This document shows, in pieces, positions 1-64,000 of a stretch of DNA of 64,000 bases. The translations under genes were made by a program, and so were the position numbers. Positions within the stretch are counted from its first letter, which is position 1. The number at the start of each line of letters is the position of its first letter. Source of the stretch: Jannaschia aquimarina (GTDB lineage Bacteria; Pseudomonadota; Alphaproteobacteria; Rhodobacterales; Rhodobacteraceae); the NCBI RefSeq assembly GCF_000877395.1, contig NZ_JYFE01000081.1, positions 1 through 64,000 on the forward strand, given 5' to 3'. Under the pieces are notes generated by a model. The model had not been told where the DNA came from, did no database searches, and worked only from the letters and a program-made list of their open reading frames with translations.

Positions 1-39
1 GCACGGGGGGTGCACGGGGGGTGCACGGGGGGTGCATAC
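1..39. repeat. 11-bp tandem repeat array A (GTGCAC/G6)
   Basis: Three perfect copies of GCACGGGGGGT (period 11) start at the first base and end in GCATACC. The array is probably cut by the window edge. The unit is the palindrome GTGCAC spaced by a run of five or six G on the plus strand. The same unit recurs at 36908-36947 and 54233-54272. It sits about 165 nt upstream of the murJ start, with the G-rich strand in the murJ direction. Function unknown to me; a protein binding once per helical turn or a G-quadruplex are both possible. Confidence 0.9.
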
Positions 40-201
40 CGGGCCGATGGCGGTCCGGGACCCACCGAATCACTTAGATATCTGAAATTGAGGGATATCT
101 CGGACAGGAGCGTTCCGGCGTTAACCTTTTGCCGGATCCCCGGCAACGGCACCCCTCCGTCGCGTCTTCCGCTCGGCCTGCGCATCCGACATACCCCGTC
201 C

Positions 202-1776
202 ATGATCAAAGGCTTCCTCACGGTCGGCGGCTGGACCCTGCTTTCGCGCGTGCTGGGGTTCGTCCGCGATATCCTGATCGCCCGCTTCCTCGGCACGGGG
301 GCTGCGGCGGAGGCATTTTTCGTAGCCTTTTCATTGCCCAACATGTTCCGTCGCTTCTTCGCAGAGGGCGCGTTCAACATGGCTTTCGTGCCGCTCTACG
401 CCAAGAAGCTGGAGGCCGACCCGGAGGAAGCCGACGCCTTCGCCCGCGACGCCTTGGCGATGATGGTGCTGGTCCTGACCCTGTTCTCCGTGATCGGGAT
501 CCTGGCCATGCCCGCGCTCGTGCTGGCCATGGCGTCGGGCTTCGCAGGGGACGAACGCTTCGATCTGGCCGTGGCCTACGGGCGCATCGCATTTCCCTAT
601 ATCCTTTTGATTTCGCTGGGCGCGCTCGTGTCGGGGGTGCTGAATTCGAACCGCCGGTTCCTGGCCGCCGCCGCCGCCCCGGCGCTTCTGAACGTGGTCT
701 TCATCGCCGCTATGACGCTGGCCTGGATCGCGCCCGAGGCGGTGCAAACCTGGCTCGCCGTGCCGTCCCTGCCGCGAGCGGTGGGCTGGCTGCTGATCGC
801 TGCCGTCCCATTCGGCGGCCTGGCTCAGCTTGGCCTCGTGGCCTGGGCCGCGCGCCGGGCCGGGCACAGGCTCTGGCCCCGCCGGAGACCCCGCCTCACC
901 CCCGATCTGAAGCGCCTCCTGATCATCGCGGCGCCCGCCCTCTTGGCCAACGGCGTGCTGCAGGTGAACCTGCTCGTCGGACGCCAGGTCGCAAGCCTCG
1001 GAGAGCAGGGAGCGATCGCCTGGCTGTCCTACGCGGACCGGTTGTACCAACTGCCGCTGGGCGTCGTCGGCATCGCCATCGGCATCGTCCTGCTGCCCGA
1101 ACTGTCGCGCAGGATCCGCGCGGAAGACGCCCCCGGCCAGAAGGCCGCCTATTCCCGGGCGGCCGAATTCTCGCTGCTTCTGACGATCCCTGCCATGGTC
1201 GCCTTTCTGGTCGTCCCGATCCCCCTCGTGTCCGTCCTGTTCGAACGCGGCGAGTTCGCTGCGGACGACACGGCGGCAACGGCGCTCGCCCTGATGATCT
1301 ACGCGATCGGCCTCCCGGCTTTCGTGCTGCAAAAGGTGCTGCAGCCTCTGTTCTATGCCCGCGAGGACACGCGCTCCCCTCTTCGCTTCGCGCTGTTCGG
1401 CCTGGTGGCGAATGCCGCAATAGCCATCGGGCTCTTCCCGTTCATCGGCTGGCCCGCTGCCGCCTTCGGCACCACCGTGGCATCCTGGGCGATGCTCCTG
1501 TTGCTCTGGCGAGGGGTGCGCCGGATGGGCGATGTGGGGCGGATCGACGCCCGCGCACGGGGGCGGGTCTGGAGGATCCTGGTCGCTTCGGCGCTTATGG
1601 GCGTGGTCCTGTGGGCCTCGCAATTCGTGCTCGGTCCGACGCTGATCGGGCCTTTGCGGGCGGTCGTGCTGGCGGCGATGGTGGTCGTGGGAATGGGGTC
1701 CTACGCGCTCTTCGCCTTGCTGACAGGCGCGGCCACGCGCGACGACCTGCGCATGATGATCCGCCGTCAGCGCTGA
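202..1776 (+). CDS. murJ: Lipid II flippase MurJ
   Basis: MurJ moves lipid II across the inner membrane for peptidoglycan synthesis. The 524-residue product has the usual family length and is almost entirely hydrophobic segments, as expected for a 14-helix MOP-superfamily protein. The N-terminal block with SRVLGFVRD (residues 15-23) and the following LPNMFRRFFAEGAFN are family signatures. Conserved early arginines (R16, R22) are present. The reading frame stays open upstream to base 10 through repeat array A, so I chose the ATG at 202, where the conserved family sequence begins; no strong ribosome site is visible. Its 3' end overlaps the convergent rhomboid-like gene by 10 nt. Confidence 0.95.
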   Translation: MIKGFLTVGGWTLLSRVLGFVRDILIARFLGTGAAAEAFFVAFSLPNMFRRFFAEGAFNMAFVPLYAKKLEADPEEADAFARDALAMMVLVLTLFSVIGILAMPALVLAMASGFAGDERFDLAVAYGRIAFPYILLISLGALVSGVLNSNRRFLAAAAAPALLNVVFIAAMTLAWIAPEAVQTWLAVPSLPRAVGWLLIAAVPFGGLAQLGLVAWAARRAGHRLWPRRRPRLTPDLKRLLIIAAPALLANGVLQVNLLVGRQVASLGEQGAIAWLSYADRLYQLPLGVVGIAIGIVLLPELSRRIRAEDAPGQKAAYSRAAEFSLLLTIPAMVAFLVVPIPLVSVLFERGEFAADDTAATALALMIYAIGLPAFVLQKVLQPLFYAREDTRSPLRFALFGLVANAAIAIGLFPFIGWPAAAFGTTVASWAMLLLLWRGVRRMGDVGRIDARARGRVWRILVASALMGVVLWASQFVLGPTLIGPLRAVVLAAMVVVGMGSYALFALLTGAATRDDLRMMIRRQR

Positions 1777-2456
1777 CGCAGGCGCGCCCGCAACCGGTCG
1801 ATCCCGCCGGGAAAGAGCAGGACGGCGATCCCGTACCCCGCCGCGGCGCCCGCGACCTCGGCCGTCCAGTCCGGAACCCAGGACAGGCCCGCCCCCGTCG
1901 CGAACCCGAAGATCGGACCAAGCGCCAGCAGGAATCCGATGAGCAGGAACGCCCGATCCGGCGGCACCGGCGTCAGGCCCAGCCGTGTGAGGTAGGTGAA
2001 GGCCCCGATCATCGCGTAGGCGCCGGCAAAGCCACCCACCAGCGGCATCCGCGCATCGTAGAGCATCACGAAGGCCAACGCGCCCGCCACCGCACCGCCG
2101 AAGAAGATGGCGAGTTGCCGCCAACCGGGCAGTGCGACCGAATTCACATTGCCGAAGGCCAGAACGAAGACCGCCACGAATAGCGCATGGGTGAAGTTCA
2201 CATGCAGCAGCGGATAGGTCACGAACCGCACCAGAAGCTCGGGCGGAAAGCTGCGGTTGGTCCACATCCATTGCCAGACCGGGTCGGCGACCGACCAATC
2301 CCCGAGGGCCGTCAGCCGCCAGCCAACCCCTTGCGCGCCTCCGACGAGACCCAGACTCGCGGCCTGGAACAGAAGCTCGACGCCGACGATGACGACCGCC
2401 AGCCCGACGACGACGGGCGGCAGGGCGTTGAAGGGGCTTTCGTTGCGCGGGTCCAT
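1767..2456 (-). CDS. Rhomboid-fold membrane protein lacking catalytic residues
   Basis: A 229-residue multi-span protein with the rhomboid layout: a first helix at about 15-35, a loop with W54/W61-W65, H85xxxxH90 in helix 2, and a GxxG turn in helix 4. In active rhomboid proteases helix 4 carries GxSG and helix 6 carries an AHLGG-type histidine. Here the serine position is Ala144 (sequence GGFAGAY) and the histidine position aligns with Glu200 (AEVAGAAAG). The Asn that usually follows HxxxxH is Val94. It therefore looks like a pseudoprotease that binds membrane proteins without cutting them. This reading is inferred from my hand alignment. A complete rhomboid lies at 47196-47750. Confidence 0.85.
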   Translation of the reverse strand: MDPRNESPFNALPPVVVGLAVVIVGVELLFQAASLGLVGGAQGVGWRLTALGDWSVADPVWQWMWTNRSFPPELLVRFVTYPLLHVNFTHALFVAVFVLAFGNVNSVALPGWRQLAIFFGGAVAGALAFVMLYDARMPLVGGFAGAYAMIGAFTYLTRLGLTPVPPDRAFLLIGFLLALGPIFGFATGAGLSWVPDWTAEVAGAAAGYGIAVLLFPGGIDRLRARLRQR

Positions 2457-2528
2457 GGCGGGCCTCGTTGACGACCGGTTGTGACGGGGCTACCCCGACG
2501 CGCGCCCCCAGACCAGTGGAAGCGAGAG

Positions 2529-3542
2529 ATGGCCGAATTCACCCCCCGCGTCTTTTCCGGCATCCAGCCATCGGGCGGGCTGACGCTGGGCAACTATCTC
2601 GGTGCGATCACCAAGTTCGTCGACTGGCAGGATCGAGGCACGCACGAGACGATCTACTGCATGGTCGACCTGCACGCGATCACCGTACCGCAGGAGCCTG
2701 CGACCCTCGCGCACAACACCCGCGAGCTCTGCGCCGGATTCCTCGCCGCAGGCATCGACCCCGAGCGGTCCATCTTGGTGAATCAGTCGCAGGTGCCGGA
2801 ACACGCGCAACTGGCCTGGATCTTCAATTGCGTGGCCCGGATGGGGTGGATGAACCGGATGACGCAATGGAAGGACAAGGCCGGCAAGAACGCAGAGAAG
2901 GCGTCGCTGGGGCTTCTCGCCTATCCGGCGCTGATGGCAGCCGACATTCTGATCTACCACGCCACCCATGTGCCGATCGGCGACGACCAGAAGCAGCATC
3001 TGGAACTTACGCGCGACATCGCGACGAAGTTCAACCACGATTACGGCGTCGAGTTCTTCCCACTGACAGAACCGGTGATCGAGGGCGTGGCGACGCGCGT
3101 CATGTCGCTGAAGGACGGCACCAAGAAGATGTCCAAGTCCGATCCCGTCGATGCCAGCCGCATCAACCTGACGGACGACGCGGACACGATCGCCAGGAAG
3201 TTCCGCAAGGCCAAGACGGATCCCGATCCCCTGCCGGGCGAGGCGGCGGGACTGGACGACCGGCCGGACGTGCGTAACCTCGTGAATATCTACGCCGCGC
3301 TTTCGGGGCACGGGGTGGATGCGGTCCTTGCCGAGAAGGCTGGCGGCCAGCTGGGCCATTTCAAACAGGATCTGGCCGATCTCGCGGTCGAGAAACTGGC
3401 GCCGATCTCATCCGAGATGGCCCGCCTGATGGCCGACCCGGCAGAGATCGATCGCATCCTCGCCAGAGGCGCGGCACGTGCCCGCAAGATCACGGCTCCG
3501 ATCCTCGCGCGGACCTACGAGATCGTTGGCATGGTGCGCTGA
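2529..3542 (+). CDS. trpS: Tryptophanyl-tRNA synthetase
   Basis: Class I aminoacyl-tRNA synthetase charging tRNA-Trp, 337 residues, a normal bacterial length. The HIGH-equivalent region is PSGGLTLGN (residues 14-22) and the adenylate-binding loop KMSKS is at 200-204. The frame is open upstream to 2481, but the ATG at 2529 is preceded by AGCGAGAG and begins the conserved FSGIQPSG block, so I use it. It reads divergently from the rhomboid-like gene with about 70 nt between the starts. Confidence 0.97.
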
Positions 3543-3548
3543 CACCTT

Positions 3549-3564
3549 GACCCGTCGCCGGGTC
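3549..3564. terminator. Short hairpin between convergent trpS and lysR
   Basis: GACCCG and CGGGTC form a 6-bp stem around a TCGC loop directly after the trpS stop and just beyond the LysR gene end. There is no T-run, so it is only a weak candidate bidirectional terminator. Confidence 0.35.
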
Positions 3565-3569
3565 TTGGC

Positions 3570-4472
3570 TCAGGCCGACCATTCCTTCGGCAGCGCCTTC
3601 AGGAACCCGGGAAAACGATCCAGGGCGAACCGGATGAAGGCGTGGACATGGGGCGTCGCGTCGCCCTGGGGCGACCAGACCAGCCAGAACCTCTGGTAGA
3701 TCCACGGCTCGGTGATGCAGAGATGCAGGCCCGGCTCGACGTCTCCGCTGGCGCGCGGCAACAGCCCCACCCCTTCGCCATCGAGCAACAGGCCTGTCAT
3801 CGCCTCCACCGAAGAGACGCGCAGCGGCCCCTCGTCTCCGGACATCATGTCCTGCACCTGCCCGACGCAATCCACCCGCTCTCCGACCAGCTTTGCATAG
3901 AGCACGGTGCGATGGTCCTTCAGATCCCCCAGCGATGCCGGCTTCCCGTGGCGTTGCACGTAGTCTTCCGACGCATAGAGCGCCCAAGGGTGATCGAACA
4001 GCTTGCGCGCGACCAGCGTATCGCCTGTCAGCCGTTCGGCCGCGCGCATCGCCACATCCGCCTCGCCCATCTCGAGGGAGAGCGCGCGATCGTCCGCATC
4101 CAGCTCGAAGCGCACGTCCGGATGCTCTGCCCGGAAGGCGCGCAGGAGGCCAGAAATATACCGTGCGGCCCCGGGCACCGTCGTCAGTCGGATCACGCCG
4201 GACAGATGCCGCCGCATGCCCCGGGCGTGGCTGTCCAGAGCCAGCGCGGCGGCCTCCATCGCCTCCGCCTCCGGCATCAGGGCATGCGCGTTCGATGTCG
4301 GCTCCGTGCCGCGTGCGCCCCTCTCGAAAAGACGGAGCGATAGCGCCGCCTCCAACCTCTCGATACGCCGCCCGACCGTCGTCTGGTTCGTGCCGAGCTC
4401 GCGCGCCGCCGCCGCGGCGGAGCCCAGACGCATCACGGCCAGGAAGGTGCGGATATCGGACCATTCGTACAT
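3570..4472 (-). CDS. LysR-family transcriptional regulator
   Basis: A 300-residue LysR-type regulator. Residues 1-60 form the winged helix-turn-helix (FLAVMRLGSAAAAARELGTN then TVGRRIERLEAAL). The rest is the periplasmic-binding-protein-like effector domain, with a typical beta-strand RLTTVPGAARYISGLL near residue 95. It ends 28 nt from the convergent trpS stop and is divergent from the small peptide gene at 4600, a common arrangement for a LysR target. No operator can be assigned, although a perfect 16-bp palindrome lies between the two starts. Target and effector are unknown. Confidence 0.93.
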   Translation of the reverse strand: MYEWSDIRTFLAVMRLGSAAAAARELGTNQTTVGRRIERLEAALSLRLFERGARGTEPTSNAHALMPEAEAMEAAALALDSHARGMRRHLSGVIRLTTVPGAARYISGLLRAFRAEHPDVRFELDADDRALSLEMGEADVAMRAAERLTGDTLVARKLFDHPWALYASEDYVQRHGKPASLGDLKDHRTVLYAKLVGERVDCVGQVQDMMSGDEGPLRVSSVEAMTGLLLDGEGVGLLPRASGDVEPGLHLCITEPWIYQRFWLVWSPQGDATPHVHAFIRFALDRFPGFLKALPKEWSA

Positions 4473-4562
4473 GGCTCTGCCCTAGCGCAGTCCCGCCCCG
4501 AAGGGGATATGCGAAAACGCAGAGCACGTGCGCAGAAGCGGTCATTCTCCGATGCGCGTGGG

Positions 4563-4578
4563 CACCCGATATCGGGTG
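4563..4578. promoter_or_regulatory. Perfect 16-bp palindrome upstream of a small peptide gene
   Basis: CACCCGATATCGGGTG reads identically on both strands and has no loop, which suits a dimeric DNA-binding protein better than an RNA hairpin. It lies 21 nt before the ATG at 4600 and about 90 nt before the divergent LysR start. The LysR regulator is one candidate ligand, but the site lacks the T-N11-A spacing typical of that family. Confidence 0.5.
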
Positions 4579-4599
4579 TACAGAAGAAAGGACCCTCCG

Positions 4600-4737
4600 A
4601 TGCGCAAGCTCATCCTCGCCGCCGCCCTCCTCGTTCCTCTCCAGGTCGCAGCCGGGCCGTTCATTCCCGATCTCGGCCCGCCGATCATGTGGCCGGAGCC
4701 GACCGAGACCACGCAATCCACGAAGACCGGCAAGTAA
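4600..4737 (+). CDS. Small secreted peptide, 45 aa
   Basis: The ATG at 4600 follows GAAAGGA at good spacing. The product begins with a signal peptide (MRKLILAAALLVPLQVAAG, cleavage likely after residue 18) and leaves a mature segment of about 26 residues rich in Pro, Thr and Glu (IPDLGPPIMWPEPTE). I do not recognise the family. The signal peptide and ribosome site make it likely to be real. The neighbours, a divergent LysR gene and a palindrome just upstream, suggest regulated expression. Confidence 0.6.
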   Translation: MRKLILAAALLVPLQVAAGPFIPDLGPPIMWPEPTETTQSTKTGK

Positions 4738-4833
4738 TCCGGATCCCCAGTGACGGGATCCCGAGGCGGTGAACAGATCAAGGGAAGGCCGGGATCAAGT
4801 GCCGGAAGCGCGACACGCGCGAAAGCCGACGGA

Positions 4834-4953
4834 GGGGGCTCTGCCCCCGGCTGCGCCTCCCCCGGAGTATTTTTGCCGAGAAGAAGCAGGGCGGTATCAC
4901 AGCCAGTGAGCTTCTTCTCGGTGAAAATACTCCGGGGTCTGGGGCAGAGCCCC
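4834..4953. repeat. Near-symmetric intergenic inverted repeat with GGAGTATTTTT core
   Basis: Left half: a hairpin GGGGGC-TCT-GCCCCC (4834-4848), then CCCCGGAGTATTTTTGCCGA ending in GAAGAAG at 4886. Right half (4911-4953): the reverse complement of this with two or three mismatches, ending in the hairpin GGGGC-AGA-GCCCC. The arms are 25 bp around a 24-nt centre. I recall this GGAGTATTTTT(N)GAAGAAG element as dispersed in Rhodobacterales intergenic regions. Two copies in inverted orientation here would form a long bidirectional terminator between the peptide gene and dapE. A degenerate relative (GGCAGAGCCCCC) appears near 14363. Confidence 0.8.
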
Positions 4954-4976
4954 AGCCTGTCCCCACGGGATCGCGA

Positions 4977-6113
4977 TCAGTCGAACCAGTCGCGCAGGAT
5001 GCGCGCATAGATCCGCTTGAGCGCCTCGATCTGCTCGACGCGGACCCGCTCGTCCACGGCGTGCATCCGGTGCCCGACCAAGCCGAATTCGACGACCGGA
5101 CAGTGATCCTTCACGAAACGCGCATCCGACGTGCCGCCAGACGTGGACAAGTCCGGCACCCGGTTCGTTTCGGCGGCCACGGCTGCGCCGACCAGGTCCG
5201 ACAGGGGGCCGGGCGGCGTCAGGAAGCTTTCACCTGACACCTTGGACACGATCTCCACGCGAATACCGGTCTCGTCCGCGACCCGGTCGGCCTCCATCCG
5301 CATCCAGTCGAGGATCGTGCCCGAGTCGTGGGCGTCGTTGAAGCGGACGTTCACCGTCGCATGACATGCGGCGGGAATCACATTGGTGGCGGCATTTCCG
5401 GTGTCGATCGTGACCACCTGCACGGTGGAGGGGTCGAAATGCTCCGTCCCTTCGTCCAGCCTGTGACCGGCCAGACGGTCCATCAGCGTCGCGCAGGCAT
5501 GAACGGGATTGTTCGCGCGGTGCGGGTAGGCGGAATGGCCCTGCACGCCATGGAAGGCGAAGAACGCGGTCAGGCTGCCGCGTCTGCCGATCTTCATCAT
5601 GTCGCCCATCTCGTCGGGGCAGGTCGGCTCTCCGACGAGGCAGACATCCATCCGCTCGCCCTGCTCTTCCATCCAGTCGAGCAACGCGACCGTGCCGTCG
5701 GTTGCGTCGCCCTCCTCGTCGCCGGTGATGGCAAGGACGATGGCGCCGTCGGGCCGGTCGGCCACGACATCGCAGGCCGCGGCGGCAAAGGCCGCGACGC
5801 CCGATTTCATGTCGGTCGCACCGCGCCCATAGAGCCAGCCTTCCTCGATCACGGCGCCGAACGGGTCGTGGGTCCAGGCGTCCCGATCTCCGACCGGGAC
5901 GACATCGGTATGCCCGTTGAACCCGAACGTCCGCGCACCCTTGTCTCCCCAGCGGGCGAAGAGGTTGGGCGTTCCGTTCCGGTCCACGCGCGTGCAGGCG
6001 AAGCCATGCTCTGACAAAAGCTCCTCCAGCAGGGCAAGGGCCCCGCCCTCGGCCGGCGTCACGCTGCGGCAGCGCACCAGCCGTGCCGTCAGGTCGACCG
6101 GGTCGACGCTCAT
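4977..6113 (-). CDS. dapE: Succinyl-diaminopimelate desuccinylase
   Basis: A zinc-dependent M20 peptidase-family enzyme that removes succinate from N-succinyl-LL-2,6-diaminopimelate in lysine and peptidoglycan synthesis. At 378 residues it is full length. Metal-binding signatures are GHTDVVPVG (H68, D70), [10 protein letters not shown] (D101) and [11 protein letters not shown]; the [10 protein letters not shown] block near the C-terminus is also conserved. The ATG overlaps the stop of the upstream small gene as ATGA, so the two are translationally coupled. The preceding pathway step, dapD, lies 6 kb away at 12335-13162. Confidence 0.97.
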
Positions 6114-6460
6114 GCGCCCGCCTCCCGGTCATCGCCCTCTCGGAAGACGGTGGTCTGCGCGACGACGACCGAGTTCTCGTCCAGAGCGCGGGCCATCAGC
6201 GCGCGCTCGTCATCGGCGATGTCATGGCCCTCTTCCTCGCGTTCCTCCAGGCTGCCATAGCCGGACACTTCCAGCACCGCCATGTCGGCCTGTTTCAGGA
6301 TGGCGACCGTCTCGCGCACGGCCTCCTCTTCGTCCACGCCCGAGGCGTAGCACATCAGGGCAGCGCCAGACGATCCGTCGGGCAGGCCGTCGCCGGGCTT
6401 GCGGCCGACCTCGACCAGAAGGGTGTAGACGTGATGCGGGCGCTTGGGCTTGTCGGACAT
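6110..6460 (-). CDS. Conserved small protein coupled to dapE
   Basis: A 116-residue soluble protein, acidic in its second half, with no signal peptide or membrane segment. The frame stays open well upstream, but the ATG at 6458-6460 starts a block ([20 protein letters not shown]) that does not overlap the divergent channel gene, so I use it. Its stop overlaps the dapE start by 4 nt. I do not recognise a named domain. The repeated acidic [20 protein letters not shown] segment looks helical. A role linked to dapE is suggested only by the overlap. Confidence 0.75.
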
Positions 6461-6523
6461 AGCTTGCGGGTGCGCGCCCGGTTCGGTCTTGTCAACCGGG
6501 TGACGCAAGGGAAAGGTGCGCGG

Positions 6524-7591
6524 ATGCGAAGGGTGATCCTGTTCCTGCTTTTCCTCGTCACCCTTCCGGCTCAGGCCCAGGATGGCGCGCGCAGCGACGA
6601 GCTTGTCGTCGCCACCGTCACCCGAGCGCCGTTCTCGATGGTCGTGGACGGGGTCGATACGGGGTTCAGCCTGCAGCTTTGGGGACAGATCGCCGACGAG
6701 TTGGGCCTGCAATACCGGATCGACAGGTACGGGACCTTCCCGGAGATGCTGACCGCCGTGGAGGAGGGCCGCGCGAACCTCGCCGTCGCCAACATCTCCA
6801 TCAACTCCGAGCGCGAGACGCGGATGGATTTCACGCAGCCCATCTTCACCGCCGGCGTTCAGGTCATGGTCCCGTCCGAAGGCGGGGTCGGCACGATGCT
6901 GCGCACCGCGCTGTCGCCGCGCCTGATCGGCCTTCTGCTTGCGGGGTTCCTTGGCCTGCTTTTGCTGGGTATGGCGATGTGGCTCTTCGAACGCCGCGTC
7001 CGCACCTTCGGAGAGACGCCGGGCAAGGCCGCCTTCCCCGCCTTCTGGTGGGCCCTCAACGTCCTGATCTCGGGCGATTACAAGGAGGACACGCCGGCTT
7101 CCCCGCTGGGCCGCATATTCGGAACGCTGATGATCGTGGCGAGCCTGTTCGTCGTCTCGCTCTTCGTGGCGAACCTGACGGCGAACCTGACCCTTGAGGC
7201 GATCGGTCGGGACGTGCAGCGCATTACCGACCTCGACGGACGCCGGGTCGGGACCACCGTCGGATCGACGACGGCGGGATATCTAGATCTGCGTGGGGTA
7301 GGCTATCGTGCTTTCGATGACCTGGATGCGCTGCTCGACGCGTTCGAACGCCGGGACCTCGATGCCGTCGCCTTCGACGGTCCGATCTTGGCCTACTACA
7401 TCGAAACGCGCTCCGACGGACGGGCGCGCCTGATCGACCGGGTGTTTCAGCGGGAATATTACGGGATCGCCCTGCCGACGAATTCGGCCTTGCGGGAACC
7501 CATCAACCGAACGCTCCTTCGCCTCGAAGAAGACGGGACATATGTCGATCTTCAGCGGGAATGGTTCGGCGCGGGGTTTGCGGCACGGTAG
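6524..7591 (+). CDS. GluR0-type ligand-gated ion channel (iGluR-like)
   Basis: 355 residues in the order signal peptide (1-18), ligand lobe 1 (25-125), membrane helix (about 133-154), re-entrant pore segment (170-187), second helix (195-222), then ligand lobe 2. The insertion of a pore between two periplasmic-binding lobes is the ionotropic glutamate receptor plan. Two stretches match animal receptors closely: ISINSERETRMDFTQP, where R97 aligns with the carboxylate-binding Arg, and SLFVANLTANLTLEAI, which corresponds to the SYTANLAAF gate motif. The pore has SGDYKEDTP rather than the TVGYG filter of GluR0, so selectivity is open. RBS GGGAAAGG precedes the ATG. It is divergent from the dapE pair. 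Confidence 0.85.
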   Translation: MRRVILFLLFLVTLPAQAQDGARSDELVVATVTRAPFSMVVDGVDTGFSLQLWGQIADELGLQYRIDRYGTFPEMLTAVEEGRANLAVANISINSERETRMDFTQPIFTAGVQVMVPSEGGVGTMLRTALSPRLIGLLLAGFLGLLLLGMAMWLFERRVRTFGETPGKAAFPAFWWALNVLISGDYKEDTPASPLGRIFGTLMIVASLFVVSLFVANLTANLTLEAIGRDVQRITDLDGRRVGTTVGSTTAGYLDLRGVGYRAFDDLDALLDAFERRDLDAVAFDGPILAYYIETRSDGRARLIDRVFQREYYGIALPTNSALREPINRTLLRLEEDGTYVDLQREWFGAGFAAR

Positions 7592-7697
7592 CAGAGACCT
7601 GCGTGCCAAAGCCGGGGCAACGCCGTCCGAACGGTGTTGCGGCAGGTCCGCGGCCCGGGTCGACGGCGTTTGTGCCCGAGCCGCTGAACCGGATTTT

Positions 7698-7946
7698 CTA
7701 GCTGCGCACCTTTCGGACCACGAAGATCAACAGGCAGGCGCCGATGATGCCGACGATCATCTGTGCGATCCAAGTTCCCGAAGCCTGGATACCCACGAGC
7801 CCCAAAAGGAAGTTGGCGACGATCGCACCGACGATGCCGAGGCCGATATTCAGGAACAGCCCCGTATCCGCCTTCATGATCATGCTGGCGACCCAACCCG
7901 CGAGGCCGCCCACGATGATGGCGGCGATCCAACCCAGACCCGACAT
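7698..7946 (-). CDS. GlsB/YeaQ/YmgE family stress-response membrane protein
   Basis: An 82-residue protein made of three hydrophobic, glycine-rich segments (GWIAAIIVGGLAGWVASMIM; NIGLGIVGAIVANFLLGLVG; IAQMIVGIIGACLLIFVV). This is the transglycosylase-associated protein layout. The ATG at 7944-7946 follows GGAAGGAA. Despite the family name no enzymatic activity is established; members are induced by stress. It is divergent from the DUF6525 gene. Confidence 0.92.
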   Translation of the reverse strand: MSGLGWIAAIIVGGLAGWVASMIMKADTGLFLNIGLGIVGAIVANFLLGLVGIQASGTWIAQMIVGIIGACLLIFVVRKVRS

Positions 7947-8045
7947 TTGCAATTCCTTCCGAATGGTTGTGCGTGTGGGACAGAACGCCGCAGCCGCGAC
8001 ACGGTTCCCCTCGCCAAACGGGCCGCGAAGCTCCATCTTCGGGTC

Positions 8046-8360
8046 ATGGCATCGGCAAATCAGCGCACGTCGCTCGCCCTGAGCCGGTCTCAGCGGCACA
8101 ACATGGCGGAGTATGACCGCCTGCCACCGGTGCTGCGCCATTGGCTGGCGCAGGCCGCACTGCCCTGGTCCCCGACATCGGCCCGCCGGGCCTGGCGCAA
8201 GGCGATGCGACGCGCACTCTGGCGAGAGAAGGTGGCGCTGCGGCTCATGGACGAAATCGAGGCCGAGCGGCTGGCACAGGACGCGCTCGTGATCCGCCGC
8301 GAGCTCGAGATGGCCGCAAGGCAGGACGGGAAGAGTATACAAATCACCTCCCGCGGATGA
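8046..8360 (+). CDS. DUF6525 family protein
   Basis: A 104-residue basic, tryptophan-containing soluble protein. The block from AEYDRLPPVLRHWLAQAALP through SPTSARRAWRKAMRR resembles DUF6525, a family of unknown function in Rhodobacterales. The frame is open far upstream over the opposite-strand GlsB gene, so I place the start at ATG 8046. It is 45 nt upstream of the antiporter gene on the same strand and may be cotranscribed with it. Confidence 0.75.
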   Translation: MASANQRTSLALSRSQRHNMAEYDRLPPVLRHWLAQAALPWSPTSARRAWRKAMRRALWREKVALRLMDEIEAERLAQDALVIRRELEMAARQDGKSIQITSRG

Positions 8361-8405
8361 TCCGGATCAGGGTGCCGCGGCGCCGGGGGTGAGAAACGGG
8401 CGCTC

Positions 8406-9611
8406 ATGGATCTCGCCCTGACATTCACGGCATTCGGAGTGCTCTTTCTCGCCGGTCTCGCAGCCGACCAGTTGGGGCGGCTCACCCGTCTGCCCCGCGT
8501 CACGATGCTGCTGATCCTGGGTCTTCTGGCCGGGGAGGCCGGCTTCGACCTCATTCCCGATGCGGTGGCCGAATGGTTCGAAGCCCTTTCGATCATCGCG
8601 CTGACCATGGTCGCCTTCCTCTTGGGCGGGTCGCTGTCACGCAACAACCTGGCGCGGCACGGGCGCGCGATCCTCGCGCTTTCGCTGTCCATCGTGCTCA
8701 TCACGCTTGCTATGGTATCGCTTGGTCTGATGGCGGCCGGTGTTCCACCGGGGCTCGCGCTGATCCTCGGGGCTATCGCCACGGCCACGGCGCCCGCCGC
8801 GGTCGCCGACGTCATCCGGCAATCCGGCATCCGAAGCGAATTCGTGGATACCCTCGAAGGGGTCGTCGCGATCGACGACGTCTGGGGCCTGATCGTCTTC
8901 AGCTTTGCGCTTGTCTTTGCAGGGCAGTCCGACGGATGGACCGGGGTCCTGTCTACCGCGACCGCGGAATTGGGCGGCAGCCTCCTGCTCGGCGCCGCGA
9001 TCGGGCTACCGGCCGCCTTCCTCACCGGGCGCCTCTCGCCAGGAGAGCCGCAACAGGCCGAGGCGATCGGGATCGTCTTCCTGTGCGCGGGCCTGTCGCT
9101 CTGGCTGCACGCCTCCTTCCTGATCGTCGGGATCACCGCGGGGGCGATCGTCGCGAATCTGGCGCGCCATCATGATCGCGCTTTTCACGAGATCGAGAAC
9201 ATCCAGTGGCCTTTCATGATTCTGTTCTTCCTTCTCGCGGGCGCATCGCTGGAATTGGGGTCGCTGGCCACGCTCGGCTGGATCGGCGTGCTCTACATGG
9301 CGCTCCGGATTGGCTCGCGGCTGATAGGCGGTCTGGTCGGCGCACGCCTCGGTCAGATCGACGGCCCGGCCGCACGCTGGTTCGGCCCTGCTCTGCTGCC
9401 GCAAGCGGGCGTCGCAGTCGGCATGGCGCTCGTCGCGGGAGAGGTCTTTCCGGATTGGGCCCAGACGATCATGGCACTCACCATCGCAAGCACCGTCCTG
9501 TTCGAGTTGATCGGCCCCCCGGCGACGATGGCTGCGATCCGGCGCGCCGGTACCGGTCGTCTCGGGCGATCTGCCGCCGAAGGCCCCACACGCGCGCGGC
9601 CAGAGCCCTGA
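8406..9611 (+). CDS. Cation:proton antiporter (CPA family)
   Basis: 401 residues with about twelve hydrophobic segments and the Na+/H+ exchanger fold. Diagnostic stretches are RLPRVTMLLILGLLAGEAGF, the TATAPAAVADVI helix preceding the buried acidic GVVAIDDVWGLIVF segment (paired Asp residues expected to bind the cation), and the LPQAGVAVGMALV helix near the C-terminus. It lacks a C-terminal TrkA/RCK domain, so it is more NhaP-like or a truncated Kef-type than a full KefB. Ion specificity cannot be read from sequence. Confidence 0.88.
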   Translation: MDLALTFTAFGVLFLAGLAADQLGRLTRLPRVTMLLILGLLAGEAGFDLIPDAVAEWFEALSIIALTMVAFLLGGSLSRNNLARHGRAILALSLSIVLITLAMVSLGLMAAGVPPGLALILGAIATATAPAAVADVIRQSGIRSEFVDTLEGVVAIDDVWGLIVFSFALVFAGQSDGWTGVLSTATAELGGSLLLGAAIGLPAAFLTGRLSPGEPQQAEAIGIVFLCAGLSLWLHASFLIVGITAGAIVANLARHHDRAFHEIENIQWPFMILFFLLAGASLELGSLATLGWIGVLYMALRIGSRLIGGLVGARLGQIDGPAARWFGPALLPQAGVAVGMALVAGEVFPDWAQTIMALTIASTVLFELIGPPATMAAIRRAGTGRLGRSAAEGPTRARPEP

Positions 9612-9676
9612 CAGGCGGCTCCTCCGTCGCGATCCCCACTGGATCGGTGACCCCCATCGGCGCATCGGTATCCGGA

Positions 9677-9700
9677 CGGGGCCGCGAGGCCCCGCCCTTT
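9677..9700. terminator. Bidirectional terminator hairpin
   Basis: CGGGGCC and GGCCCCG form a perfect 7-bp stem with a GCGA tetraloop, followed by CCCTTTCTT on the plus strand. It lies exactly between the convergent antiporter (stop at 9611) and the RtcB-like gene (stop at 9702). Confidence 0.75.
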
Positions 9701-9701
9701 C

Positions 9702-11153
9702 TTATCCCGCGGCGCGACGCATCTTCGCGTCCCGCTTGCGGCGCCACGGCGCGTCCCGCTCCCAGTCGCCGGCCATGATCGCACCGTAGGGCAGGATCCG
9801 GTCCGTCACCGTTGCGAGGTTCGCCCGCTCCATCTCGGCGGTCACCGTCTCGGGCCGCTTGTAGGCCGAAGGCAGTTCCGAGACGTCCACGTTGCCGCAG
9901 AAGAACCGGGCATCCAGCCCGTCGGTCTCGGCGGCAAAGACCGCCTCCTCCGAATAGGCCGCGCCCATCCGCTCCATCAGCCGACGGGTATGCGCCGTCC
10001 GCGAAAGATTGCGCCCGGCCCCATGCGGCGCGAAGCCCAGACCCGCATCGGTCCGCTTGCCTTCGACCACCAGGATCGGCGCGCCCATGTTGAGCGGTAC
10101 GATCTGGCGCCCGTCGGTATCGGGAAGGAAGCCACGATGCACGGGCGTCGCACCCTTCGCGTGCCAGAACACGTCTCCTTCCGCGTCATCGCGGAAGACG
10201 AAGTTGTGCTCGTTCCACCAGCGGTCGACCGGCTCCTGGCCCAAGCTCCGCGCTGCCGCGTCGTGCAACGCCGCGTGGTTTGCCTTGGTCCAGTCACGCA
10301 CGATCTGGAGCGCATCCCAATAGGCGCGGCCCTCGTCCGTGTCCCAGGGGATCCAGGCATTCACCTTCGCCGTCCCGGGCGAAAGCTGCGCGCGGTACCG
10401 CTCGGCCACTTCCATGCCGGCCTTGTAGACCTGCGCGCCCATCCCGCGCGAGCCGTGATGCGTGACCAGCGTCACCCGGCCCGACCCTTCGGACCGCCCG
10501 ACGAAGGCGAAGTGGTTGCCGTCGCCTTGCGTGCCGAAATGACTCCGTGCCTCCTTGACCGCCCGATCCGAGAAGAACGGGTTGGCCTCCATGCGCTCGA
10601 ACAGATCCGCGTCCGGGCCCGGATCGAAGTCGTGCCGTCCTCCCGGACCGAAATGGGTGGCTCCATGAATTGCATCCAGCGCCGCCTTCGGTTCGGCCCC
10701 CTCGAAGGCCGTCGCGTAGAGCGAGCAGCAGATATCGGCCGAGTGCATTCCCGGATGGATCGCGCCGCGCGCCGCAACGACGCCGCCCACCGGGATCGTG
10801 CCGGGCGGACCTGCCGGACAGGCATCCGGCATCGCCACGCCCGCTTCCAGCGTCGGCGTCCGCATCAGGATCGCCATGGTGCGGGACACGGCCTCAAGGT
10901 TTGCGACCTCGTCCTCGGACTGCGGATCCAGGTGGATCTGGAAGTCCGGCGGGTCTCGCGGCGGCGGGCGCAGGGCCGCGACCCGCGCGGCCTGCGCGTC
11001 GGCCTCGACCTTCGCGGCCGCAACAGCGTCGCGCACGATGGCCGTCGCAGCGTCCCGGTCGGGGGCGGCGTTGGCACGCGCGAGCAACGGCCCGAAGGCC
11101 GGGCCGGGCACGAGGCCGGCATCGATCAGATCCTGCCCAGTCAGATGAGTCAT
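9702..11153 (-). CDS. rtcB: RtcB-family RNA ligase
   Basis: RtcB joins 2',3'-cyclic phosphate RNA ends to 5'-hydroxyl ends using GTP and Mn2+, in tRNA repair or splicing. The 483-residue product keeps the metal and guanylate positions in family order: Asp and Cys in HSADICCSLYA, NH in GTQGDGNHFAF, His in THHGSRGMG, His in EHNFVF, and the guanylylated His in FAPHGAGRNLSR. The sequence around the first Cys (DICC rather than DINCG) shows a divergent subfamily. No rtcA or archease gene is adjacent, so the substrate is uncertain. The 266-nt gap to the next gene holds only candidate promoters. Confidence 0.88.
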   Translation of the reverse strand: MTHLTGQDLIDAGLVPGPAFGPLLARANAAPDRDAATAIVRDAVAAAKVEADAQAARVAALRPPPRDPPDFQIHLDPQSEDEVANLEAVSRTMAILMRTPTLEAGVAMPDACPAGPPGTIPVGGVVAARGAIHPGMHSADICCSLYATAFEGAEPKAALDAIHGATHFGPGGRHDFDPGPDADLFERMEANPFFSDRAVKEARSHFGTQGDGNHFAFVGRSEGSGRVTLVTHHGSRGMGAQVYKAGMEVAERYRAQLSPGTAKVNAWIPWDTDEGRAYWDALQIVRDWTKANHAALHDAAARSLGQEPVDRWWNEHNFVFRDDAEGDVFWHAKGATPVHRGFLPDTDGRQIVPLNMGAPILVVEGKRTDAGLGFAPHGAGRNLSRTAHTRRLMERMGAAYSEEAVFAAETDGLDARFFCGNVDVSELPSAYKRPETVTAEMERANLATVTDRILPYGAIMAGDWERDAPWRRKRDAKMRRAAG

Positions 11154-11419
11154 GGGTTTTCTCCCGTAATGCCCCTGGAACTCGCCCGGGGGTGCGGGAG
11201 AGGGGGACGTGATCTAGGTGTGGAGCCGCTCACTGCGCAGCAGCAGGCCGGACGAAACGTCCGCCAGCGAATTGCGCAAATTATGGAACCGTGTGGTCAC
11301 GATCCGTCCCCTCGGCTGTTTCGGCAGGTCGTCCCGCCGGGTTCTCCCAATGGCGTCGCAACGCGATTCGCGTCAAGGGATTTCGTTGCGCGCAGGCGCC
11401 CGATCCGGTCCAAAGGGCC

Positions 11420-12220
11420 ATGACACGGATCGAAGCCCTCGCCCGCGACCTGGACCGCTTAGCCCGGAAGGACCGTCGGAACCGCGTCTTCGGGGCCGAC
11501 GGTCACAAGTACCGCACCCAAAAGTGGACCCTTCGGCAGATCCATGACCTGGAGCGCCGCTGCCCCGCACCCCTCCCGGAGGATCTGCGCGAGTGGCTCC
11601 TCCGTGTCGGCGGCGGTCCGGCCCCGTGCTACGGCCTCGCTCCCGAGATCTATCCGTTCGAGCCCGACGACGATCCGGAAGCGGGGGCGTTCCGCCGTCT
11701 GACGGACGTGACGCGCGCCGACGTGCAGATCCGCCTCGACGCTGCCTGGCACGGGCCGCCGGACCGACATGGCGGGCGCAACGTCCCTCCGGAGTTGACG
11801 ACCCGGGAAAAGGATGGCGGGCCCGATCTGCTCTTTCTCGGGGATGGGGGATGCACCTTCGACTTCGTCATGCCGCTGACCGGCGACCTGTCCGGAAAGG
11901 TCTTCTACCGGGACTGGAACGGGATGGATGCGGGCGAGACGGAGGTTGGAGGATTGCTCTGGCCTCAGGGTCTGGCCCGGTGTGACACCCATCCATGGTT
12001 CGAAGACGCGCGGCTCGAAATGGCCACAGACGCGGCTCGGATGTCCGGCTTCCTCGATTGGATGGAGGACTGGATCACCGAGTCGACCTACTTCGTCGAG
12101 AACCTTCGTCGTTTCAACGCTCAGGAGAAGGCAAGTCAATCAGCCTGGCTCGCTGGAAGCGACCGGTCTAGGGCCGGACTTCTGAGCCGCCTCGTGTCGA
12201 AGCTCCTCGGGGGGAACTGA
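11420..12220 (+). CDS. SMI1/KNR4 (SUKH) domain protein
   Basis: A 266-residue soluble protein. Its first half has the SUKH pattern: a basic helix, IHDLERRCPAPLPEDLREWL with the PLPxxLRxxL signature, then GGGPAPCYGLAPEIYPFEPD. SUKH proteins are often immunity proteins in contact-dependent toxin systems but also occur alone. The later acidic, tryptophan-rich part (FLDWMEDWITESTYFVENL) is helical. No toxin gene lies next to it; neighbours are rtcB (divergent) and dapD (convergent). The start at 11420 is chosen because the upstream frame does not look like coding sequence. Confidence 0.72.
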   Translation: MTRIEALARDLDRLARKDRRNRVFGADGHKYRTQKWTLRQIHDLERRCPAPLPEDLREWLLRVGGGPAPCYGLAPEIYPFEPDDDPEAGAFRRLTDVTRADVQIRLDAAWHGPPDRHGGRNVPPELTTREKDGGPDLLFLGDGGCTFDFVMPLTGDLSGKVFYRDWNGMDAGETEVGGLLWPQGLARCDTHPWFEDARLEMATDAARMSGFLDWMEDWITESTYFVENLRRFNAQEKASQSAWLAGSDRSRAGLLSRLVSKLLGGN

Positions 12221-12334
12221 CGCCCTGCCTGGGTCCGGGCGGGCACCACGTTCGCCGCGCGCCGGGTGCGGGGCCGTGGAACCGGCGCCGCATCCGACCC
12301 GGCGCCCCCGCCCGATCGGCGCAGCCGGAGGGCC

Positions 12335-13162
12335 CTAGTCCCGCAGAAGCTCGTTGATGGATGTCTTCGAGCGCGTCTTCTCGTCGACGCGCTTCACGAT
12401 CACCGCGCAGTAGAGGTTCACGCCGTTCTTCGACGGCATCGAGCCCGCCACCACGACAGAGCCTTCGGGCACCTCGCCATACATGACCTCTCCGGTCTCA
12501 CGGTCGATGATCTTGGTCGACTTGCCGATGAAGACCCCCATTCCTAGGACCGAGCCGCGGCGGACGATGCAGCCCTCGACCACTTCGGACCGGGCGCCGA
12601 TGAAGCAATCGTCCTCGATGATCGTGGGGCCCGCCTGCATGGGCTCGAGCACGCCGCCGATGCCCACGCCGCCGGACAGATGCACGTTCTTGCCGATCTG
12701 TGCGCAGGATCCGACGGTCGCCCATGTATCGACCATGGAGCCGCTGTCGACATAGGCGCCCAGGTTCACGAAAGACGGCATCAGCACCACGCCCGGAGCG
12801 ATATAGGCGCTGCGGCGCACGATACAGTTCGGCACGGCCCGAAAGCCCGACGCTTCCCACCGGGCGGCATTCCATCCGGCGAACTTGCTGTCGACCTTGT
12901 CCCACCAGGTGCCGCCCTGCGGCCCACCGGATTGCGGCGCCATATCCTTGAGGCGAAACCCCAGCAGGACCGCCTTCTTGGCCCATTGGTTGACATGCCA
13001 GTCCCCGCCCTCGCGCGGCTCGGCGACACGCAACTCGCCCGCATCGAGCGCATCCAGCGTCGCCTCGATCGCGTCGCGCGCCTTGCCTGTCGTTTGCGGG
13101 GTGATCGTGTCACGGGCCTCCCACGCGGCCTCTATCGCGGCTTCGAGCTGGTCGGTCTGCAT
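12335..13162 (-). CDS. dapD: Tetrahydrodipicolinate N-succinyltransferase
   Basis: Left-handed beta-helix acyltransferase that transfers succinate from succinyl-CoA to tetrahydrodipicolinate, the first committed step of the succinylase DAP pathway. At 275 residues it matches the family length. Hexapeptide repeats run from about residue 105 to 250 ([40 protein letters not shown]). The substrate-binding [20 protein letters not shown] block is intact. It is divergent from the YdcZ transporter and complements dapE at 4977-6113. Confidence 0.97.
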
Positions 13163-13321
13163 GGACGGCCTCCGGACGTGGGAATGACTGCGCGGTCCTT
13201 ATCCTCCGCCTCAACGCCGCACAACCGGAGCGGACCGCCTCGGACGGAAGGTCGGGTATTCCTCACTTTCCGCAACGCTCATTTCGCAGGCACTTTGCTC
13301 ATGTGTCGAGCGGAGACCGTC

Positions 13322-13762
13322 ATGGCTCAGTATGTTCCCCTGTTCCTCATCGTACTGGCCGGTGGTTTGGCTGCGGTACAGGCGCCGATGAACGCTGCGC
13401 TCGGACGTGGGCTGGGAAGCGGGACGGGGGCCGCGGCGGTGTCCTTCGGCGTGGGCTTCGCGGGCCTTCTCGCGGTGACATGGGCGCAGGGCGACGGCAG
13501 CGCACTGACACGGATCGGCCATGTGGACCGACGGCTGCTGCTGGGCGGCTTGCTGGGCGCGTTCTACGTCTGGGCGATCCTGTGGTGCGTGCCACAGCTT
13601 GGCATCGTGACAGCGGTTTCCGCGATGATCCTGGGTCAACTCGTCGTCGCTCTGACGATGGATGCAGCCGGAATGTTCGGCCTGCCGGTCCACCAGATCA
13701 CACCACAGCGCGTGTTGGCCGTCGCCCTTGTCGCCGGCGGCCTTGTCCTGTCGCGCGCCTGA
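13322..13762 (+). CDS. DMT-superfamily YdcZ/DUF606 transporter
   Basis: A 146-residue membrane protein with five hydrophobic segments. It opens with PLFLIVLAGGLAAVQAPMNA and ends with VLAVALVAGGLVLSRA, the DUF606 half-size DMT pattern. GGAG sits about 10 nt before the ATG at 13322. Substrate unknown. It ends 11 nt from the convergent thiol-disulfide gene. Confidence 0.85.
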   Translation: MAQYVPLFLIVLAGGLAAVQAPMNAALGRGLGSGTGAAAVSFGVGFAGLLAVTWAQGDGSALTRIGHVDRRLLLGGLLGAFYVWAILWCVPQLGIVTAVSAMILGQLVVALTMDAAGMFGLPVHQITPQRVLAVALVAGGLVLSRA

Positions 13763-13772
13763 TCCGTTCGGC

Positions 13773-14303
13773 CTATGACCGCCATTTGATCGAGCAGCCC
13801 ATCCCAGGCGTCTGCTCTGGGACCGGATCGGCGCCGGCAATCGCTCGCATGGCCGCGACCAGGTCCTCGTGCCGCCCGCGATAGGCGAGCCGCAGATCCG
13901 GGCCGAAACCAAACAGGTCCGGTGTGCAGACCGCTCCCATCTCGCGGGCGAAGGCCTGATCGGCGTCGATCACATAGGGCACCGCCAGCCCGTGGGTCTC
14001 GGCGAAGGGGCCCATCCTCTCGGGCGCGTCGGCCGGGTAGGAATGCCAATCGTTGGACATCACGCAGACCGCGCCGACGCCTTCGGCCCCCAGCATGTCC
14101 AGGTCGGATGCGAAGCCGTCGATCATGCGGATCACGTACGGGCAGTGGTTGCAGATGAAGGCCACGACCAGACCATTGGGGCCTGACACCTCGTCCCGCG
14201 TCCAGACCCGGCCCCGCGGGTCGGGGAGTGCGAAATCCGGGCACGGTGTCCCCAATGCGGCAGCGTCGGTTTCCGTCAGGGCCATCGGCTTTCTCACGTC
14301 CAT
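13773..14303 (-). CDS. Thioredoxin-fold (AhpC/TSA-like) protein
   Basis: A 176-residue soluble protein with peroxiredoxin-like order: PCPDFALPDPRGRVWT at the N-terminus, then the active-site strand GLVVAFICNHCPYVIRM, where CNHC gives two cysteines. A helix with DLMDMLGAEG-type spacing and a cis-Pro loop near AVPYVIDAD follow. The CNHCPYV motif is typical of the RedOx/AhpC-TSA subgroup often annotated as thioredoxin family. A second ATG at 14285 (MALTETDA) is an equally good start. No export signal is visible, so it should act in the cytoplasm. Confidence 0.85.
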   Translation of the reverse strand: MDVRKPMALTETDAAALGTPCPDFALPDPRGRVWTRDEVSGPNGLVVAFICNHCPYVIRMIDGFASDLDMLGAEGVGAVCVMSNDWHSYPADAPERMGPFAETHGLAVPYVIDADQAFAREMGAVCTPDLFGFGPDLRLAYRGRHEDLVAAMRAIAGADPVPEQTPGMGCSIKWRS

Positions 14304-14401
14304 TCAACCTCACCCTGCCCGATAAATTTCGGGGGCGCGACCGCTTGCGCTCGCAGGAGGCAGAGCCCCCAGGGGCAGGGACGCCGCGCGCGTACGCCGG
14401 A

Positions 14402-15313
14402 TCAGTCCAATGGGTCGGGCGCGGGATTCGCTCCGCAGATCAGCACGGCGACCCTCTCGCCCGGGTCCGGCCGGCAGGCCCCCGAGATGAGCGCGGCGAG
14501 AGCTGCGGACCCCGCCGGCTCCACCAGCAACCGCGCCTCCCGCCAGAGCAGATCGCGCGCGGCAAGGATCGCCTCGTCCTCGACCAGCACACTCTCGATC
14601 CCCTGCGCCAAACCGAAGGCCAGCTCGCCGATACGTCGCGCCCCGAGCGCATTCGCCGCCACGCCAGCCACCTCGACATCCACGGGCCGCCCGCCCTGCA
14701 ACGCGGTGTGGAGCGTTGGTGCCAGACGCGGCTCGACCGCCACCACCTTGCGTCGCCCTGCCAACCAGGCGAGCGAGCCGCCGATCAGCCCGCCGCCGCC
14801 GACCGCGATCAGGACGGTCTCGGCCTCCAGCCCCTGCGCCTCCCATTCGCGCAGGCAGGTTCCCTGCCCGGCCAAGGTCTGCACGGCATCGTAGGCATGG
14901 ACCTGCATCGCGCCGGTGCGCGCCTCGTGATCCTGCGCAGCCTCCAGCGCATCGGCATAGACACCAGGGACGACGTGGCAGGTTGCGCCGGTCCGTTCGA
15001 TCAGGGCGATCTTGGCCGGCCCCGCGATCTCGGGCACGAAGATATGCGCGGCATGCCCCAGCGCCGCAGCCGCATGACCCACCGCAGCGCCGTGATTGCC
15101 CCCGGATGCCGCGACCACGCCGCCCGGCGGCACGGATCCAGACAGAAGCGTGTTGAACGCCCCCCGCGCCTTGAAGCTGCCGGTATGCTGCATCTGCTCG
15201 AGTTTGATCTCGACGTCGAAGCCACCCAGTGTCAGCCGCGCGACCGGTGTGACGCGCACGTGACCGGCGATCCGCGCCGCGGCCGCTTCGATTTCCGACT
15301 GCCAATCCGTCAT
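14402..15313 (-). CDS. Threonine/serine dehydratase (PLP-dependent)
   Basis: A 303-residue fold-type II PLP enzyme. The Schiff-base lysine is in QHTGSFKARGAFN, the phosphate/substrate loop is SGGNHGAAVGHAA, and VGGGGLIGG is the glycine-rich phosphate-binding loop. It lacks the C-terminal ACT domains of biosynthetic IlvA, so a catabolic threonine or hydroxy-aspartate-type dehydratase is more likely. The ATG at 15313 is divergent from the LOG gene, with 43 nt between starts. Confidence 0.9.
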   Translation of the reverse strand: MTDWQSEIEAAAARIAGHVRVTPVARLTLGGFDVEIKLEQMQHTGSFKARGAFNTLLSGSVPPGGVVAASGGNHGAAVGHAAAALGHAAHIFVPEIAGPAKIALIERTGATCHVVPGVYADALEAAQDHEARTGAMQVHAYDAVQTLAGQGTCLREWEAQGLEAETVLIAVGGGGLIGGSLAWLAGRRKVVAVEPRLAPTLHTALQGGRPVDVEVAGVAANALGARRIGELAFGLAQGIESVLVEDEAILAARDLLWREARLLVEPAGSAALAALISGACRPDPGERVAVLICGANPAPDPLD

Positions 15314-15356
15314 GGGGTCGTTAGAAGGGCCGGACCAGACCGATGCAAGGACGAAC

Positions 15357-16214
15357 ATGGCCAAAGACCGCAACCACCCGATGCGCCACGCGCGCGAGGA
15401 TCGCGACACCTCTCACACGGTGCCGGACACGCCGCAGACGCGCTCGCCGGCCTACCGCCTCGCCTTCGCTGACGAGGATTTCCTGTGCCGCGACGAATTG
15501 CGCCCGGTCCGCCTGCAACTGGAGCTCCTCAAGACGACGCTCAGCATGGATGAGGCAGGGGTCGAAAGCACGGTGGTCATGTTCGGCGGCGCCCGCATCC
15601 CCCGGCCCGCCAATCGCGACCGCGCCCGGACCGAGACGCTTCGCAGCCTGGCCGACCAGTACGAGGAGGCACGCCGTTTCGCCCGCATCGTCACCGAACA
15701 CAGCCTGCGCGACAGCGGCGGGCGTCGGAACGTCATCGTCACCGGGGGCGGTCCGGGCATCATGGAGGCGGGCAACCGCGGCGCCCACGAGGCGGGCGGC
15801 CGCAGCGTCGGCCTTAACATCGTTCTGCCGCACGAGCAGGCGCCCAACGAATTCGTGACCCCCGATCTCAGCTTCAACTTTCATTACTTCGCCGTGCGCA
15901 AGATGCACTTCCTGATGCGCGCCGCTGCGATCTGCGTCTTTCCCGGCGGCTTCGGCACGCTGGACGAACTGTTCGAGAGCCTGACGCTGATCCAGACCGG
16001 CCGGATGGAGCGGGTGCCCTTTCTGCTCTTCGGGCGCGACTTCTGGGCGAAGATCGTGAATTGGGATGCGCTGCGCGAGGCGGGCACGATCGGCGACGAC
16101 GATCTGGGCCTCTTCCGCTTCGTCGATACCGCCGACGAAGCACTGGCTCTTCTGGACGACTGGCCCCTGCCCCGCACCCGCCGGGATGAAATCCCCGGCC
16201 GGGTCGAGGCCTGA
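15357..16214 (+). CDS. LOG family protein (YgdH/TIGR00730-like)
   Basis: LOG proteins are nucleotide 5'-monophosphate nucleosidases; plant relatives release cytokinin bases. The 285-residue product carries both signatures: GGGPGIMEAGNRGAHEAGG and PGGFGTLDELFE, whose Glu is catalytic. An N-terminal extension of about 60 residues places it in the long-form bacterial group rather than the 190-residue type. Often misannotated as lysine decarboxylase. The ATG at 15357 is preferred over an earlier in-frame one at 15312 that would run into the divergent gene. Confidence 0.9.
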   Translation: MAKDRNHPMRHAREDRDTSHTVPDTPQTRSPAYRLAFADEDFLCRDELRPVRLQLELLKTTLSMDEAGVESTVVMFGGARIPRPANRDRARTETLRSLADQYEEARRFARIVTEHSLRDSGGRRNVIVTGGGPGIMEAGNRGAHEAGGRSVGLNIVLPHEQAPNEFVTPDLSFNFHYFAVRKMHFLMRAAAICVFPGGFGTLDELFESLTLIQTGRMERVPFLLFGRDFWAKIVNWDALREAGTIGDDDLGLFRFVDTADEALALLDDWPLPRTRRDEIPGRVEA

Positions 16215-16222
16215 CGGCGCGC

Positions 16223-17113
16223 CTAGCCGTCGCCGGGCGACGGGTCGGCGGGATCGGACAGGATGTAATCGACGAACTCGGTCCGCTGGAAGGCGCTGTA
16301 ATTGTCGTCGGACAAGAGCGTCATCCGCAGCCGTCCGTTCCCGTCACGCCAGATGGAGAGCGACTCCAGATTGTCATGCATCCGCAAAGGCGTCTCGATC
16401 ACCAGCCGCTCGTCCCCGCCGGTCAGATCGAAAGACCGCACACGCGACCGGAACCCGATCAGCGCGAAATCGCGCTCCAGCAGATAGAGCCGCCCGTCCG
16501 GGCCGATATCCGCCCCTGTCACCAGCCACGGCCCATCTCGGCGCAACGCGAAGGGGATGGTCCATTCGCCATCCTCGTAGCGGTAGACCGGGAAAGGCCG
16601 CGCGATCTGTCCCGACCGTTCGGGAATGGCATAGAGACGCCCCTCGGCATCGGCAGCCAGCGCCTCAAGCCCGGAATTCGATTGCAGACCCTCGAAGGCG
16701 GGATGCTGGGGAATGCGGTCGGGCGCGTTGCCCAAGGCAGGGTGCCGCATCACCCGGTGCACGCCCTCATAGGCCAGGAAATAGCCGTCGTCGGTGCGGG
16801 CGATGGCTTCGGCATCGCGCTCGCTGACCCTCAACCGCTCTCCCGACGAATGCAGGAGCGGGCCGCGCCCGGTGACATCCACACCCGAGACTGCACCATC
16901 GGCGTCCCGCGACAGCTGCCCCTCGACCCATTGCCCCCGGTCCGACAGCGCAGCAAAGGCCCGGCCGTCCGGCCCGAGCCATAGCGCCGAGAATCCGCCC
17001 GCGCCCTGCCAGTCCGGCTCCCAGCCATGGGAGCCCAGCAGCCGGGGATCGGCCCAAGCCAGCGAGGGGGCGAGGGCTAGCGCGCAGCCGGCGCAGAGAG
17101 AACGGAAGCGCAT
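16223..17113 (-). CDS. Secreted phytase-like esterase-domain protein
   Basis: 296 residues with a signal peptide (MRFRSLCAGCALALAPSLAWA) and a beta-propeller-like chain of repeated acidic/Gly strands. Segments such as GLEALAADAEGRLYAIPER, GADIGPDGRLYLLERD and NLESLSIWRDGNGRLRM match the esterase-like phytase family (PF13449). Location should be periplasmic. True substrate is unknown. Its start lies inside the last 37 nt of mepA, so it is the third gene of a tightly packed run with mepA and the MFS permease. Confidence 0.85.
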   Translation of the reverse strand: MRFRSLCAGCALALAPSLAWADPRLLGSHGWEPDWQGAGGFSALWLGPDGRAFAALSDRGQWVEGQLSRDADGAVSGVDVTGRGPLLHSSGERLRVSERDAEAIARTDDGYFLAYEGVHRVMRHPALGNAPDRIPQHPAFEGLQSNSGLEALAADAEGRLYAIPERSGQIARPFPVYRYEDGEWTIPFALRRDGPWLVTGADIGPDGRLYLLERDFALIGFRSRVRSFDLTGGDERLVIETPLRMHDNLESLSIWRDGNGRLRMTLLSDDNYSAFQRTEFVDYILSDPADPSPGDG

Positions 17114-17946
17114 TGCTGAGGCAGGTCGGCCATCCGCAACTCGCGCCGGGGGCGCGGTGGCGGAGCGTTGGGATCGGGGGGCGGCGGATTGAGGATATTC
17201 TGCTGCCATTGGCGCGCCTCGGCGCAGCCGTCGCCGCGAGGTGGCGGATCCTGGTTGACGCAGGCCCGCGCGCCACGCGGACAACTGAGCCGGACATGCA
17301 TATGGTAGTGATGGCCCCACCACGGCCGAACCTTGCGCAGCCAGTTGCGGTTTCCGCGCGCATTCTCGCACATCCACACCTTCGCGCCCGGGAAGATGAA
17401 GATCCGCGCCACGCGCCGATCCGACGCGGCGGCCCTGACCAGCTCCATATGTTCGGCCGTCCATCGGGTGTTCACATAGGCCCCATCAGCCCGCCGCTTC
17501 GAGACGGCCGAGATGTTCTCGCGCTCGCGGCGGGTCAGGTTCAGGCGCGGCGGCTCCATCAGCCAGACGTCGACATCCAGCCCGCTCTGGTGGCTGCGAT
17601 GGCCGGTCAGCATCGGCCCGCCGCGCGGTTGGTTCATGTCGCCGACATAGATTCCGGGCCAGCCGACCTGCGTCATGCGGCGGCTCAGATCCTGTACGAA
17701 GTCCACAAGGACGGGCTGGCCCCAATTGCGGTTCCGGCTCAGGCGCATCGCCTGCCAGGTCGGACCGGTCTCGGCCAATTGCACGTTCCCCGCCGCACAG
17801 CCGTTCGAATAGCTGCCGATGGGCTGCGGCCGCTGCGCGCTGGCTCGTGGCTGGGCGCCGAACAGTTCCTTGGCGAGCTGCGCGTGGGCTGGCCCCGGCA
17901 CGGGCATGGCAAGAAGGGCGAGGCAGGCCAGAAGTCGAAGCATCAT
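17077..17946 (-). CDS. mepA: Penicillin-insensitive murein endopeptidase
   Basis: LAS-family zinc endopeptidase that cuts D-Ala-mDAP cross-links in peptidoglycan. 289 residues with a signal peptide (MMLRLLACLALLAMPVPGPA). Metal ligands are in GHRSHQSGLDVDVW (H116, H119, D126) and WWGHHYHMHVRLSC (H212-H218). Six cysteines suggest disulfides. GGGAG stands 7 nt before the first of two ATGs. The start ATG shares its A with the TGA stop of the upstream MFS gene, and the 3' end overlaps the phytase-like gene. Confidence 0.95.
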   Translation of the reverse strand: MMLRLLACLALLAMPVPGPAHAQLAKELFGAQPRASAQRPQPIGSYSNGCAAGNVQLAETGPTWQAMRLSRNRNWGQPVLVDFVQDLSRRMTQVGWPGIYVGDMNQPRGGPMLTGHRSHQSGLDVDVWLMEPPRLNLTRRERENISAVSKRRADGAYVNTRWTAEHMELVRAAASDRRVARIFIFPGAKVWMCENARGNRNWLRKVRPWWGHHYHMHVRLSCPRGARACVNQDPPPRGDGCAEARQWQQNILNPPPPDPNAPPPRPRRELRMADLPQQCASVLSAPAAR

Positions 17947-19370
17947 CAACAATCTCCCTCGGGATCGACCCACCGTAGCAAGAAGAGACCCAGAAGGAAG
18001 AGCACCGCGATCGGAAAGATGCCCAACCGCGCCGAGCCGGTGGCCCAGGTCGCGATCCCGATCGACATCGGCGCCAGGAACGCGGTCGCCTTCCCCGACA
18101 GCGCATAGAGCCCAAACGCCTCGGTCGAGCGGGCCGGATCCGAGTGACGCACCATCATCGTGCGGCTGGCCGATTGCAGCACGCCGCCCATGCCTCCGAT
18201 CACCGCGCCCAGCACGTAGAAGATGACATCCGCCCCGCCCATCTCGGCGCCGAAGATGAAGGCTGCCGCGCCCGACAGCGGCGCGCGGTCGGACAAGGGG
18301 ATCCCGAACAGCGCTTCGGGCGTCATTCCGCAAAGGAGGATCACCACCGTCGTCAGGACCAGCACCGCGCCGGTGATGACGGGCTTCGGCCCGAAGGCGC
18401 CGTCCAGCCGTCCGCCGATCCAGGCCGACACGGCCGCCGTGATTGCACCCACGATGCCGAAGACGCCGATCTGCGTCGTCTCCCAGTCGAGCACGAGGCG
18501 CGCATAGACGCCCCCGAACGCATAGAGCGCCACCAGCGCGTCCCGATAGAGCATCGAGCCCGCCAGATATGCCATCAGGCTGGTCCGCCCGGGGATCGAG
18601 GCGAGCATCGCCTTCAGGTCGGCCCAAGCCTCCGCGATCGTCGCCCGCCCGCCCGAGCCCGGCGGGTCCTTCACCCACAGGAAGAACGGCACCATGAAGA
18701 TCACGTACCACAAGGCCGAAAACGGCCCGACGAAACGGGTCCCCTCCCGCGCTTCTCCTTCCAGACCCAAGGCGGGCGCGGCCCCCAGCAGGGTCCGTCC
18801 GTTTTCGTTGTCGGCGAAGAGGCCGAGCATCAGGAACAGCGCCGTCACCCCGCCCGCATAGCCGAGCGCATAGCCGGTGCCGCCGATCCGGCCCAGCTCC
18901 TCGCGGGGGGCAAGGTCTGGCAGCATCGCGTTGGTGAAGATCGTGGTGTATTCCGCGCCGATCATCGCGAAGGCGAAGCCGCCCACCGCCAGCCAGAAGC
19001 CCGACGCGTCCGGCGCCATGAACCACAGCCCAGCGATCCCCACCACGTAGAGCACCGAAAAGGTCACGATCCACGGCATCCGCCGCCCCGACCGGTCGGC
19101 CAGCGCCCCCAGGAGCGGCGCGGTCAGAGCGATCGAGACACCGATGCCGGTCTGCGTCCAGGACCAGATGGATTGCGCGCGGGCATCCGCCGCCTGCTCG
19201 CCAAGCTCGCCGATCAGCGCGTCGGCCAGCACGCCCGTGAAGTAGGGCCCGAAGATGAAGGTCAGGCACAGCGTGTAGAACGGCTGGCTCGCCCAGTCGA
19301 ACATCATCCAGCCGCGGATGCGCCGCCTCTGCTCGGCAGTCGCCCGCACGGGGCCCGTCACGTCGGTCAT
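17946..19370 (-). CDS. MFS transporter, Atg22/UMF1-like
   Basis: 474 residues with about twelve hydrophobic segments. The N-terminal motif RGWMMFDWASQPFYTLCLTF is the hallmark of the Atg22-like MFS group (consensus W-x-x-Y-D-W-A-N). DRSGRRMPW in the loop 2-3 region fits the MFS A-motif. Substrate unknown; yeast Atg22 exports amino acids from the vacuole. The stop overlaps the mepA start, which suggests a link to peptidoglycan turnover, perhaps taking up released products, but that is inference. The start at 19370 is 121 nt from the divergent SDR gene. Confidence 0.88.
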   Translation of the reverse strand: MTDVTGPVRATAEQRRRIRGWMMFDWASQPFYTLCLTFIFGPYFTGVLADALIGELGEQAADARAQSIWSWTQTGIGVSIALTAPLLGALADRSGRRMPWIVTFSVLYVVGIAGLWFMAPDASGFWLAVGGFAFAMIGAEYTTIFTNAMLPDLAPREELGRIGGTGYALGYAGGVTALFLMLGLFADNENGRTLLGAAPALGLEGEAREGTRFVGPFSALWYVIFMVPFFLWVKDPPGSGGRATIAEAWADLKAMLASIPGRTSLMAYLAGSMLYRDALVALYAFGGVYARLVLDWETTQIGVFGIVGAITAAVSAWIGGRLDGAFGPKPVITGAVLVLTTVVILLCGMTPEALFGIPLSDRAPLSGAAAFIFGAEMGGADVIFYVLGAVIGGMGGVLQSASRTMMVRHSDPARSTEAFGLYALSGKATAFLAPMSIGIATWATGSARLGIFPIAVLFLLGLFLLRWVDPEGDC

Positions 19371-19491
19371 CTGGCCTGTCCCTGTTCCCTCGCCCGGATC
19401 ATGGGAGCGATGGCAGACCCGCGCAACGGCGATGTGTCCCGGGCCGATAGCTCCCTTGCGGGCCGTGTCCTCCCTGCGGCAGACAGGCCGC

Positions 19492-20244
19492 ATGGACAGA
19501 AATCTCGCCCTCGTGACCGGCGCCGCCCGTGGCATCGGCCTCGCCACGACCCGCCTCATGCTGGACCGCGGCTGGACCGTCGCCATGATCGACCGGGATG
19601 GCCCGGCGCTCGACGCCGCCGCAGATGGGCTTCGGGACGCGCGCGCCTTTCTGTGCGACGTGTCCGACCCCGATCAGGTCGCCGCGATGATCGACGACGT
19701 GCGCACGGCGTTCGGGCGCATCGACGCGGTGGTCAACAATGCGGGCGTCGCCCTGTTCGGCCCGATCGAAGAGACCGGGTTCGACACTTGGCGCGAGGTC
19801 ATGGCGACCAATCTCGACGGCCCGTTCCTGGTGACGCAGGCAGCCCTGCCCGCCCTCAAAGAAAGCCGGGGCAGCGTCGTCAACATCGCTTCGATCTCGG
19901 GGCTTCGGGCATCGACGCTGCGGGTGGCCTACGGGACCTCCAAGGCCGCCGTGATCCAGCTGACGAAGCAGCAGGCGGCCGAATTTGGGGAGTTCGGCAT
20001 TCGTGCCAATTGCATCTGCCCCGGCCCTGTCCGCACCAAGCTGGCGATGGCGGTCCACACGCAGGAGATCGTCGACGCCTATCACGATGCGATCCCGTTG
20101 AACCGCTACGGCTCCGAGAAGGAGATCGCGAGCTGCATCGCCTTCCTCTGCTCGGACGAGGCGAGCTACGTGACCGGCCAGGTCCTCGCCGCCGATGGCG
20201 GGTTCGAGGCGACCGGCGTAGGCCTTCCGGCGCTGCGCGGATAA
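19492..20244 (+). CDS. Short-chain dehydrogenase/reductase
   Basis: A 250-residue classical SDR. The cofactor loop TGAARGIG (residues 9-16) and D38 (MIDRDG) favour NAD(H). NNAG is present, with the catalytic Ser in IASISGLRAS and the pair YGTSKAA. The C-terminal LAADGGFEATG is usual for this family. The ATG at 19492 was preferred over upstream starts that run through the divergent promoter region. Substrate not predictable. A perfect 14-bp palindrome (20297-20310) lies between its end and the convergent thioesterase. Confidence 0.92.
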   Translation: MDRNLALVTGAARGIGLATTRLMLDRGWTVAMIDRDGPALDAAADGLRDARAFLCDVSDPDQVAAMIDDVRTAFGRIDAVVNNAGVALFGPIEETGFDTWREVMATNLDGPFLVTQAALPALKESRGSVVNIASISGLRASTLRVAYGTSKAAVIQLTKQQAAEFGEFGIRANCICPGPVRTKLAMAVHTQEIVDAYHDAIPLNRYGSEKEIASCIAFLCSDEASYVTGQVLAADGGFEATGVGLPALRG

Positions 20245-20317
20245 GGCGATACGGAGCGAGCCGCCGGTCCTGATTGAAGGCCCCACGGCGCCGTGTCGGC
20301 GGATCCGCCGCGCCGGG

Positions 20318-20854
20318 CTAGGCCGCGACCGGCGGCCAGGGCCGCTGCCCCTCGGCGTCGATCCAGGCGGCCACCCAGCCGGGCAGGACGGGCGGGGCAT
20401 CGTCTCGGCCGAGAGCGGTCAGCACCTCCGCGGTCGGAACGGCCCCGCGGCCCTTCGCAGTGACTGCCGTGCGCAACAACGCCTGGCAGGCGCAATCGCC
20501 GTCGATCCAGAACTCCTGCACGACGTAGAAGAACCGCGCGTCCCACCCCGCCAGCCTAGTCCGCATCTCGATCCGCGCGAAAGGCAGGATGCGCCGACGG
20601 TAGCGGATCGAGCTTCCGGCAACCGCCAGCCCCCATCCTTCCCGCCGCAACATCGACAGAAGTCCGTAGCGCATGCCCGACGTGAACCGCCCGATATCCA
20701 TCAGCGTCAGGACGCGGCCGTTGTTCATCTCGCCGAAGCCGTCCAGATCCCAGGGCCAGCAGAGATGCCGGCTGACATGGGTCTCGGTCAGGGCGAGCGG
20801 CGGCGCGGCGCGGTTGCGCCACATCTGCCAGGCGAGGCGGACGAAGGGATACAT
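20318..20854 (-). CDS. Hotdog-fold acyl-CoA thioesterase-like protein
   Basis: 178 residues resembling the THEM6/4HBT_2 group. DLDGFGEMNNGRVLTLMDIG corresponds to the active-site region (D-x-N-x-H-x-N-N in better-known members) before the hotdog helix. RIEMRTRLAGWDARFFYVVQ is the central strand pair, followed by an Asp-Gly turn. Likely hydrolyses a thioester or acts as a fatty-acyl binding protein; substrate unknown. The start at 20854 is set where the family similarity begins; the frame is open further upstream. Confidence 0.8.
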   Translation of the reverse strand: MYPFVRLAWQMWRNRAAPPLALTETHVSRHLCWPWDLDGFGEMNNGRVLTLMDIGRFTSGMRYGLLSMLRREGWGLAVAGSSIRYRRRILPFARIEMRTRLAGWDARFFYVVQEFWIDGDCACQALLRTAVTAKGRGAVPTAEVLTALGRDDAPPVLPGWVAAWIDAEGQRPWPPVAA

Positions 20855-20969
20855 GGCGCCCCGATGCGTGGACGTGACGCGGACGTCAAGCCGGGCGTTG
20901 CGGCACCCGCCTTGCCCCCCGCCCCGCGCGCCCCTAGCTAGGGCCGGACAGACCCGGAAGGCGCCGCCC

Positions 20970-21266
20970 ATGTGTTCCCTGCTTCAGATCCTCTCGACGC
21001 TGCTTTCGGTGGCGCAGACGATCATCATCGTCCACGTCATCATGTCGTGGCTGATCAATTTCGGCGTGCTGAACATGCGCCAGCCGATCGTCGGGCAGAT
21101 CTGGGACGGCCTGACCCGCCTGCTGGAGCCGCTCTACGGCCCGATCCGCCGCGTCCTGCCGGCGACCGGAGGGCTGGATCTCGCACCGCTCGTGGCGATC
21201 CTCGGCATCTTCATGCTGCAAACGGTGATCCGCAACAACCTGCCCTCGGCCTGCGGGTTCTATTGA
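20970..21266 (+). CDS. YggT family membrane protein
   Basis: 98 residues with two long hydrophobic segments (TLLSVAQTIIIVHVIMSWLI and DLAPLVAILGIFMLQTVI) flanking a loop with EPLYGPIRRVLPATGGLDLA. This is the conserved YggT pattern. Family members are linked to osmotic tolerance and cell division in different bacteria. Divergent from the thioesterase gene with 115 nt between starts. Confidence 0.93.
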   Translation: MCSLLQILSTLLSVAQTIIIVHVIMSWLINFGVLNMRQPIVGQIWDGLTRLLEPLYGPIRRVLPATGGLDLAPLVAILGIFMLQTVIRNNLPSACGFY

Positions 21267-21342
21267 GGCGCCACATCCTCGCCCATCGCGGGGGAGCAGG
21301 CCGCGGAATGATCTGCCCACGCGCATCCTGAGGGACAGGGGG

Positions 21343-21944
21343 AGGGACACGGGAAAGTGTCAGCCGGAAGGCGCGGAAGAATGGCAGCAGATCGGCGGAA
21401 GCCATCCTGCCTTCCGCATCTCCTATCACGACGCGATAGATTACGTTCGATGGCTGAACGGCCGGGTCGGAGCCGAGGTCTACAGCTGCCGACCGAGGCG
21501 GAATGGAAATACGCCGCCCGGGCCGGGACCGAAACGCCGTCCGTGACTGGCCATGCGATGACAACCGATCAGGCCGCCTTCTCTTGGTCTGGCACTGACT
21601 TCACCTAGCATTCCGAGCGACCGGATCCGAAGCAAAACGTCAGGCCGGGACCTGTCGAAGACCTCGATGCTGCAAATGGCTGGGGCCCGCGGCACATGGC
21701 GGGAAACGCTCATGAATGGGCGCTGTCGTGCCGGACATCGCGGATCAGGAACTGGAACACGGCATCAGAACGGGTCGAAAAGAGCAGTTGGAATAACCGC
21801 AAACGCGTGATCCGCGGCGGATCGCATTCCTCGCCTCTCGACGGACCAAGACCGGCAGCAAGCTTATCGTCTCAAGAAGAGGACAGACCTCGCAATCTTG
21901 GGTCCAGGGGTCTGCGAGATCTGGTCGCCCCCACGCCGGACTGA
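21343..21944 (+). pseudogene. Decayed formylglycine-generating-enzyme (FGE/SUMF1) domain
   Basis: Translating both relevant frames recovers the FGE-sulfatase domain in order, but broken. First frame, from about 21343: EEWQQIGGSHP then FRISYHDAIDYVRWLNGRVG, up to about 21480. A shift to the next frame gives LPTEAEWKYAARAGTET, then an in-frame TAG at 21606-21608. The same frame continues past the stop with GPVEDLDAANGWGPRHMAGN followed by AHEWALSC, and ends with RVIRGGS and LGSRGLRD. These match the FGE landmarks (W..A..Y..WL, RLPTEAEWEYAARAG, GNVWEW, RVxRGGSW, GFR). The N-terminal half of a normal FGE is missing. The gene cannot make an intact enzyme. Confidence 0.82.
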
Positions 21945-21945
21945 C

Positions 21946-22083
21946 CTATCCCAGAACCACCGTCTCCACGCAGTCTCCAGTCTTGCCCGCCATCTCGCCG
22001 CCCTCGGCCTTGTGGAGCGCTGCGCCAACCAAGATGGCGGCGGCGAGGACGATCAGCCTGATATTATAGCCCGTCTGTGTCAT
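21946..22083 (-). CDS. Small single-span membrane protein, 45 aa
   Basis: The ATG at 22081-22083 follows GGGAGATGTCCC, a good ribosome site. The product has one hydrophobic helix (NIRLIVLAAAILVGAALHKA) and a short polar tail (EGGEMAGKTGDCVETVVLG). No family recognised. It is divergent from the aminotransferase and abuts the FGE remnant tail-to-tail. Confidence 0.55.
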   Translation of the reverse strand: MTQTGYNIRLIVLAAAILVGAALHKAEGGEMAGKTGDCVETVVLG

Positions 22084-22168
22084 GGGACATCTCCCTCTTC
22101 GACAATCCCATTTTCGCCCCTGCCCCGACGGCTTGCAAATCACGGGCCCGTGACCCAACGCTGCGCCC

Positions 22169-23083
22169 ATGGATACGCTCTCCACCCACGAAGCCCTGCC
22201 AGATCCGCGCAATGCCGACATCCTGATCTGGGTCGATGGCGACCTCGTCCCGCGCCCGCAGGCCAAGGTCAGCGTCTACGACAGCGGCTTCCTTCTGGGC
22301 GACGGCGTATGGGAGGGGCTGCGCCTCTACGACGGTCGCTGGGCCTTCCTCGACGCCCATATGGACCGGCTGGAGGAGGCCGCGCGCGCCCTGGACATCG
22401 CCCTGCCCCCGCGCGGAAAGATCCTCGCCGCGCTAGAGGCCACGCGCGAGGCCAACTCCATGACCTCCGACGCCCATGCCCGCCTGATGGTGACGCGCGG
22501 TCGCAAGCGCCTGCCGTTCCAGCATCCGGGCCTGACCGAGACGGCGCCCACGCTCGTCATCATCATGGAACATTCGGTCCCGGCCGCCCCCCGTCCCGTC
22601 CGACTGGCCACCGTTCCGCATATCCGCGGCCTGCCCATGAGTCAGGACCCGAAGCTCAACACCCATTCCAAGGTGAATTGCGTGCTCGCCTGTATCGCAG
22701 CCGAGAAGGCGGGCGCCGACGAGGCGTTGATGCTGGACGTCCACGGCTTCGTCTCGACGACGAATGCCTGCAACTTCTTCATCGTGAAGAAAGGGGGGCT
22801 CTGGACCTCGACGGGGGACTATTGCTTCAACGGCATCACCCGTCAGGCCGTCATCGACCTCGCCCGCGCCAATGGCATCCCCTGCCACGAACGCAATTTC
22901 AGTCTGGTCGACTGCTACTGCGCCGAAGAAGCCTTCCTGACCGGCACTTTCGGCGCACAGACCCCGGTGGAGAGCATCGACGGACGGGTTCTGGGCGCCG
23001 CTCCGGGTCCGGTCACTATCCGTCTTCGAGATCTCTACCGCGAGTTGGTGGAATCCCCACCCGGCGAGAAGCAGGGCATCTAG
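22169..23083 (+). CDS. Class IV PLP aminotransferase (D-amino-acid/branched-chain type)
   Basis: 304 residues of fold type IV. The N-terminal block VSVYDSGFLLGDGVWEGLRL, the PLP lysine in LNTHSKVNCVLA and the phosphate-binding STTNACNFF are clear. FGAQTPVESIDGRVLG near the C-terminus is typical of D-alanine aminotransferase or ADC lyase-like members (usual TGT motif present as LTGTFGA). Specificity between D-amino acids and branched-chain amino acids cannot be settled by eye. A strong hairpin 53 nt past the stop may end its transcript. Confidence 0.9.
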   Translation: MDTLSTHEALPDPRNADILIWVDGDLVPRPQAKVSVYDSGFLLGDGVWEGLRLYDGRWAFLDAHMDRLEEAARALDIALPPRGKILAALEATREANSMTSDAHARLMVTRGRKRLPFQHPGLTETAPTLVIIMEHSVPAAPRPVRLATVPHIRGLPMSQDPKLNTHSKVNCVLACIAAEKAGADEALMLDVHGFVSTTNACNFFIVKKGGLWTSTGDYCFNGITRQAVIDLARANGIPCHERNFSLVDCYCAEEAFLTGTFGAQTPVESIDGRVLGAAPGPVTIRLRDLYRELVESPPGEKQGI

Positions 23084-23135
23084 TGATGTGATGTCCGGCA
23101 AGATACGCGCTGAGTGGTCTTCGGGCCATGCCAGT

Positions 23136-23164
23136 CGAGAAATCCCACGCGTCGGGATTTCTCG
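23136..23164. terminator. 11-bp perfect hairpin after the aminotransferase
   Basis: CGAGAAATCCC and GGGATTTCTCG pair perfectly around the 7-nt loop ACGCGTC. There is no following T-run, so it may be a rho-assisted terminator or an mRNA-stabilising element. It lies between the aminotransferase stop and the MFS start at 23257. Confidence 0.5.
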
Positions 23165-23256
23165 TGCCTCCGATGCCGGGCAGTCGTTTTCGCACGGCGA
23201 TCTAGATCAGTGTCAAAGGGCAGCCGTTCGGTGACTGCTATCGGCGAGGGACATGC

Positions 23257-24459
23257 ATGAAGATCGCCGAAGAGACCGCACCAGCCGGGATCGTCAACTT
23301 CGCACTTCTTCTGAGTGCGAATGCCATTCTCGCCTCCGCGCTGCCGATGCTCATCGTGCTGGGCGGGTTGGCCGGCCTGATGCTGGCACCGACGCCCGGC
23401 CTGGCCACCCTTCCCCTCTCCATCTCGACGTTGGCCGGGCTCATCGCGGCGGCACCGTTTTCGCTCTTCATGGGGCGCTTTGGCAGGCAGGCAGGCTTTC
23501 TGCTGGGTGCTGCCTGTGCGGCCGCCGGGGGCGCGGCGGGTCTGTTCGGCATGATGGAGTCGAGCTTCCTCCTCCTGCTTGCGGGGCACTTCCTGCTTGG
23601 AGCGGCGCTGACCTGCTTCCAGTTCTTCCGCTTTGCCGCTGCCGAAGTCGTGCCGGACCAATGGCGATCGGTCGCGATATCCCTGATGCTGACATCCGGT
23701 CTTGTCGCCGCGCTGCTCGGCCCAGAGATCTTCGCACGCACGACGGGCCTGCTGGCCCCCTTCCCGTTTGCGGGCGCTTACGGCGCGATCATCGGCCTTG
23801 CCGTCATCGGCGCCTTGCCGCTCTTGCTCGTCCGCGGAATGCCCCGGCCGGTCACATCCGGCGGCCCTGCCCAGGCGCGTATCGACGTGCTGGCTATCCT
23901 CAGACGTCCGACCGTTGCGGCCGCGGTCTTCGCGGCCGCGATTTCCCAAGGAGTGATGGCGCTGCTCATGGTGCCCACTCCCATCGTGATGGTCGGCTGC
24001 GGCTTCGATGCCGCGACGGCGGGAAGCGTGGTCGGCTGGCATGTCGTCGCGATGTTCGCACCCAGCTTCGTGACCGGCTTCCTGATCAAGCGGTTCGGCG
24101 CCTCACTCATCGTCCTGACGGGCCTCGCCCTTCTGGCCATATCGGCTCTCATCGCTGCGACGGGTCTGAGCCTCGCCCATTTCTACGTCTCTCTGATCGT
24201 GCTGGGCGTCGGATGGAACTTCGGCTTCATCGGTGCGACGAGCCTGCTTGCCGATGCCCTCGCCCCGGAGGAGCGGGCCTCGATCCAGGGCATAAACGAT
24301 ACGGCGATCGCGCTGGCGTCCACGATCGCCGCCTTCTCTTCCGGAGCGCTCGTGGCGGGCTTCGGCTGGACACTGCTCGTCCTGGGCGCCTTGCCGGTCG
24401 TCGCCGTCACGGCCTTCGTCCTGCGATGGACGTGGCGCCGTTCCGGCCCCGCAGCGTAA
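23257..24459 (+). CDS. MFS transporter
   Basis: A 400-residue protein with twelve predicted hydrophobic segments. FMGRFGRQAGFLLGAA between helices 2 and 3 is a variant of the MFS A-motif, and SIQGINDTAIALASTIAAFS is a typical helix-10/11 stretch of drug-efflux relatives. GAGGG precedes the ATG at 23257. A GATCTAGATC palindrome at about 23200-23209 lies in the promoter region. Substrate unknown. Confidence 0.88.
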   Translation: MKIAEETAPAGIVNFALLLSANAILASALPMLIVLGGLAGLMLAPTPGLATLPLSISTLAGLIAAAPFSLFMGRFGRQAGFLLGAACAAAGGAAGLFGMMESSFLLLLAGHFLLGAALTCFQFFRFAAAEVVPDQWRSVAISLMLTSGLVAALLGPEIFARTTGLLAPFPFAGAYGAIIGLAVIGALPLLLVRGMPRPVTSGGPAQARIDVLAILRRPTVAAAVFAAAISQGVMALLMVPTPIVMVGCGFDAATAGSVVGWHVVAMFAPSFVTGFLIKRFGASLIVLTGLALLAISALIAATGLSLAHFYVSLIVLGVGWNFGFIGATSLLADALAPEERASIQGINDTAIALASTIAAFSSGALVAGFGWTLLVLGALPVVAVTAFVLRWTWRRSGPAA

Positions 24460-24646
24460 GAAACCGGAAGCGGCCAGGAGCGTCCACAAAGCCGAACTTC
24501 GGCGACCCGTCTCCGACGAATTGCAGACTGAAAAGACCCAGCGAAAAGGGAACAGGCCGTCATGCCCGGCTTTGGCGACCCCTCCATATCCGCCTATTCA
24601 CGGACTCCACCGAGAGGCTCACGGACCGCAAGACCCTTCAGGTCGA

Positions 24647-26902
24647 TCACCCGCATTCCGAAAAGCCGCAATTCGCGCAAGTGGAACAGCCCTCCGCCAC
24701 GCGCAACTCGGGCGCACCGCAATTCGGGCAGGCCGCGGCGGGCGGGGACGTGTCGGTGCGCGTGACGGCAACGCGGCCGAACCCGTCAAGCGCCGGGTCC
24801 GTCTTCAGGCCCATTCCCTCGGCGCCCAGAAACCCGATCTCTATCATGTGCCGCTCGATCGCCCCGCCGATCGCCGCGAGGATCGACGGAACGTAGCGGC
24901 CCTCCATCCAGGCCCCCCCGCGCGGATCGAAGACGGCCTTGAGTTCCTCGACGACGAAGCTGACATCGCCGCCGCGTCGGAACACGGCCGAGATCATCCG
25001 GGTCAAGCCGACCGTCCAGGCGAAATGCTCCATGTTCTTCGAGTTCACGAAGATCTCGAACGGCCGCCGTCGTCCGTCGAGCACGATATCGTTGATGGTG
25101 ATGTAGAGCGCATGTTCCGAGTTCGGCCAGCGCAGCTTGTAGGTCGCGCCTTCCAGTGTCTCCGGCCGGTCGAGCGGGTCGAACAGGGTCACGACTTTCT
25201 GCTTGGCGGGCTCGGCCGACAGGACGCTGCCCGTCACGTCGTTCGGGCGGTAGGTGGTGCAGCCCTTGCACCCGGTATGCCAAGCCTGAAGGTACACGTC
25301 CTTGAATGCGTCGAAGGCGATGTCTGCGGGCACGTTGATCGTCTTCGAGATGGAGCTGTCGACCCATTCCTGCGCCGCGGCCTGCATCGCGACATGCGCT
25401 TCGGGAGCGAGTGTCTGCGCCGTCACGAAGGTCTCCGGGAGGGGCGCGTCGCCATTCAGGCGGCGCCATTCGGCAACGGCGTAGTCCTCGACCACGTCCT
25501 CGCGATGGGTCCCGTCGGGCAGCAGCACCTTGCGGGTGTAATCGAGCGCAAAGATCGGTTCGATCCCGCTGGAGACGTTTCCTGCGAGCAGGCTGATCGT
25601 TCCTGTCGGCGCGATCGAAGTCAGCAATGCGTTGCGCAGGCCATGGGCCGCGATGGCCTCGCGCACCTCGGGGTCCAGCCGCGAAATCATCGGCGCCGCG
25701 AGGATCGCATCCCGGTCGTAGAGGGGGAAAGGGCCCTTTTCCCGCGCCAGATCTGCCGAGGCGAGGTAGGCCGCGTTGGCGATGGCGCGCAGCCAACCGC
25801 CCGTCCGCTCCGCCGCCTCAGCGCTGCCATAGGTCAGCCCGCACATGGCCAGTGCGTCGGCCAGCCCGGTCACGCCCAATCCCACGCGACGCTTGGCGCG
25901 CGCCTCGTCCGCCTGGGCCGGCAGCGGAAAACGCGACGCCTCGACCACGTTGTCCATCATGCGGATCGCGGTCGTCACAAGCTGGGCCAGGTCGTCGGTA
26001 TCGATGGCCGCGCCCGCTCCGAACGGATCGCGGACGAGGCGGGCAAGGTTGATCGAGCCCAGGAGGCAGGCGCCGTAGGGGGGCAACGGCTGCTCTCCGC
26101 ACGGGTTCGTGGCCGCGATCCTCTCTGCGTAGGCGAGATTGTTGGTCCGGTTGATCCGGTCGATGAAGATCACCCCGGGCTCGGCATAGTCGTAGGTGGC
26201 GCGCATGATCGCGTCCCAGAGCTGCCTTGCCCGCATCGTCCGGTAGGTGCGGCCGCCGAAGACGAGGTCCCAATCCTCGTCGGCCTCAACCGCCTCCATG
26301 AACGGATCGGTCACGAGGACGGACATGTTGAACATACGCAGGCGGGCGGGATCGGCCTTGGCGGCGACGAAATCCTCGATGTCGGGATGGTCGCAGCGCA
26401 GGGTAGCCATCATCGCCCCCCGGCGGGATCCGGCCGACATGATCGTGCGGCACATCGAATCCCAGACATCCATGAACGACAGCGGCCCCGACGCATCGGC
26501 CGCCACGCCCGCGACCGGCGCGCCCCTCGGCCGGATGGTCGAGAAATCGTAACCGATCCCGCCGCCCTGCTGCAGCGTCAGCGCCGCCTCGCGGAGATGG
26601 GCGAAGATCGAGCCCATGTCGTCCTCGATGCGGCCCATGACGAAGCAATTGAACAGCGTCACGCTGCGATCCGTACCCGCGCCCGCCACGATCCGTCCGG
26701 CTGGCAGAAAGCGGAAATCCTGCAAGGCGGCGCGGAAGGCAGGCAGGTGGGTCTCCGGGTCGTCCTCGGCTGCGGCAAGGGCGCCCGCGACCCGGTCCCA
26801 GGTGGCGCCGATCGTGGCGTCCATCGGGGTGCCGTCGGCCGCCTTGAGCCGATACTTCATGTCCCAGATGGATTCCGCGATGGGGGCGGCGAAGTCGGAC
26901 AT
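24647..26902 (-). CDS. nrdJ: Adenosylcobalamin-dependent ribonucleotide reductase
   Basis: Class II RNR that makes deoxyribonucleotides without oxygen dependence, using B12 to form the thiyl radical. 751 residues. Active-site landmarks: VTLFNCFVMGR with a redox cysteine, GGGIGYDFSTIRPRG, TNPCGEQPLPPYGACLLGSI with the radical cysteine, and SIAPTGTISLLAGNVSSGIE. The C-terminus holds two CxxC pairs (CPNC and CSTCANC plus C in SECG), the usual shuttle or zinc site. The start at 26902 is preferred over 26944. Only 80 nt separate it from a divergent gene, too little for a cobalamin riboswitch. Confidence 0.95.
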   Translation of the reverse strand: MSDFAAPIAESIWDMKYRLKAADGTPMDATIGATWDRVAGALAAAEDDPETHLPAFRAALQDFRFLPAGRIVAGAGTDRSVTLFNCFVMGRIEDDMGSIFAHLREAALTLQQGGGIGYDFSTIRPRGAPVAGVAADASGPLSFMDVWDSMCRTIMSAGSRRGAMMATLRCDHPDIEDFVAAKADPARLRMFNMSVLVTDPFMEAVEADEDWDLVFGGRTYRTMRARQLWDAIMRATYDYAEPGVIFIDRINRTNNLAYAERIAATNPCGEQPLPPYGACLLGSINLARLVRDPFGAGAAIDTDDLAQLVTTAIRMMDNVVEASRFPLPAQADEARAKRRVGLGVTGLADALAMCGLTYGSAEAAERTGGWLRAIANAAYLASADLAREKGPFPLYDRDAILAAPMISRLDPEVREAIAAHGLRNALLTSIAPTGTISLLAGNVSSGIEPIFALDYTRKVLLPDGTHREDVVEDYAVAEWRRLNGDAPLPETFVTAQTLAPEAHVAMQAAAQEWVDSSISKTINVPADIAFDAFKDVYLQAWHTGCKGCTTYRPNDVTGSVLSAEPAKQKVVTLFDPLDRPETLEGATYKLRWPNSEHALYITINDIVLDGRRRPFEIFVNSKNMEHFAWTVGLTRMISAVFRRGGDVSFVVEELKAVFDPRGGAWMEGRYVPSILAAIGGAIERHMIEIGFLGAEGMGLKTDPALDGFGRVAVTRTDTSPPAAACPNCGAPELRVAEGCSTCANCGFSECG

Positions 26903-26982
26903 TTGGACGCTCCGAGGGCAAGGGCTGGTTGCGCGCGGGCGCAAGGACTCTAGATATAGCCACCGGACTTGGGGGAGTCATC

Positions 26983-27408
26983 ATGGCCGTAAACCTGATC
27001 AAGCTCAGCGTGGGCACGACGTCGATCGACGGACTGGCTAAGTGGCAGCGCAGCGCGCGGGCGAAGGGGCCTGACGGCAACCCCCGGCATGTCACCCGGA
27101 TGTGGCCCAAGCGGGAGGCCGAACTTCTGGAAGGCGGCTCGATCTACTGGGTCATCAAGGGTGTCGTCCTATGCCGTCAGCCGATCCTGAGGCTGGAGGA
27201 GGTGCGGCGCCAGGACGGCATCCCGCGCTGCGGGATCGTCCTTCAACCCGGGCTGGTCCCCGTGGCGCCGACGCCCAAGCGGGCCTTTCAGGGTTGGCGC
27301 TACCTGACGCCCGACGATGCGCCTGCCGATCTCGATCCGGCCCGCGCCGCCGAAGCACCGCTTCCACCGAAGTTGCAGGTGGCTCTGGCGGAACTGGGCG
27401 TGCTCTGA
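26983..27408 (+). CDS. DUF1489 family protein
   Basis: A 141-residue soluble protein of the alphaproteobacterial DUF1489 family. Landmarks are NLIKLSVGTTSIDGLAKWQ at the start and SIYWVIKGVVLCRQPIL in the middle, then GWRYLTPDDAP. Function unknown. GGGGGAGTCATC stands before the ATG. Divergent from nrdJ with an 80-nt shared promoter region, an arrangement I cannot interpret functionally. Confidence 0.92.
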   Translation: MAVNLIKLSVGTTSIDGLAKWQRSARAKGPDGNPRHVTRMWPKREAELLEGGSIYWVIKGVVLCRQPILRLEEVRRQDGIPRCGIVLQPGLVPVAPTPKRAFQGWRYLTPDDAPADLDPARAAEAPLPPKLQVALAELGVL

Positions 27409-27637
27409 CGGCCATCCAACGGAGAGCGCGAACAGAACCGATGCGCTCCGCCAGCCCTCATCCTGCAGCAGATATCCCAGGGTCAGGGGCAAAGGCCCGG
27501 CCCCCTCGCGGCAGTTCCCCCTACGATCCTCCCGGCAGGCCGGACGCGTCGCAATCGCAGGCCGTCCTGTCGCCGCCGGCGCCCCCTGACCCGACGCAGC
27601 GCGCCACAACCGTGAAAGACGGCACGGAGGGACGGGC

Positions 27638-30133
27638 ATGAAGAGCCATGTGAGGGCGCTGGTTGTCGGCGGCGGGGCGGTGGGGACGTCCATCGCATAC
27701 CATCTGGCGAAGGCCGGCTGGGACACGATGCTGCTGGAGCGCGACGAGCTGACCTCGGGCTCAACATGGCACGCCGCGGGCCTGCTGCCGCTCTTCAACA
27801 TGAGCTACGCGACCAGCCACATCCACGCCTACTCGGTCGAGTTCTACAAGACGCTCGAAGCCGAGACGGGCCTCAATCCCGGCTTCAGCGTGGTCGGCAA
27901 TTTGCGGATGGCGCAGACCGACGACCGGATGGACGAATATGCGCTCTATGCGGCGACCGCCGAGACGGTCGGCATACCGCACGAATGGCTGACGCCCAAG
28001 GACATCAGGGATCGGTACCCGCTGATCCGGACCGACGATCTGAAAGGCGCGATCCTTCATCCGACCGATGGCTACATCAACCCGGCCGATGTCACGATGG
28101 CGATGGCCAAGGGCGCGCGTCAGCACGGCGCGACCATCGAGCGGAAGTGGCAGGTCGACGGCTACGAATGGACCGGCTCGGAATGGCGGGTGACGGTGAC
28201 CAGGATGGCCGAACGGGGCGGCAACCTCGTGCCCACCGAGGAACAGCAGGTCATCACCGCCGAACATGTCGTGACCGCGACCGGCAACCATTCCCAGCGG
28301 ACGGCCCGCCTTCTGGGTATCAAGATGCCGGCTATCGTGGTCGAGCACCAGTACATCGTCACCGAACCGGACCCAGCCCTGGTCGAGTGGCGCAAGACCA
28401 ACGATCAGCATCCCGTGATCCGCGACGCCGACGCCAAGTGGTACGTCCGCGAGGAACGCGGGGGCTGGATCCTCGGCCCCTACGAACAGAACGCGCCGGC
28501 GCGCTTCGAATACGGCGTCCCCGACAGCTTTCGCGCGGACCTCTTCCCCCTCGACCTGGAGCGGATCGAGGAGGAGTACATGTCCTTCATCCATCGCATC
28601 CCCTCGTCCGAGAATGCGGGCCTGAAGGACGATTTCAACGGCCCGATCTGCTATACGCCCGACGGCAACCCCTTGGTCGGGCCGGCACCCGGCCTGCGCA
28701 ACATGTGGCTGGCCGAGGGGTTCAGCTTCGGCATCACGGCCGCCGGCGGGACGGGTCACTACCTCGCACAGATGATGGTCGACGGGGAGGCCGAGATCGA
28801 CACGGCGAGCCTCGATCCCAAGCGTTACGGCGACTGGGTCACGACCGAATACGCCATGCGCAAGAACGAGGAATGCTACGACCACGTCTACGTCCTGCAT
28901 CATCCCGACGAAGAACGGCCTGCGGCGCGCCCGCTCAAGACGGCGCCCTGCTACGACCGGATGAAGGCGGCCGGCGCACAGTTCGGGCAGGTCAACGGCT
29001 GGGAGCGGCCGAACTACTTCGTGCCCGGCGCCGAGGCGGATTTCGACCTCACCTCCCGCAGCTTCCGGCGCGGAAAGTGGTGGCAGCACGCCCGCGACGA
29101 GGCCAAGGCCATCCGAGAGGCGGCAGGCCTGATCGACGCGACCGCCTTTGCCAAGCATCGCATCAGCGGACCCGGCGCAGCGGCTTTCCTCGACTGGTTC
29201 ACGACGAACAAGCTGCCCAAGGTGGGCCGGATCAACCTGACCTACGCCCTGACACCGGCAGGCACGACGCGCTCCGAATACACCATCGTCCGAATGGCCG
29301 AGGATGATTTCTACCTTGTCTCCGCCGGCGCGTGGGAGGCCTATGACGAGGACTACCTCTACAAGGCCATCATGGAGCATGAGGATCGCTTCGGTCGCAT
29401 CAACGAAGAGAACGTGACTGCGAAGTCCGGTGTCTTCGCGTTGGCCGGCCCGAATTCGCGCGCAATCCTCGCCGATCTGATCCGCGACGCCGATCCCGTC
29501 TCCGCGCTGTCGAATGCCCGGTTCCCATGGCTGAGCCAACGGAACATCGAATTGAAGATGTGCCCGGTCAACGCGATCCGGGTGGCCTACACTGGCGAAC
29601 TGGGCTGGGAGCTGCATCACCCGATGGAAATGCAGACCTACCTTTTCGACCGTCTGATGGAAGCGGGCGAGGCCCATGGCCTGCGACTGGTGGGGGCCCG
29701 GGCCCAGAACTGGCTGCGGCAGGAAAAATCCTACCGCGCCTTCGGAACCGAACTCGGCCGCGATGCCACGCCGCTCGAGGCGGGGCTCGACCGGTTCGTG
29801 GATCTCTCGAAGGACTTTCTGGGCAAGGAGGCAATGCAGCAGACCGGCATCCGGTCGCGCTGCGTCACGATGCTGATCGACGGTCCTGACGACGCTGACC
29901 CGTGGGGACGCGAAGCGCTCTACACGGAGGACGGCACCCGCGTCGGTCGCCTGACCTCGGGGGGCTACTCGGTCGCGTCCGGGAAGTCGATCGGCATGGG
30001 CTACGTCCGCCTCGATCTGGTGGAACCGGGGACGAAGCTGAAGGTGCGGATGCAGCGTGCGCTGTGGAATGCGGAGGTGACCGAGGACAGCCCCTACGAC
30101 CCGAAGAACGCGCGTATCCGCGCGGATGGCTGA
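27638..30133 (+). CDS. FAD-dependent dimethylglycine/sarcosine dehydrogenase-like protein with GcvT domain
   Basis: 831 residues. Residues 5-400 form a DAO-type FAD domain: the dinucleotide motif VVGGGAVGTSIAYHLAKAGW, then GSTWHAAGLLP, whose His aligns with the covalent FAD attachment site of dimethylglycine dehydrogenase. An FAO_M segment follows, and residues about 440-825 are a GcvT-like folate-binding domain with GELGWELHHP. Such enzymes oxidise N-methyl groups and pass the one-carbon unit to tetrahydrofolate. The exact substrate (dimethylglycine, sarcosine or another methylamine) is not determined. GGAGGG precedes the ATG. The 229-nt upstream gap shows nothing I recognise. Confidence 0.9.
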   Translation: MKSHVRALVVGGGAVGTSIAYHLAKAGWDTMLLERDELTSGSTWHAAGLLPLFNMSYATSHIHAYSVEFYKTLEAETGLNPGFSVVGNLRMAQTDDRMDEYALYAATAETVGIPHEWLTPKDIRDRYPLIRTDDLKGAILHPTDGYINPADVTMAMAKGARQHGATIERKWQVDGYEWTGSEWRVTVTRMAERGGNLVPTEEQQVITAEHVVTATGNHSQRTARLLGIKMPAIVVEHQYIVTEPDPALVEWRKTNDQHPVIRDADAKWYVREERGGWILGPYEQNAPARFEYGVPDSFRADLFPLDLERIEEEYMSFIHRIPSSENAGLKDDFNGPICYTPDGNPLVGPAPGLRNMWLAEGFSFGITAAGGTGHYLAQMMVDGEAEIDTASLDPKRYGDWVTTEYAMRKNEECYDHVYVLHHPDEERPAARPLKTAPCYDRMKAAGAQFGQVNGWERPNYFVPGAEADFDLTSRSFRRGKWWQHARDEAKAIREAAGLIDATAFAKHRISGPGAAAFLDWFTTNKLPKVGRINLTYALTPAGTTRSEYTIVRMAEDDFYLVSAGAWEAYDEDYLYKAIMEHEDRFGRINEENVTAKSGVFALAGPNSRAILADLIRDADPVSALSNARFPWLSQRNIELKMCPVNAIRVAYTGELGWELHHPMEMQTYLFDRLMEAGEAHGLRLVGARAQNWLRQEKSYRAFGTELGRDATPLEAGLDRFVDLSKDFLGKEAMQQTGIRSRCVTMLIDGPDDADPWGREALYTEDGTRVGRLTSGGYSVASGKSIGMGYVRLDLVEPGTKLKVRMQRALWNAEVTEDSPYDPKNARIRADG

Positions 30134-30674
30134 CGGCACGCGCCGAATTGGATCGCGAGCGATCATCCTGCTGGTTCTGGGGGCGGTGTTCGGCTGGATC
30201 CTGCGCGGCGCCTTCGTCCCGGCCTCGCCCGGACGGCTACATCTCAGCGGAGACGGTCGGGACGCTATTGCCGCTGTATTCTTCAACAAGACCGGGGCCT
30301 GGAACAGCGCTGATCCGGAGACGGCGGATGTTCAGGTCGTTCTGCTGCGCCGATGGCAGAACCTCGAAGCGTTGCCCCGGTTCGGCCGTCTCTGTGGTAG
30401 GGTCTGCGCTGAAAGACCGGCCGCTGTACGGATCGACCGGCCGTCCCTGAATGGACTGACCCGCATCCTGATCGTCGATTTGTCCGCCTTCGGGCTAGGC
30501 CCCGCGCTGGACAGCGACGCATCCCTACCGGGGGATCCGCTGTCCTGCCTGATCGGACTGATCGACAGGGAACGGTTCGCCATGCCCCCGCCGGTCCTCA
30601 AATGCGAGGTGGTGGACGCGGAACGTATCGTCCGCCCGCGCCCGTGGTCTCCACGTCCGGAGCGGAGGTTCTAG
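30126..30674 (+). CDS. Membrane-anchored hypothetical protein
   Basis: 182 residues, overlapping the preceding gene by 8 nt and so translationally coupled. After a short basic start there is one hydrophobic segment (AIILLVLGAVFGWILRGAFV, residues about 12-31), then a soluble tail with four cysteines (RLCGRVC, DPLSCLIGL, LKCEV). No domain recognised. The coupling suggests a role with the methylamine-type dehydrogenase, but the sequence gives no direct support for one. Confidence 0.7.
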   Translation: MADGTRRIGSRAIILLVLGAVFGWILRGAFVPASPGRLHLSGDGRDAIAAVFFNKTGAWNSADPETADVQVVLLRRWQNLEALPRFGRLCGRVCAERPAAVRIDRPSLNGLTRILIVDLSAFGLGPALDSDASLPGDPLSCLIGLIDRERFAMPPPVLKCEVVDAERIVRPRPWSPRPERRF

Positions 30675-30723
30675 ACGGAGCGTCGAACGGGATGTGATCG
30701 GGGCATATCTTGTCCGACAAGGT

Positions 30724-31413
30724 CTAGAAGCCCGGTTTCGATCCGCTCCGTGCCAGAAGCATGAGGTTGTTCGCAGGCATCGGCACGATGTCGACCGCGA
30801 AGGCCAGCGCCTGCAGGACCGATACGACGAGATCCGCGTCCTTCAGGCCGATGCTGGGATCCTGGCGCTGAAGGCTCATGTGAAACCCTGCATCGCCCTC
30901 ACTGGTGGCCTGCCCGCCTCGCAGAAACGGCCCGTAGATCGCCAGAAGGCCACCCGGCACGATCGCCTGCGCCGCCTCATCCAGCAGGACGGCCATTTCC
31001 GCATCGGAAATCAGATGCAGAAGGTTGACGGTCAGGATCACATCCGCGCGCAGACCACGCCCCCATCCCGGCGTGCACGCATCAAGATATCGGGCCGGCG
31101 CAACATTCGGCAGGTCTCGCGTTCGCGCGTCTATCGCACGACGGCGCACCGGGTCCGGCTCACTAGGCTGGAAGCGGAGGTCCGGATGCTCCGCAGCGAG
31201 CGCGGCAACATGCTGACCGGTTCCTGAGGCAACCTCGAGAAAGAGGCCGCCATGCGGAAGGTGCGGTCCCAGCGCATCGAGGATTGGCTTCTGGTTGCGC
31301 GCGGCAGATGGCGCGTGAAGAAGCCCCTCCCGATCAGGTTCTGCGCTGTCGGGAAGGTTCAGCCTGCGGATCATGGCGGATTGCGGACGGGCGCTGCCAA
31401 ATCCTTCGGCCAC
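30724..31413 (-). CDS. DUF938 SAM-dependent methyltransferase
   Basis: 229 residues. PSAARNQKPILDALGPHLPH followed by GLFLEVASGTGQHVAALAAE is the DUF938 opening and includes the SAM motif I (LEVASGTGQH). ADVILTVNLLHLI and EAAQAIVPGGLLAIYGPF are later methyltransferase strands. The longest frame starts at a GTG (31411-31413) with GAGGGG upstream; an ATG at 31374 begins nearer the conserved block and may be the true start. Substrate unknown. Convergent with the hypothetical gene at 30126. Confidence 0.88.
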   Translation of the reverse strand: MAEGFGSARPQSAMIRRLNLPDSAEPDREGLLHAPSAARNQKPILDALGPHLPHGGLFLEVASGTGQHVAALAAEHPDLRFQPSEPDPVRRRAIDARTRDLPNVAPARYLDACTPGWGRGLRADVILTVNLLHLISDAEMAVLLDEAAQAIVPGGLLAIYGPFLRGGQATSEGDAGFHMSLQRQDPSIGLKDADLVVSVLQALAFAVDIVPMPANNLMLLARSGSKPGF

Positions 31414-31861
31414 GATATCGTCAACCCCTCAAACACGCGAAGGAACCTGTCACATGCGCGATAGCTGGCCAAGCGCCCCGCGCCGAAACAGCGCCATTCC
31501 GCAGGGTCAACATTGCGCCAGCGCCGCCGCGGGCAGCGGTCTGAACCCGAAAGCGCGTCAAACGGCTCCTCGTGCAAGTACCACTCGGATTCCGGCGAAA
31601 TCGTCCGCCCCGGACGGGCGCAAGCTCATACGGTGATGACGAAAGAGCGGTAGGTCTGACGGGTGAACGCCCGTGACACCTCGAGCCTGACAGGCCCCCG
31701 CACTCTCTGGAACGGAAGAGGATGCAAATGGTCTGGCAAATGATGTCTGGTGGACCTTTCGGGACCTGGTTCGAACGCTGGATGCTCTCGCGCGATCTTC
31801 GATCACGCTGTCGCTCGGGTCCACTGCGGAGAGGGGGGCCACCTTTCTGGCGAAAGGTGTT
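31414..31861. other. 448-nt intergenic stretch, no gene recognised
   Basis: Between the DUF938 start and the tRNA. Open frames in both directions here lack ribosome sites and recognisable sequence. It should contain the promoter of the DUF938 gene. I see no strong hairpin apart from a short ACGGG/CCCGT pair near 31660. Confidence 0.5.
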
Positions 31862-31937
<76 letters not shown>

Positions 31938-32006
31938 ATCAGGTGCGCCCATCTAGGGCGCGGTGGAAAGGGGCGCAAGAGGGAATCCACCCTCGCGCCC
32001 GCTCTC

Positions 32007-32339
32007 TCAGTCGTCGTCTTTGTCGTCGGCGACGTCGCTGCCGATCTCGTCGAGGCTGACGGTATCATCGTCATCGTCGTCGAGAACGTCGTCATCGGTA
32101 TCGTCCGAATCTTCGTCGAGAACGTCATCTTCCTCGTCGAGCAGCAGATCCTCGTCTTCGTCATCCTTCTTGGCGTCGGCATCCGCCTTGTCGGCAACGA
32201 GGACGCGCGTCTTCGTGCCAGTATCGACGGGAACGACCTCGCCCGTATAGGGCGAGACGACGGGGTCGCGGTTGAGGTCGTAGAAGCGCTTGCCGGTCGT
32301 CGGGCAGACGCGCTTGACGCCCCATTCTTCCTTGGGCAT
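32007..32339 (-). CDS. FYDLN acid-domain protein (TIGR02300)
   Basis: 110 residues. The first 50 match the FYDLN_acid family: KEEWGVKRVCPTTGKRFYDL then NRDPVVSPYTGEVVP. The rest is an extremely acidic tail of Asp/Glu runs (residues 60-110). The family is alphaproteobacterial and of unknown function. Its single CPxxGKRFYDL segment resembles half of a zinc ribbon. The repetitive GAC/GAG tail also makes the DNA locally low in complexity. Divergent from the YgjP peptidase gene. Confidence 0.95.
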   Translation of the reverse strand: MPKEEWGVKRVCPTTGKRFYDLNRDPVVSPYTGEVVPVDTGTKTRVLVADKADADAKKDDEDEDLLLDEEDDVLDEDSDDTDDDVLDDDDDDTVSLDEIGSDVADDKDDD

Positions 32340-32435
32340 GTCGTGTCCTCCGGGCTGGAAAGGCCCCAGCGGGGTCGGGAATCTGGGCCGGATGCCACTT
32401 CCCGGAACGGGTGGCAAGACCAGATCGGGAGTTGC

Positions 32436-33116
32436 ATGACACGGACGCTCAGGATCGGTGAGGTGGACGTCGCGTTGCGCCGCTCGGCCCGCGTCCGACG
32501 CATGACTTTGCGGGTGGCCCGGGTCGGCGGAAACGTGACGCTGACCGTGCCGCCGGGCGTACCTGATCACGAGGCAGAGGGATTCGCTGCCAGTCAAGCC
32601 GACTGGATCGCGCGTCAGGTCCAAGCCGCCCCCCGTGCCCGGCCGGTCACCGTGGGTGCGCGGATCCCGGTTCTGGGCCGAGAGGTTCCGGTGATCGTCG
32701 GCGGTGGGCGTTCCGCGCGATGGACAGGCGAGGCGGTGGCCGTGCCGGACAACGAACGGGCGGGGCGCCGGATCGCCGCCCTTCTGAAGGAGGTCGCACG
32801 GAGCCATCTGGTCGCAGCGGTCGATCGCCACGCCGAAGCGCTCGGTCGCCAGGCAGGCCGGATCACGCTGCGCGATACGCGATCCCGGTGGGGGTCCTGT
32901 ACGGGACGCGGTGACCTGATGTTCAGCTGGCGATTGGCAATGGCTCCGCCCAACGTGCTTGACTACGTGGCCGCACACGAAGTCGCGCATCTTGCCCATA
33001 TGGACCATTCACCGCGCTTCTGGGCCTGCGTCGGGCGTCTCCTGCCGGACTACGCGCCGCGCCGGGCTTGGTTGAAGAAGAACGGCGCAACGCTTCACGC
33101 CATCGACTTCGGGTGA
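32436..33116 (+). CDS. YgjP/M48-like zinc metallopeptidase (DUF45)
   Basis: 226 residues. The zinc-binding HEVAHLAHMDHSPRFW gives HExxH with a downstream histidine, preceded by the family stretch TRSRWGSCTGRGDLMFSWRL. An N-terminal beta domain of about 110 residues is normal for the YgjP group. It lacks a signal peptide, so it acts in the cytoplasm; substrates are unknown. Start ATG 32436 is supported by CGGGAG upstream. Confidence 0.92.
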   Translation: MTRTLRIGEVDVALRRSARVRRMTLRVARVGGNVTLTVPPGVPDHEAEGFAASQADWIARQVQAAPRARPVTVGARIPVLGREVPVIVGGGRSARWTGEAVAVPDNERAGRRIAALLKEVARSHLVAAVDRHAEALGRQAGRITLRDTRSRWGSCTGRGDLMFSWRLAMAPPNVLDYVAAHEVAHLAHMDHSPRFWACVGRLLPDYAPRRAWLKKNGATLHAIDFG

Positions 33117-33196
33117 CGAGGTTCCAAGCGGCGTCGGACTCCGGGCGTCACGCAGGGGCGCTTGATCGCAGGCGACCCGTGAGAGAGGGTGCAGCC

Positions 33197-33844
33197 ATGC
33201 TTCTGAACCCGCTCCCCGAAGGCGCCGGCGCGGCCCACGACCGCCTGTACCGCAGTCTGCGGGTCCGGATCATGCACGGCGAACTTGAGCCAGGGGCAGC
33301 GTTGACCCTGCGGGGGATCGGTCGGGATTACGGGGTCTCGATGACCCCGGTGCGCGAGGCGATGCGCCGATTGGTCGCCGAGGGAGCGCTGTCGCTGTCG
33401 GCATCAGGGCGCGTGACCACGCCCGCGCTGTCGACAGAGCGGATCGAGGAACTGGCCAGCCTGCGTGCCCTGCTGGAGCCGGAACTGGCCGCGCGCGCCC
33501 TGCCGCGGGCCCATCCGGCCCTCGTGGATCGCCTCGACGCGATCAACAGCTCGATCGCCGAGCGGGTCGTGAAGCACGATGCGCCGGGTTACATCCGGAC
33601 GAACCTCGAATTCCATCGCACACTCTATCTCCGGGCACAGGCGCCGGCGATGCTGGCAATGGTCGAGACGGTCTGGCTTCAACTCGGTCCGACGATGCGG
33701 TCGCTCTATGGGCGGCTCAACCGGACGGAACTCCCCAAGAACCACCGTCTGATCGTCGCCGCGCTCCACGCCGGGGACGAACCGGGTCTCCGCCTCGCCG
33801 TGCGCGCGGATGTCACGCAGGGGCTGCGTCTCCTCGCCGGCTGA
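33197..33844 (+). CDS. GntR-family (FadR/FCD subgroup) regulator
   Basis: 215 residues. An N-terminal winged helix (LYRSLRVRIMHGELEPGAAL then MTPVREAMRRLVAEGAL) is followed by an all-helical FCD effector domain with NLEFHRTLYLRAQ and KNHRLIVAAL, which supply the metal-binding Asp/His pattern. Ligand unknown. It lies downstream of the peptidase gene on the same strand and convergent with the TerB-like pair. Confidence 0.93.
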   Translation: MLLNPLPEGAGAAHDRLYRSLRVRIMHGELEPGAALTLRGIGRDYGVSMTPVREAMRRLVAEGALSLSASGRVTTPALSTERIEELASLRALLEPELAARALPRAHPALVDRLDAINSSIAERVVKHDAPGYIRTNLEFHRTLYLRAQAPAMLAMVETVWLQLGPTMRSLYGRLNRTELPKNHRLIVAALHAGDEPGLRLAVRADVTQGLRLLAG

Positions 33845-34730
33845 GCATGTCGGCAAGCGCCGTTCGGACTTCCTTTCGCCGGAAGCCGAGTGCCTTGGTC
33901 AGCCGGTTCACGAAGCGCTTCTCGGCCCCTGCCATGCGCCCGTCGGCGGCAACGACGGAGAGGACGGCGTTCAGCATCAGCCTGCCCTGCGCCACGGTCA
34001 GGCCGTCCGCGAATTCCCGGCGCATGGCTCCCACGCTGCGCGGGCGCTCGCTGCGCGAGACGAGTTCCGAGATATGATCGGCCGTGTAGTCCAGATCGGT
34101 GACCTCGCGCGCGACGCGCAGGATATGCTCAAGCTCTTCGGGGGCGGCGTCGCCATCGCAGGCGGCGGCATGTGCCATCGCGTCGATCAAGCGGAAGACG
34201 GGACCGTCGGGCAGGCCCATAATCTCCCGGCGGATGCGTCTGCGACGGCTTCGCATTCCCCGCCGCAGCGAGACCAGCGTCAGGATCGCGCCGAACGCGA
34301 CCCAGGGGCCCAGGGCGATCAGCTTGTCCCGCTCTGTCGGAACGAAGGCGGGCGCAGCCGGCAAGGTCGCCGGCAACCGGCCGATGGATTGCAGCGTATC
34401 GACCGACATCGGAAGCGGCTCGCCCCCGCGATCGCGGCATCCCTCGCGCGACAAGGCATATTCGACCTGCATCTCGACCAGACCGAGCATGTGCCAGACC
34501 GCATAGGGCTGGCGGCGATGGCAGAGTGTCTCCCGCCCCCGCCCTAGATCGACTGTCACCGCCGGGTCGAGCGGATAGAGGCCGCTCTGGAGCCAGGTCT
34601 TGGCGCCCTTGGCCATCTGCCCCACGGCCCGCAGATCGAACCCGTCGCTGCGCCCGGCCTCTGCCGGCGTGGCGAGCGAAAGGATCGCGGCCGCCATCGT
34701 GGCCGCGGCAAGTGTCAGCACCTGTCCCAT
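33813..34730 (-). CDS. TerB-like domain membrane protein (exported N-terminus)
   Basis: 305 residues. Signal peptide or anchor at 1-24 (LTLAAATMAAAILSLATPA), a cysteine-containing periplasmic part (ETLCHRRQPYAVWHML; REGCRDRGG), a second hydrophobic segment near 140-157 (LIALGPWVAFGAILTLVSL), a basic cluster (RGMRSRRRRIRRE), then a cytoplasmic TerB-like helical domain with VVAADGRMAGAEKRFVNRLT. TerB-like domains bind metals and sit near membranes; function here is unknown. It lies 8 nt after a second TerB-like gene, so they form a pair. Its 3' end overlaps the GntR gene by 32 nt. Confidence 0.75.
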   Translation of the reverse strand: MGQVLTLAAATMAAAILSLATPAEAGRSDGFDLRAVGQMAKGAKTWLQSGLYPLDPAVTVDLGRGRETLCHRRQPYAVWHMLGLVEMQVEYALSREGCRDRGGEPLPMSVDTLQSIGRLPATLPAAPAFVPTERDKLIALGPWVAFGAILTLVSLRRGMRSRRRRIRREIMGLPDGPVFRLIDAMAHAAACDGDAAPEELEHILRVAREVTDLDYTADHISELVSRSERPRSVGAMRREFADGLTVAQGRLMLNAVLSVVAADGRMAGAEKRFVNRLTKALGFRRKEVRTALADMLSRRGDAAPA

Positions 34731-34738
34731 GTCTCTCC

Positions 34739-35338
34739 TCAGATCGGTTGGTGCAGCCAATGCATGGCCTGGACACGCTCCGGCGGTGTTCCGATCGAGG
34801 TCGCCACCGTGCGCAAGAAGGCCCTGTCCCCATTCGTCAACGGTCCGGATTCGAGCATGACCGCGGTCGCCGCTTCGACGATCCGGCGGCGTCCGGCATG
34901 ATCCAGCGCAGGCCGCATCCATGCGAAGGACAGCGGCATCACGATCTTGTCGGCGTAGCGCGCGGCCTGGCGCAGCGTCTCTTCGTCGTAGTCCATTCCG
35001 GTCAGATCGTTGGCGACCTGCACCGCCCTTCTCAGCCGAGCGGGATGGACCATCGGCCCCTTCCGGATCGCGTGGCACAGGATGTCGGTCAGCATGAAAC
35101 CGGGACCGCGGCCCTGTCCCAGGATCAGGATCCGCTTCTTGTGGCGCCGCTTGGCGAACCTGCGATGGGTCGTCACGATCAGAACCGCACCGCAGATCAT
35201 CATCGTCAGTGCCAAAGGCCAGTTCGTTCCGAAGAAATCCGCGGGAATGGTCGCGAAGGGTTCGGGGACGTGCAGCGGCTCGGTTGGATCCATGGGCCGG
35301 AGGGCGTGGGTCAGAAGGGCGAGCGGGGCGAGTGGCAT
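34739..35338 (-). CDS. TerB-like membrane-anchored protein, partner of the downstream gene
   Basis: 199 residues. One hydrophobic segment near residues 33-55 (WPLALTMMICGAVLIVTTH) is followed by a basic stretch (RRFAKRRHKKR), then a helical domain. Its end, VMLESGPLTNGDRAFLRTVA, parallels the VVAADGRMAGAEKRFVNRLT part of the next gene, so I read both as TerB-like relatives. The start at 35338 has GGACCC upstream; ATG 35293 is an alternative. The gene pair is likely one operon. Confidence 0.7.
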   Translation of the reverse strand: MPLAPLALLTHALRPMDPTEPLHVPEPFATIPADFFGTNWPLALTMMICGAVLIVTTHRRFAKRRHKKRILILGQGRGPGFMLTDILCHAIRKGPMVHPARLRRAVQVANDLTGMDYDEETLRQAARYADKIVMPLSFAWMRPALDHAGRRRIVEAATAVMLESGPLTNGDRAFLRTVATSIGTPPERVQAMHWLHQPI

Positions 35339-35477
35339 GTCGGGTCCAAGTCTTGTCGACGTAACCCTTGGCGCGCGAATGCGGCAAAGCGGTGGAGAGC
35401 CTTGCGCGCTTTTGCGGCGCTTCCTAGGCCGTCCCCGCCCGGTTCGAGTAGGCGGAGACGCTCTTTCGCAGAGGACG

Positions 35478-36881
35478 TCAGGCGTGGATGGCACCGTCCC
35501 CGCAGGCCAGCGCCGCTTCGCGCATGGCCTCGGAATAGGTCGGATGGGCGTGGCAGGTGCGGGCCAGATCCTCGGCCGCTGCTCCGAACTCCATCGCGAC
35601 GCAGACCTCGTGGATCAGGTCACCCGCCATCGGACCGATGACATGGCAGCCCAGGATCCGGTCAGTCTCCTTGTCGGCGATGATCTTGACGAACCCGTCA
35701 GCGGCGAAGTTGGCCTTCGCCCGGCCGTTGCCCATGAAGCTGAACTTGCCGACCTTGTAGGCCCGACCGGACTCCTTGGCCAATTCTTCGGTCAGCCCGA
35801 CACTGGCGACTTCGGGATGCGTGTAGATCACGCCGGGGATGACGTCGTAGTTCACGTGACCCGCCTGCCCGGCGAGGATCTCCGCGACGGCCATGCCCTC
35901 ATCCTCAGCCTTGTGGGCCAGCATCGGTCCCTCGATCGCATCACCGATAGCGCGAATGCCCGCGACACTCGTCTGGTACTCGTCATCGACGGCGATCTGT
36001 CCGCGCTGCGTCGTCTTGACGCCCAACTCCTCAAGGCCCAGCCCATCGGTGAAGGGGCGCCGTCCGGTGGAGACCAGAACGATGTCGGATTTCAGCTCGT
36101 GGGTGCTGTCGTCCTTGCGCAGGGTGTAATGCGTCGTGGCCTTGTTGCCCTTCGTCTCGACCTTCGAGACGGCGGCGCCGGTGACGAATTTCAAGCCTTG
36201 CTTGCCCAGGATCTTCTGGAACTGCTTGGCCACTTCGGCATCCTGCCCGGGTGTGATGGCATCGAGGTATTCGACCACCGTCACCTCCGTCCCCAGCCGG
36301 GTATAGACCGAACCAAGTTCCAACCCGATGACGCCGCCGCCGATCACGGTCATGGTCTTCGGCACCTTCGACAGCTCCAGCGCGCCGGTCGAGGTCACGA
36401 CGATCTTCTCGTCGACCTCGACCTCCGCTCCGGGAACGGGGGCGGAGTCAGAACCCGTCGCGATCACGATATGCTTGGCCTCGTAGGTCGTATCGCCGAC
36501 CTTCACCTTGCCCGCGGCCGGGATGCTGCCCCAGCCCTTGATCCAGTCGACCTTGTTCTTCTTGAACAGGAATTCGATGCCCTTGGTGTTCTGGCCGATG
36601 ACATCGTCCTTGTAGGCGAGCATCTGCTTCCAATCGACGGAGGGGGCCGCGCCCTTCAGACCCATCTTTGCGAAGTTGTGCTCGGCTTCGTGAAGCTGGT
36701 GGCTGGCATGCAGCAGCGCCTTCGACGGGATGCAGCCGATGTTCAGGCAGGTCCCGCCCAGCGTCTCGCGCCCCTCGACGCAGGCCGTCCTGAGCCCCAG
36801 CTGGGCTGCGCGGATGGCGCAGACATAGCCGCCGGGGCCGGAGCCGATGACGATCAGGTCGTAGGATTGGGGGTCGCTCAT
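35478..36881 (-). CDS. lpd: Dihydrolipoyl dehydrogenase (E3)
   Basis: Flavoprotein disulfide reductase that reoxidises lipoyl groups in the 2-oxoacid dehydrogenase and glycine cleavage complexes. 467 residues. The FAD motif [19 protein letters not shown], the redox pair in [19 protein letters not shown] (CxxxxC), the NAD motif [19 protein letters not shown] and the C-terminal [10 protein letters not shown] (His-Glu catalytic pair) are all intact. The frame is open through repeat array B to 36935, but GGAGAGG precedes the ATG at 36881. No E1 or E2 gene is nearby. The repeat array lies 27-66 nt upstream of the start. Confidence 0.97.
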
Positions 36882-36907
36882 GAAGCCTCTCCGGCGCGAA
36901 TCTAGAC

Positions 36908-36947
36908 GTGCACCCCCCGTACACCCCCTGTGCACCGCCCGTGCATA
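36908..36947. repeat. 11-bp tandem repeat array B upstream of lpd
   Basis: On the plus strand the units are GTGCACCCCCC, GTACACCCCCT, GTGCACCGCCC and a final GTGCATA, with an exact period of 11. It lies 27-66 nt before the lpd ATG (minus strand), inside the promoter or 5' leader, with the G-rich strand in the lpd sense direction. The first 27 nt are identical to 54244-54270 in array C. Confidence 0.92.
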
Positions 36948-36981
36948 CGATCTATGTACGAGGCGCCCCGAGGGCCGGGGG

Positions 36982-37377
36982 TCAGATGAGCGTCGAGATA
37001 ACCATTAGGAGCGTGGCCGTGAACCCCGCCATCCAGATGATCGACCGCCAGGGCCGCCACCCGTAGGCATAGGCGGGAACGTAAAGGATACGGGCGGCCA
37101 CGTAGATCCAGGCCAGTCCCCCCGTTATCGCAGTGTACTGGTCAGAGACGACGACCAGCAGGACCGCCGCCGTGAACAGGATCAGACCCTCGAAGTGGTT
37201 GTCCATCGCCCGTCCCAGCCGGGCCGTCCGGTCCGACATCCCGCGCGATGGCTCTCTGTCGCGGGCGGACATCGTGTAGCCGGTGCCGAGTTCCCGGTTG
37301 GCGGGGATCGCGTAGATCACGAACTGGAGCGCCTGGATCAGGATCGCGACGGCGAGGGCGGTGAGTTCTGGGGTCAT
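36982..37377 (-). CDS. MAPEG family membrane protein
   Basis: 131 residues with four hydrophobic segments and the MAPEG core [20 protein letters not shown] and [19 protein letters not shown]. Eukaryotic relatives are glutathione S-transferases and eicosanoid synthases; bacterial roles are mostly undefined. The start overlaps the upstream gene's stop as ATGA. Its 3' end faces repeat array B. Confidence 0.9.
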
Positions 37378-37760
37378 CCGGGCGGCTGGGCTCTGAGCAG
37401 GGGAAAGGCTGCGACGATATGCAGAAGGGCAAGTATCGCGAGCCATCCGATCGTCAACGCATCCCCGCCCGTGATGCCGAGCATCGCTCTAGCAGATCCC
37501 GCGAGATATAGGATCGCACCGGTCGGGTAGGCCAGGACCAGCCAGCCCGAAAGGGGCACGCGGCGTGCAACCTGCCACATCGCCACGGCCGTGCTCACGA
37601 CGAGCAGCGCGGCCCCCGCCCCGACCACGCGGAACCCGCCCAGTTGCCATCCCCCCTCCGGTAGACGCGCGAGCCTCTCGACTGAAAGGACGATCGACGC
37701 CGCATTCAGGAAGACCAGCCCCAGCAAGACGAGGAAAACGAATCGCATCCGGTGCCTCAT
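37374..37760 (-). CDS. Four-span hypothetical membrane protein
   Basis: 128 residues, hydrophobic throughout with four likely spans (FVFLVLLGLVFLNAASIVL; VVGAGAALLVVSTAVAMW; GWLVLAYPTGAILYLAGSA; LTIGWLAILALLHIVAAFPL). A second in-frame ATG lies at 37748. Its stop overlaps the MAPEG start by 4 nt, so they form a coupled pair. No named family recognised. Confidence 0.7.
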   Translation of the reverse strand: MRHRMRFVFLVLLGLVFLNAASIVLSVERLARLPEGGWQLGGFRVVGAGAALLVVSTAVAMWQVARRVPLSGWLVLAYPTGAILYLAGSARAMLGITGGDALTIGWLAILALLHIVAAFPLLRAQPPG

Positions 37761-37839
37761 GTTTCGATCCCATCGCCGGCGTGCGGCCGAGACTGCGACG
37801 GCGCTGGATCTCGGGCCCGCAACACGCGACCGATCGTCG

Positions 37840-38016
37840 TCACCGCTTGCTGCGCAGGATCATCAGCGTCGTGAAGAGGGAGATCACCGTGTAGATCGCC
37901 GCCAGCCACCACAGGAGGGGATCCGGCCCCCGCCACGCCTGGATCGCGATCACCAGCGCCACGGCGATGCCGACGCGGATCAGCCAGAACGCGAATGCGC
38001 GGGTCGTCGGTGTCAT
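37840..38016 (-). CDS. Small two-span membrane protein, 58 aa
   Basis: Two hydrophobic helices (FAFWLIRVGIAVALVIAIQA and LLWWLAAIYTVISLFTTLMI) joined by WRGPDP, with a basic C-terminus. GGAGAGGACGCCCAG lies before the ATG at 38016. It is likely real given the ribosome site and the amphipathic ends. Family unknown. Confidence 0.65.
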   Translation of the reverse strand: MTPTTRAFAFWLIRVGIAVALVIAIQAWRGPDPLLWWLAAIYTVISLFTTLMILRSKR

Positions 38017-38125
38017 CTGGGCGTCCTCTCCTTGACCATCATATCTAGGCAGGGCCCACGCGATGGAAAGGCACGCGGCACGGCAGGCTTCCCCGGGCGG
38101 TCGTAGCCCAGGCCGGGGCCGCCGG

Positions 38126-38665
38126 TCAGGCCTCGATCTCGATGGGCGTGCCGTCGGCGACGCGGGACCAGATCTCGCGCATTTCGGCATCGGTGACCGC
38201 GATGCAGCCATCGGTCCAGTCCCAGAGCCGATGCAACGGCCCAAGCCAGCCCCATCCGTTGGCGATGCCGTGGATCATGATGAAGCCGCCGGGATCCTCG
38301 CCCGCCGCGCGGGCACGGGCCCTATCGGCCGCGTTGGGGTAAGAAATGTGCAGCGACAGATGTGCGATGGAGTGGTCGTTACGCCAGTCGATGACATAGC
38401 GGCCCTCGGGCGTCCGCTCGTCGCCTTCGCGCTGCTTGTGGCCTCCGTCGCCGTCGGCGCCCAGGCTGATCTCGTAGCTGTCCAAGACGTGACCGTTACG
38501 CAGCAGGGTCATCCTCCGCTCCGATTTGTCGACATGGATCAGGTCGGCGCGCTGATCCGGGGGCCGCAGGGCCGGCGGCTCCGTGCCGCCGACGCGCGCC
38601 ATCGCGGCCGTGTAGAGCGGGACCGCCAGGACGAGGAAGGCCATGGAAAGGAGGAGACGCCGCAT
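38126..38665 (-). CDS. L,D-transpeptidase (YkuD) family protein
   Basis: 179 residues from ATG 38665; an in-frame ATG at 38677 adds four residues, and neither has an ideally spaced ribosome site. A signal/anchor segment (MRRLLLSMAFLVLAVPLYTA) is followed by the YkuD domain: LIHVDKSERRMTLLRNGHVL, the His in GGFIMIHGIANGWG, and the catalytic Cys in TDGCIAVTDAEM. Expected to form 3-3 cross-links or attach proteins to peptidoglycan in the periplasm. Overlaps no neighbour. Confidence 0.92.
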   Translation of the reverse strand: MRRLLLSMAFLVLAVPLYTAAMARVGGTEPPALRPPDQRADLIHVDKSERRMTLLRNGHVLDSYEISLGADGDGGHKQREGDERTPEGRYVIDWRNDHSIAHLSLHISYPNAADRARARAAGEDPGGFIMIHGIANGWGWLGPLHRLWDWTDGCIAVTDAEMREIWSRVADGTPIEIEA

Positions 38666-38720
38666 GGCCTCCACCATATGCGCGCCCGATCGCCCTGACC
38701 ATCCACCGCGCGCGGGACGG

Positions 38721-39512
38721 TCAGGCGAGGGCGGGCGCCTCGTTCCGCTGGGCCCCACCAAGTATTGTCGCATGCAGGCGCCCGGCATTGCGCAATTGCC
38801 GGGGAACGTTGTGATCGTCATGGCCATGCGGTCGAAGCGTGACGCCCGCCTGTCCCTGAAGCCGGAGCGCCTGCCCGGCATCATAGGGGTTGTGCGCGGG
38901 GAAATGGAGGTCCACCGGAACCTCCGGCGCCTCGCTGGCAGCACTGAGATCGTTCTCGGGGTCGTCCAGTCGGAACCGGTTCCGAACCGTCGAGACGCTG
39001 GCGAACCTGTTCCATGCCTCGTGATCGACGGAGGTCTGCGGCGAGAAGGCTACGACGTGGTCTGCGCCCAATGCGCGGCCAAAATGGATCGCGGCATAGC
39101 CGCCAGCCGACAGGCCCACGAAGGTCCACGGCCGGGGCAAGGTGGAAAGCTGCTTCGCCAGAAACAGAGCGGTAGAGGCCCGACTGGTGGTGAGACCGGC
39201 CAGACCCTTCTGGTACCAGCATTGCGCGAAGTCCTTCACGAAAAGCAGGTTCCGTCCCCGATCGCGCAGCGTGCCTGCGAATTCCCGGCGCGGAATGCCC
39301 ATCCCGCTCTGCATGCCGCCGAATGTGACGACCGTTCCGGCGGCATCCGGAACGATGTGGCGTTCGCATGATGCGTTGTCCGCGTCTGGTGCATCCAACT
39401 GAACGATCCGCCCGGCCCTCCGGGGATCCACGTCCGACGCAAGCGGGATGAAGCGGAGGTGGCCCAGAATGTCCCGCCGGCTGCGAATGGCGAGCTTCGA
39501 TGCGATGGACAT
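38721..39512 (-). CDS. Alpha/beta-hydrolase-like protein
   Basis: 263 residues. The nucleophile elbow GLSAGGYAAIHFGRALGADH (G-x-S-x-G) and the following strand VVAFSPQTSVDH are the clearest hydrolase elements; a later HGHDDHNVP may hold the catalytic histidine. AGGAGGATCCGGC before the ATG at 39512 is a strong ribosome site. No signal peptide. Related proteins sit in polysaccharide or adhesion loci, but here it stands alone between the L,D-transpeptidase and the SAP-repeat genes. Confidence 0.72.
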   Translation of the reverse strand: MSIASKLAIRSRRDILGHLRFIPLASDVDPRRAGRIVQLDAPDADNASCERHIVPDAAGTVVTFGGMQSGMGIPRREFAGTLRDRGRNLLFVKDFAQCWYQKGLAGLTTSRASTALFLAKQLSTLPRPWTFVGLSAGGYAAIHFGRALGADHVVAFSPQTSVDHEAWNRFASVSTVRNRFRLDDPENDLSAASEAPEVPVDLHFPAHNPYDAGQALRLQGQAGVTLRPHGHDDHNVPRQLRNAGRLHATILGGAQRNEAPALA

Positions 39513-39625
39513 GCCGGATCCTCCTGCCAAGGGTCGGCGAGAGGATTCGATGAAATTGGTTACCTAAGCGTTAAGGCAAAGCATCCTCGTCACGCGCGAT
39601 GCCATCTCGGCCCTGCGGGTCCCGG

Positions 39626-39877
39626 TCAGGCCTTGGCCAGTGCTTCCAGCAATTCCCATTTCTGCATGTCCTTCCGGCCCTTGATGCCTTTCTCTCCGGC
39701 GGCCTCGTAAATCTCGGACCGGGGCTTGCCGAGCCATTTCGCCAGATCGTCATCCGCGGGTCCGTCCAGCGCGTCCAGCAACTCGTCGCGGGTCATGTCG
39801 TTATGGCCCTCGACCTTCTGCACCCGACCGAGATCCTTTAGGGCATCCACGTTGAGATCTTCGAGCGGCGTGCTCAT
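39626..39877 (-). CDS. Small Rho_N/SAP-like repeat protein
   Basis: 83 residues with two copies of a helix-extended-loop-helix motif of the Rho N-terminal/SAP type: LGRVQKVEGHNDMTRDELLD (residues about 17-36) and GEKGIKGRKDMQKWELLEAL (about 61-80). These motifs usually bind nucleic acid. The ATG overlaps the TGA of the larger repeat gene upstream as ATGA, so both are translated from one message. See the DUF5872 entry. Confidence 0.78.
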   Translation of the reverse strand: MSTPLEDLNVDALKDLGRVQKVEGHNDMTRDELLDALDGPADDDLAKWLGKPRSEIYEAAGEKGIKGRKDMQKWELLEALAKA

Positions 39878-40632
39878 GACGCCTCCTTCAGCGCGTCGAT
39901 CAGGTCGTCCTTTGTCATGTCGCTGCGGCCCTCGATCTCCTGGTCCTGGGCCATCTCCATGAGTTCGTCCTTCGTCTTCGAGGACAGGTCTTTTTTGCCA
40001 GCCAGCGCCTCGACCAGCTCGTCCTTGGACATGTCGGACCGCCCGTCGATGTCGCAGTCCTGCGCCATCTCCATCAGCTCGTCCTTGGTCTTCTGCTCCA
40101 GCGCAACTCTGGAGCCTTTCCCCCGCCCATTCTCGTCGGTCGCGTCCTCTATGGCGTCCAGCAGTTCGTCCTTGTCCATCTGCGAGTAACCGTCGATATC
40201 CAGATCCTTGGCCCGCTCGACCAGCATCTCCTTGGTGGGGCCGTTCTCCTTGATATGGGCCACCTTGTCGCGGACGTCGTCGGGCTGGTCCACGAATTGC
40301 TGATCGCCATCCTTCTTCTTCTGGGTCGACCGGGCATATTCGTCCTCGGTCAGCAGCATGCGGACCTTTTTGGGCAGATAGCGCTCTCCGGTGTCGTCGG
40401 ACTGGCCGCCGGACTTGGTGCCCCAATCCTCTTCGGTCCATTCGTGGAGGTCGGTATCCTCCTGGTCGGGGCCGTCATCCTCGTAGCCGCCGCCGCGCTT
40501 CTTGTATTCCTGCACCGCCATCTGGGCCTTGCGTGCCGACCATTGGCCCGGATCGCCGCCCTTGTCGGAGTCCTTGATTTCCTCTTTCACCTCTTCCCAC
40601 AGGTCTGGATCGGTCTTTTTCGCGTCGGCCAT
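39874..40632 (-). CDS. DUF5872 protein with three Rho_N/SAP-like repeats
   Basis: 252 highly charged residues. Residues 5-118 match DUF5872: DPDLWEEVKEEIKDSDKGGD, then PGQWSARKAQMAVQEYKKRG and GERYLPKKVRMLLTEDEY. Residues 133-162, 181-210 and 219-248 are three repeats of KxKDELMEMAQDxxIxGRSD followed by (M)(S/T)KDELVEAL, of the SAP/Rho-N nucleic-acid-binding type; the last two are near-identical in DNA as well. I recall DUF5872 as a domain also seen in large eukaryotic viruses. Likely a DNA- or RNA-associated protein; no enzymatic motif is visible. Coupled to the small repeat protein downstream. Confidence 0.82.
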   Translation of the reverse strand: MADAKKTDPDLWEEVKEEIKDSDKGGDPGQWSARKAQMAVQEYKKRGGGYEDDGPDQEDTDLHEWTEEDWGTKSGGQSDDTGERYLPKKVRMLLTEDEYARSTQKKKDGDQQFVDQPDDVRDKVAHIKENGPTKEMLVERAKDLDIDGYSQMDKDELLDAIEDATDENGRGKGSRVALEQKTKDELMEMAQDCDIDGRSDMSKDELVEALAGKKDLSSKTKDELMEMAQDQEIEGRSDMTKDDLIDALKEAS

Positions 40633-40691
40633 GGCTCGCTCCGTCGTTGGGACTTCGGAGGGCCAACCGGCAACGGGCCGATTCGGTTCGA

Positions 40692-41852
40692 TCAATCCGT
40701 CCGATCGGGGGCGAAGGCATAAATCGCGCAGCCCGCCGCAAGGGCCAGCGCGAAGAGACCGAAGAGCGCGCGATAGCCTTCGGTCCCGCCCCCGGCTGCA
40801 TCGAAGATCGGGCCGGTGGCGAACTGCATCACGCCAACACCGCCGATCGAGAAGAGGTTGAGCAGCGTCACGCCCCGCCCCGTCAGATGCGCGGGAACGA
40901 AGGCGCGGCCATGGGCCATGCCCACGGCGTAGCTGGACCCCAGCGCCCCCACCAGCGCCAGGGCCGCCGCCGCCGCCCAGAGACCGGGCACGGGCACCCA
41001 CCACAGCGCCGCCAGCACGAGGGCGCCGGCGATGTTGCCGCCCAGCACCACGCCCTTCCGCGTCCCCGTCAGCCGGTCGAGCGGGCCATAGGCGAAGTTC
41101 CCCGCGATCATGGCAAGCCCCATCACCAGCGTGACGACGCCCACATACTGCGCGCCGTAGCTCTCGGCGATGTAGGGCCCGGCCCAGAGGCCCCGCAGCC
41201 CGGCGGCGGGCGCATAATTCATCAGCATCATCGGAAGGATCGCCCAGAAAGCCGGGATCCGCAGCACGTCCCAGAGCGATCCGTCACCCGCGCCATCGGC
41301 CGCCTCCTGGTCGCGGACCAGCAGGGCCACCGCCAGCGCGACGAGCCCCGTTACCGCCGCAAGCGCCCAGAGCGCGCCGCGCCAGCCCACCGTCTCGGCC
41401 GCCCAGCCCAGGGGTACCGATGCTGCGATGTTGCCGAGGGAGCCGACCCCGACCAATGTCGCCGCCAAGGTGGCAAAGACCGCGGGCCGGTAGGTCCTCG
41501 CGAAGATGTAGTAGCTGGCCATCAGAACCGGTGCGCATCCGATGCCGATCAGGCCCATCGCCAGCTCGATCTGCCAGCCCGCCCCCGCCAGCGCGAAGAG
41601 GGCCGCGCCCCCTGCACCACCCAGGGCCAGCAATGTCGAGGCCGTGATGCGTGGACCGATCCGGTCCAACGCCCATCCCACGGGGATCTGCATCGCCGCG
41701 AAAGCCAGGAACCAGATGCCCGACGCCCGGCTCAGTTGCGCTGCACCAACACCCAGCTCTGCCTCAAGCTCCGGGGCGAGCACCGCGAGAAACGCACGGT
41801 AGAACTGGCTCAACACGTAGGCGAGCGTCAGGGCGGCGATGCCGATCTTCAT
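40692..41852 (-). CDS. MFS transporter
   Basis: 386 residues with twelve hydrophobic segments. DRIGPRITASTLLALGGAGG is the MFS A-motif region and GWALDR precedes it; YGPLDRLTGTRKGVVLGGNI is its counterpart in the second half. GGAGGAG stands before the ATG at 41852. Substrate unknown. It is divergent from the FrhB-type gene with 100 nt between starts. Confidence 0.88.
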   Translation of the reverse strand: MKIGIAALTLAYVLSQFYRAFLAVLAPELEAELGVGAAQLSRASGIWFLAFAAMQIPVGWALDRIGPRITASTLLALGGAGGAALFALAGAGWQIELAMGLIGIGCAPVLMASYYIFARTYRPAVFATLAATLVGVGSLGNIAASVPLGWAAETVGWRGALWALAAVTGLVALAVALLVRDQEAADGAGDGSLWDVLRIPAFWAILPMMLMNYAPAAGLRGLWAGPYIAESYGAQYVGVVTLVMGLAMIAGNFAYGPLDRLTGTRKGVVLGGNIAGALVLAALWWVPVPGLWAAAAALALVGALGSSYAVGMAHGRAFVPAHLTGRGVTLLNLFSIGGVGVMQFATGPIFDAAGGGTEGYRALFGLFALALAAGCAIYAFAPDRTD

Positions 41853-41952
41853 GGGTCTCCTCCGGCGGGCAGGCAGATCATGACGGCCACGCCGCGTCCA
41901 GCCATCGCGCGCGGGGTGGACGTGGCCGCGCGCGCGGTCCACGCTGTTCGTC

Positions 41953-43179
41953 ATGCGAGACAATCCGGATGTCAGCGCCGTCCAGGCACCCGATCTGCCG
42001 CCCCCGGCCCGACGCGGGATGTGTACCGATTGCGGATTGTCGCGGATGGGCCTCGCGCGGGAATGCGGCCGCGCCTGCCAGTTCACCGTGCCGGACTATC
42101 CGGCGTCGCAGCACCAGATCCACGGCGACCGTGCGGATGACCCGCATTTCGGCCCGCATCTCGCGATGCACCGCGCGGCCCTGCGCAACCCCGCGCCCGG
42201 CGCCCAATGGACCGGCATCACCACCGCATTGGCCGAAGGTCTGCTCGAAAGCGGTGCCGTCACCGCCGTCCTGACCCTGGCACCGGCCGAGGACGATCCG
42301 TTCCGGCCCGTCCCCGTGATCGTCACCGCGCCGGAGGGCATGGCTCAGGTCCGCGGCATGCGGATGGGCTATGCGCCGCTTCTCGCGCTGCTTGAGCCTG
42401 CGATGGCGCAGGGCCACCGGCGCATCGCAGTCATCGGAATTCCCTGTCAGGTCTACGCCCTGCGCGCGATCGAGACGCAGCTCGGATTGGAGCGGCTCTA
42501 CGTGATCGGCACGCCTTGCAGCGACAACACCACGACCGAGAACTTTCACGCCTTCCTCGGACGCCTCACGGACCGACCGGGCGATGTGACATATCTCGAA
42601 TTCCGTGCCGATTACCGCGTCGAGATGCGGTTCTCGGACGGCGCCAGACGCCTGATCCCGTTCCTGAAGCTGCCGCTCTCCGATCTGCCTTCCGATTTCT
42701 TCCCGCTGACCTGCCGGACCTGCGTGGACTACACCAACCGTCTCGCAGACATCACGGTCGGATATATGGGCGGGGACGGCGATCAATGGCTGATCGTCCG
42801 TAACGCCTGCGGGGCGGAGATGCTGGCGGGTCTGGGCGACACGGTCGCGCTCAAGCCGCTGACGTCGCGGGGCAAGCGGCAGGCGGCCGTGGAGGGCTTC
42901 AAGGCCAACACCGAACGGGCGGCGGGCGGGCTGCCGCTCCGCCGGATGCCGGACTGGCTGCGCCCCATCGTCGCCTGGCTCCAGCCCCGGATCGGACCCA
43001 AGGGCATGGAATTCGCCCGCGCGCGTGTCGAGATGAAGGCCGTCGAGACGATCCTGCACCTGCGCCGTGCCGCGCCCGAAAGGATGCGCCACATGGTCCC
43101 CGGCCATGTCTGGAAACTTGCGGAACGGTACGATCTGACCCCAGAAGAGGGAGAGCGCGACCCTCCCTCATCCTGCTAG
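41953..43179 (+). CDS. FrhB-type iron-sulfur flavoprotein (coenzyme F420 hydrogenase beta-subunit family)
   Basis: 408 residues. N-terminal cysteines in MCTDCGLSRMGLARECGRAC, and a second cluster in FPLTCRTCVDYTNRLADITV, supply iron-sulfur ligands; the central GIPCQVYALRA and GTPCSDNTT complete the FrhB_FdhB N and C domains. Family members include 8-vinyl (bacterio)chlorophyllide reductase BciB and 7-hydroxymethyl-chlorophyll reductase. No photosynthesis genes are in this window, so a BciB role is only a possibility. F420 itself is not expected in this group. Confidence 0.85.
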   Translation: MRDNPDVSAVQAPDLPPPARRGMCTDCGLSRMGLARECGRACQFTVPDYPASQHQIHGDRADDPHFGPHLAMHRAALRNPAPGAQWTGITTALAEGLLESGAVTAVLTLAPAEDDPFRPVPVIVTAPEGMAQVRGMRMGYAPLLALLEPAMAQGHRRIAVIGIPCQVYALRAIETQLGLERLYVIGTPCSDNTTTENFHAFLGRLTDRPGDVTYLEFRADYRVEMRFSDGARRLIPFLKLPLSDLPSDFFPLTCRTCVDYTNRLADITVGYMGGDGDQWLIVRNACGAEMLAGLGDTVALKPLTSRGKRQAAVEGFKANTERAAGGLPLRRMPDWLRPIVAWLQPRIGPKGMEFARARVEMKAVETILHLRRAAPERMRHMVPGHVWKLAERYDLTPEEGERDPPSSC

Positions 43180-43583
43180 AAATATCCCGGGGAGCGCGAG
43201 GGGCTGGCCCCTCGCCCCCGCCGCCAGAGCGACAGCAGGATCACCACCCAGCCCAACAACCCGCGTCCCAGACCGGACAGGCTTTCCGCCTCCCCGAAGG
43301 TCAGCAGTTCCAGCATACGTGCCGGGGCGGGGGGCCAGCCGATGACCCATTGCAGCGGCAGCCCCTCCAACACCGCCAGGTAGTAGAGATAAAAGACCTG
43401 CGGCGAGAGCCACTCGAACGACCAGGCCAGCCCTGCACCGAATGCCAAACGGACGGGCCATGGCCCACTCGTCCGCAAAGCCAAGCCAACCCAAATCGCC
43501 GCCAGCAGGCCCGCGACCGCAAGAACCCCTGCGATCTGCCAGGCTTCCAGCGTGAACAGGCTGTCGCGCGCATAGGGCATCAC
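43176..43583 (-). CDS. Hypothetical membrane protein
   Basis: 135 residues with three hydrophobic segments (AGVLAVAGLLAAIWVGLAL; WSFEWLSPQVFYLYYLAVLE; GLGRGLLGWVVILLSLW). Its 3' end overlaps the convergent FrhB-type gene by 4 nt. It is divergent from the ABC exporter with 44 nt between starts. No family recognised. Confidence 0.65.
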   Translation of the reverse strand: MMPYARDSLFTLEAWQIAGVLAVAGLLAAIWVGLALRTSGPWPVRLAFGAGLAWSFEWLSPQVFYLYYLAVLEGLPLQWVIGWPPAPARMLELLTFGEAESLSGLGRGLLGWVVILLSLWRRGRGASPSRSPGYF

Positions 43584-43627
43584 GTGCGAGCTTGCCGCAC
43601 CCCCCGCCGCCGCGCTAGGCGCCAGTC

Positions 43628-45361
43628 ATGGCGCAACCGCACCCCTTCCGCCGCCTGTGGCGCGAATATCTCCGCCGCTCCTGGCCCTGGATCGCGGTCG
43701 CCGCGCTGCTCATGTCGATCGAGGGCGGTGCCGTCGGTGCGCTGGCCTGGATGCTGGAGCCGATGTTCGACACCGTCTTCGTCGAGGGCCGCACCGACCT
43801 GATCGCCTGGGTCGGCGGCGCGATCTTCGCGCTGTTCCTCGTGCGCGGCCTCGCCGGCGTGGCGCAGCGCGTGATCATGGCGCGGGTCTCGTTTCGGGCG
43901 TCCTCGCGACTCCAACAGGATCTGTTGGCCCATGTGCTGCGCCTCGACAGCGCGTTTTTCGCCGCCCGGTCGCCGGGCCTGCTCATCGAGCGCGTGCAGG
44001 GCGATGTGCAGGCGATCCAGACCCAGTGGACCACGATCATCACCAATTTCGGACGCGATGCCGTGGGGCTGATCTCGCTCTTTGCAGTGGCCCTGTCGGT
44101 GGATCCGGTCTGGACGGCGGTCGCCGTCGTGGGCGCCCCTCTCCTGATCCTGCCCAGCCTCGTGGTGCAGCGCTACATCAAGCGCAAGGCCCACAAGCTG
44201 CGCGACATCGCCGGTCGCCGCACGACGCGCCTGGACGAGATCTTCCACGGCATCGCACCGATCAAGCTCAACGCGATGGAGGCCTATCAGCAGGCCCGCT
44301 TCCGCACCGCGACCGAGGACATGGTCCGCGCCACGATCCGCACCACGGCGGGTCAAGCGACGGTGCCCGCGCTGGTCGACATCGCCGTGGGGATCGGCTT
44401 TTTCGCCGTGCTCCTCTATGGCGGCCCCCAGATCGTCGCGGGCGAAAAGACCATCGGCGAGTTCATGTCGTTCTTCACCGCCATGGCTCTGGCCTTCCAG
44501 CCCTTGCGCCGGCTGGCCGGGCTGGCGGGAACATGGCAGACCCTGACCGCCTCGCTGGAGCGGATCTACGCCCTGCGCGACACGGCGCCGACCATCCTGT
44601 CGCCCGCGACCCCGGTCGCGGCCCGGCCCGACAGGCTGGATGTTTGCTTTGAGGGCGTGGAGCTGGCCTATGGTGACGCGCCCGTCCTGCGTGGGCTCGA
44701 CTTCGAGGCGCGGCAGGGCACGGTGACGGCGCTGGTCGGCCTGTCGGGGGCGGGCAAGACCACGGTCTTCAACGTCCTGACCCGGCTCGTGGACCCCGAT
44801 GCCGGGCAAGTCACGATCGGCGGCCAGCCTTTGCGCAACTTCGACCTGACGGCATTGCGCGGCCTCTTCAGCACCGTCAGCCAGGAGACGCTGCTCTTCG
44901 ACGAGACGCTGCGCGAGAACGTGACCCTGGGCCGCGAGGTCCCCGAGGATCGGCTGCGTGCGGCACTCGAGGCCGCTCATGTCACCGACTTCGCCGCGGG
45001 GCTGCCGCAGGGTCTCGACAGTCCGGCCGGGCCGCGCGGCGGCAACCTTTCGGGCGGGCAACGCCAGCGCGTCGCCATCGCCCGCGCGCTGTTGCGGGAC
45101 GCGCCGATCCTGCTTTTGGACGAGGCGACCAGCGCGCTCGACACCAAGTCCGAGAAACTGGTCCAGGACGCGCTGGCCAGGCTCTCGGCGGACCGGACGA
45201 CGCTGGTGATCGCGCACCGGCTTTCGACCGTGCGCGACGCGGACCAGATCCTCGTGATGGAGCAGGGTCGCATCGTCCAGCGCGGCACCCATGGCGAGCT
45301 GCTGGCCGAAGGCGGGCTCTATGCGCAACTCGCCGCGACTCAGATCGAGCAGGCGGCATGA
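43628..45361 (+). CDS. ABC exporter, fused permease and ATPase (MsbA-like)
   Basis: 577 residues: six-helix transmembrane domain (about 1-315) and nucleotide-binding domain (about 335-577). Walker A is GLSGAGKTT, the signature LSGGQRQRVAIARAL, Walker B LLLDEATSALD and the H-loop IAHRLSTV. Such half-transporters work as homodimers. The coupled glycosyltransferase downstream (ATGA overlap) suggests a lipid-linked or LPS core substrate rather than a drug. Confidence 0.93.
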   Translation: MAQPHPFRRLWREYLRRSWPWIAVAALLMSIEGGAVGALAWMLEPMFDTVFVEGRTDLIAWVGGAIFALFLVRGLAGVAQRVIMARVSFRASSRLQQDLLAHVLRLDSAFFAARSPGLLIERVQGDVQAIQTQWTTIITNFGRDAVGLISLFAVALSVDPVWTAVAVVGAPLLILPSLVVQRYIKRKAHKLRDIAGRRTTRLDEIFHGIAPIKLNAMEAYQQARFRTATEDMVRATIRTTAGQATVPALVDIAVGIGFFAVLLYGGPQIVAGEKTIGEFMSFFTAMALAFQPLRRLAGLAGTWQTLTASLERIYALRDTAPTILSPATPVAARPDRLDVCFEGVELAYGDAPVLRGLDFEARQGTVTALVGLSGAGKTTVFNVLTRLVDPDAGQVTIGGQPLRNFDLTALRGLFSTVSQETLLFDETLRENVTLGREVPEDRLRAALEAAHVTDFAAGLPQGLDSPAGPRGGNLSGGQRQRVAIARALLRDAPILLLDEATSALDTKSEKLVQDALARLSADRTTLVIAHRLSTVRDADQILVMEQGRIVQRGTHGELLAEGGLYAQLAATQIEQAA

Positions 45362-46404
45362 CCGAACTGGTCGTCACCAACCTGAACCGCAACTTTACCG
45401 GCGTATCCTCTACAGCCGCCCGCGTTCTGGGCGTGCAGCGACACCGCTACGATGCCGTCCTGTGCGGCACCGCCCTGCCCGGCTGCCCCGATCCTGTCGG
45501 CGTGCGGGAAGCATGGCGCCTGACCCGCGAAGCTCCGGCCGGGAAGCCCTTCGCCATCTGGCATGTGCGCCGCAACAACGAGATGCGCGCCGCGCTTTTC
45601 GGGCGCGACGTCTTGCGGCTGCCGATCCGCATCGTTTTCACCAGCGCGGGAACGCACCGCCATTCGGCCTTTCCGCGCTGGCTTATGTCGCGGATGGACG
45701 CCCTGATCGCGACCATCCCTGCGGCAGCCGAGGGCAAGCCCCATGTCCGCGCCGTCGTTCCCCACGGCGTCGATTGCACGGTCTGGCACCCGGCAGAGGA
45801 TCGCGCGGCGGCTTGGGCGGCGACGGGGTTTCCCGGCACGCGGGGGGTGGCGGCGGTGGGGCGCATCAGGTCGTCGAAGGGGACGGATCGCTTCGTCGAG
45901 ATCATGCTGCGCGTCCTCCCCCGTCAGCCCGACCTGACGGCGCTTGTTCTGGGCAAGGCGCAGCCACAGCATCAGGGCTTTCTGGACGGTCTCAAGCGCA
46001 AGGTCGAAACGGCGGGCCTGGCCGACCGCCTGCTCTTCCCCGGAGAGATCGGACCCGACGCGATGCCCGCGCTCGTTCGCGCCCTGTCCCTGACCGTGCC
46101 GGTCCCCCGCTACGAGCCTTACGGGATGACGCCGCTGGAAGGCATGGCCTCGGGCGTGCCCTTCGTCGGCTCGACGGCCGGCAACTTCCGCGCCTTCGCC
46201 GAGGGCGAAGAAGCCGGGTTGGTCGTCGAGGAGGCAGAGCTGATCGAGGAGGCCGCAAGCCGGATCGACGCGCTGCTGTCGGATCCGCCTCGCCATGCCG
46301 AGATGTCCCGGCGCGCCCGTGAAAGGGCGGTCGAGCTGCATTCCATCGAAGCCGAGGCCGACGGGATCGGCCGCGTCTACGAGGAACTCTGGGCCGAGGG
46401 CTGA
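45358..46404 (+). CDS. Glycosyltransferase family 4 protein
   Basis: 348 residues with a GT-B fold. GVAAVGRIRSSKGTDRFVEI marks the start of the C-terminal Rossmann domain. PRYEPYGMTPLEGMASGVPF holds the E-x7-E nucleotide-sugar motif. The first residues (NLNRNFTGVSSTAARVLGVQ) are typical of LPS core mannosyl- or glycosyltransferases. Its start overlaps the ABC exporter stop, so they are one operon, consistent with making and exporting a surface glycolipid. Confidence 0.9.
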   Translation: MTELVVTNLNRNFTGVSSTAARVLGVQRHRYDAVLCGTALPGCPDPVGVREAWRLTREAPAGKPFAIWHVRRNNEMRAALFGRDVLRLPIRIVFTSAGTHRHSAFPRWLMSRMDALIATIPAAAEGKPHVRAVVPHGVDCTVWHPAEDRAAAWAATGFPGTRGVAAVGRIRSSKGTDRFVEIMLRVLPRQPDLTALVLGKAQPQHQGFLDGLKRKVETAGLADRLLFPGEIGPDAMPALVRALSLTVPVPRYEPYGMTPLEGMASGVPFVGSTAGNFRAFAEGEEAGLVVEEAELIEEAASRIDALLSDPPRHAEMSRRARERAVELHSIEAEADGIGRVYEELWAEG

Positions 46405-46411
46405 ACCACCC

Positions 46412-47098
46412 TCAGGGCCGCAACGCCCGCGCGGCCATCGCGCGGTAGAACGGCATCGCCGCACGTAGCAGGTCGTCCCGCGCCACCTCTGGCAACGGCC
46501 CTTCCGGCCACGCGAACCCGGTGGAGCGATGGACGGAACCGTACCAATGCGGCGCCCAAGCCCCGTCATAGGGCTTGGGCCCCACCTTCCATCGCAACAT
46601 CGCGTCGTCCCAAGGCAGCCCGATCTCGGCGCAGAGGGCTTCCAGCATGGCGCGGGGATTCTCTCGCAGCAGGGACGTGTCCACCACCACGCCGCCCAGC
46701 CGGTCATAGAGCGTCGCTTGCGCCGCGAAGCCCAGATCGCTCTCGGTCGGGTTCTCGCGCTTGGCGGCATAGCTCGCGATGACGCGGGCGGGATGGCGGA
46801 TCAGGTGGATGTGCACGCAGCCCCCGGCCCAATCGAGCGGCATCCCCTCCATGTGGTGAGCCATGTGCTTTTGATAGCTGTGTCGGGCCCCCTCGCGGGC
46901 CAGGCCGGCGGCGACCTCTGCCGGATCGGTCGGCTGGGCAGACAGGACGACCTCCCGCATCGGATGCTCCAGCCCGCTGCGGGCGAGGAAGGCGGCATAG
47001 AAGGGCTCGTCCACCGCGTCGACATCGGGTCTGGCGGCGAAGCTGTACATCATCGCCGTCGAGAGATTTCGGGGACCTGACCAAGCGGCGATTCTCAT
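46412..47098 (-). CDS. Sulfotransferase-like P-loop protein
   Basis: 228 residues. The N-terminal AAWSGPRNLSTAMMYSFAAR loop corresponds to the 5'-phosphosulfate-binding loop of sulfotransferases, and CVHIHLIRHPARVIASYAAK to the 3'-phosphate-binding region. Relatives are sometimes annotated as branched-chain aminotransferase-linked proteins or HAD-like, but the fold signature is sulfotransferase. Acceptor unknown. Convergent with the glycosyltransferase, 8 nt apart. Confidence 0.8.
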   Translation of the reverse strand: MRIAAWSGPRNLSTAMMYSFAARPDVDAVDEPFYAAFLARSGLEHPMREVVLSAQPTDPAEVAAGLAREGARHSYQKHMAHHMEGMPLDWAGGCVHIHLIRHPARVIASYAAKRENPTESDLGFAAQATLYDRLGGVVVDTSLLRENPRAMLEALCAEIGLPWDDAMLRWKVGPKPYDGAWAPHWYGSVHRSTGFAWPEGPLPEVARDDLLRAAMPFYRAMAARALRP

Positions 47099-47195
47099 GG
47101 ATCAAGGATGTGACCGACCGCCCGTAACCTTGCACCCCTTTCAGTGCGTTTTTCGCCGGGGCGTGTCGGGCGCTTTCGGCGACCCGCACGCCCTG

Positions 47196-47750
47196 TCAGA
47201 GCGCGCGCAGGCGTCCGCGCAGCAGAAAGGCGGCGCAGATGCCCGAGACGGCGCCGAAGAGATGCGCCTCCCAACTGACGCCTGGCTGGCCCGGCAGCAC
47301 ACCCCAGAGCATCGTGCCGTAGATCAGCGCCACCCCCACCGTCACCAGCAACGGCACCGGACGGCGGTCCACCAGACCCCGCGCGAGCAGATAGCCGAAC
47401 CAGCCGAAGATCAGGCCGGATGCCCCGATATGGATGGCCGCGCCCCCAAGGACCCAGACCGCGAAACCGCCCAGGGCGACCACGATCGCGGTGGCCGGGG
47501 CGATATGGGCCCGCGCCGTCAACGTCAGCAATCCGCCGAAGACAGCAAGCGGCCCGGTATTGGCAGCGGCATGCGAGAACGACCCGTGGAGAAGCGGCAT
47601 GAACAGCACCCCGTCCAGCCCCGCCACGGTTCGCGGGATCAGGCCGAGCCAGCCGTTCAGCACATATCCCGTGACCCAGTTGACCGCCTGCACAACCCAG
47701 ATCGCTGAAAGCAGAACCACCAGCCACGCGAACCTGCCCAATGCCGCCAT
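47196..47750 (-). CDS. Rhomboid-family intramembrane serine protease
   Basis: 184 residues with six hydrophobic segments. All catalytic elements are present: H55xxxxH60xxxN64 in helix 2, the nucleophile in HIGASGLIFG (S111), and the base in WEAHLFGAVSG (H163). The start at 47750 is where the first helix begins; the frame remains open upstream without recognisable sequence. Contrast with the residue-deficient rhomboid at 1767-2456. Substrates unknown. Confidence 0.9.
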   Translation of the reverse strand: MAALGRFAWLVVLLSAIWVVQAVNWVTGYVLNGWLGLIPRTVAGLDGVLFMPLLHGSFSHAAANTGPLAVFGGLLTLTARAHIAPATAIVVALGGFAVWVLGGAAIHIGASGLIFGWFGYLLARGLVDRRPVPLLVTVGVALIYGTMLWGVLPGQPGVSWEAHLFGAVSGICAAFLLRGRLRAL

Positions 47751-48108
47751 CACGCTCCCCGATCTTCGAGGGGCCGGTAGCATGCGGCGGGTCGAAGGGA
47801 GAAGGGGCGGCAGACCCAGTGGCACAGGTGACGCCCCCCGAACTTCGCCATTCGCGCACCCTTCATCGCTTTCCGATCCGGACGCGGCGCATCCGCGTCC
47901 CTCGAACTCGCCACGCCCCTTGTGTCCAGCGCGACCCGACCGTTCGCCTCTCTCCGGATCGTCCTCTGCACGCGGCAGGCCGAGCCCCACCACGGAACGC
48001 TTGGATCGACATGGCGCGGGTCAGATCCCCGCCGCGCCCTCCGGCGCCCCCCTGCGGAGGGTCAGGCCCATGCCAGAGCAACATGCGTCCGACATGGCAG
48101 GGTCCTCT
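47751..48108. other. 358-nt intergenic stretch with a hairpin
   Basis: Between the rhomboid start and the ettA stop, both minus strand. No coding frame here carries a ribosome site or known sequence. A perfect 8-bp hairpin, GGACGCGG-CGCAT-CCGCGTCC (47880-47900), lies about 210 nt past the ettA stop and could be a late terminator or part of a small RNA. The part nearest 47751 should hold the rhomboid promoter. Confidence 0.45.
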
Positions 48109-49764
48109 TTACCGCGTGAATTTCTTGTACTTCACCCGCGTCGGCTCCAATGCATCGGGACCGAGGCGTCGCGCCTTGTCTTCCTCGTAGGCTTCGAAGT
48201 TGCCCTCGAACCATTCGACATGGGCCTCGCCCTCGAAGGCGAGGATGTGGGTGCAGAGGCGGTCGAGGAAGAACCGGTCGTGCGAGATCACCACCGCGCA
48301 GCCTGCGAAATCGGCGATGGCATCCTCAAGGGCGCGCAGCGTCTCGACATCCAGGTCGTTGGTCGGCTCGTCGAGCAGCAGAACGTTGCCGCCCTCTTTC
48401 AGGAGACGGGCCATGTGGACGCGGTTTCGCTCTCCTCCCGAGAGCAGGCCGACCTTCTTCTGCTGGTCCCCGCCCTTGAAGTTGAAGCTGGAGCAATAGG
48501 CGCGGGAATTGACCTCCGCGTCGCCCAGCTTGATCAGCTCGGCCCCGCCGGTGATCGCCTCCCAGACCGTGTAGTCGGCGTTCAGGTCATCGCGGGACTG
48601 GTCGACATAGGACAGCTTGACCGTGTCGCCGTATTCGACCGTTCCTTCGTCGGGCTGCTCCTGTCCCGTCAGCATACGGAACAGGGTCGACTTGCCGGCG
48701 CCGTTCGGCCCGATCACGCCGACGATCCCGCCGGGCGGCAGGGCGAAGGTGAGGTCCTCGATCAGCAGGCGATCGCCATAGGCCTTCTTGAGCCCGTCGA
48801 CCTCGATCACCTTGGAGCCGAGACGCGGCCCGTTCGGGATGATGATCTGGGCGCGGCCGACCTTTTCGCGCTCGGACTGGTTCGCCATCTGCTCGTAGGC
48901 CTGGATCCGGGCCTTGGACTTGGCCTGACGGGCCTTGGCGCCGGCGCGGATCCATTCGAGTTCCCGCTCCAGCGTCTTCTGGCGGGACTTGTCTTCCTTC
49001 GCCTCGCGGGCCACGCGTTCGGCCTTCTGCTCCAGCCAGGCCGAATAGTTGCCCTCGTAGGGAATGCCCCGGCCCCGATCGAGTTCGAGGATCCAGCCGG
49101 TGATATCGTCGAGGAAATAGCGGTCGTGGGTGACGATCAGGCAGGTGCCCTTATAGTCGATCAGGTGCCGCTGAAGCCACGCGATCGTCTCGGCGTCGAG
49201 ATGGTTCGTCGGCTCGTCCAGCAGCAGCATGTCCGGCGCTTCGAGCAGCAGCTTGCAAAGCGCCACGCGGCGGCGTTCGCCACCGGACAGGTTGGCGGGC
49301 ATCGCCTCGTCCGGCGGGCAGCGCAGCGCCTCCATCGCGATGTCGATCTGCGCGTCGAGATCCCACAGGCCCGCGCTGTCGATCTCGTCCTGGAGCTTGG
49401 CCATCTCCTCGGCGGTTTCGTCCGAGTAGTTCATCGCCAGTTCGTTGAAGCGGTCCAGCTTGGCCTTCTTCTCGGCGACGCCGAGCATCACGTTCTCGCG
49501 GACGGTCAGGCTTTCATCGAGTTGCGGCTCCTGGGGGAGGTAGCCGACCTTTGCCCCCTCGGCGGCCCAGGCTTCGCCCTGAAACTCCTTGTCCTGACCG
49601 GCCATGATGCGCATCAGCGTCGACTTGCCCGTGCCGTTGACGCCGACGACGCCGATCTTCACGCCCGGCAGGAAGCTGAGGCGGATGTTTTCGAACACCT
49701 TCTTGCCACCCGGATAGGTCTTCGAGACCCCGTCCATGTGGTAGACATACTGATAGCTGGCCAT
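48109..49764 (-). CDS. ettA: Energy-dependent translational throttle protein EttA (ABC-F)
   Basis: Ribosome-associated ABC-F ATPase that gates entry into translation according to energy state. 551 residues with two ATPase domains (GVNGTGKST and GPNGAGKST; NLSGGERRRVALC and LLSGGERNRVHMA; LLLDEPTNHLD and LLLDEPTNDLD). The interdomain arm contains the basic helix RQAKSKARIQAYEQM. The opening YQYVYHMDGVSKTYPGGKKV is specific to EttA. GGGAGCGCGACAG precedes the ATG at 49764. No membrane domain. Confidence 0.96.
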   Translation of the reverse strand: MASYQYVYHMDGVSKTYPGGKKVFENIRLSFLPGVKIGVVGVNGTGKSTLMRIMAGQDKEFQGEAWAAEGAKVGYLPQEPQLDESLTVRENVMLGVAEKKAKLDRFNELAMNYSDETAEEMAKLQDEIDSAGLWDLDAQIDIAMEALRCPPDEAMPANLSGGERRRVALCKLLLEAPDMLLLDEPTNHLDAETIAWLQRHLIDYKGTCLIVTHDRYFLDDITGWILELDRGRGIPYEGNYSAWLEQKAERVAREAKEDKSRQKTLERELEWIRAGAKARQAKSKARIQAYEQMANQSEREKVGRAQIIIPNGPRLGSKVIEVDGLKKAYGDRLLIEDLTFALPPGGIVGVIGPNGAGKSTLFRMLTGQEQPDEGTVEYGDTVKLSYVDQSRDDLNADYTVWEAITGGAELIKLGDAEVNSRAYCSSFNFKGGDQQKKVGLLSGGERNRVHMARLLKEGGNVLLLDEPTNDLDVETLRALEDAIADFAGCAVVISHDRFFLDRLCTHILAFEGEAHVEWFEGNFEAYEEDKARRLGPDALEPTRVKYKKFTR

Positions 49765-49909
49765 CTGTCGCGCTCCCTTCGGGATTTGGCCGGGATGTAG
49801 TCGGGGCGCGCGGCGGGCGCAACGCATCGGCGCACCACCCGGCCGAAGGATGATGGCCGCCATCCGGTCCGCCTTGCCCTACCCGCCGGAACGGGCCTAG
49901 CTGCGCGGC

Positions 49910-50509
49910 ATGCGATTGGCGTTTCCCTCTGCCCGGCCCGGCATGGTCGTGGGTCTTCTGGGCGGGTCGTTCGATCCCGCCCATGCCGGACATGTACACA
50001 TCACGCGCGCCGCGCTCAGCAGGTTCGGCCTGGACCGCGTCTGGTGGCTCGTATCCCCGGGGAACCCCCTCAAGACGTCAGGTCCGGCGCCGCTGGACAA
50101 GCGGCTGGGACGGGCCCGTACGATGATGCGGCATCCCCGCGTAGAGGTGACCGATCTCGAAAGCCGGCTGGGCACCCGCTACACCGCGCGGACCCTTCGG
50201 GCGATCCGGCTGCTCTATCCCGGCCGGCGGTTCGTCTGGCTGATGGGCGCGGACAATCTGGCGCAGTTCCACCTGTGGGACGATTGGCGGACCATTCTGC
50301 GGACGACGCCTGTCGGCATCGTCGCCCGGCCGGGGGAACGCATGCGCGCGCGCATGTCACCGGCGGCCCACGCCTTTCGCAGGTGGCAACTCCCCGAGGC
50401 GCAAAGCCACCGGCTGGGCCGGACGGACCCGCCGGCCTGGTGCCTCATCAACGTTCCGATGCATCCGGCCTCCTCGACCGATATCCGGCGCGCCGGAGAC
50501 TGGTCCTAG
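49910..50509 (+). CDS. nadD: Nicotinate-nucleotide adenylyltransferase
   Basis: Converts nicotinate mononucleotide to deamido-NAD with ATP. 199 residues. The nucleotidyltransferase motif [14 protein letters not shown] (residues 19-32), [16 protein letters not shown] and the C-terminal SSTDIR complete the family pattern. It opens with about 12 extra residues before the conserved MVVGLLGGS; an ATG at 49943 could be the true start. Its stop overlaps the convergent EamA gene by 4 nt. Confidence 0.95.
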
Positions 50510-51351
50510 CGCCGGAACGCGAGCGTACCGAAGCCTGCGGAGAGCAGGAGGACGAGACCGGCAAGCGTGATCCCATCGGGCCAATTCCCGAAAACCGCCC
50601 AGCCGAAGAAGGTGGCCGAGATCAGCTGGAAATAGACGAAGGGCGCCAGCACGGTCGCCCCCGTCCTGCGGAAGGCGAGGATCAGGATCAGGTTGCCCGA
50701 TGCCGATGCCACGCCCGAAACCAGAAGCAGCCCCGCCACAGTCGCATCCATCGCCGGGACCGTCCCGGCCAGCCCGAGCGGCGCCAGCATCAACGTCCCG
50801 AGCAAGGTCTGGGTCATCATCAGTTGTCTGGGCGGGGCGATCGTCGCCAGCCAACGCGATGTGGTCAGGAATGCCCCGTAGAGCAGGCCCGCCGCCAGCG
50901 CGAAGCCGACCCCGGACGTCACGCCGAAGCCGGGACGGACCACCAGCAGCACCCCGCAGAACCCGACCAGTACGAGCACCGACTGCCCCGCCGAGATCCG
51001 CTCCTTCAGAAGCCAGGCCGACAGCCCGTAGGAGAAGAGAGGCCCCACGAAGAACGCGCCGAAGACGGTCGCCATCTCTTCGGTCCGCAGCGCCGCCAGA
51101 ATGCATCCGATCCCGCCCGCGATGAGGCCCGCGCGCAGCCAGATCCGCCAGTCCCGGTAGAGCCACCACATCACGCGTTCGCGCAGCAGGATCGCGACCA
51201 TCGCCGCCCCGACCGCAAAGCGCGCAAAGGCGACGAACGGGGGGCTCGCGCCGTAGGTGCCGGTCAGCAGCTTGCCGGCCGCATCGCCCATGGGGATCAG
51301 TGACATCGCGGCGAACATCAGCGCGACCGATCCGAGTGTGTGGCGATCCAT
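50506..51351 (-). CDS. EamA/DMT-family permease
   Basis: 281 residues, ten hydrophobic segments in two EamA repeats. [20 protein letters not shown] is the end of the first repeat, and [19 protein letters not shown] a signature stretch of the family. Exports small metabolites in characterised relatives; substrate here unknown. Divergent from dacB with 86 nt between starts. Confidence 0.88.
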
Positions 51352-51437
51352 ACACAGCGCGCTAACAGGCGCGCACGGCCTTCACAACGGGCGCCGGGCG
51401 GGGCATCAAAAGCATGTTGGGTGAAAGGGGAACGTGA

Positions 51438-52898
51438 ATGATGCATCGGCGCAGCTTTCTGTCCGGCATTCTGACGACGGCCGCGCTTCCGGCTTGTGCG
51501 AACGCGCCGGAGACGTCAGCGCGTCCGGTCCTCAAGCCGGACGACATCCTCGCCCGGTCGGCCGCTGCGGCCGAACGGCTGGTCGCCTCCGCCAATCTGG
51601 GCGGAGACGTGTCCGCAGTGGTCGCCGATGCGCGAACCGGCGAGATCCTCGAGACCTACAATCCGATCCGCGCATTGCCGCCGGCCTCGGTCACCAAGGC
51701 GGTCACGGCCCTCTATGCCATAGAGACACTGGGCGCGGAGCATCGCTTCTCCACGCGGCTCGTCGCCACGGGTCCGATTTCGAACGGACGGCTGGAGGGC
51801 GACCTCGTGCTCGTCGGCGGCGGGGACCCCTCGCTCGACACCGACGGGCTGCACAACCTCGCCGCGTCCGCCAAGGCCGCCGGTCTGCGCGAGGTGACGG
51901 GGCGGTTTCTCGTGTCGTCCGGCGCACTGCCCACGATCGAGCGCATCGACCGGTCCCAGCCCGAGCATGTCGGCTACAATCCCGCCGTGTCGGGCCTGAA
52001 CCTGAATTTCAACCGCGTCCACTTCTCGTGGGAACGGGGGGGCAACGGATACCGGACCACCATGGACGCCCGGACGGGCCGGTTCCGTCCCGACGTCACC
52101 ACGTCGACGATGCGCATCGCCGACCGGAGCATGCCGGTCTATACCTACGACACGCGCGGCAGCGTCGATGCCTGGACCGTGGCGCGGGGGCAGTTGGGCG
52201 GATCGGGATCGCGCTGGCTGCCGGTGCGGAACCCCGCGCTCTATGCCGGCGACGTGATGCGCACGATGCTGAGGTCCGAGGGCATCGTCGTTCCGGCAGC
52301 CGAGCGCATGACGGGCCTGCCCGCCGGACAGACGATCGCCACGGAGACGGGGGCCGCGCTCAACCGCGTGGCACGCTCCATGCTGCGCTATTCTACGAAC
52401 CTCACCGCAGAGGTCATCGGCCTGTCCGCCTCGGCACAGCGGGGGCTGGACCGGGCGACGCTGGACGCCTCGGGCGACCTGATGACCCGGTGGCTGGGCC
52501 AGCGGGCCAGCGTGACGCGCGCCGACTTCGACGATCATTCGGGGCTCAACGGGACAACGCGCCTCAGTGGCATCGGCATGGTCAAGATGCTGACGGCGCC
52601 GCGAGCCGAGGGCATCCTGCGGCCGATCCTCAAGGAGATCACCATCGAGGGCACGCAAGCCAACATCCCCATCCAGGCCAAGACCGGGACGCTGAACTTC
52701 GTGTCCGGCCTGGGCGGCTACTTCAACGCCTCCTCCGGTCGTCCGCTGGCCTTTGCGACCTTCTGCGCCGATACGCGGCGCCGGGCCGGCCTGTCGGTCT
52801 CCGAGCGGGAACGCCCGCAAGGGGGCCGCGCCTGGGGGCGGCGCGCGCGCAGCCTGCAATTCGACCTGATCGAGCGGTGGTGGGCCGTCCACGCGTGA
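51438..52898 (+). CDS. dacB: D-alanyl-D-alanine carboxypeptidase/endopeptidase (PBP4 type)
   Basis: 486 residues of the S13 family that trims or cleaves peptidoglycan cross-links in the periplasm. The N-terminus MMHRRSFLSGILTTAALPAC has a Tat-like RRSFL and an atypical lipobox ending at C20. Active-site motifs: S84-V-T-K87 in PPASVTKAV, YSTNLTAEV (SxN-type) and QAKTGTL (KTG). The extended insertion domain between motifs accounts for the length. Its TGA overlaps the GTG start of trmL. Confidence 0.95.
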   Translation: MMHRRSFLSGILTTAALPACANAPETSARPVLKPDDILARSAAAAERLVASANLGGDVSAVVADARTGEILETYNPIRALPPASVTKAVTALYAIETLGAEHRFSTRLVATGPISNGRLEGDLVLVGGGDPSLDTDGLHNLAASAKAAGLREVTGRFLVSSGALPTIERIDRSQPEHVGYNPAVSGLNLNFNRVHFSWERGGNGYRTTMDARTGRFRPDVTTSTMRIADRSMPVYTYDTRGSVDAWTVARGQLGGSGSRWLPVRNPALYAGDVMRTMLRSEGIVVPAAERMTGLPAGQTIATETGAALNRVARSMLRYSTNLTAEVIGLSASAQRGLDRATLDASGDLMTRWLGQRASVTRADFDDHSGLNGTTRLSGIGMVKMLTAPRAEGILRPILKEITIEGTQANIPIQAKTGTLNFVSGLGGYFNASSGRPLAFATFCADTRRRAGLSVSERERPQGGRAWGRRARSLQFDLIERWWAVHA

Positions 52899-53347
52899 GC
52901 GCGGGCCCCGCGATCGTCCTGGTCGAACCGCTGATCCCCGGAAATACCGGGACCATCGCGCGGACCTGCGCGGCGCTTCAGGTCGATCTTTGCCTCGTCG
53001 GCCCTCTGGGATTCGACATCGCCGACAAGGCGGTAAAGCGGGCGGGTCTGGATTACTGGCCCCATGTGCCGCTGCAGATCTATGACGACTGGGACGATTT
53101 CGTTGCGCGACGGGCGCCTGAGGCGCTCTTCGCGTTCGAGGAATGGGGCGAGGCCTCCGTCTACGATGTGGCTTGGCCAACCGACGCACATCTCGTCTTC
53201 GGATCCGAGACTGTGGGGCTACCTCGGCGGATCACCGGCGAGGCGACCGTCGTGCGCCTGCCGATGCGCTCCCCGCATGTGCGGTCGCTGAACCTCGCGA
53301 ATGCCGCCACGGCGGCCGCGTATATCGCCTTCCGCGCCTTGCTCTGA
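52895..53347 (+). CDS. trmL: tRNA (cytidine/uridine-34-2'-O)-methyltransferase TrmL
   Basis: SPOUT-family enzyme that 2'-O-methylates the wobble base of leucine tRNAs. 150 residues from a GTG start that overlaps the dacB stop (GTGA), which explains why no ATG is found near the conserved beginning. The SPOUT knot is clear: PLIPGNTGTIARTCAAL, LVFGSETVGLPR and VRLPMRSPHVRSLNLANAAT. Translational coupling to a cell-wall enzyme is unusual in function but common in packing. Confidence 0.93.
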   Translation: MSAGPAIVLVEPLIPGNTGTIARTCAALQVDLCLVGPLGFDIADKAVKRAGLDYWPHVPLQIYDDWDDFVARRAPEALFAFEEWGEASVYDVAWPTDAHLVFGSETVGLPRRITGEATVVRLPMRSPHVRSLNLANAATAAAYIAFRALL

Positions 53348-53372
53348 CCCCGCGCGCTGGTAGGGTCCGCCC

Positions 53373-53714
53373 ATGAGCGACGAACGCGATGCATTTCTCG
53401 ACGAAGTGGCGGCCCTGAGGCGGGAGATCGCGGTGATGAACCGTCACCGCTTCATCAAGGTGCACAATTCGATGCCCCGTCTCATCCTGTTCCAACTCGC
53501 ACGCGGGTTAGCCTTCGGGTTGGGAACGGTGTTGGGGGCGTCGGTCCTCCTGTCGGTGCTGGCGTGGTCCCTGAGCCAGATCGACTTCATCCCGATCATC
53601 GGCGACTGGGCGCGGGAGATCATCGCGCTCATCCAACCCGAGATCGACGTCGACGTGCGAGTGGAGAGCGACGGCTCGACCACGGTCGAAGGCGACACGA
53701 CGCCAAACGAATGA
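53373..53714 (+). CDS. DUF5665 membrane protein
   Basis: 113 residues. A polar helix (FLDEVAALRREIAVMNRHRF) leads into the DUF5665 core RLILFQLARGLAFGLGTVLG and one hydrophobic span, LGASVLLSVLAWSLSQI, followed by a short acidic tail. Function unknown. It starts 26 nt after trmL, and its stop overlaps the DUF427 gene as ATGA, continuing a compact run of four genes. Confidence 0.88.
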   Translation: MSDERDAFLDEVAALRREIAVMNRHRFIKVHNSMPRLILFQLARGLAFGLGTVLGASVLLSVLAWSLSQIDFIPIIGDWAREIIALIQPEIDVDVRVESDGSTTVEGDTTPNE

Positions 53715-54184
53715 CCGGCCTGCCCGCCGAGAACGTGCAGGACTATCCCCGGCCACCGGCTTTGGAGCGGGTGCCGCAGCGGGTAGAGATCCGGCTGGGC
53801 GGCCAGAAAATTGTCGATACGTCAGAGGCTTGGCGCGTCTGCGAGACGCACCATGCGCCGACTTACTACATCCCGGGCGACGCCATCGGGGCGGAGATCA
53901 CGCAGGCGCGGGGGCGGTCCTTCTGCGAATGGAAGGGGGTCGCGCGGTATTGGTCGCTGGCCGCCGGAGGAACGGTCGCGCCGCGCTGCGCCTGGGACTA
54001 TCCCACTCCGACGAAACGGTTTTCCGCGCTGAAGGATCACTTCGCGATCTACGCTCATGCGATGGATGAATGCCGGGTCGGCGGGGTGCCGGTGACCCCT
54101 CAGCCGGGGGATTTCTACGGCGGCTGGGTGACCCCCAACCTGACCGGAATCGTCAAGGGCGGACCGGGGACCGAAGGCTGGTGA
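53711..54184 (+). CDS. DUF427 domain protein
   Basis: 157 residues. VEIRLGGQKIVDTSEAWRVC, CETHHAPTYYIPGDAI, GRSFCEWKGVARYWSLAAGG and the closing GGWVTPNLTGIVKGGPGTEG are the DUF427 landmarks. The family adopts a small beta-fold; no function is proven. Coupled to the DUF5665 gene. Array C begins 49 nt after its stop. Confidence 0.93.
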   Translation: MTGLPAENVQDYPRPPALERVPQRVEIRLGGQKIVDTSEAWRVCETHHAPTYYIPGDAIGAEITQARGRSFCEWKGVARYWSLAAGGTVAPRCAWDYPTPTKRFSALKDHFAIYAHAMDECRVGGVPVTPQPGDFYGGWVTPNLTGIVKGGPGTEGW

Positions 54185-54232
54185 GAGCCGTTCACGAAGG
54201 TTAACCGGACACCGAAATACCCCGAAAAACCT

Positions 54233-54272
54233 GTGCACCCCCTGTGCACCCCCCGTACACCCCCTGTGCAGA
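54233..54272. repeat. 11-bp tandem repeat array C upstream of hemerythrin gene
   Basis: Plus-strand units GTGCACCCCCT, GTGCACCCCCC, GTACACCCCCT and a final GTGCAGA, exact period 11. The last 27 nt before the final G-A repeat array B exactly. GGTTAACC (54199-54206) lies before it and CGTTAACACTGGTAAACGG after it. It is 95-134 nt upstream of the hemerythrin ATG, here with the C-rich strand in the coding sense, opposite to arrays A and B. Confidence 0.92.
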
Positions 54273-54366
54273 CATGCGGCAGACCTGCGCCTCGTTAACA
54301 CTGGTAAACGGCTCGGCCGCGCCCGATCTACGGGATCGGCCCGATGGACGGGCAGGAGGACGGGCC

Positions 54367-54912
54367 ATGGACGGATCGCTGGATCTCGCGACGCGCGACG
54401 GACTGCCGGAGGCCCTACGCGTCCTGCTGGCCGAGATGCCGCGTTCGGGCTGGCAGGATCATCCGGAATACGGGCCGCTGACGCAGTTCTGGCTGGAGCG
54501 GCACCTCAACTTCCGCCGCTTGCTGGATCTGCTGCAAGGCGATCTCACGGCGCGCGTCGATGGCAAGCTGGATCCGCGCGACCACGCCGCGCGGCTGTCG
54601 CGGCTGGGCGGCATGTTCCTGGGCGAATTGCAGCAGCATCACACGATCGAGGATCAGGTCTACTTCCCCAAGCTTGCCGCCCATGCGCCCGAGCTGGCCC
54701 GGGGGTTCGAGCTGCTGGACGCCGATCATCACGCGCTCCACGAGGAACTGGAGGGCTTTGCCACCGAGGCCAATGCCGTCCTGCGCGGAGAAGCTGCCGC
54801 CCCGCTGGAGGCGCGGGTGGCGCAGATGCACCGCTTCCTCGACCGACACCTGACCGACGAGGAAGAGATCGTCGTCCCGGTGATCCTGAAAGTGGGCGAG
54901 GGTCACCTCTGA
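54367..54912 (+). CDS. Hemerythrin-domain protein
   Basis: 181 residues forming one four-helix bundle. Candidate di-iron ligands: H46 (FWLERHLNF), H91/H92 and E95 (QQHHTIEDQ), H121-H125 (DADHHALHEE), H161 and E165/E166 (DRHLTDEEE). These fit the H...HxxxE...H...HxxxD/E order. Could sense or detoxify oxygen or nitric oxide, or store iron. The frame is open to 54274 directly behind array C, but the ATG at 54367 is preferred (GGGCAGGAGGACGGGCC upstream). Downstream of repeat array C. Confidence 0.88.
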   Translation: MDGSLDLATRDGLPEALRVLLAEMPRSGWQDHPEYGPLTQFWLERHLNFRRLLDLLQGDLTARVDGKLDPRDHAARLSRLGGMFLGELQQHHTIEDQVYFPKLAAHAPELARGFELLDADHHALHEELEGFATEANAVLRGEAAAPLEARVAQMHRFLDRHLTDEEEIVVPVILKVGEGHL

Positions 54913-54996
54913 CCCCAAGCCGGGGGCGGCTTGGGCCCGCCCCTCGGCATTCCGGGAAGGCGTGCTAGATCACGACCGAACGCAAAGGAGGCGGGT

Positions 54997-55272
54997 ATGG
55001 AAGCATTCTTCGAAGGGCTGGGCCTCGCGGCGCTGATCGTGCTGGCGCTGGTGGGCCTGGGCGTGGGCGGCGTGATCGGGCTGATCACCGGCCGCAAGGT
55101 GGCCGTCTACGCCCTGATCGGCGCGGTGGCGGCGATGGCGACCCCGTTCCTGCTGGCCGCGCTGGGCGTCACGGTGCTGGCCGCCGGGGGCATCCTGCTG
55201 GTTGCGGCGGTCGGGGCCGTGGGCGCGGCGGTGATCGTGGGGATCGTGCGGGCGGTGTCGCGGAAGGGGTGA
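54997..55272 (+). CDS. Glycine-rich small membrane protein
   Basis: 91 residues with two or three hydrophobic segments (LGLAALIVLALVGLGVGGVI; VYALIGAVAAMATPFLLAAL; LAAGGILLVAAVGAVGAAVI) and a basic end. AAAGGAGGCGGGT precedes the ATG at 54997, a near-perfect ribosome site. Family not recognised. It follows the hemerythrin gene by 84 nt on the same strand. Confidence 0.75.
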   Translation: MEAFFEGLGLAALIVLALVGLGVGGVIGLITGRKVAVYALIGAVAAMATPFLLAALGVTVLAAGGILLVAAVGAVGAAVIVGIVRAVSRKG

Positions 55273-55328
55273 GACGATGTCCCCGAGGCCAAGAGCCCCG
55301 GGCGTGCGGTCTTGCCTTCGTCGTGCGA

Positions 55329-55511
55329 TCAGGCCGTCGCGTGGCCCTTGGGGCCTGCGATGAACCAGGCGATGACGCCCAGGACGGGGAATATCAGGAT
55401 GCCCAGCGTCCAGAGGACCTTCGCCATGGTCGAGGCGCCGGACGTGACCACGTGGTAGATCGCGTAGATGTTGAGCGCGAGGACCAGCAGGCCGATGATG
55501 CCATATTCCAT
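55329..55511 (-). CDS. PLDc_N domain membrane protein, 60 aa
   Basis: Two hydrophobic helices separated by TSGASTMAKVLWTLGILIFP then VLGVIAWFIAGP, which is the PLDc_N (cardiolipin synthase N-terminal) signature standing alone without the phospholipase D domain. AAGGAG precedes the ATG by a few bases, but that site is buried in a hairpin (55514-55540). Function unknown. Confidence 0.88.
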   Translation of the reverse strand: MEYGIIGLLVLALNIYAIYHVVTSGASTMAKVLWTLGILIFPVLGVIAWFIAGPKGHATA

Positions 55512-55513
55512 GG

Positions 55514-55540
55514 GTTTCTCCTTGTGACTGAGGGAGAAAC
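55514..55540 (-). promoter_or_regulatory. Hairpin covering the ribosome site of the PLDc_N gene
   Basis: On the minus strand GTTTCTCC pairs with GGAGAAAC across an 11-nt loop. The 3' arm contains the GGAG of the only Shine-Dalgarno sequence, 2 nt before the ATG. Eight A/U-rich pairs of this kind can act as a heat- or ligand-opened switch. Predicted by eye only. Confidence 0.5.
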
Positions 55541-55633
55541 GAGGGGGTGTGGGGGATGGTTCCGGAGTGGTGGAGGCGGGAATAGGAACGAACGCTTGCC
55601 CGATGGGACGTCAGCGGGCTAGCGTTTGCGCCG

Positions 55634-55876
55634 ATGCCGACTGTGTTTCGCCATGATGGCTTCCGGTTCTTCTTCTATTCGAATGAAGGCGATCCGAGAG
55701 AGCCGGTTCATATCCACGTGATGGGGCAGGGCGGTGAGGTTAAGTTCTGGCTGATGCCGGATGTGACTGTTGCGCGTTCCGATGGTTTGGACGCGCGGAC
55801 GTTGCGGCGGCTGGCCAAGGTGGTCGCAGAACACGCGAACGAGATCGAAAGGGCTTGGGATGAGCATTTCCGCTGA
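55634..55876 (+). CDS. DUF4160 protein
   Basis: 80 residues. GFRFFFYSNEGDPREPVHIH then VMGQGGEVKFWLMPD is the DUF4160 core, rich in conserved Phe, His and Glu. The family is usually encoded next to DUF2442, as here, and the pair is often listed as a putative toxin-antitoxin module without proof. The DUF2442 start overlaps its end by 17 nt. Confidence 0.92.
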   Translation: MPTVFRHDGFRFFFYSNEGDPREPVHIHVMGQGGEVKFWLMPDVTVARSDGLDARTLRRLAKVVAEHANEIERAWDEHFR

Positions 55877-56108
55877 GAGCGTGCGGTTCGATCAGGACCA
55901 GATGTGGGTCTCGCTGAGCGATGGCCGTGTACTAGGTGTGCCGCTGGCTTGGTTTCCTCGATTGATGGGGGCGTCGCAGGCGGAGCGGGAGGCCGTGGAG
56001 ATCAGCGCATTCGGGTTGCACTGGGAAGGGCTGGACGAAGATGTGTCAGTGGCAGGGTTGCTTTCGGGGCGTGGGGATGCGGGCGGTATTGGCGGTGAGG
56101 CGGCTTAA
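55860..56108 (+). CDS. DUF2442 protein
   Basis: 82 residues. VRFDQDQMWVSLSDGRVLGV followed by PLAWFPRLMGASQAEREAVE is the DUF2442 pattern; GLHWEGLDEDVSVAGLL closes the domain. Its ATG lies inside the last 17 nt of the DUF4160 gene, so the two are co-translated. Homologues are DNA-binding-like; function unproven. Confidence 0.92.
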   Translation: MSISAESVRFDQDQMWVSLSDGRVLGVPLAWFPRLMGASQAEREAVEISAFGLHWEGLDEDVSVAGLLSGRGDAGGIGGEAA

Positions 56109-56145
56109 GCAGATCTGCTCGTATCATTTAGCGATATTGTCTAGA

Positions 56146-56751
56146 TTATTCCCTGATCGCTTCTAGCATTGCCGACATATGAGCAAGTTCACCCCGCAGC
56201 AAATACTTTAGTTTGTCGGAAGATCCAGGAAACGTGTGAAAGGTCCCTGCCTTCACATCGAAGACTGCAAATTTCATATCAGGATTATATTCGGCCAGCG
56301 CATTCCTCATCATGAGGCCTGCTACCTGTGCCTTCAGCTTGGAGAGCTTCGCTTTCCTCAGGAATAGCTTGATGGCGTATCTGTCGCCATCAATAACTAA
56401 TCCCATTTCTGGGTTGATCGAAACTCTGAATTCAGTCGTGTCGATCGACGCCGTTGGCGGATCGATCCAAGATACCGTGCCTTGCTTCGACCTCCATTTT
56501 AAATAGCAGTCTATCGTTTCCCTAAAGTTTTTCTGCTTCTTCTCGTTCTGCGCGTTGATAAACTCTTCCCAATCAGGCGCGACGCCTGACCGCTCGTAGT
56601 TCCTGAGCTTCTCTCGCACACGCTTATGGTAATCAGTTTTAGCATCGTATGGCGTATTACCCTGCCTCCAAGCTTGCAGAGCAGTAGTCGCTTTCGGCTC
56701 TCCACTCTGCGCGATGAAATCGAGAAACTTTGTAAAGCTGACGCTGATCAT
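56146..56751 (-). CDS. Orphan hypothetical protein in AT-richer DNA
   Basis: 201 residues, soluble, rich in Lys and aromatic residues, with no motif I recognise. It starts MISVSFTKFLDFIAQSGEPK, then has a basic middle (KTDYHKRVREKLRNYERSG) and a C-terminal half of strand/helix character (LVIDGDRYAIKLFLRKAKLS). Base use differs sharply from its neighbours: 27 of 60 bases in 56161-56220 are G or C, and A/T-ending codons are frequent. It adjoins the DUF4160/DUF2442 pair and the uvrB 3' end, suggesting a small acquired island. Confidence 0.72.
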   Translation of the reverse strand: MISVSFTKFLDFIAQSGEPKATTALQAWRQGNTPYDAKTDYHKRVREKLRNYERSGVAPDWEEFINAQNEKKQKNFRETIDCYLKWRSKQGTVSWIDPPTASIDTTEFRVSINPEMGLVIDGDRYAIKLFLRKAKLSKLKAQVAGLMMRNALAEYNPDMKFAVFDVKAGTFHTFPGSSDKLKYLLRGELAHMSAMLEAIRE

Positions 56752-56814
56752 AACGACGGACCTATTTGTTCACGGAACGTCCTGAGAACTTTTGCCGGAT
56801 ATGTCAACGATTCG

Positions 56815-59007
<2,193 letters not shown>

Positions 59008-59177
59008 GGGGCTCTCCGGGAATGAAGGGGAAATGTCGGTGCCCGGCGGGTCAGGGTCAAGGGCGGCGGGACGGGCTGCTGCCATGGCGGGCCGTGACCC
59101 TTTGCCCGCCTGCCTCCCCTTGCCTCGGGCGGGGATGGGCCGCTATCTGGTCCCCGCAACGATCCTACGGAGCCCCA

Positions 59178-59489
59178 ATGCGCGCCCGCATCTTCAAGCC
59201 CGCCAAGACGGCCATGTCCTCCGGCACCGCGAAGACCCGGGACTGGGTGCTGGAATTCGTGCCCGACACGCCTCGCGAGATCGATCCGCTGACCGGCTGG
59301 ACCGGATCGCGGGACACCCAGGCGCAGGTGCGCCTGTCTTTCGAGAGCCGCGAGGAAGCCGAGGACTACGCCAGGGATCGCGGCATCGACTACGTGGTCC
59401 TGCGGCCGCAGAAGCGGAAGACGAACATCCGCGCCGGCGGCTACGGAGAGAACTTCGCCACCAACCGCCGAGGCGCCTGGACGCATTAG
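59178..59489 (+). CDS. NDUFS4-like complex I accessory subunit
   Basis: 103 residues. The ETC_C1_NDUFA4/NDUFS4 family (PF04800) is seen in [20 protein letters not shown], then [20 protein letters not shown] and [20 protein letters not shown]. In alphaproteobacteria and mitochondria it binds the peripheral arm of NADH:quinone oxidoreductase. No nuo operon is in this window. Divergent from uvrB. Confidence 0.93.
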
Positions 59490-59732
59490 GGGCCGTTCCG
59501 GGGGCCGCAGGGCCTGTCTGCGGTGGGGTCGGTGCTCTTGCTTCGGAATTGGCCCGCGACGTCCGCATGTCTCTCCTCTCCGGTCATTGCCTGCCGGAGA
59601 TAGGCCAGCGCCGCGGCGTCGGCGGCGGGCCGACGGAAAGACCCGCAACCGAGAATCGTCACGCGGCCGCCCACTTTGTTCCCGTTTTTCAGGCGAGCGA
59701 AGGCACGGACTGGCAGATGACGGGATGAACGG

Positions 59733-60458
59733 ATGACGTGTGCGACTTTCCGGTGGGTCATGGTTCTGCTCGCCGTTCATGCGACACAGGCGATGGGGCA
59801 ATCGCCCGACCGCCTGACACAAATGGAAGACGCGGTATTTGCCGCCGCCCTGGCAACGCCGCGATCGCCGGAAGAGATGGCTCGGGCCCTCGCTCCTGCG
59901 CTTGGCACGCAAGAGATCCGCGACACGTCCGAACTGGCTTTCGAGAACGAGGCCGGGCTCACCTTCGAAGGATGGAACCTGACGATTCAAGAGGATCTGC
60001 CCTACCGGCATCATGACGTGACCTGCACGACGGTGCCGGTCGAGACGGCCAGGCAGGTGTGGGATCTGGACGATCCCTTCGGAGAGGGTTCACCCTACCC
60101 TCCGGCTCTCAATGCGCTGGTCTTTGGAACGCAAGAGACGATCGACTCGCCCGATCTGCAATACGTCACGTCATGCGTTGGCGCCCTGCACCTCGGTCGT
60201 GTCGAACCCGACGTCGATGCGATCAACGCGTGGTACGACCGGCTGAACGAGCGGATCGACGCCATCGGGCTCGATAGTGTTCGAGAATCCCCCGAGACCG
60301 AAGGACTTCCGGCCGGGATACTTCAGGGACGTGGCCGGATTTGCGATGATACGACCTGTATTCTGATCGTCGCGCCTTGGGCGATGTTGTGGGACGATGG
60401 GACGTCCGGCCAGGTCAGCCTCGACGTCTTGACGGTGCAGATCGCACCGAGAAGGTGA
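59733..60458 (+). CDS. Secreted hypothetical protein
   Basis: 241 residues with a signal peptide (TFRWVMVLLAVHATQAMGQ, cleavage near residue 22). The mature part is acidic and soluble with four cysteines (VTCTTV, TSCVGAL, GRICDDTTCIL), which could make two disulfides in the periplasm. No domain recognised. The 243-nt gap upstream shows nothing certain. Confidence 0.7.
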   Translation: MTCATFRWVMVLLAVHATQAMGQSPDRLTQMEDAVFAAALATPRSPEEMARALAPALGTQEIRDTSELAFENEAGLTFEGWNLTIQEDLPYRHHDVTCTTVPVETARQVWDLDDPFGEGSPYPPALNALVFGTQETIDSPDLQYVTSCVGALHLGRVEPDVDAINAWYDRLNERIDAIGLDSVRESPETEGLPAGILQGRGRICDDTTCILIVAPWAMLWDDGTSGQVSLDVLTVQIAPRR

Positions 60459-61156
60459 TCCGTCGCCAGACAGATCGGCCTTCCGGACGACAACGGCTCC
60501 GACTGGATGCTCTCGCCGCTGCACGTCCTCCTCGCAGAGGGCCGGCTGGTCCTCCGCCAAAATCAATTCGTGGCGGGGCTACCCAGTCTTCGGAGGACTG
60601 CGGAATCGTGACCGCCCCCGGCACATTCGCATGGCCCCGACCCTGTCCGGAGAGAGGCCGGCGGTACGGGACCTGCGCCACGCGGCTACCTTGCGCCCGG
60701 ACCTCGGCGGGGGTGTCCCGCCGGGCGGCGCTTGGCATCAATCGCCCTCGAACGCGCAGAGCGCGTGGACGGGTTGGCTAATCGCTTCCAGCCGCGGCCG
60801 CATCGAGCGCTCCGTCTGCGCACCGGTCCCATGGCGTCGGTCGTCCGCACGCCTCAGCGGAGCCGTGTCGACATGCCCGATTTCGCCGTCTTCGCCGACC
60901 GGGCAGACAGCCTCGGCTGGCGCGCCGTGCTGGTTGCGAAACCCCCGCAGCGATCCGGATGGATCCGGATCGCGGGCGGCTCACGAATGCGGAAGGCCGG
61001 CCCGTCACGAAAGCCTGATGGGCTATTGATAGTCCCTCTGTCTCCTCCGTTTCGTTGGCTGGGCGCAGTTCATGCCGCCAAGACTGATCGCGTGTGGATC
61101 GCGCCGGCAACGTCGGTCGATCACGGAGCACTGTCCTCCGACTCCAGCTGGAGAGC

Positions 61157-61186
61157 CCGGTGCAGCAGCGGCTCCTGCTGCACCGG
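61157..61186. other. Perfect 12-bp hairpin
   Basis: CCGGTGCAGCAG and CTGCTGCACCGG pair perfectly around the 6-nt loop CGGCTC. No T-run on either side. It is one of the strongest simple hairpins in the window. Could be a terminator remnant, an RNA element, or the end structure of a decayed mobile element. Confidence 0.6.
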
Positions 61187-61306
61187 CTCGATGCGATCCT
61201 ATACTTCTGCCTCGTGCCAGGCACGAGGGCCCTGCACCACGGTCTTGGCGAACGACTTTGGATCAACCCAACGCTGCGCGTGGGCCGGCCTTACGGATGA
61301 ATTCCT

Positions 61307-61535
61307 AGCGTGCGCCGCAGGGGGAGGACGGCGATGCGAAACGGTTGGTCTGAACACTGCGGACGATCGGTTCTCCCGCCAGGATCTCGACGGCCGTCTG
61401 GCCCGGGCATTCCACCTCCGACATTGCGGCACGCGACAGGCGCCCGCTCTCGATCACACGGTCGCGGGTGACGCAGGTTCTGCCAAGCCGCCCGGACAGG
61501 ATGCTGGGGTACTGGGAGGCATCCGGGACTTCGTT
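61307..61535 (-). pseudogene. Coding-like fragment without a start
   Basis: Reading the minus strand after a TGA gives about 75 residues to a TAG at 61305-61307. They include ILSGRLGRTCVTRDRVIESG, then AAMSEVECPGQTAVEILAGE and PIVRSVQTNRFA. Third codon positions are mostly G or C, as in real genes here, but there is no good start codon. A further in-frame-looking piece on the same strand (HAQRWVDPKSFAKTVVQGPR, about 61230-61290) is broken by TAG. I read this as the tail of a decayed gene; family unknown. Confidence 0.4.
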
Positions 61536-61767
61536 TCATCAAGTGATTTCCCTTAACGCATTCGGGGGCATTTGGGAGATCACTTTGCGAAAGCACGAGG
61601 CCAACATCGCGCCGCGCTGTCCAGCCCGGGATCGGAGGCGGCGTGCCCTCGACTGCCCAGCCGTCGCTTGCTCCCGGAAAGGCAGCACAATAGACCCAAC
61701 CGTGCAAACGGCAAAGGCGCCGGCCGATCTGCGCTGCCCGGGCCGGACAGATGGGGACGATGTACAG

Positions 61768-62451
61768 ATGAGCGATCCAGATGCCGGACGATTCGCGCTA
61801 CGGGGCGTCAAACTCAGCATCCCGCGTGCGCTGTTATCGGAACGGATGCTGGAAGCGTTTCAGTCCGGCAAGTACGAGGCGCTTGAAGCGCGCTACCTCC
61901 ATTGCTTCCTGCGGGATGGCGACCGCCTTCTCGAACTGGGCGGTGGCGTCGGCTACCTGTCAGCGCTCGCCGGAAAGACGGTCAATCTCGATGCGTGCTG
62001 CGTCGTCGAAGCCAACCCGGTCCTGTGCGAGACGATCCGCGATACCCATCGGAGAAACGGCTTTGACTATGAGGTCATCAACGCCCTTGCCTGTCCGCCC
62101 AGCGACGACGATGCCGAGACGGCTGCATTCTACTTGCGCAAGAATTTCTGGGGATCGTCGCTCGACGGCTCCGCGGCCTACGAAAAGAAGATAGAAATCG
62201 CCAAGCTCGATCTGCAGAAGCTCATCGACCGGTTCGCACCAACCGTGATCATCTGCGACATTGAAGGAGCGGAAGTCGACCTCGTGCCGGCGACGGATTT
62301 TCGCGGCGTCGAGCGCCTCTATTTCGAGCTGCACAAGTCGCAGACCGGGAAAGAGGGGATCGCGCGGTTGTTCAAAGCCCTTCACGCGCAGGGCTTTGGC
62401 TACGATCCCGACAACTCCGTCGGCGCGGTTGTGCTCTTTGAACGGCTGTAG
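61768..62451 (+). CDS. FkbM-family SAM-dependent methyltransferase
   Basis: 227 residues. LLELGGGVGYLSALAGKTVN is the SAM-binding motif I, CVVEANPVLCETIRDTHRRN follows, and PTVIICDIEGAEVDLVPATD is the FkbM signature with the acidic catalytic region. Such enzymes O-methylate sugars in polysaccharides or natural products. It precedes a glycosyltransferase by 44 nt, fitting a surface-glycan locus. The start ATG at 61768 begins the conserved part; the frame is open upstream. Confidence 0.88.
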   Translation: MSDPDAGRFALRGVKLSIPRALLSERMLEAFQSGKYEALEARYLHCFLRDGDRLLELGGGVGYLSALAGKTVNLDACCVVEANPVLCETIRDTHRRNGFDYEVINALACPPSDDDAETAAFYLRKNFWGSSLDGSAAYEKKIEIAKLDLQKLIDRFAPTVIICDIEGAEVDLVPATDFRGVERLYFELHKSQTGKEGIARLFKALHAQGFGYDPDNSVGAVVLFERL

Positions 62452-62495
62452 CTGGTCCGGGGCGATACGGGTCTAGGCAAAACTGGAGAACTGGA

Positions 62496-64000
62496 ATGGG
62501 TTCTGACGATCGGACGCCTGGGAAGTTGACCGCTATCGTGCCGGTCAGGCTCGGGGCGAGCGTCTTCGAAGGCGAGGCGCGGTTCAGGTCGATTGTGAGC
62601 AATGTTCCCAAGGACACCTTCGACGTGCTCGTCGTCGATTTCGGCAGCAGCGCCGAGGAAGCCGGTCGCATCAACGAGATCTGCGATGGCATCGAGGGCG
62701 TCCATGTCGTCCGGGTCGAGGCCGAAGACCGGGCATTTTCGATCGGTGAGGCGCGGGACATCGGCGTACAGCACGCCCGGACCGATATCGTCATGTTTCA
62801 CGATATCGATTTTACCGCGCCGCCGGAGATGTATCGCAAGATCCATGCCGAAGCCTATGGCCGACGCATGGACGTCAACGCCTACGACTTCTTCTGCGTG
62901 CCCGTTCTATTCCTCAGCGAGGCGGGCACCGAGACCTGGCGCGAGGAGCACGACACCCTTCAGGCGGACGAATTGATCTACGGCTGGCACGCACGGGTCA
63001 TCGAAGGGGCCCATGGCTTCGTCGACTCGATCGCCTACGGCAGCTCAGCGATCGTGGCGAACCGCCACACGTATCTCGCTCAGGGCGGGCACAATCGGCA
63101 GTTCTACGGCCATGGGGCCGAAGATTACGACCTTCTACACCGCCTTGCGGATACTTGCCGAAAGGGGCCCCGCACTGCGCGCTACTACGAGGACCGAAAG
63201 TCCAACAACATAACCGAATATGCTGGTTTCCGGCCGTACTTCGCACTCTACGGGATCGATGTCTTTCAACGCGGTGTATTCTTCGTCCACCTTAACCATC
63301 CCCGCCGCCGGATCCCCGACTATTTCCAGTCACGGCGTAACTTCGAGATTCTGCGCAACGTCATGGTGCAGTTCGATCGGTCCGGGTATCGGCCGGACCC
63401 TCTCGAAGATGTCCAGAGCGATGAGCGGACGTTGCTGCTGGTCGAGCCCGACAGCCGAAGCGATCGTGCGATGCGGTTCGCCAAGCCGGACATGGGTCGG
63501 ATCCACCGCGTGCCGGAGGCCCGGTTCACAGACGTCGACGGAGTGCTGCGCTACGTTGACGACCATGCGATCACGCGGATCGGCTTCCTTAATCCCTACG
63601 GCAACCGGCTAAGGCGGCATATCTATGAGGGCGTCCGCGCGCGCGGCCTCCCGCTCTGGACCTTCGATCGTGGCGCACTTCCCGACAGCTGGTTCTTCGA
63701 TCCGGGCGGCTTCAACGCCGACAGCGCGACATACCACGTCCCAAATCGCCCCGCCGAGCTGACCCCGGAGGAGCGCCTCAAGATCGATCGCTATGTGCGT
63801 GACCTCAGGATCAGCGGCGCGACGCTCGAAAGCAACGGAAGCCGGAAAGGTCCCGAATACTGGCGCCAAGTGCTCGGTCTCGGCAATCGCAATGTTATCT
63901 TCATTCCGCTCCAACGACCCAATGACACAGTGATCCGGTTTTTCGCGGGCGATGTCGGCCGGGTCGAGACCTTCGCCTCATGGATAGACAGCCTGTCAGA
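62496..64000 (+). CDS. Two-domain glycosyltransferase, cut by the window end
   Basis: Open from ATG 62496 (TGGAGAACTGG upstream) to the last base, at least 501 residues. Residues 10-240 form a GT-A domain related to galactosyl/chondroitin-type polymerases: LTAIVPVRLGA, IVMFHDIDFTAPPEMY (DxD-like) and FYGHGAEDYDLLHRLA (the G.GxED acceptor motif). A second domain from about residue 310 holds GNRNVIFIPLQRPNDTVIRF, resembling the capsule-polysaccharide KpsC/LipB phosphate-nucleotide region. Probably makes a repeating surface glycan. The C-terminus lies outside. Confidence 0.82.
   Translation, partial: MGSDDRTPGKLTAIVPVRLGASVFEGEARFRSIVSNVPKDTFDVLVVDFGSSAEEAGRINEICDGIEGVHVVRVEAEDRAFSIGEARDIGVQHARTDIVMFHDIDFTAPPEMYRKIHAEAYGRRMDVNAYDFFCVPVLFLSEAGTETWREEHDTLQADELIYGWHARVIEGAHGFVDSIAYGSSAIVANRHTYLAQGGHNRQFYGHGAEDYDLLHRLADTCRKGPRTARYYEDRKSNNITEYAGFRPYFALYGIDVFQRGVFFVHLNHPRRRIPDYFQSRRNFEILRNVMVQFDRSGYRPDPLEDVQSDERTLLLVEPDSRSDRAMRFAKPDMGRIHRVPEARFTDVDGVLRYVDDHAITRIGFLNPYGNRLRRHIYEGVRARGLPLWTFDRGALPDSWFFDPGGFNADSATYHVPNRPAELTPEERLKIDRYVRDLRISGATLESNGSRKGPEYWRQVLGLGNRNVIFIPLQRPNDTVIRFFAGDVGRVETFASWIDSLS

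What the first reader, a model, noticed from the sequence alone, without database searches (positions are those of the whole stretch)
36908..36947. Dispersed 11-bp GTGCAC/C-run arrays: one copy sits in the lpd leader
Three arrays with exactly 11-bp period occur in this window (1-39, 36908-36947, 54233-54272). The unit is a GTGCAC palindrome spaced by five or six C (or G). An 11-bp period puts each palindrome on the same DNA face. Arrays B and C share 27 identical bases (36908-36934 and 54244-54270) though 17 kb apart, with unrelated genes beside them. This one lies 27-66 nt before lpd. I know of no regulator or element with this description, so a shared regulator or structural role is inference.
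Basis: partly seen in the sequence, partly recalled or inferred. Interest (0 to 1): 0.75.

Follow-up and report, generated by a model that had tools for sequence, protein, structure and literature searches.

The report
Chromosome-wide repeat sites with matching protein
These bacteria carry dozens of short repeat arrays at fixed, well-spaced places on the chromosome; the repeat "spelling" changes between species, and so do the matching amino acids of a small DNA-binding protein encoded beside one array, so the arrays are probably its binding sites, with a job on the chromosome that is still unknown.

Summary
The three window arrays belong to a family of 57 in this Jannaschia-like genome (reversed pattern: none). 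The unit is GTRCACCCCCY (f1); the GTGCAC palindrome is only its commonest form here. Other Jannaschia species fill shared places, in the same polarity, with other 11-bp units: GTGATCYRCGG (f2), GTGTTACGGCT (f3). The lpd leader holds f1, f2 or f3 by species, or a hairpin. In five genomes no two arrays are closer than 9.58 kb (0 gaps under 9.5 kb, 18.5 expected). In 14 genomes of five genera one array lies just upstream of a gene for a small ribbon-helix-helix (BrnA-like) protein whose putative DNA-contact triplet follows the unit: R-T-R with f1 (10 of 10), K-S-Y/W with f2 (3 of 3), H-T-R with f3 (1 of 1). The arrays are probably binding sites of this protein, arranged like ParR on parC but scattered round the chromosome. 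Binding is not shown; a chromosome-organising role is inferred. It is neither an lpd-specific element nor a neutral microsatellite.

The parts
1..39 (-). Array A (f1, C-rich strand is minus): units 37-27, 26-16, 15-5, cut by contig start; murJ leader
   Evidence: same place holds f2 arrays in G015 (L392) and G016 (L308)
202..1776 (+). murJ, gene next to array A
   Evidence: Pfam MurJ
36908..36940 (+). Array B, three 11-bp f1 units (GTGCACCCCCC GTACACCCCCT GTGCACCGCCC, the third with one departure)
36941..36949 (+). terminal unit GTGCATACG of array B (gives polarity)
35478..36881 (-). lpd; start codon 26 nt from array B
36982..37377 (-). MAPEG-family gene; its stop lies on the other side of array B
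54233..54265 (+). Array C, three 11-bp f1 units; no shared place found in other genomes
54266..54273 (+). terminal unit GTGCAGAC of array C
53711..54184 (+). DUF427 (NTP_transf_9) gene upstream of array C
54367..54912 (+). hemerythrin-domain gene downstream of array C

Best explanation
Each array is a polar double-stranded DNA site for a small ribbon-helix-helix (RHH) protein of the BrnA-antitoxin fold family. In this genome the gene lies outside the window, on contig C6 (L032:2718-3131). RHH dimers occupy successive 11-bp units, about one helical turn each, and build a nucleoprotein stack that starts or ends at the terminal unit. One array lies in front of the protein's own gene, so it is probably autoregulated. 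Up to tens of further copies sit in intergenic gaps round the chromosome, kept in place and about 10 kb or more apart, which points to a chromosome-scale role (domain boundary, anchoring or segregation) rather than control of single genes. Shown: arrays, places, polarity, spacing, gene linkage, covariation of putative contact residues. Inferred: binding, stacking, autoregulation, chromosome role. My odds: arrays are read by this protein 0.8; chromosome-scale role 0.45.
For: Places: 40 linked groups of arrays span at least two Jannaschia genomes and 18 of them hold more than one unit family. Of 80 cross-family pairs, 78 keep polarity, 0 are inverted, 2 sit at the other gene end (no pair gave mixed signals, and at 60% identity it is 64 of 65). 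lpd place read in 17 genomes. Families f2 and f3 recur in their genomes with reversed-pattern control 0 in Jannaschia. Protein: an RHH gene lies downstream of an array in 14 genomes, in differing neighbourhoods; 10 of the 14 were scanned and 9 pass the Pfam BrnA_antitoxin cut-off. Contact triplet R-T-R f1 10/10, K-S-[YW] f2 3/3, H-T-R f3 1/1, although the Leisingera and Roseovarius proteins are only 30% identical to a Nioella one. Spacing: 0 gaps under 9.5 kb, 18.5 expected, five genomes; without G000 and with contig lengths as fetched, 0 against 12.1. G008 alone gap CV 0.68 against 0.96, P 0.008. Identified neighbour genes share no function. ParR, also RHH, needs 11-bp direct repeats in plasmid R1 (passage).
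Against: No binding was measured. All loci with the RHH gene were fetched because they hold an array, so RHH genes without arrays would be missed. None of the fetched arrays of G008 (37) and G017 (8) has this gene in its locus. J. helgolandensis (G001) and J. pohangensis (G006) carry f1 and f2 arrays but only an f1-type RHH was seen. f3 rests on one protein. Other columns of the protein also separate f1 from f2 (17 in all), so the triplet is not the only difference. Six of 20 Jannaschia show neither f1, f2 nor f3. The AlphaFold monomer model is poor (pLDDT 49). The spacing could come from selection against recombination between close repeats; in G006, G015 and G011 taken singly it is not significant, and one exception exists outside Jannaschia (L157, two arrays about 2.3 kb apart). 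No ter depletion or strong replication-arm pattern.
Confidence: 0.6

Rival explanations
1. The arrays are ordinary operators of a global transcription regulator (RHH or an OmpR/PhoB-type regulator such as ArcA, whose sites are often three to five direct repeats 11 bp apart), controlling the genes beside them.
For: 11-bp direct repeats are the ArcA architecture (passages). At rpsB the array sits just upstream of the likely promoter (by eye). One array precedes the putative binder gene.
Against: Identified neighbour genes have no common function. Arrays are rarer in divergent (promoter-only) regions: 26 of 214 against 192 of 708 other intergenic regions. Where the upstream gene runs the same way, the median distance from its stop codon is 28 nt in the named set. 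The spacing has no reason in a regulon.
Confidence: 0.2
2. The arrays are transcription punctuation (roadblock or terminator-like elements) between genes.
For: Convergent regions are enriched: 62 of 214 against 92 of 708. At the lpd place the 7 of 17 genomes without an array have a GC hairpin instead (judged by eye, weaker in G007, G009, G010).
Against: At most about 60 sites per genome; both orientations in tandem genes (18 against 14 in G000); at lpd only 26 nt separate array and start, leaving little room for a promoter; spacing unexplained.
Confidence: 0.1
3. They are REP-like or MITE-like selfish repeats spread by a transposase, with target immunity explaining the spacing.
For: Repeat family, 56 of 57 intergenic in G000, patchy between species; in G000 some arrays adjoin longer repeats.
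Against: RAYT (PF01797) has no match in G000, G005 and G008. Orthologous places and polarity are kept while units are replaced, which copying to new places does not explain. Few relics: in 906 kb only three hits with 3 mismatches lie away from arrays, two of them about 100 bp from an array.
Confidence: 0.06
4. Neutral tandem-repeat (minisatellite) DNA.
For: Exact short tandem repeats, variable unit number.
Against: Shared places across species and genera, genome-wide unit identity, kept polarity, gene linkage with covarying protein.
Confidence: 0.01

Closest known systems
ParR-parC plasmid partition (R1 type)
   Same: RHH protein; direct repeats of 11 bp (R1); repeats beside the gene of the complex; partner-specific dialects between plasmids (passages).
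   Different: Here the sites are scattered round the chromosome, no ParM-like gene was seen beside the RHH gene, and the protein matches BrnA in Pfam.
BrnT-BrnA toxin-antitoxin
   Same: RHH core matches Pfam BrnA_antitoxin; BrnAT binds its own promoter (review passages).
   Different: No BrnT was found among called neighbours; the gene stands alone behind an array; many dispersed sites. In G005 an unrelated HigB-type pair lies on the opposite strand about 335 nt away.
Noc and SlmA nucleoid-occlusion sites
   Same: About 70 and 24-52 dispersed chromosomal sites for one DNA-binding protein (passages).
   Different: Those sites are palindromic and under-represented near the terminus; here direct repeats, with 30 of 54 arrays in the origin half (origin placed by parB).
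ArcA multi-repeat sites
   Same: Three to five direct repeats at 11-bp spacing in most sites (passages).
   Different: ArcA sites serve a regulon; unit sequence differs; no regulon recognised here.
Neisseria DNA-uptake-sequence dialects (recalled)
   Same: Genome-wide short motif with species dialects.
   Different: Tens, not thousands, of sites; tandem arrays; linked DNA-binding gene.

Membership tests
ParR-parC | RHH DNA-binding protein encoded next to the repeats | tested here: met
   14 genomes, (fold by Pfam only; structure model too poor)
ParR-parC | direct repeats near 10-11 bp | tested here: met
   R1 11-bp and pB171 10-bp repeats
ParR-parC | ParM-type ATPase in the same operon | tested here: not met
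   12 of 14 loci inspected by own gene caller; 10 neighbours scanned in Pfam, none ParM-like
BrnT-BrnA | BrnA RHH domain | tested here: met
   9 of 10 proteins scanned are above the Pfam cut-off, the tenth (G015) below it
BrnT-BrnA | toxin gene brnT directly upstream | tested here: not met
   array and non-coding DNA upstream; no such gene called in 12 loci, none in 10 neighbours scanned
Noc/SlmA | palindromic sites depleted around ter | tested here: not met
   direct repeats; 30 of 54 arrays of G008 and G015 in origin half
Noc/SlmA | inhibits division over nucleoid | not testable with these tools
   needs microscopy
MraZ boxes (recalled: 10-bp spaced repeats before mraZ) | repeats in front of mraZ | tested here: not met
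   no f1 array in the 260 nt upstream of mraZ of G000
REP/RAYT | TnpA-REP (PF01797) in the genome | tested here: not met
   0 matches in G000, G005, G008; 6 of 30 genomes have one, among them G006 (below cut-off) and G012
Rfam RNA element | match to a curated RNA family | tested here: not met
   only a tRNA in the window at gathering scores
ArcA/OmpR direct-repeat operators | common regulon of target genes | tested here: not met
   unrelated neighbours among those identified
Neutral microsatellite | positions not conserved between relatives | tested here: not met

The most novel reading that the evidence does not exclude
A domesticated antitoxin-like RHH protein with tens of chromosomal centromere-like arrays forms a previously unknown chromosome-organising or segregation system in Rhodobacteraceae, in which protein and sites have switched recognition code together at fixed genomic addresses at least twice within one genus.
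Probability: 0.35. Interest if true: 0.92.

Novelty: new variant of a known kind. Interest (0 to 1): 0.85.

Why it matters
If right, it is a chromosome-scale protein-site system with several natural recognition codes in one genus. That makes it possible to test directly how one protein and dozens of unlinked sites change code together, a hard problem in regulatory evolution. It also names a protein and three residues to test.

Tried and rejected
G-quadruplex: rejected, because f2 and f3 units have no long G runs yet hold the same places. RNA element: rejected, because either strand can be sense and Rfam gives nothing. MraZ, RAYT. ParB copy number did not track array presence. Replication polarity: 38 of 54 co-directional with the fork, P 0.004 against one half but 0.13 against 0.6; moving the presumed origin by 75-150 kb lowers it to 34-35 of 54; so only suggestive. 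Plasmid and phage DNA searches with two arrays found nothing, but BLAST's low-complexity filter may hide arrays, so this is inconclusive; the exact-pattern scan of viral contigs gave 1 stretch. Relatives of one RHH protein (Nioella): none in phages, six partial BrnA matches in plasmids. Solved structures by sequence: no credible match. AlphaFold monomer model pLDDT 49, not used. rpsB tree: only two starred forks, so family history is open. First gene calls put lpd on the wrong strand and were replaced. A fourth 11-bp unit at the lpd place of G013 is one example only. The periodicity script took wrong stop codons for G006, G012, G013 and G017, so the lpd place is judged. Literature: the string GTGCACCCCC gave 9 papers, by titles and abstracts unrelated; some searches were seen as listings (no paper) and none named these arrays; passages only were read from PMC3798270, PMC4060949, PMC4726725, PMC5086665, PMC9426499. 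That the arrays are undescribed rests on these searches alone.

Full report
OBSERVATION. The unit is GTRCACCCCCY (called f1 here); GTGCAC is its commonest form in this genome. The genome (G000, 4.10 Mb, 81 contigs) has 97 pattern hits, none for the reversed pattern, forming 57 arrays. They are nearly all-or-none: a scan for two units with up to 4 mismatches in 906 kb (window plus fetched regions of G000, G005, G008) gives 9 hits away from arrays against 35 for the reversed control; the 2 in G000, with 3 mismatches, lie about 100 bp from arrays. Most arrays end on one side in a distinct unit (GTCTGCAC, GTGCAGAC or GTGCATACG), so they are polar.

DISTRIBUTION. Of 60 genomes searched around ours, 8 (own included), all of one genus, have f1 arrays; of 394 genomes drawn from the family 13 have a hit (own included), 9 of them at least two, while the reversed control hits 7 genomes once each. 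A scan of named genomes stopped at its limit with 113 stretches; the 80 titles shown are Jannaschia, Nioella, Leisingera, Gemmobacter, Roseovarius, Planktomarina, Cypionkella, Heliomarina, Tateyamaria, Sulfitobacter or 'Rhodobacteraceae bacterium'. The window genome is by kinship a Jannaschia relative: its same-genus genome G005 has the contig lengths of Jannaschia sp. LMIT008.

POSITION. With a home-made gene caller, 56 of 57 arrays of G000 are intergenic although 84% of the DNA read is coding. Over four sets, array-bearing intergenic regions are tandem 126, convergent 62, divergent 26; other intergenic regions of 60 nt or more are 424, 92, 192 (the named set contains near relatives and the species behind G001, G005, G006, so counts are not independent; in G000 itself convergent is not enriched, 4 against 5 divergent). 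The neighbour genes that I identified have no common function: lpd, murJ, rpsB, rpsL, thrS, rbfA, citramalate synthase, exonuclease III, chorismate mutase, AFG1-type ATPase, P450, transporters.

Arrays of G000 (57 of 57), G005 (40 of 57, counted) and G008 (37 of 37) were compared by their flanking genes. 18 of the 37 G008 arrays share a place with a G000 array; with about 1,800 intergenic regions per genome (159 of 60 nt or more in 296 kb) roughly one would be expected by chance (my estimate). Some places are shared with other genera (Cypionkella, Planktomarina, Nioella, Leisingera).

UNIT TURNOVER. Reading the rpsB leader in 22 genomes showed different 11-bp arrays at the same place in G011 and G015. 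This second unit (f2, GTGATCYRCGG on the matching strand) occurs in seven Jannaschia genomes (2 to 20 hits each, reversed control 0), once in another genus inside a gene, and not in G000, G005, G008. A third (f3, GTGTTACGGCT) occurs only in G012 and G017 of 60 genomes (7 and 11 hits). At the lpd place 17 genomes were read: f1 in 2, f2 in 5 (G003's imperfect), f3 in 2, one possible fourth unit, and a GC hairpin without array in 7 (judged by eye). The comparison used 225 arrays of 12 genomes: all strict f1 arrays of G000, G001, G003, G006, G008 and 40 of 57 of G005; all f2 arrays of G003, G011, G015, G016 and part of those of G001, G004, G006; all f3 arrays. 40 linked groups span two or more genomes and 18 hold more than one family; the largest group joins at least two physical places because the RHH gene described below has moved, and one group lies inside an apparent gene. 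Of 80 cross-family pairs 78 agree in polarity, none is inverted, 2 lie at the other end of the gene; within f1 56 agree, 3 are inverted, 4 lie at the other end. No pair gave mixed signals, and a 60% identity limit gives 64 of 65. The strand chosen for f2 and f3 was fixed after the first matches, one choice per family. Pairs within a group are not independent.

SPACING. In G000, G005, G008, G006 (f1 and f2 together) and G015 no two arrays on a contig are closer than 9,580 bp: 0 gaps under 9.5 kb against 18.5 expected for random placement. G000 contigs tend to end at arrays, which biases it, and some contig lengths in that call were estimates or assigned. Repeated without G000, on contigs of known length and with G011 added, it is 0 against 12.1; singly G005 P 0.0045, G008 P 0.018, G006 P 0.055, G015 and G011 not significant. 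In the 3.25-Mb G008 contig the gap CV is 0.68 against 0.96 (P 0.008). Counter-example: L157 of another genus has two arrays about 2.3 kb apart.

THE PROTEIN. One place stood out: its downstream gene (G000 L032:2718-3131) matches BrnA_antitoxin and is less conserved (34-61% to the relatives found) than most other shared neighbours. Relatives lie downstream of an array, same polarity, in 14 genomes: Jannaschia G000, G005, G001, G006 (f1), G015, G011, G004 (f2), G012 (f3), three Nioella, Planktomarina, Leisingera, Roseovarius (f1). In the 12 loci inspected the gene neighbourhood is shared by only a few (G000 with G005, G015 with G004), while the array is always there. The strand of the RHH fold, whose alternate residues touch bases (recalled from known RHH proteins), reads R-T-R in 10 of 10 f1 proteins, K-S-Y or K-S-W in 3 of 3 f2 proteins, H-T-R in the f3 protein; 17 columns in all separate f1 from f2. 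No fetched array locus of G008 (37) or G017 (8) has this gene, and all loci were chosen for having arrays, so its presence elsewhere is untested. A sequence search of solved structures and an AlphaFold monomer model did not help.

MECHANISM. The parsimonious reading is that the arrays are the sites of this protein, one dimer per 11 bp, as ParR of plasmid R1 needs at least two 11-bp repeats (passage read). The array before its own gene suggests autoregulation. Kept, spaced sites beside unrelated genes suggest a chromosome-scale task; which one is open. The sites are not depleted in the presumed terminus half (30 of 54 in the origin half) and polarity follows the fork in 38 of 54 (origin placed by parB), unlike Noc or SlmA sites, which are under-represented near Ter.

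VERDICT. Real, unexpected and testable. I file it under no known family: ParR-parC, BrnTA, Noc/SlmA, MraZ, REP and ArcA-type operators each fail a tested feature. It works most like ParR on parC, spread over a chromosome.

Noticed in passing
G000 contig ends (C12, C13, C20, C22, C27, C32, C33, C41, C42, C55, C72, C73, C78, C81): 14 of 57 arrays lie within 150 bp of a contig end (counted), so the assembly breaks there; in many the terminal-unit side abuts longer repeats (GC hairpin GATCGGACGGGGC..GCCCCGTCCGATC).
   Followed up: partly
L335 (G006) and L378 (G017): An f2 and an f3 array lie at the same place inside an apparent open reading frame, i.e. possibly in-frame repeats in a protein.
   Followed up: no
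L032, L428, L331, L362 upstream of the RHH gene: A TTAA-N7-TTAA-like pair (CtrA-like, consensus recalled) about 60-68 nt before the start, between array and gene, in 4 of 8 Jannaschia loci as an exact-spaced pair starting with TTAA; could mean cell-cycle control.
   Followed up: partly
L338 / L444 (G013), lpd leader: Possible fourth 11-bp unit, GTAT-N7, three copies.
   Followed up: no
L157 (QVQC01000050.1): Two f1 arrays about 2.3 kb apart, the only exception seen to wide spacing.
   Followed up: no
L234:4944-5482 (G005): HigB-type toxin gene with a helix-turn-helix gene, opposite strand, about 335 nt beyond the RHH gene.
   Followed up: no
named-set loci such as L092, L100, L175: The array is preceded by an A-run and GGGGGGTG, which could pair with the first unit; on the other strand this looks like a terminator hairpin with T-run.
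   Followed up: no
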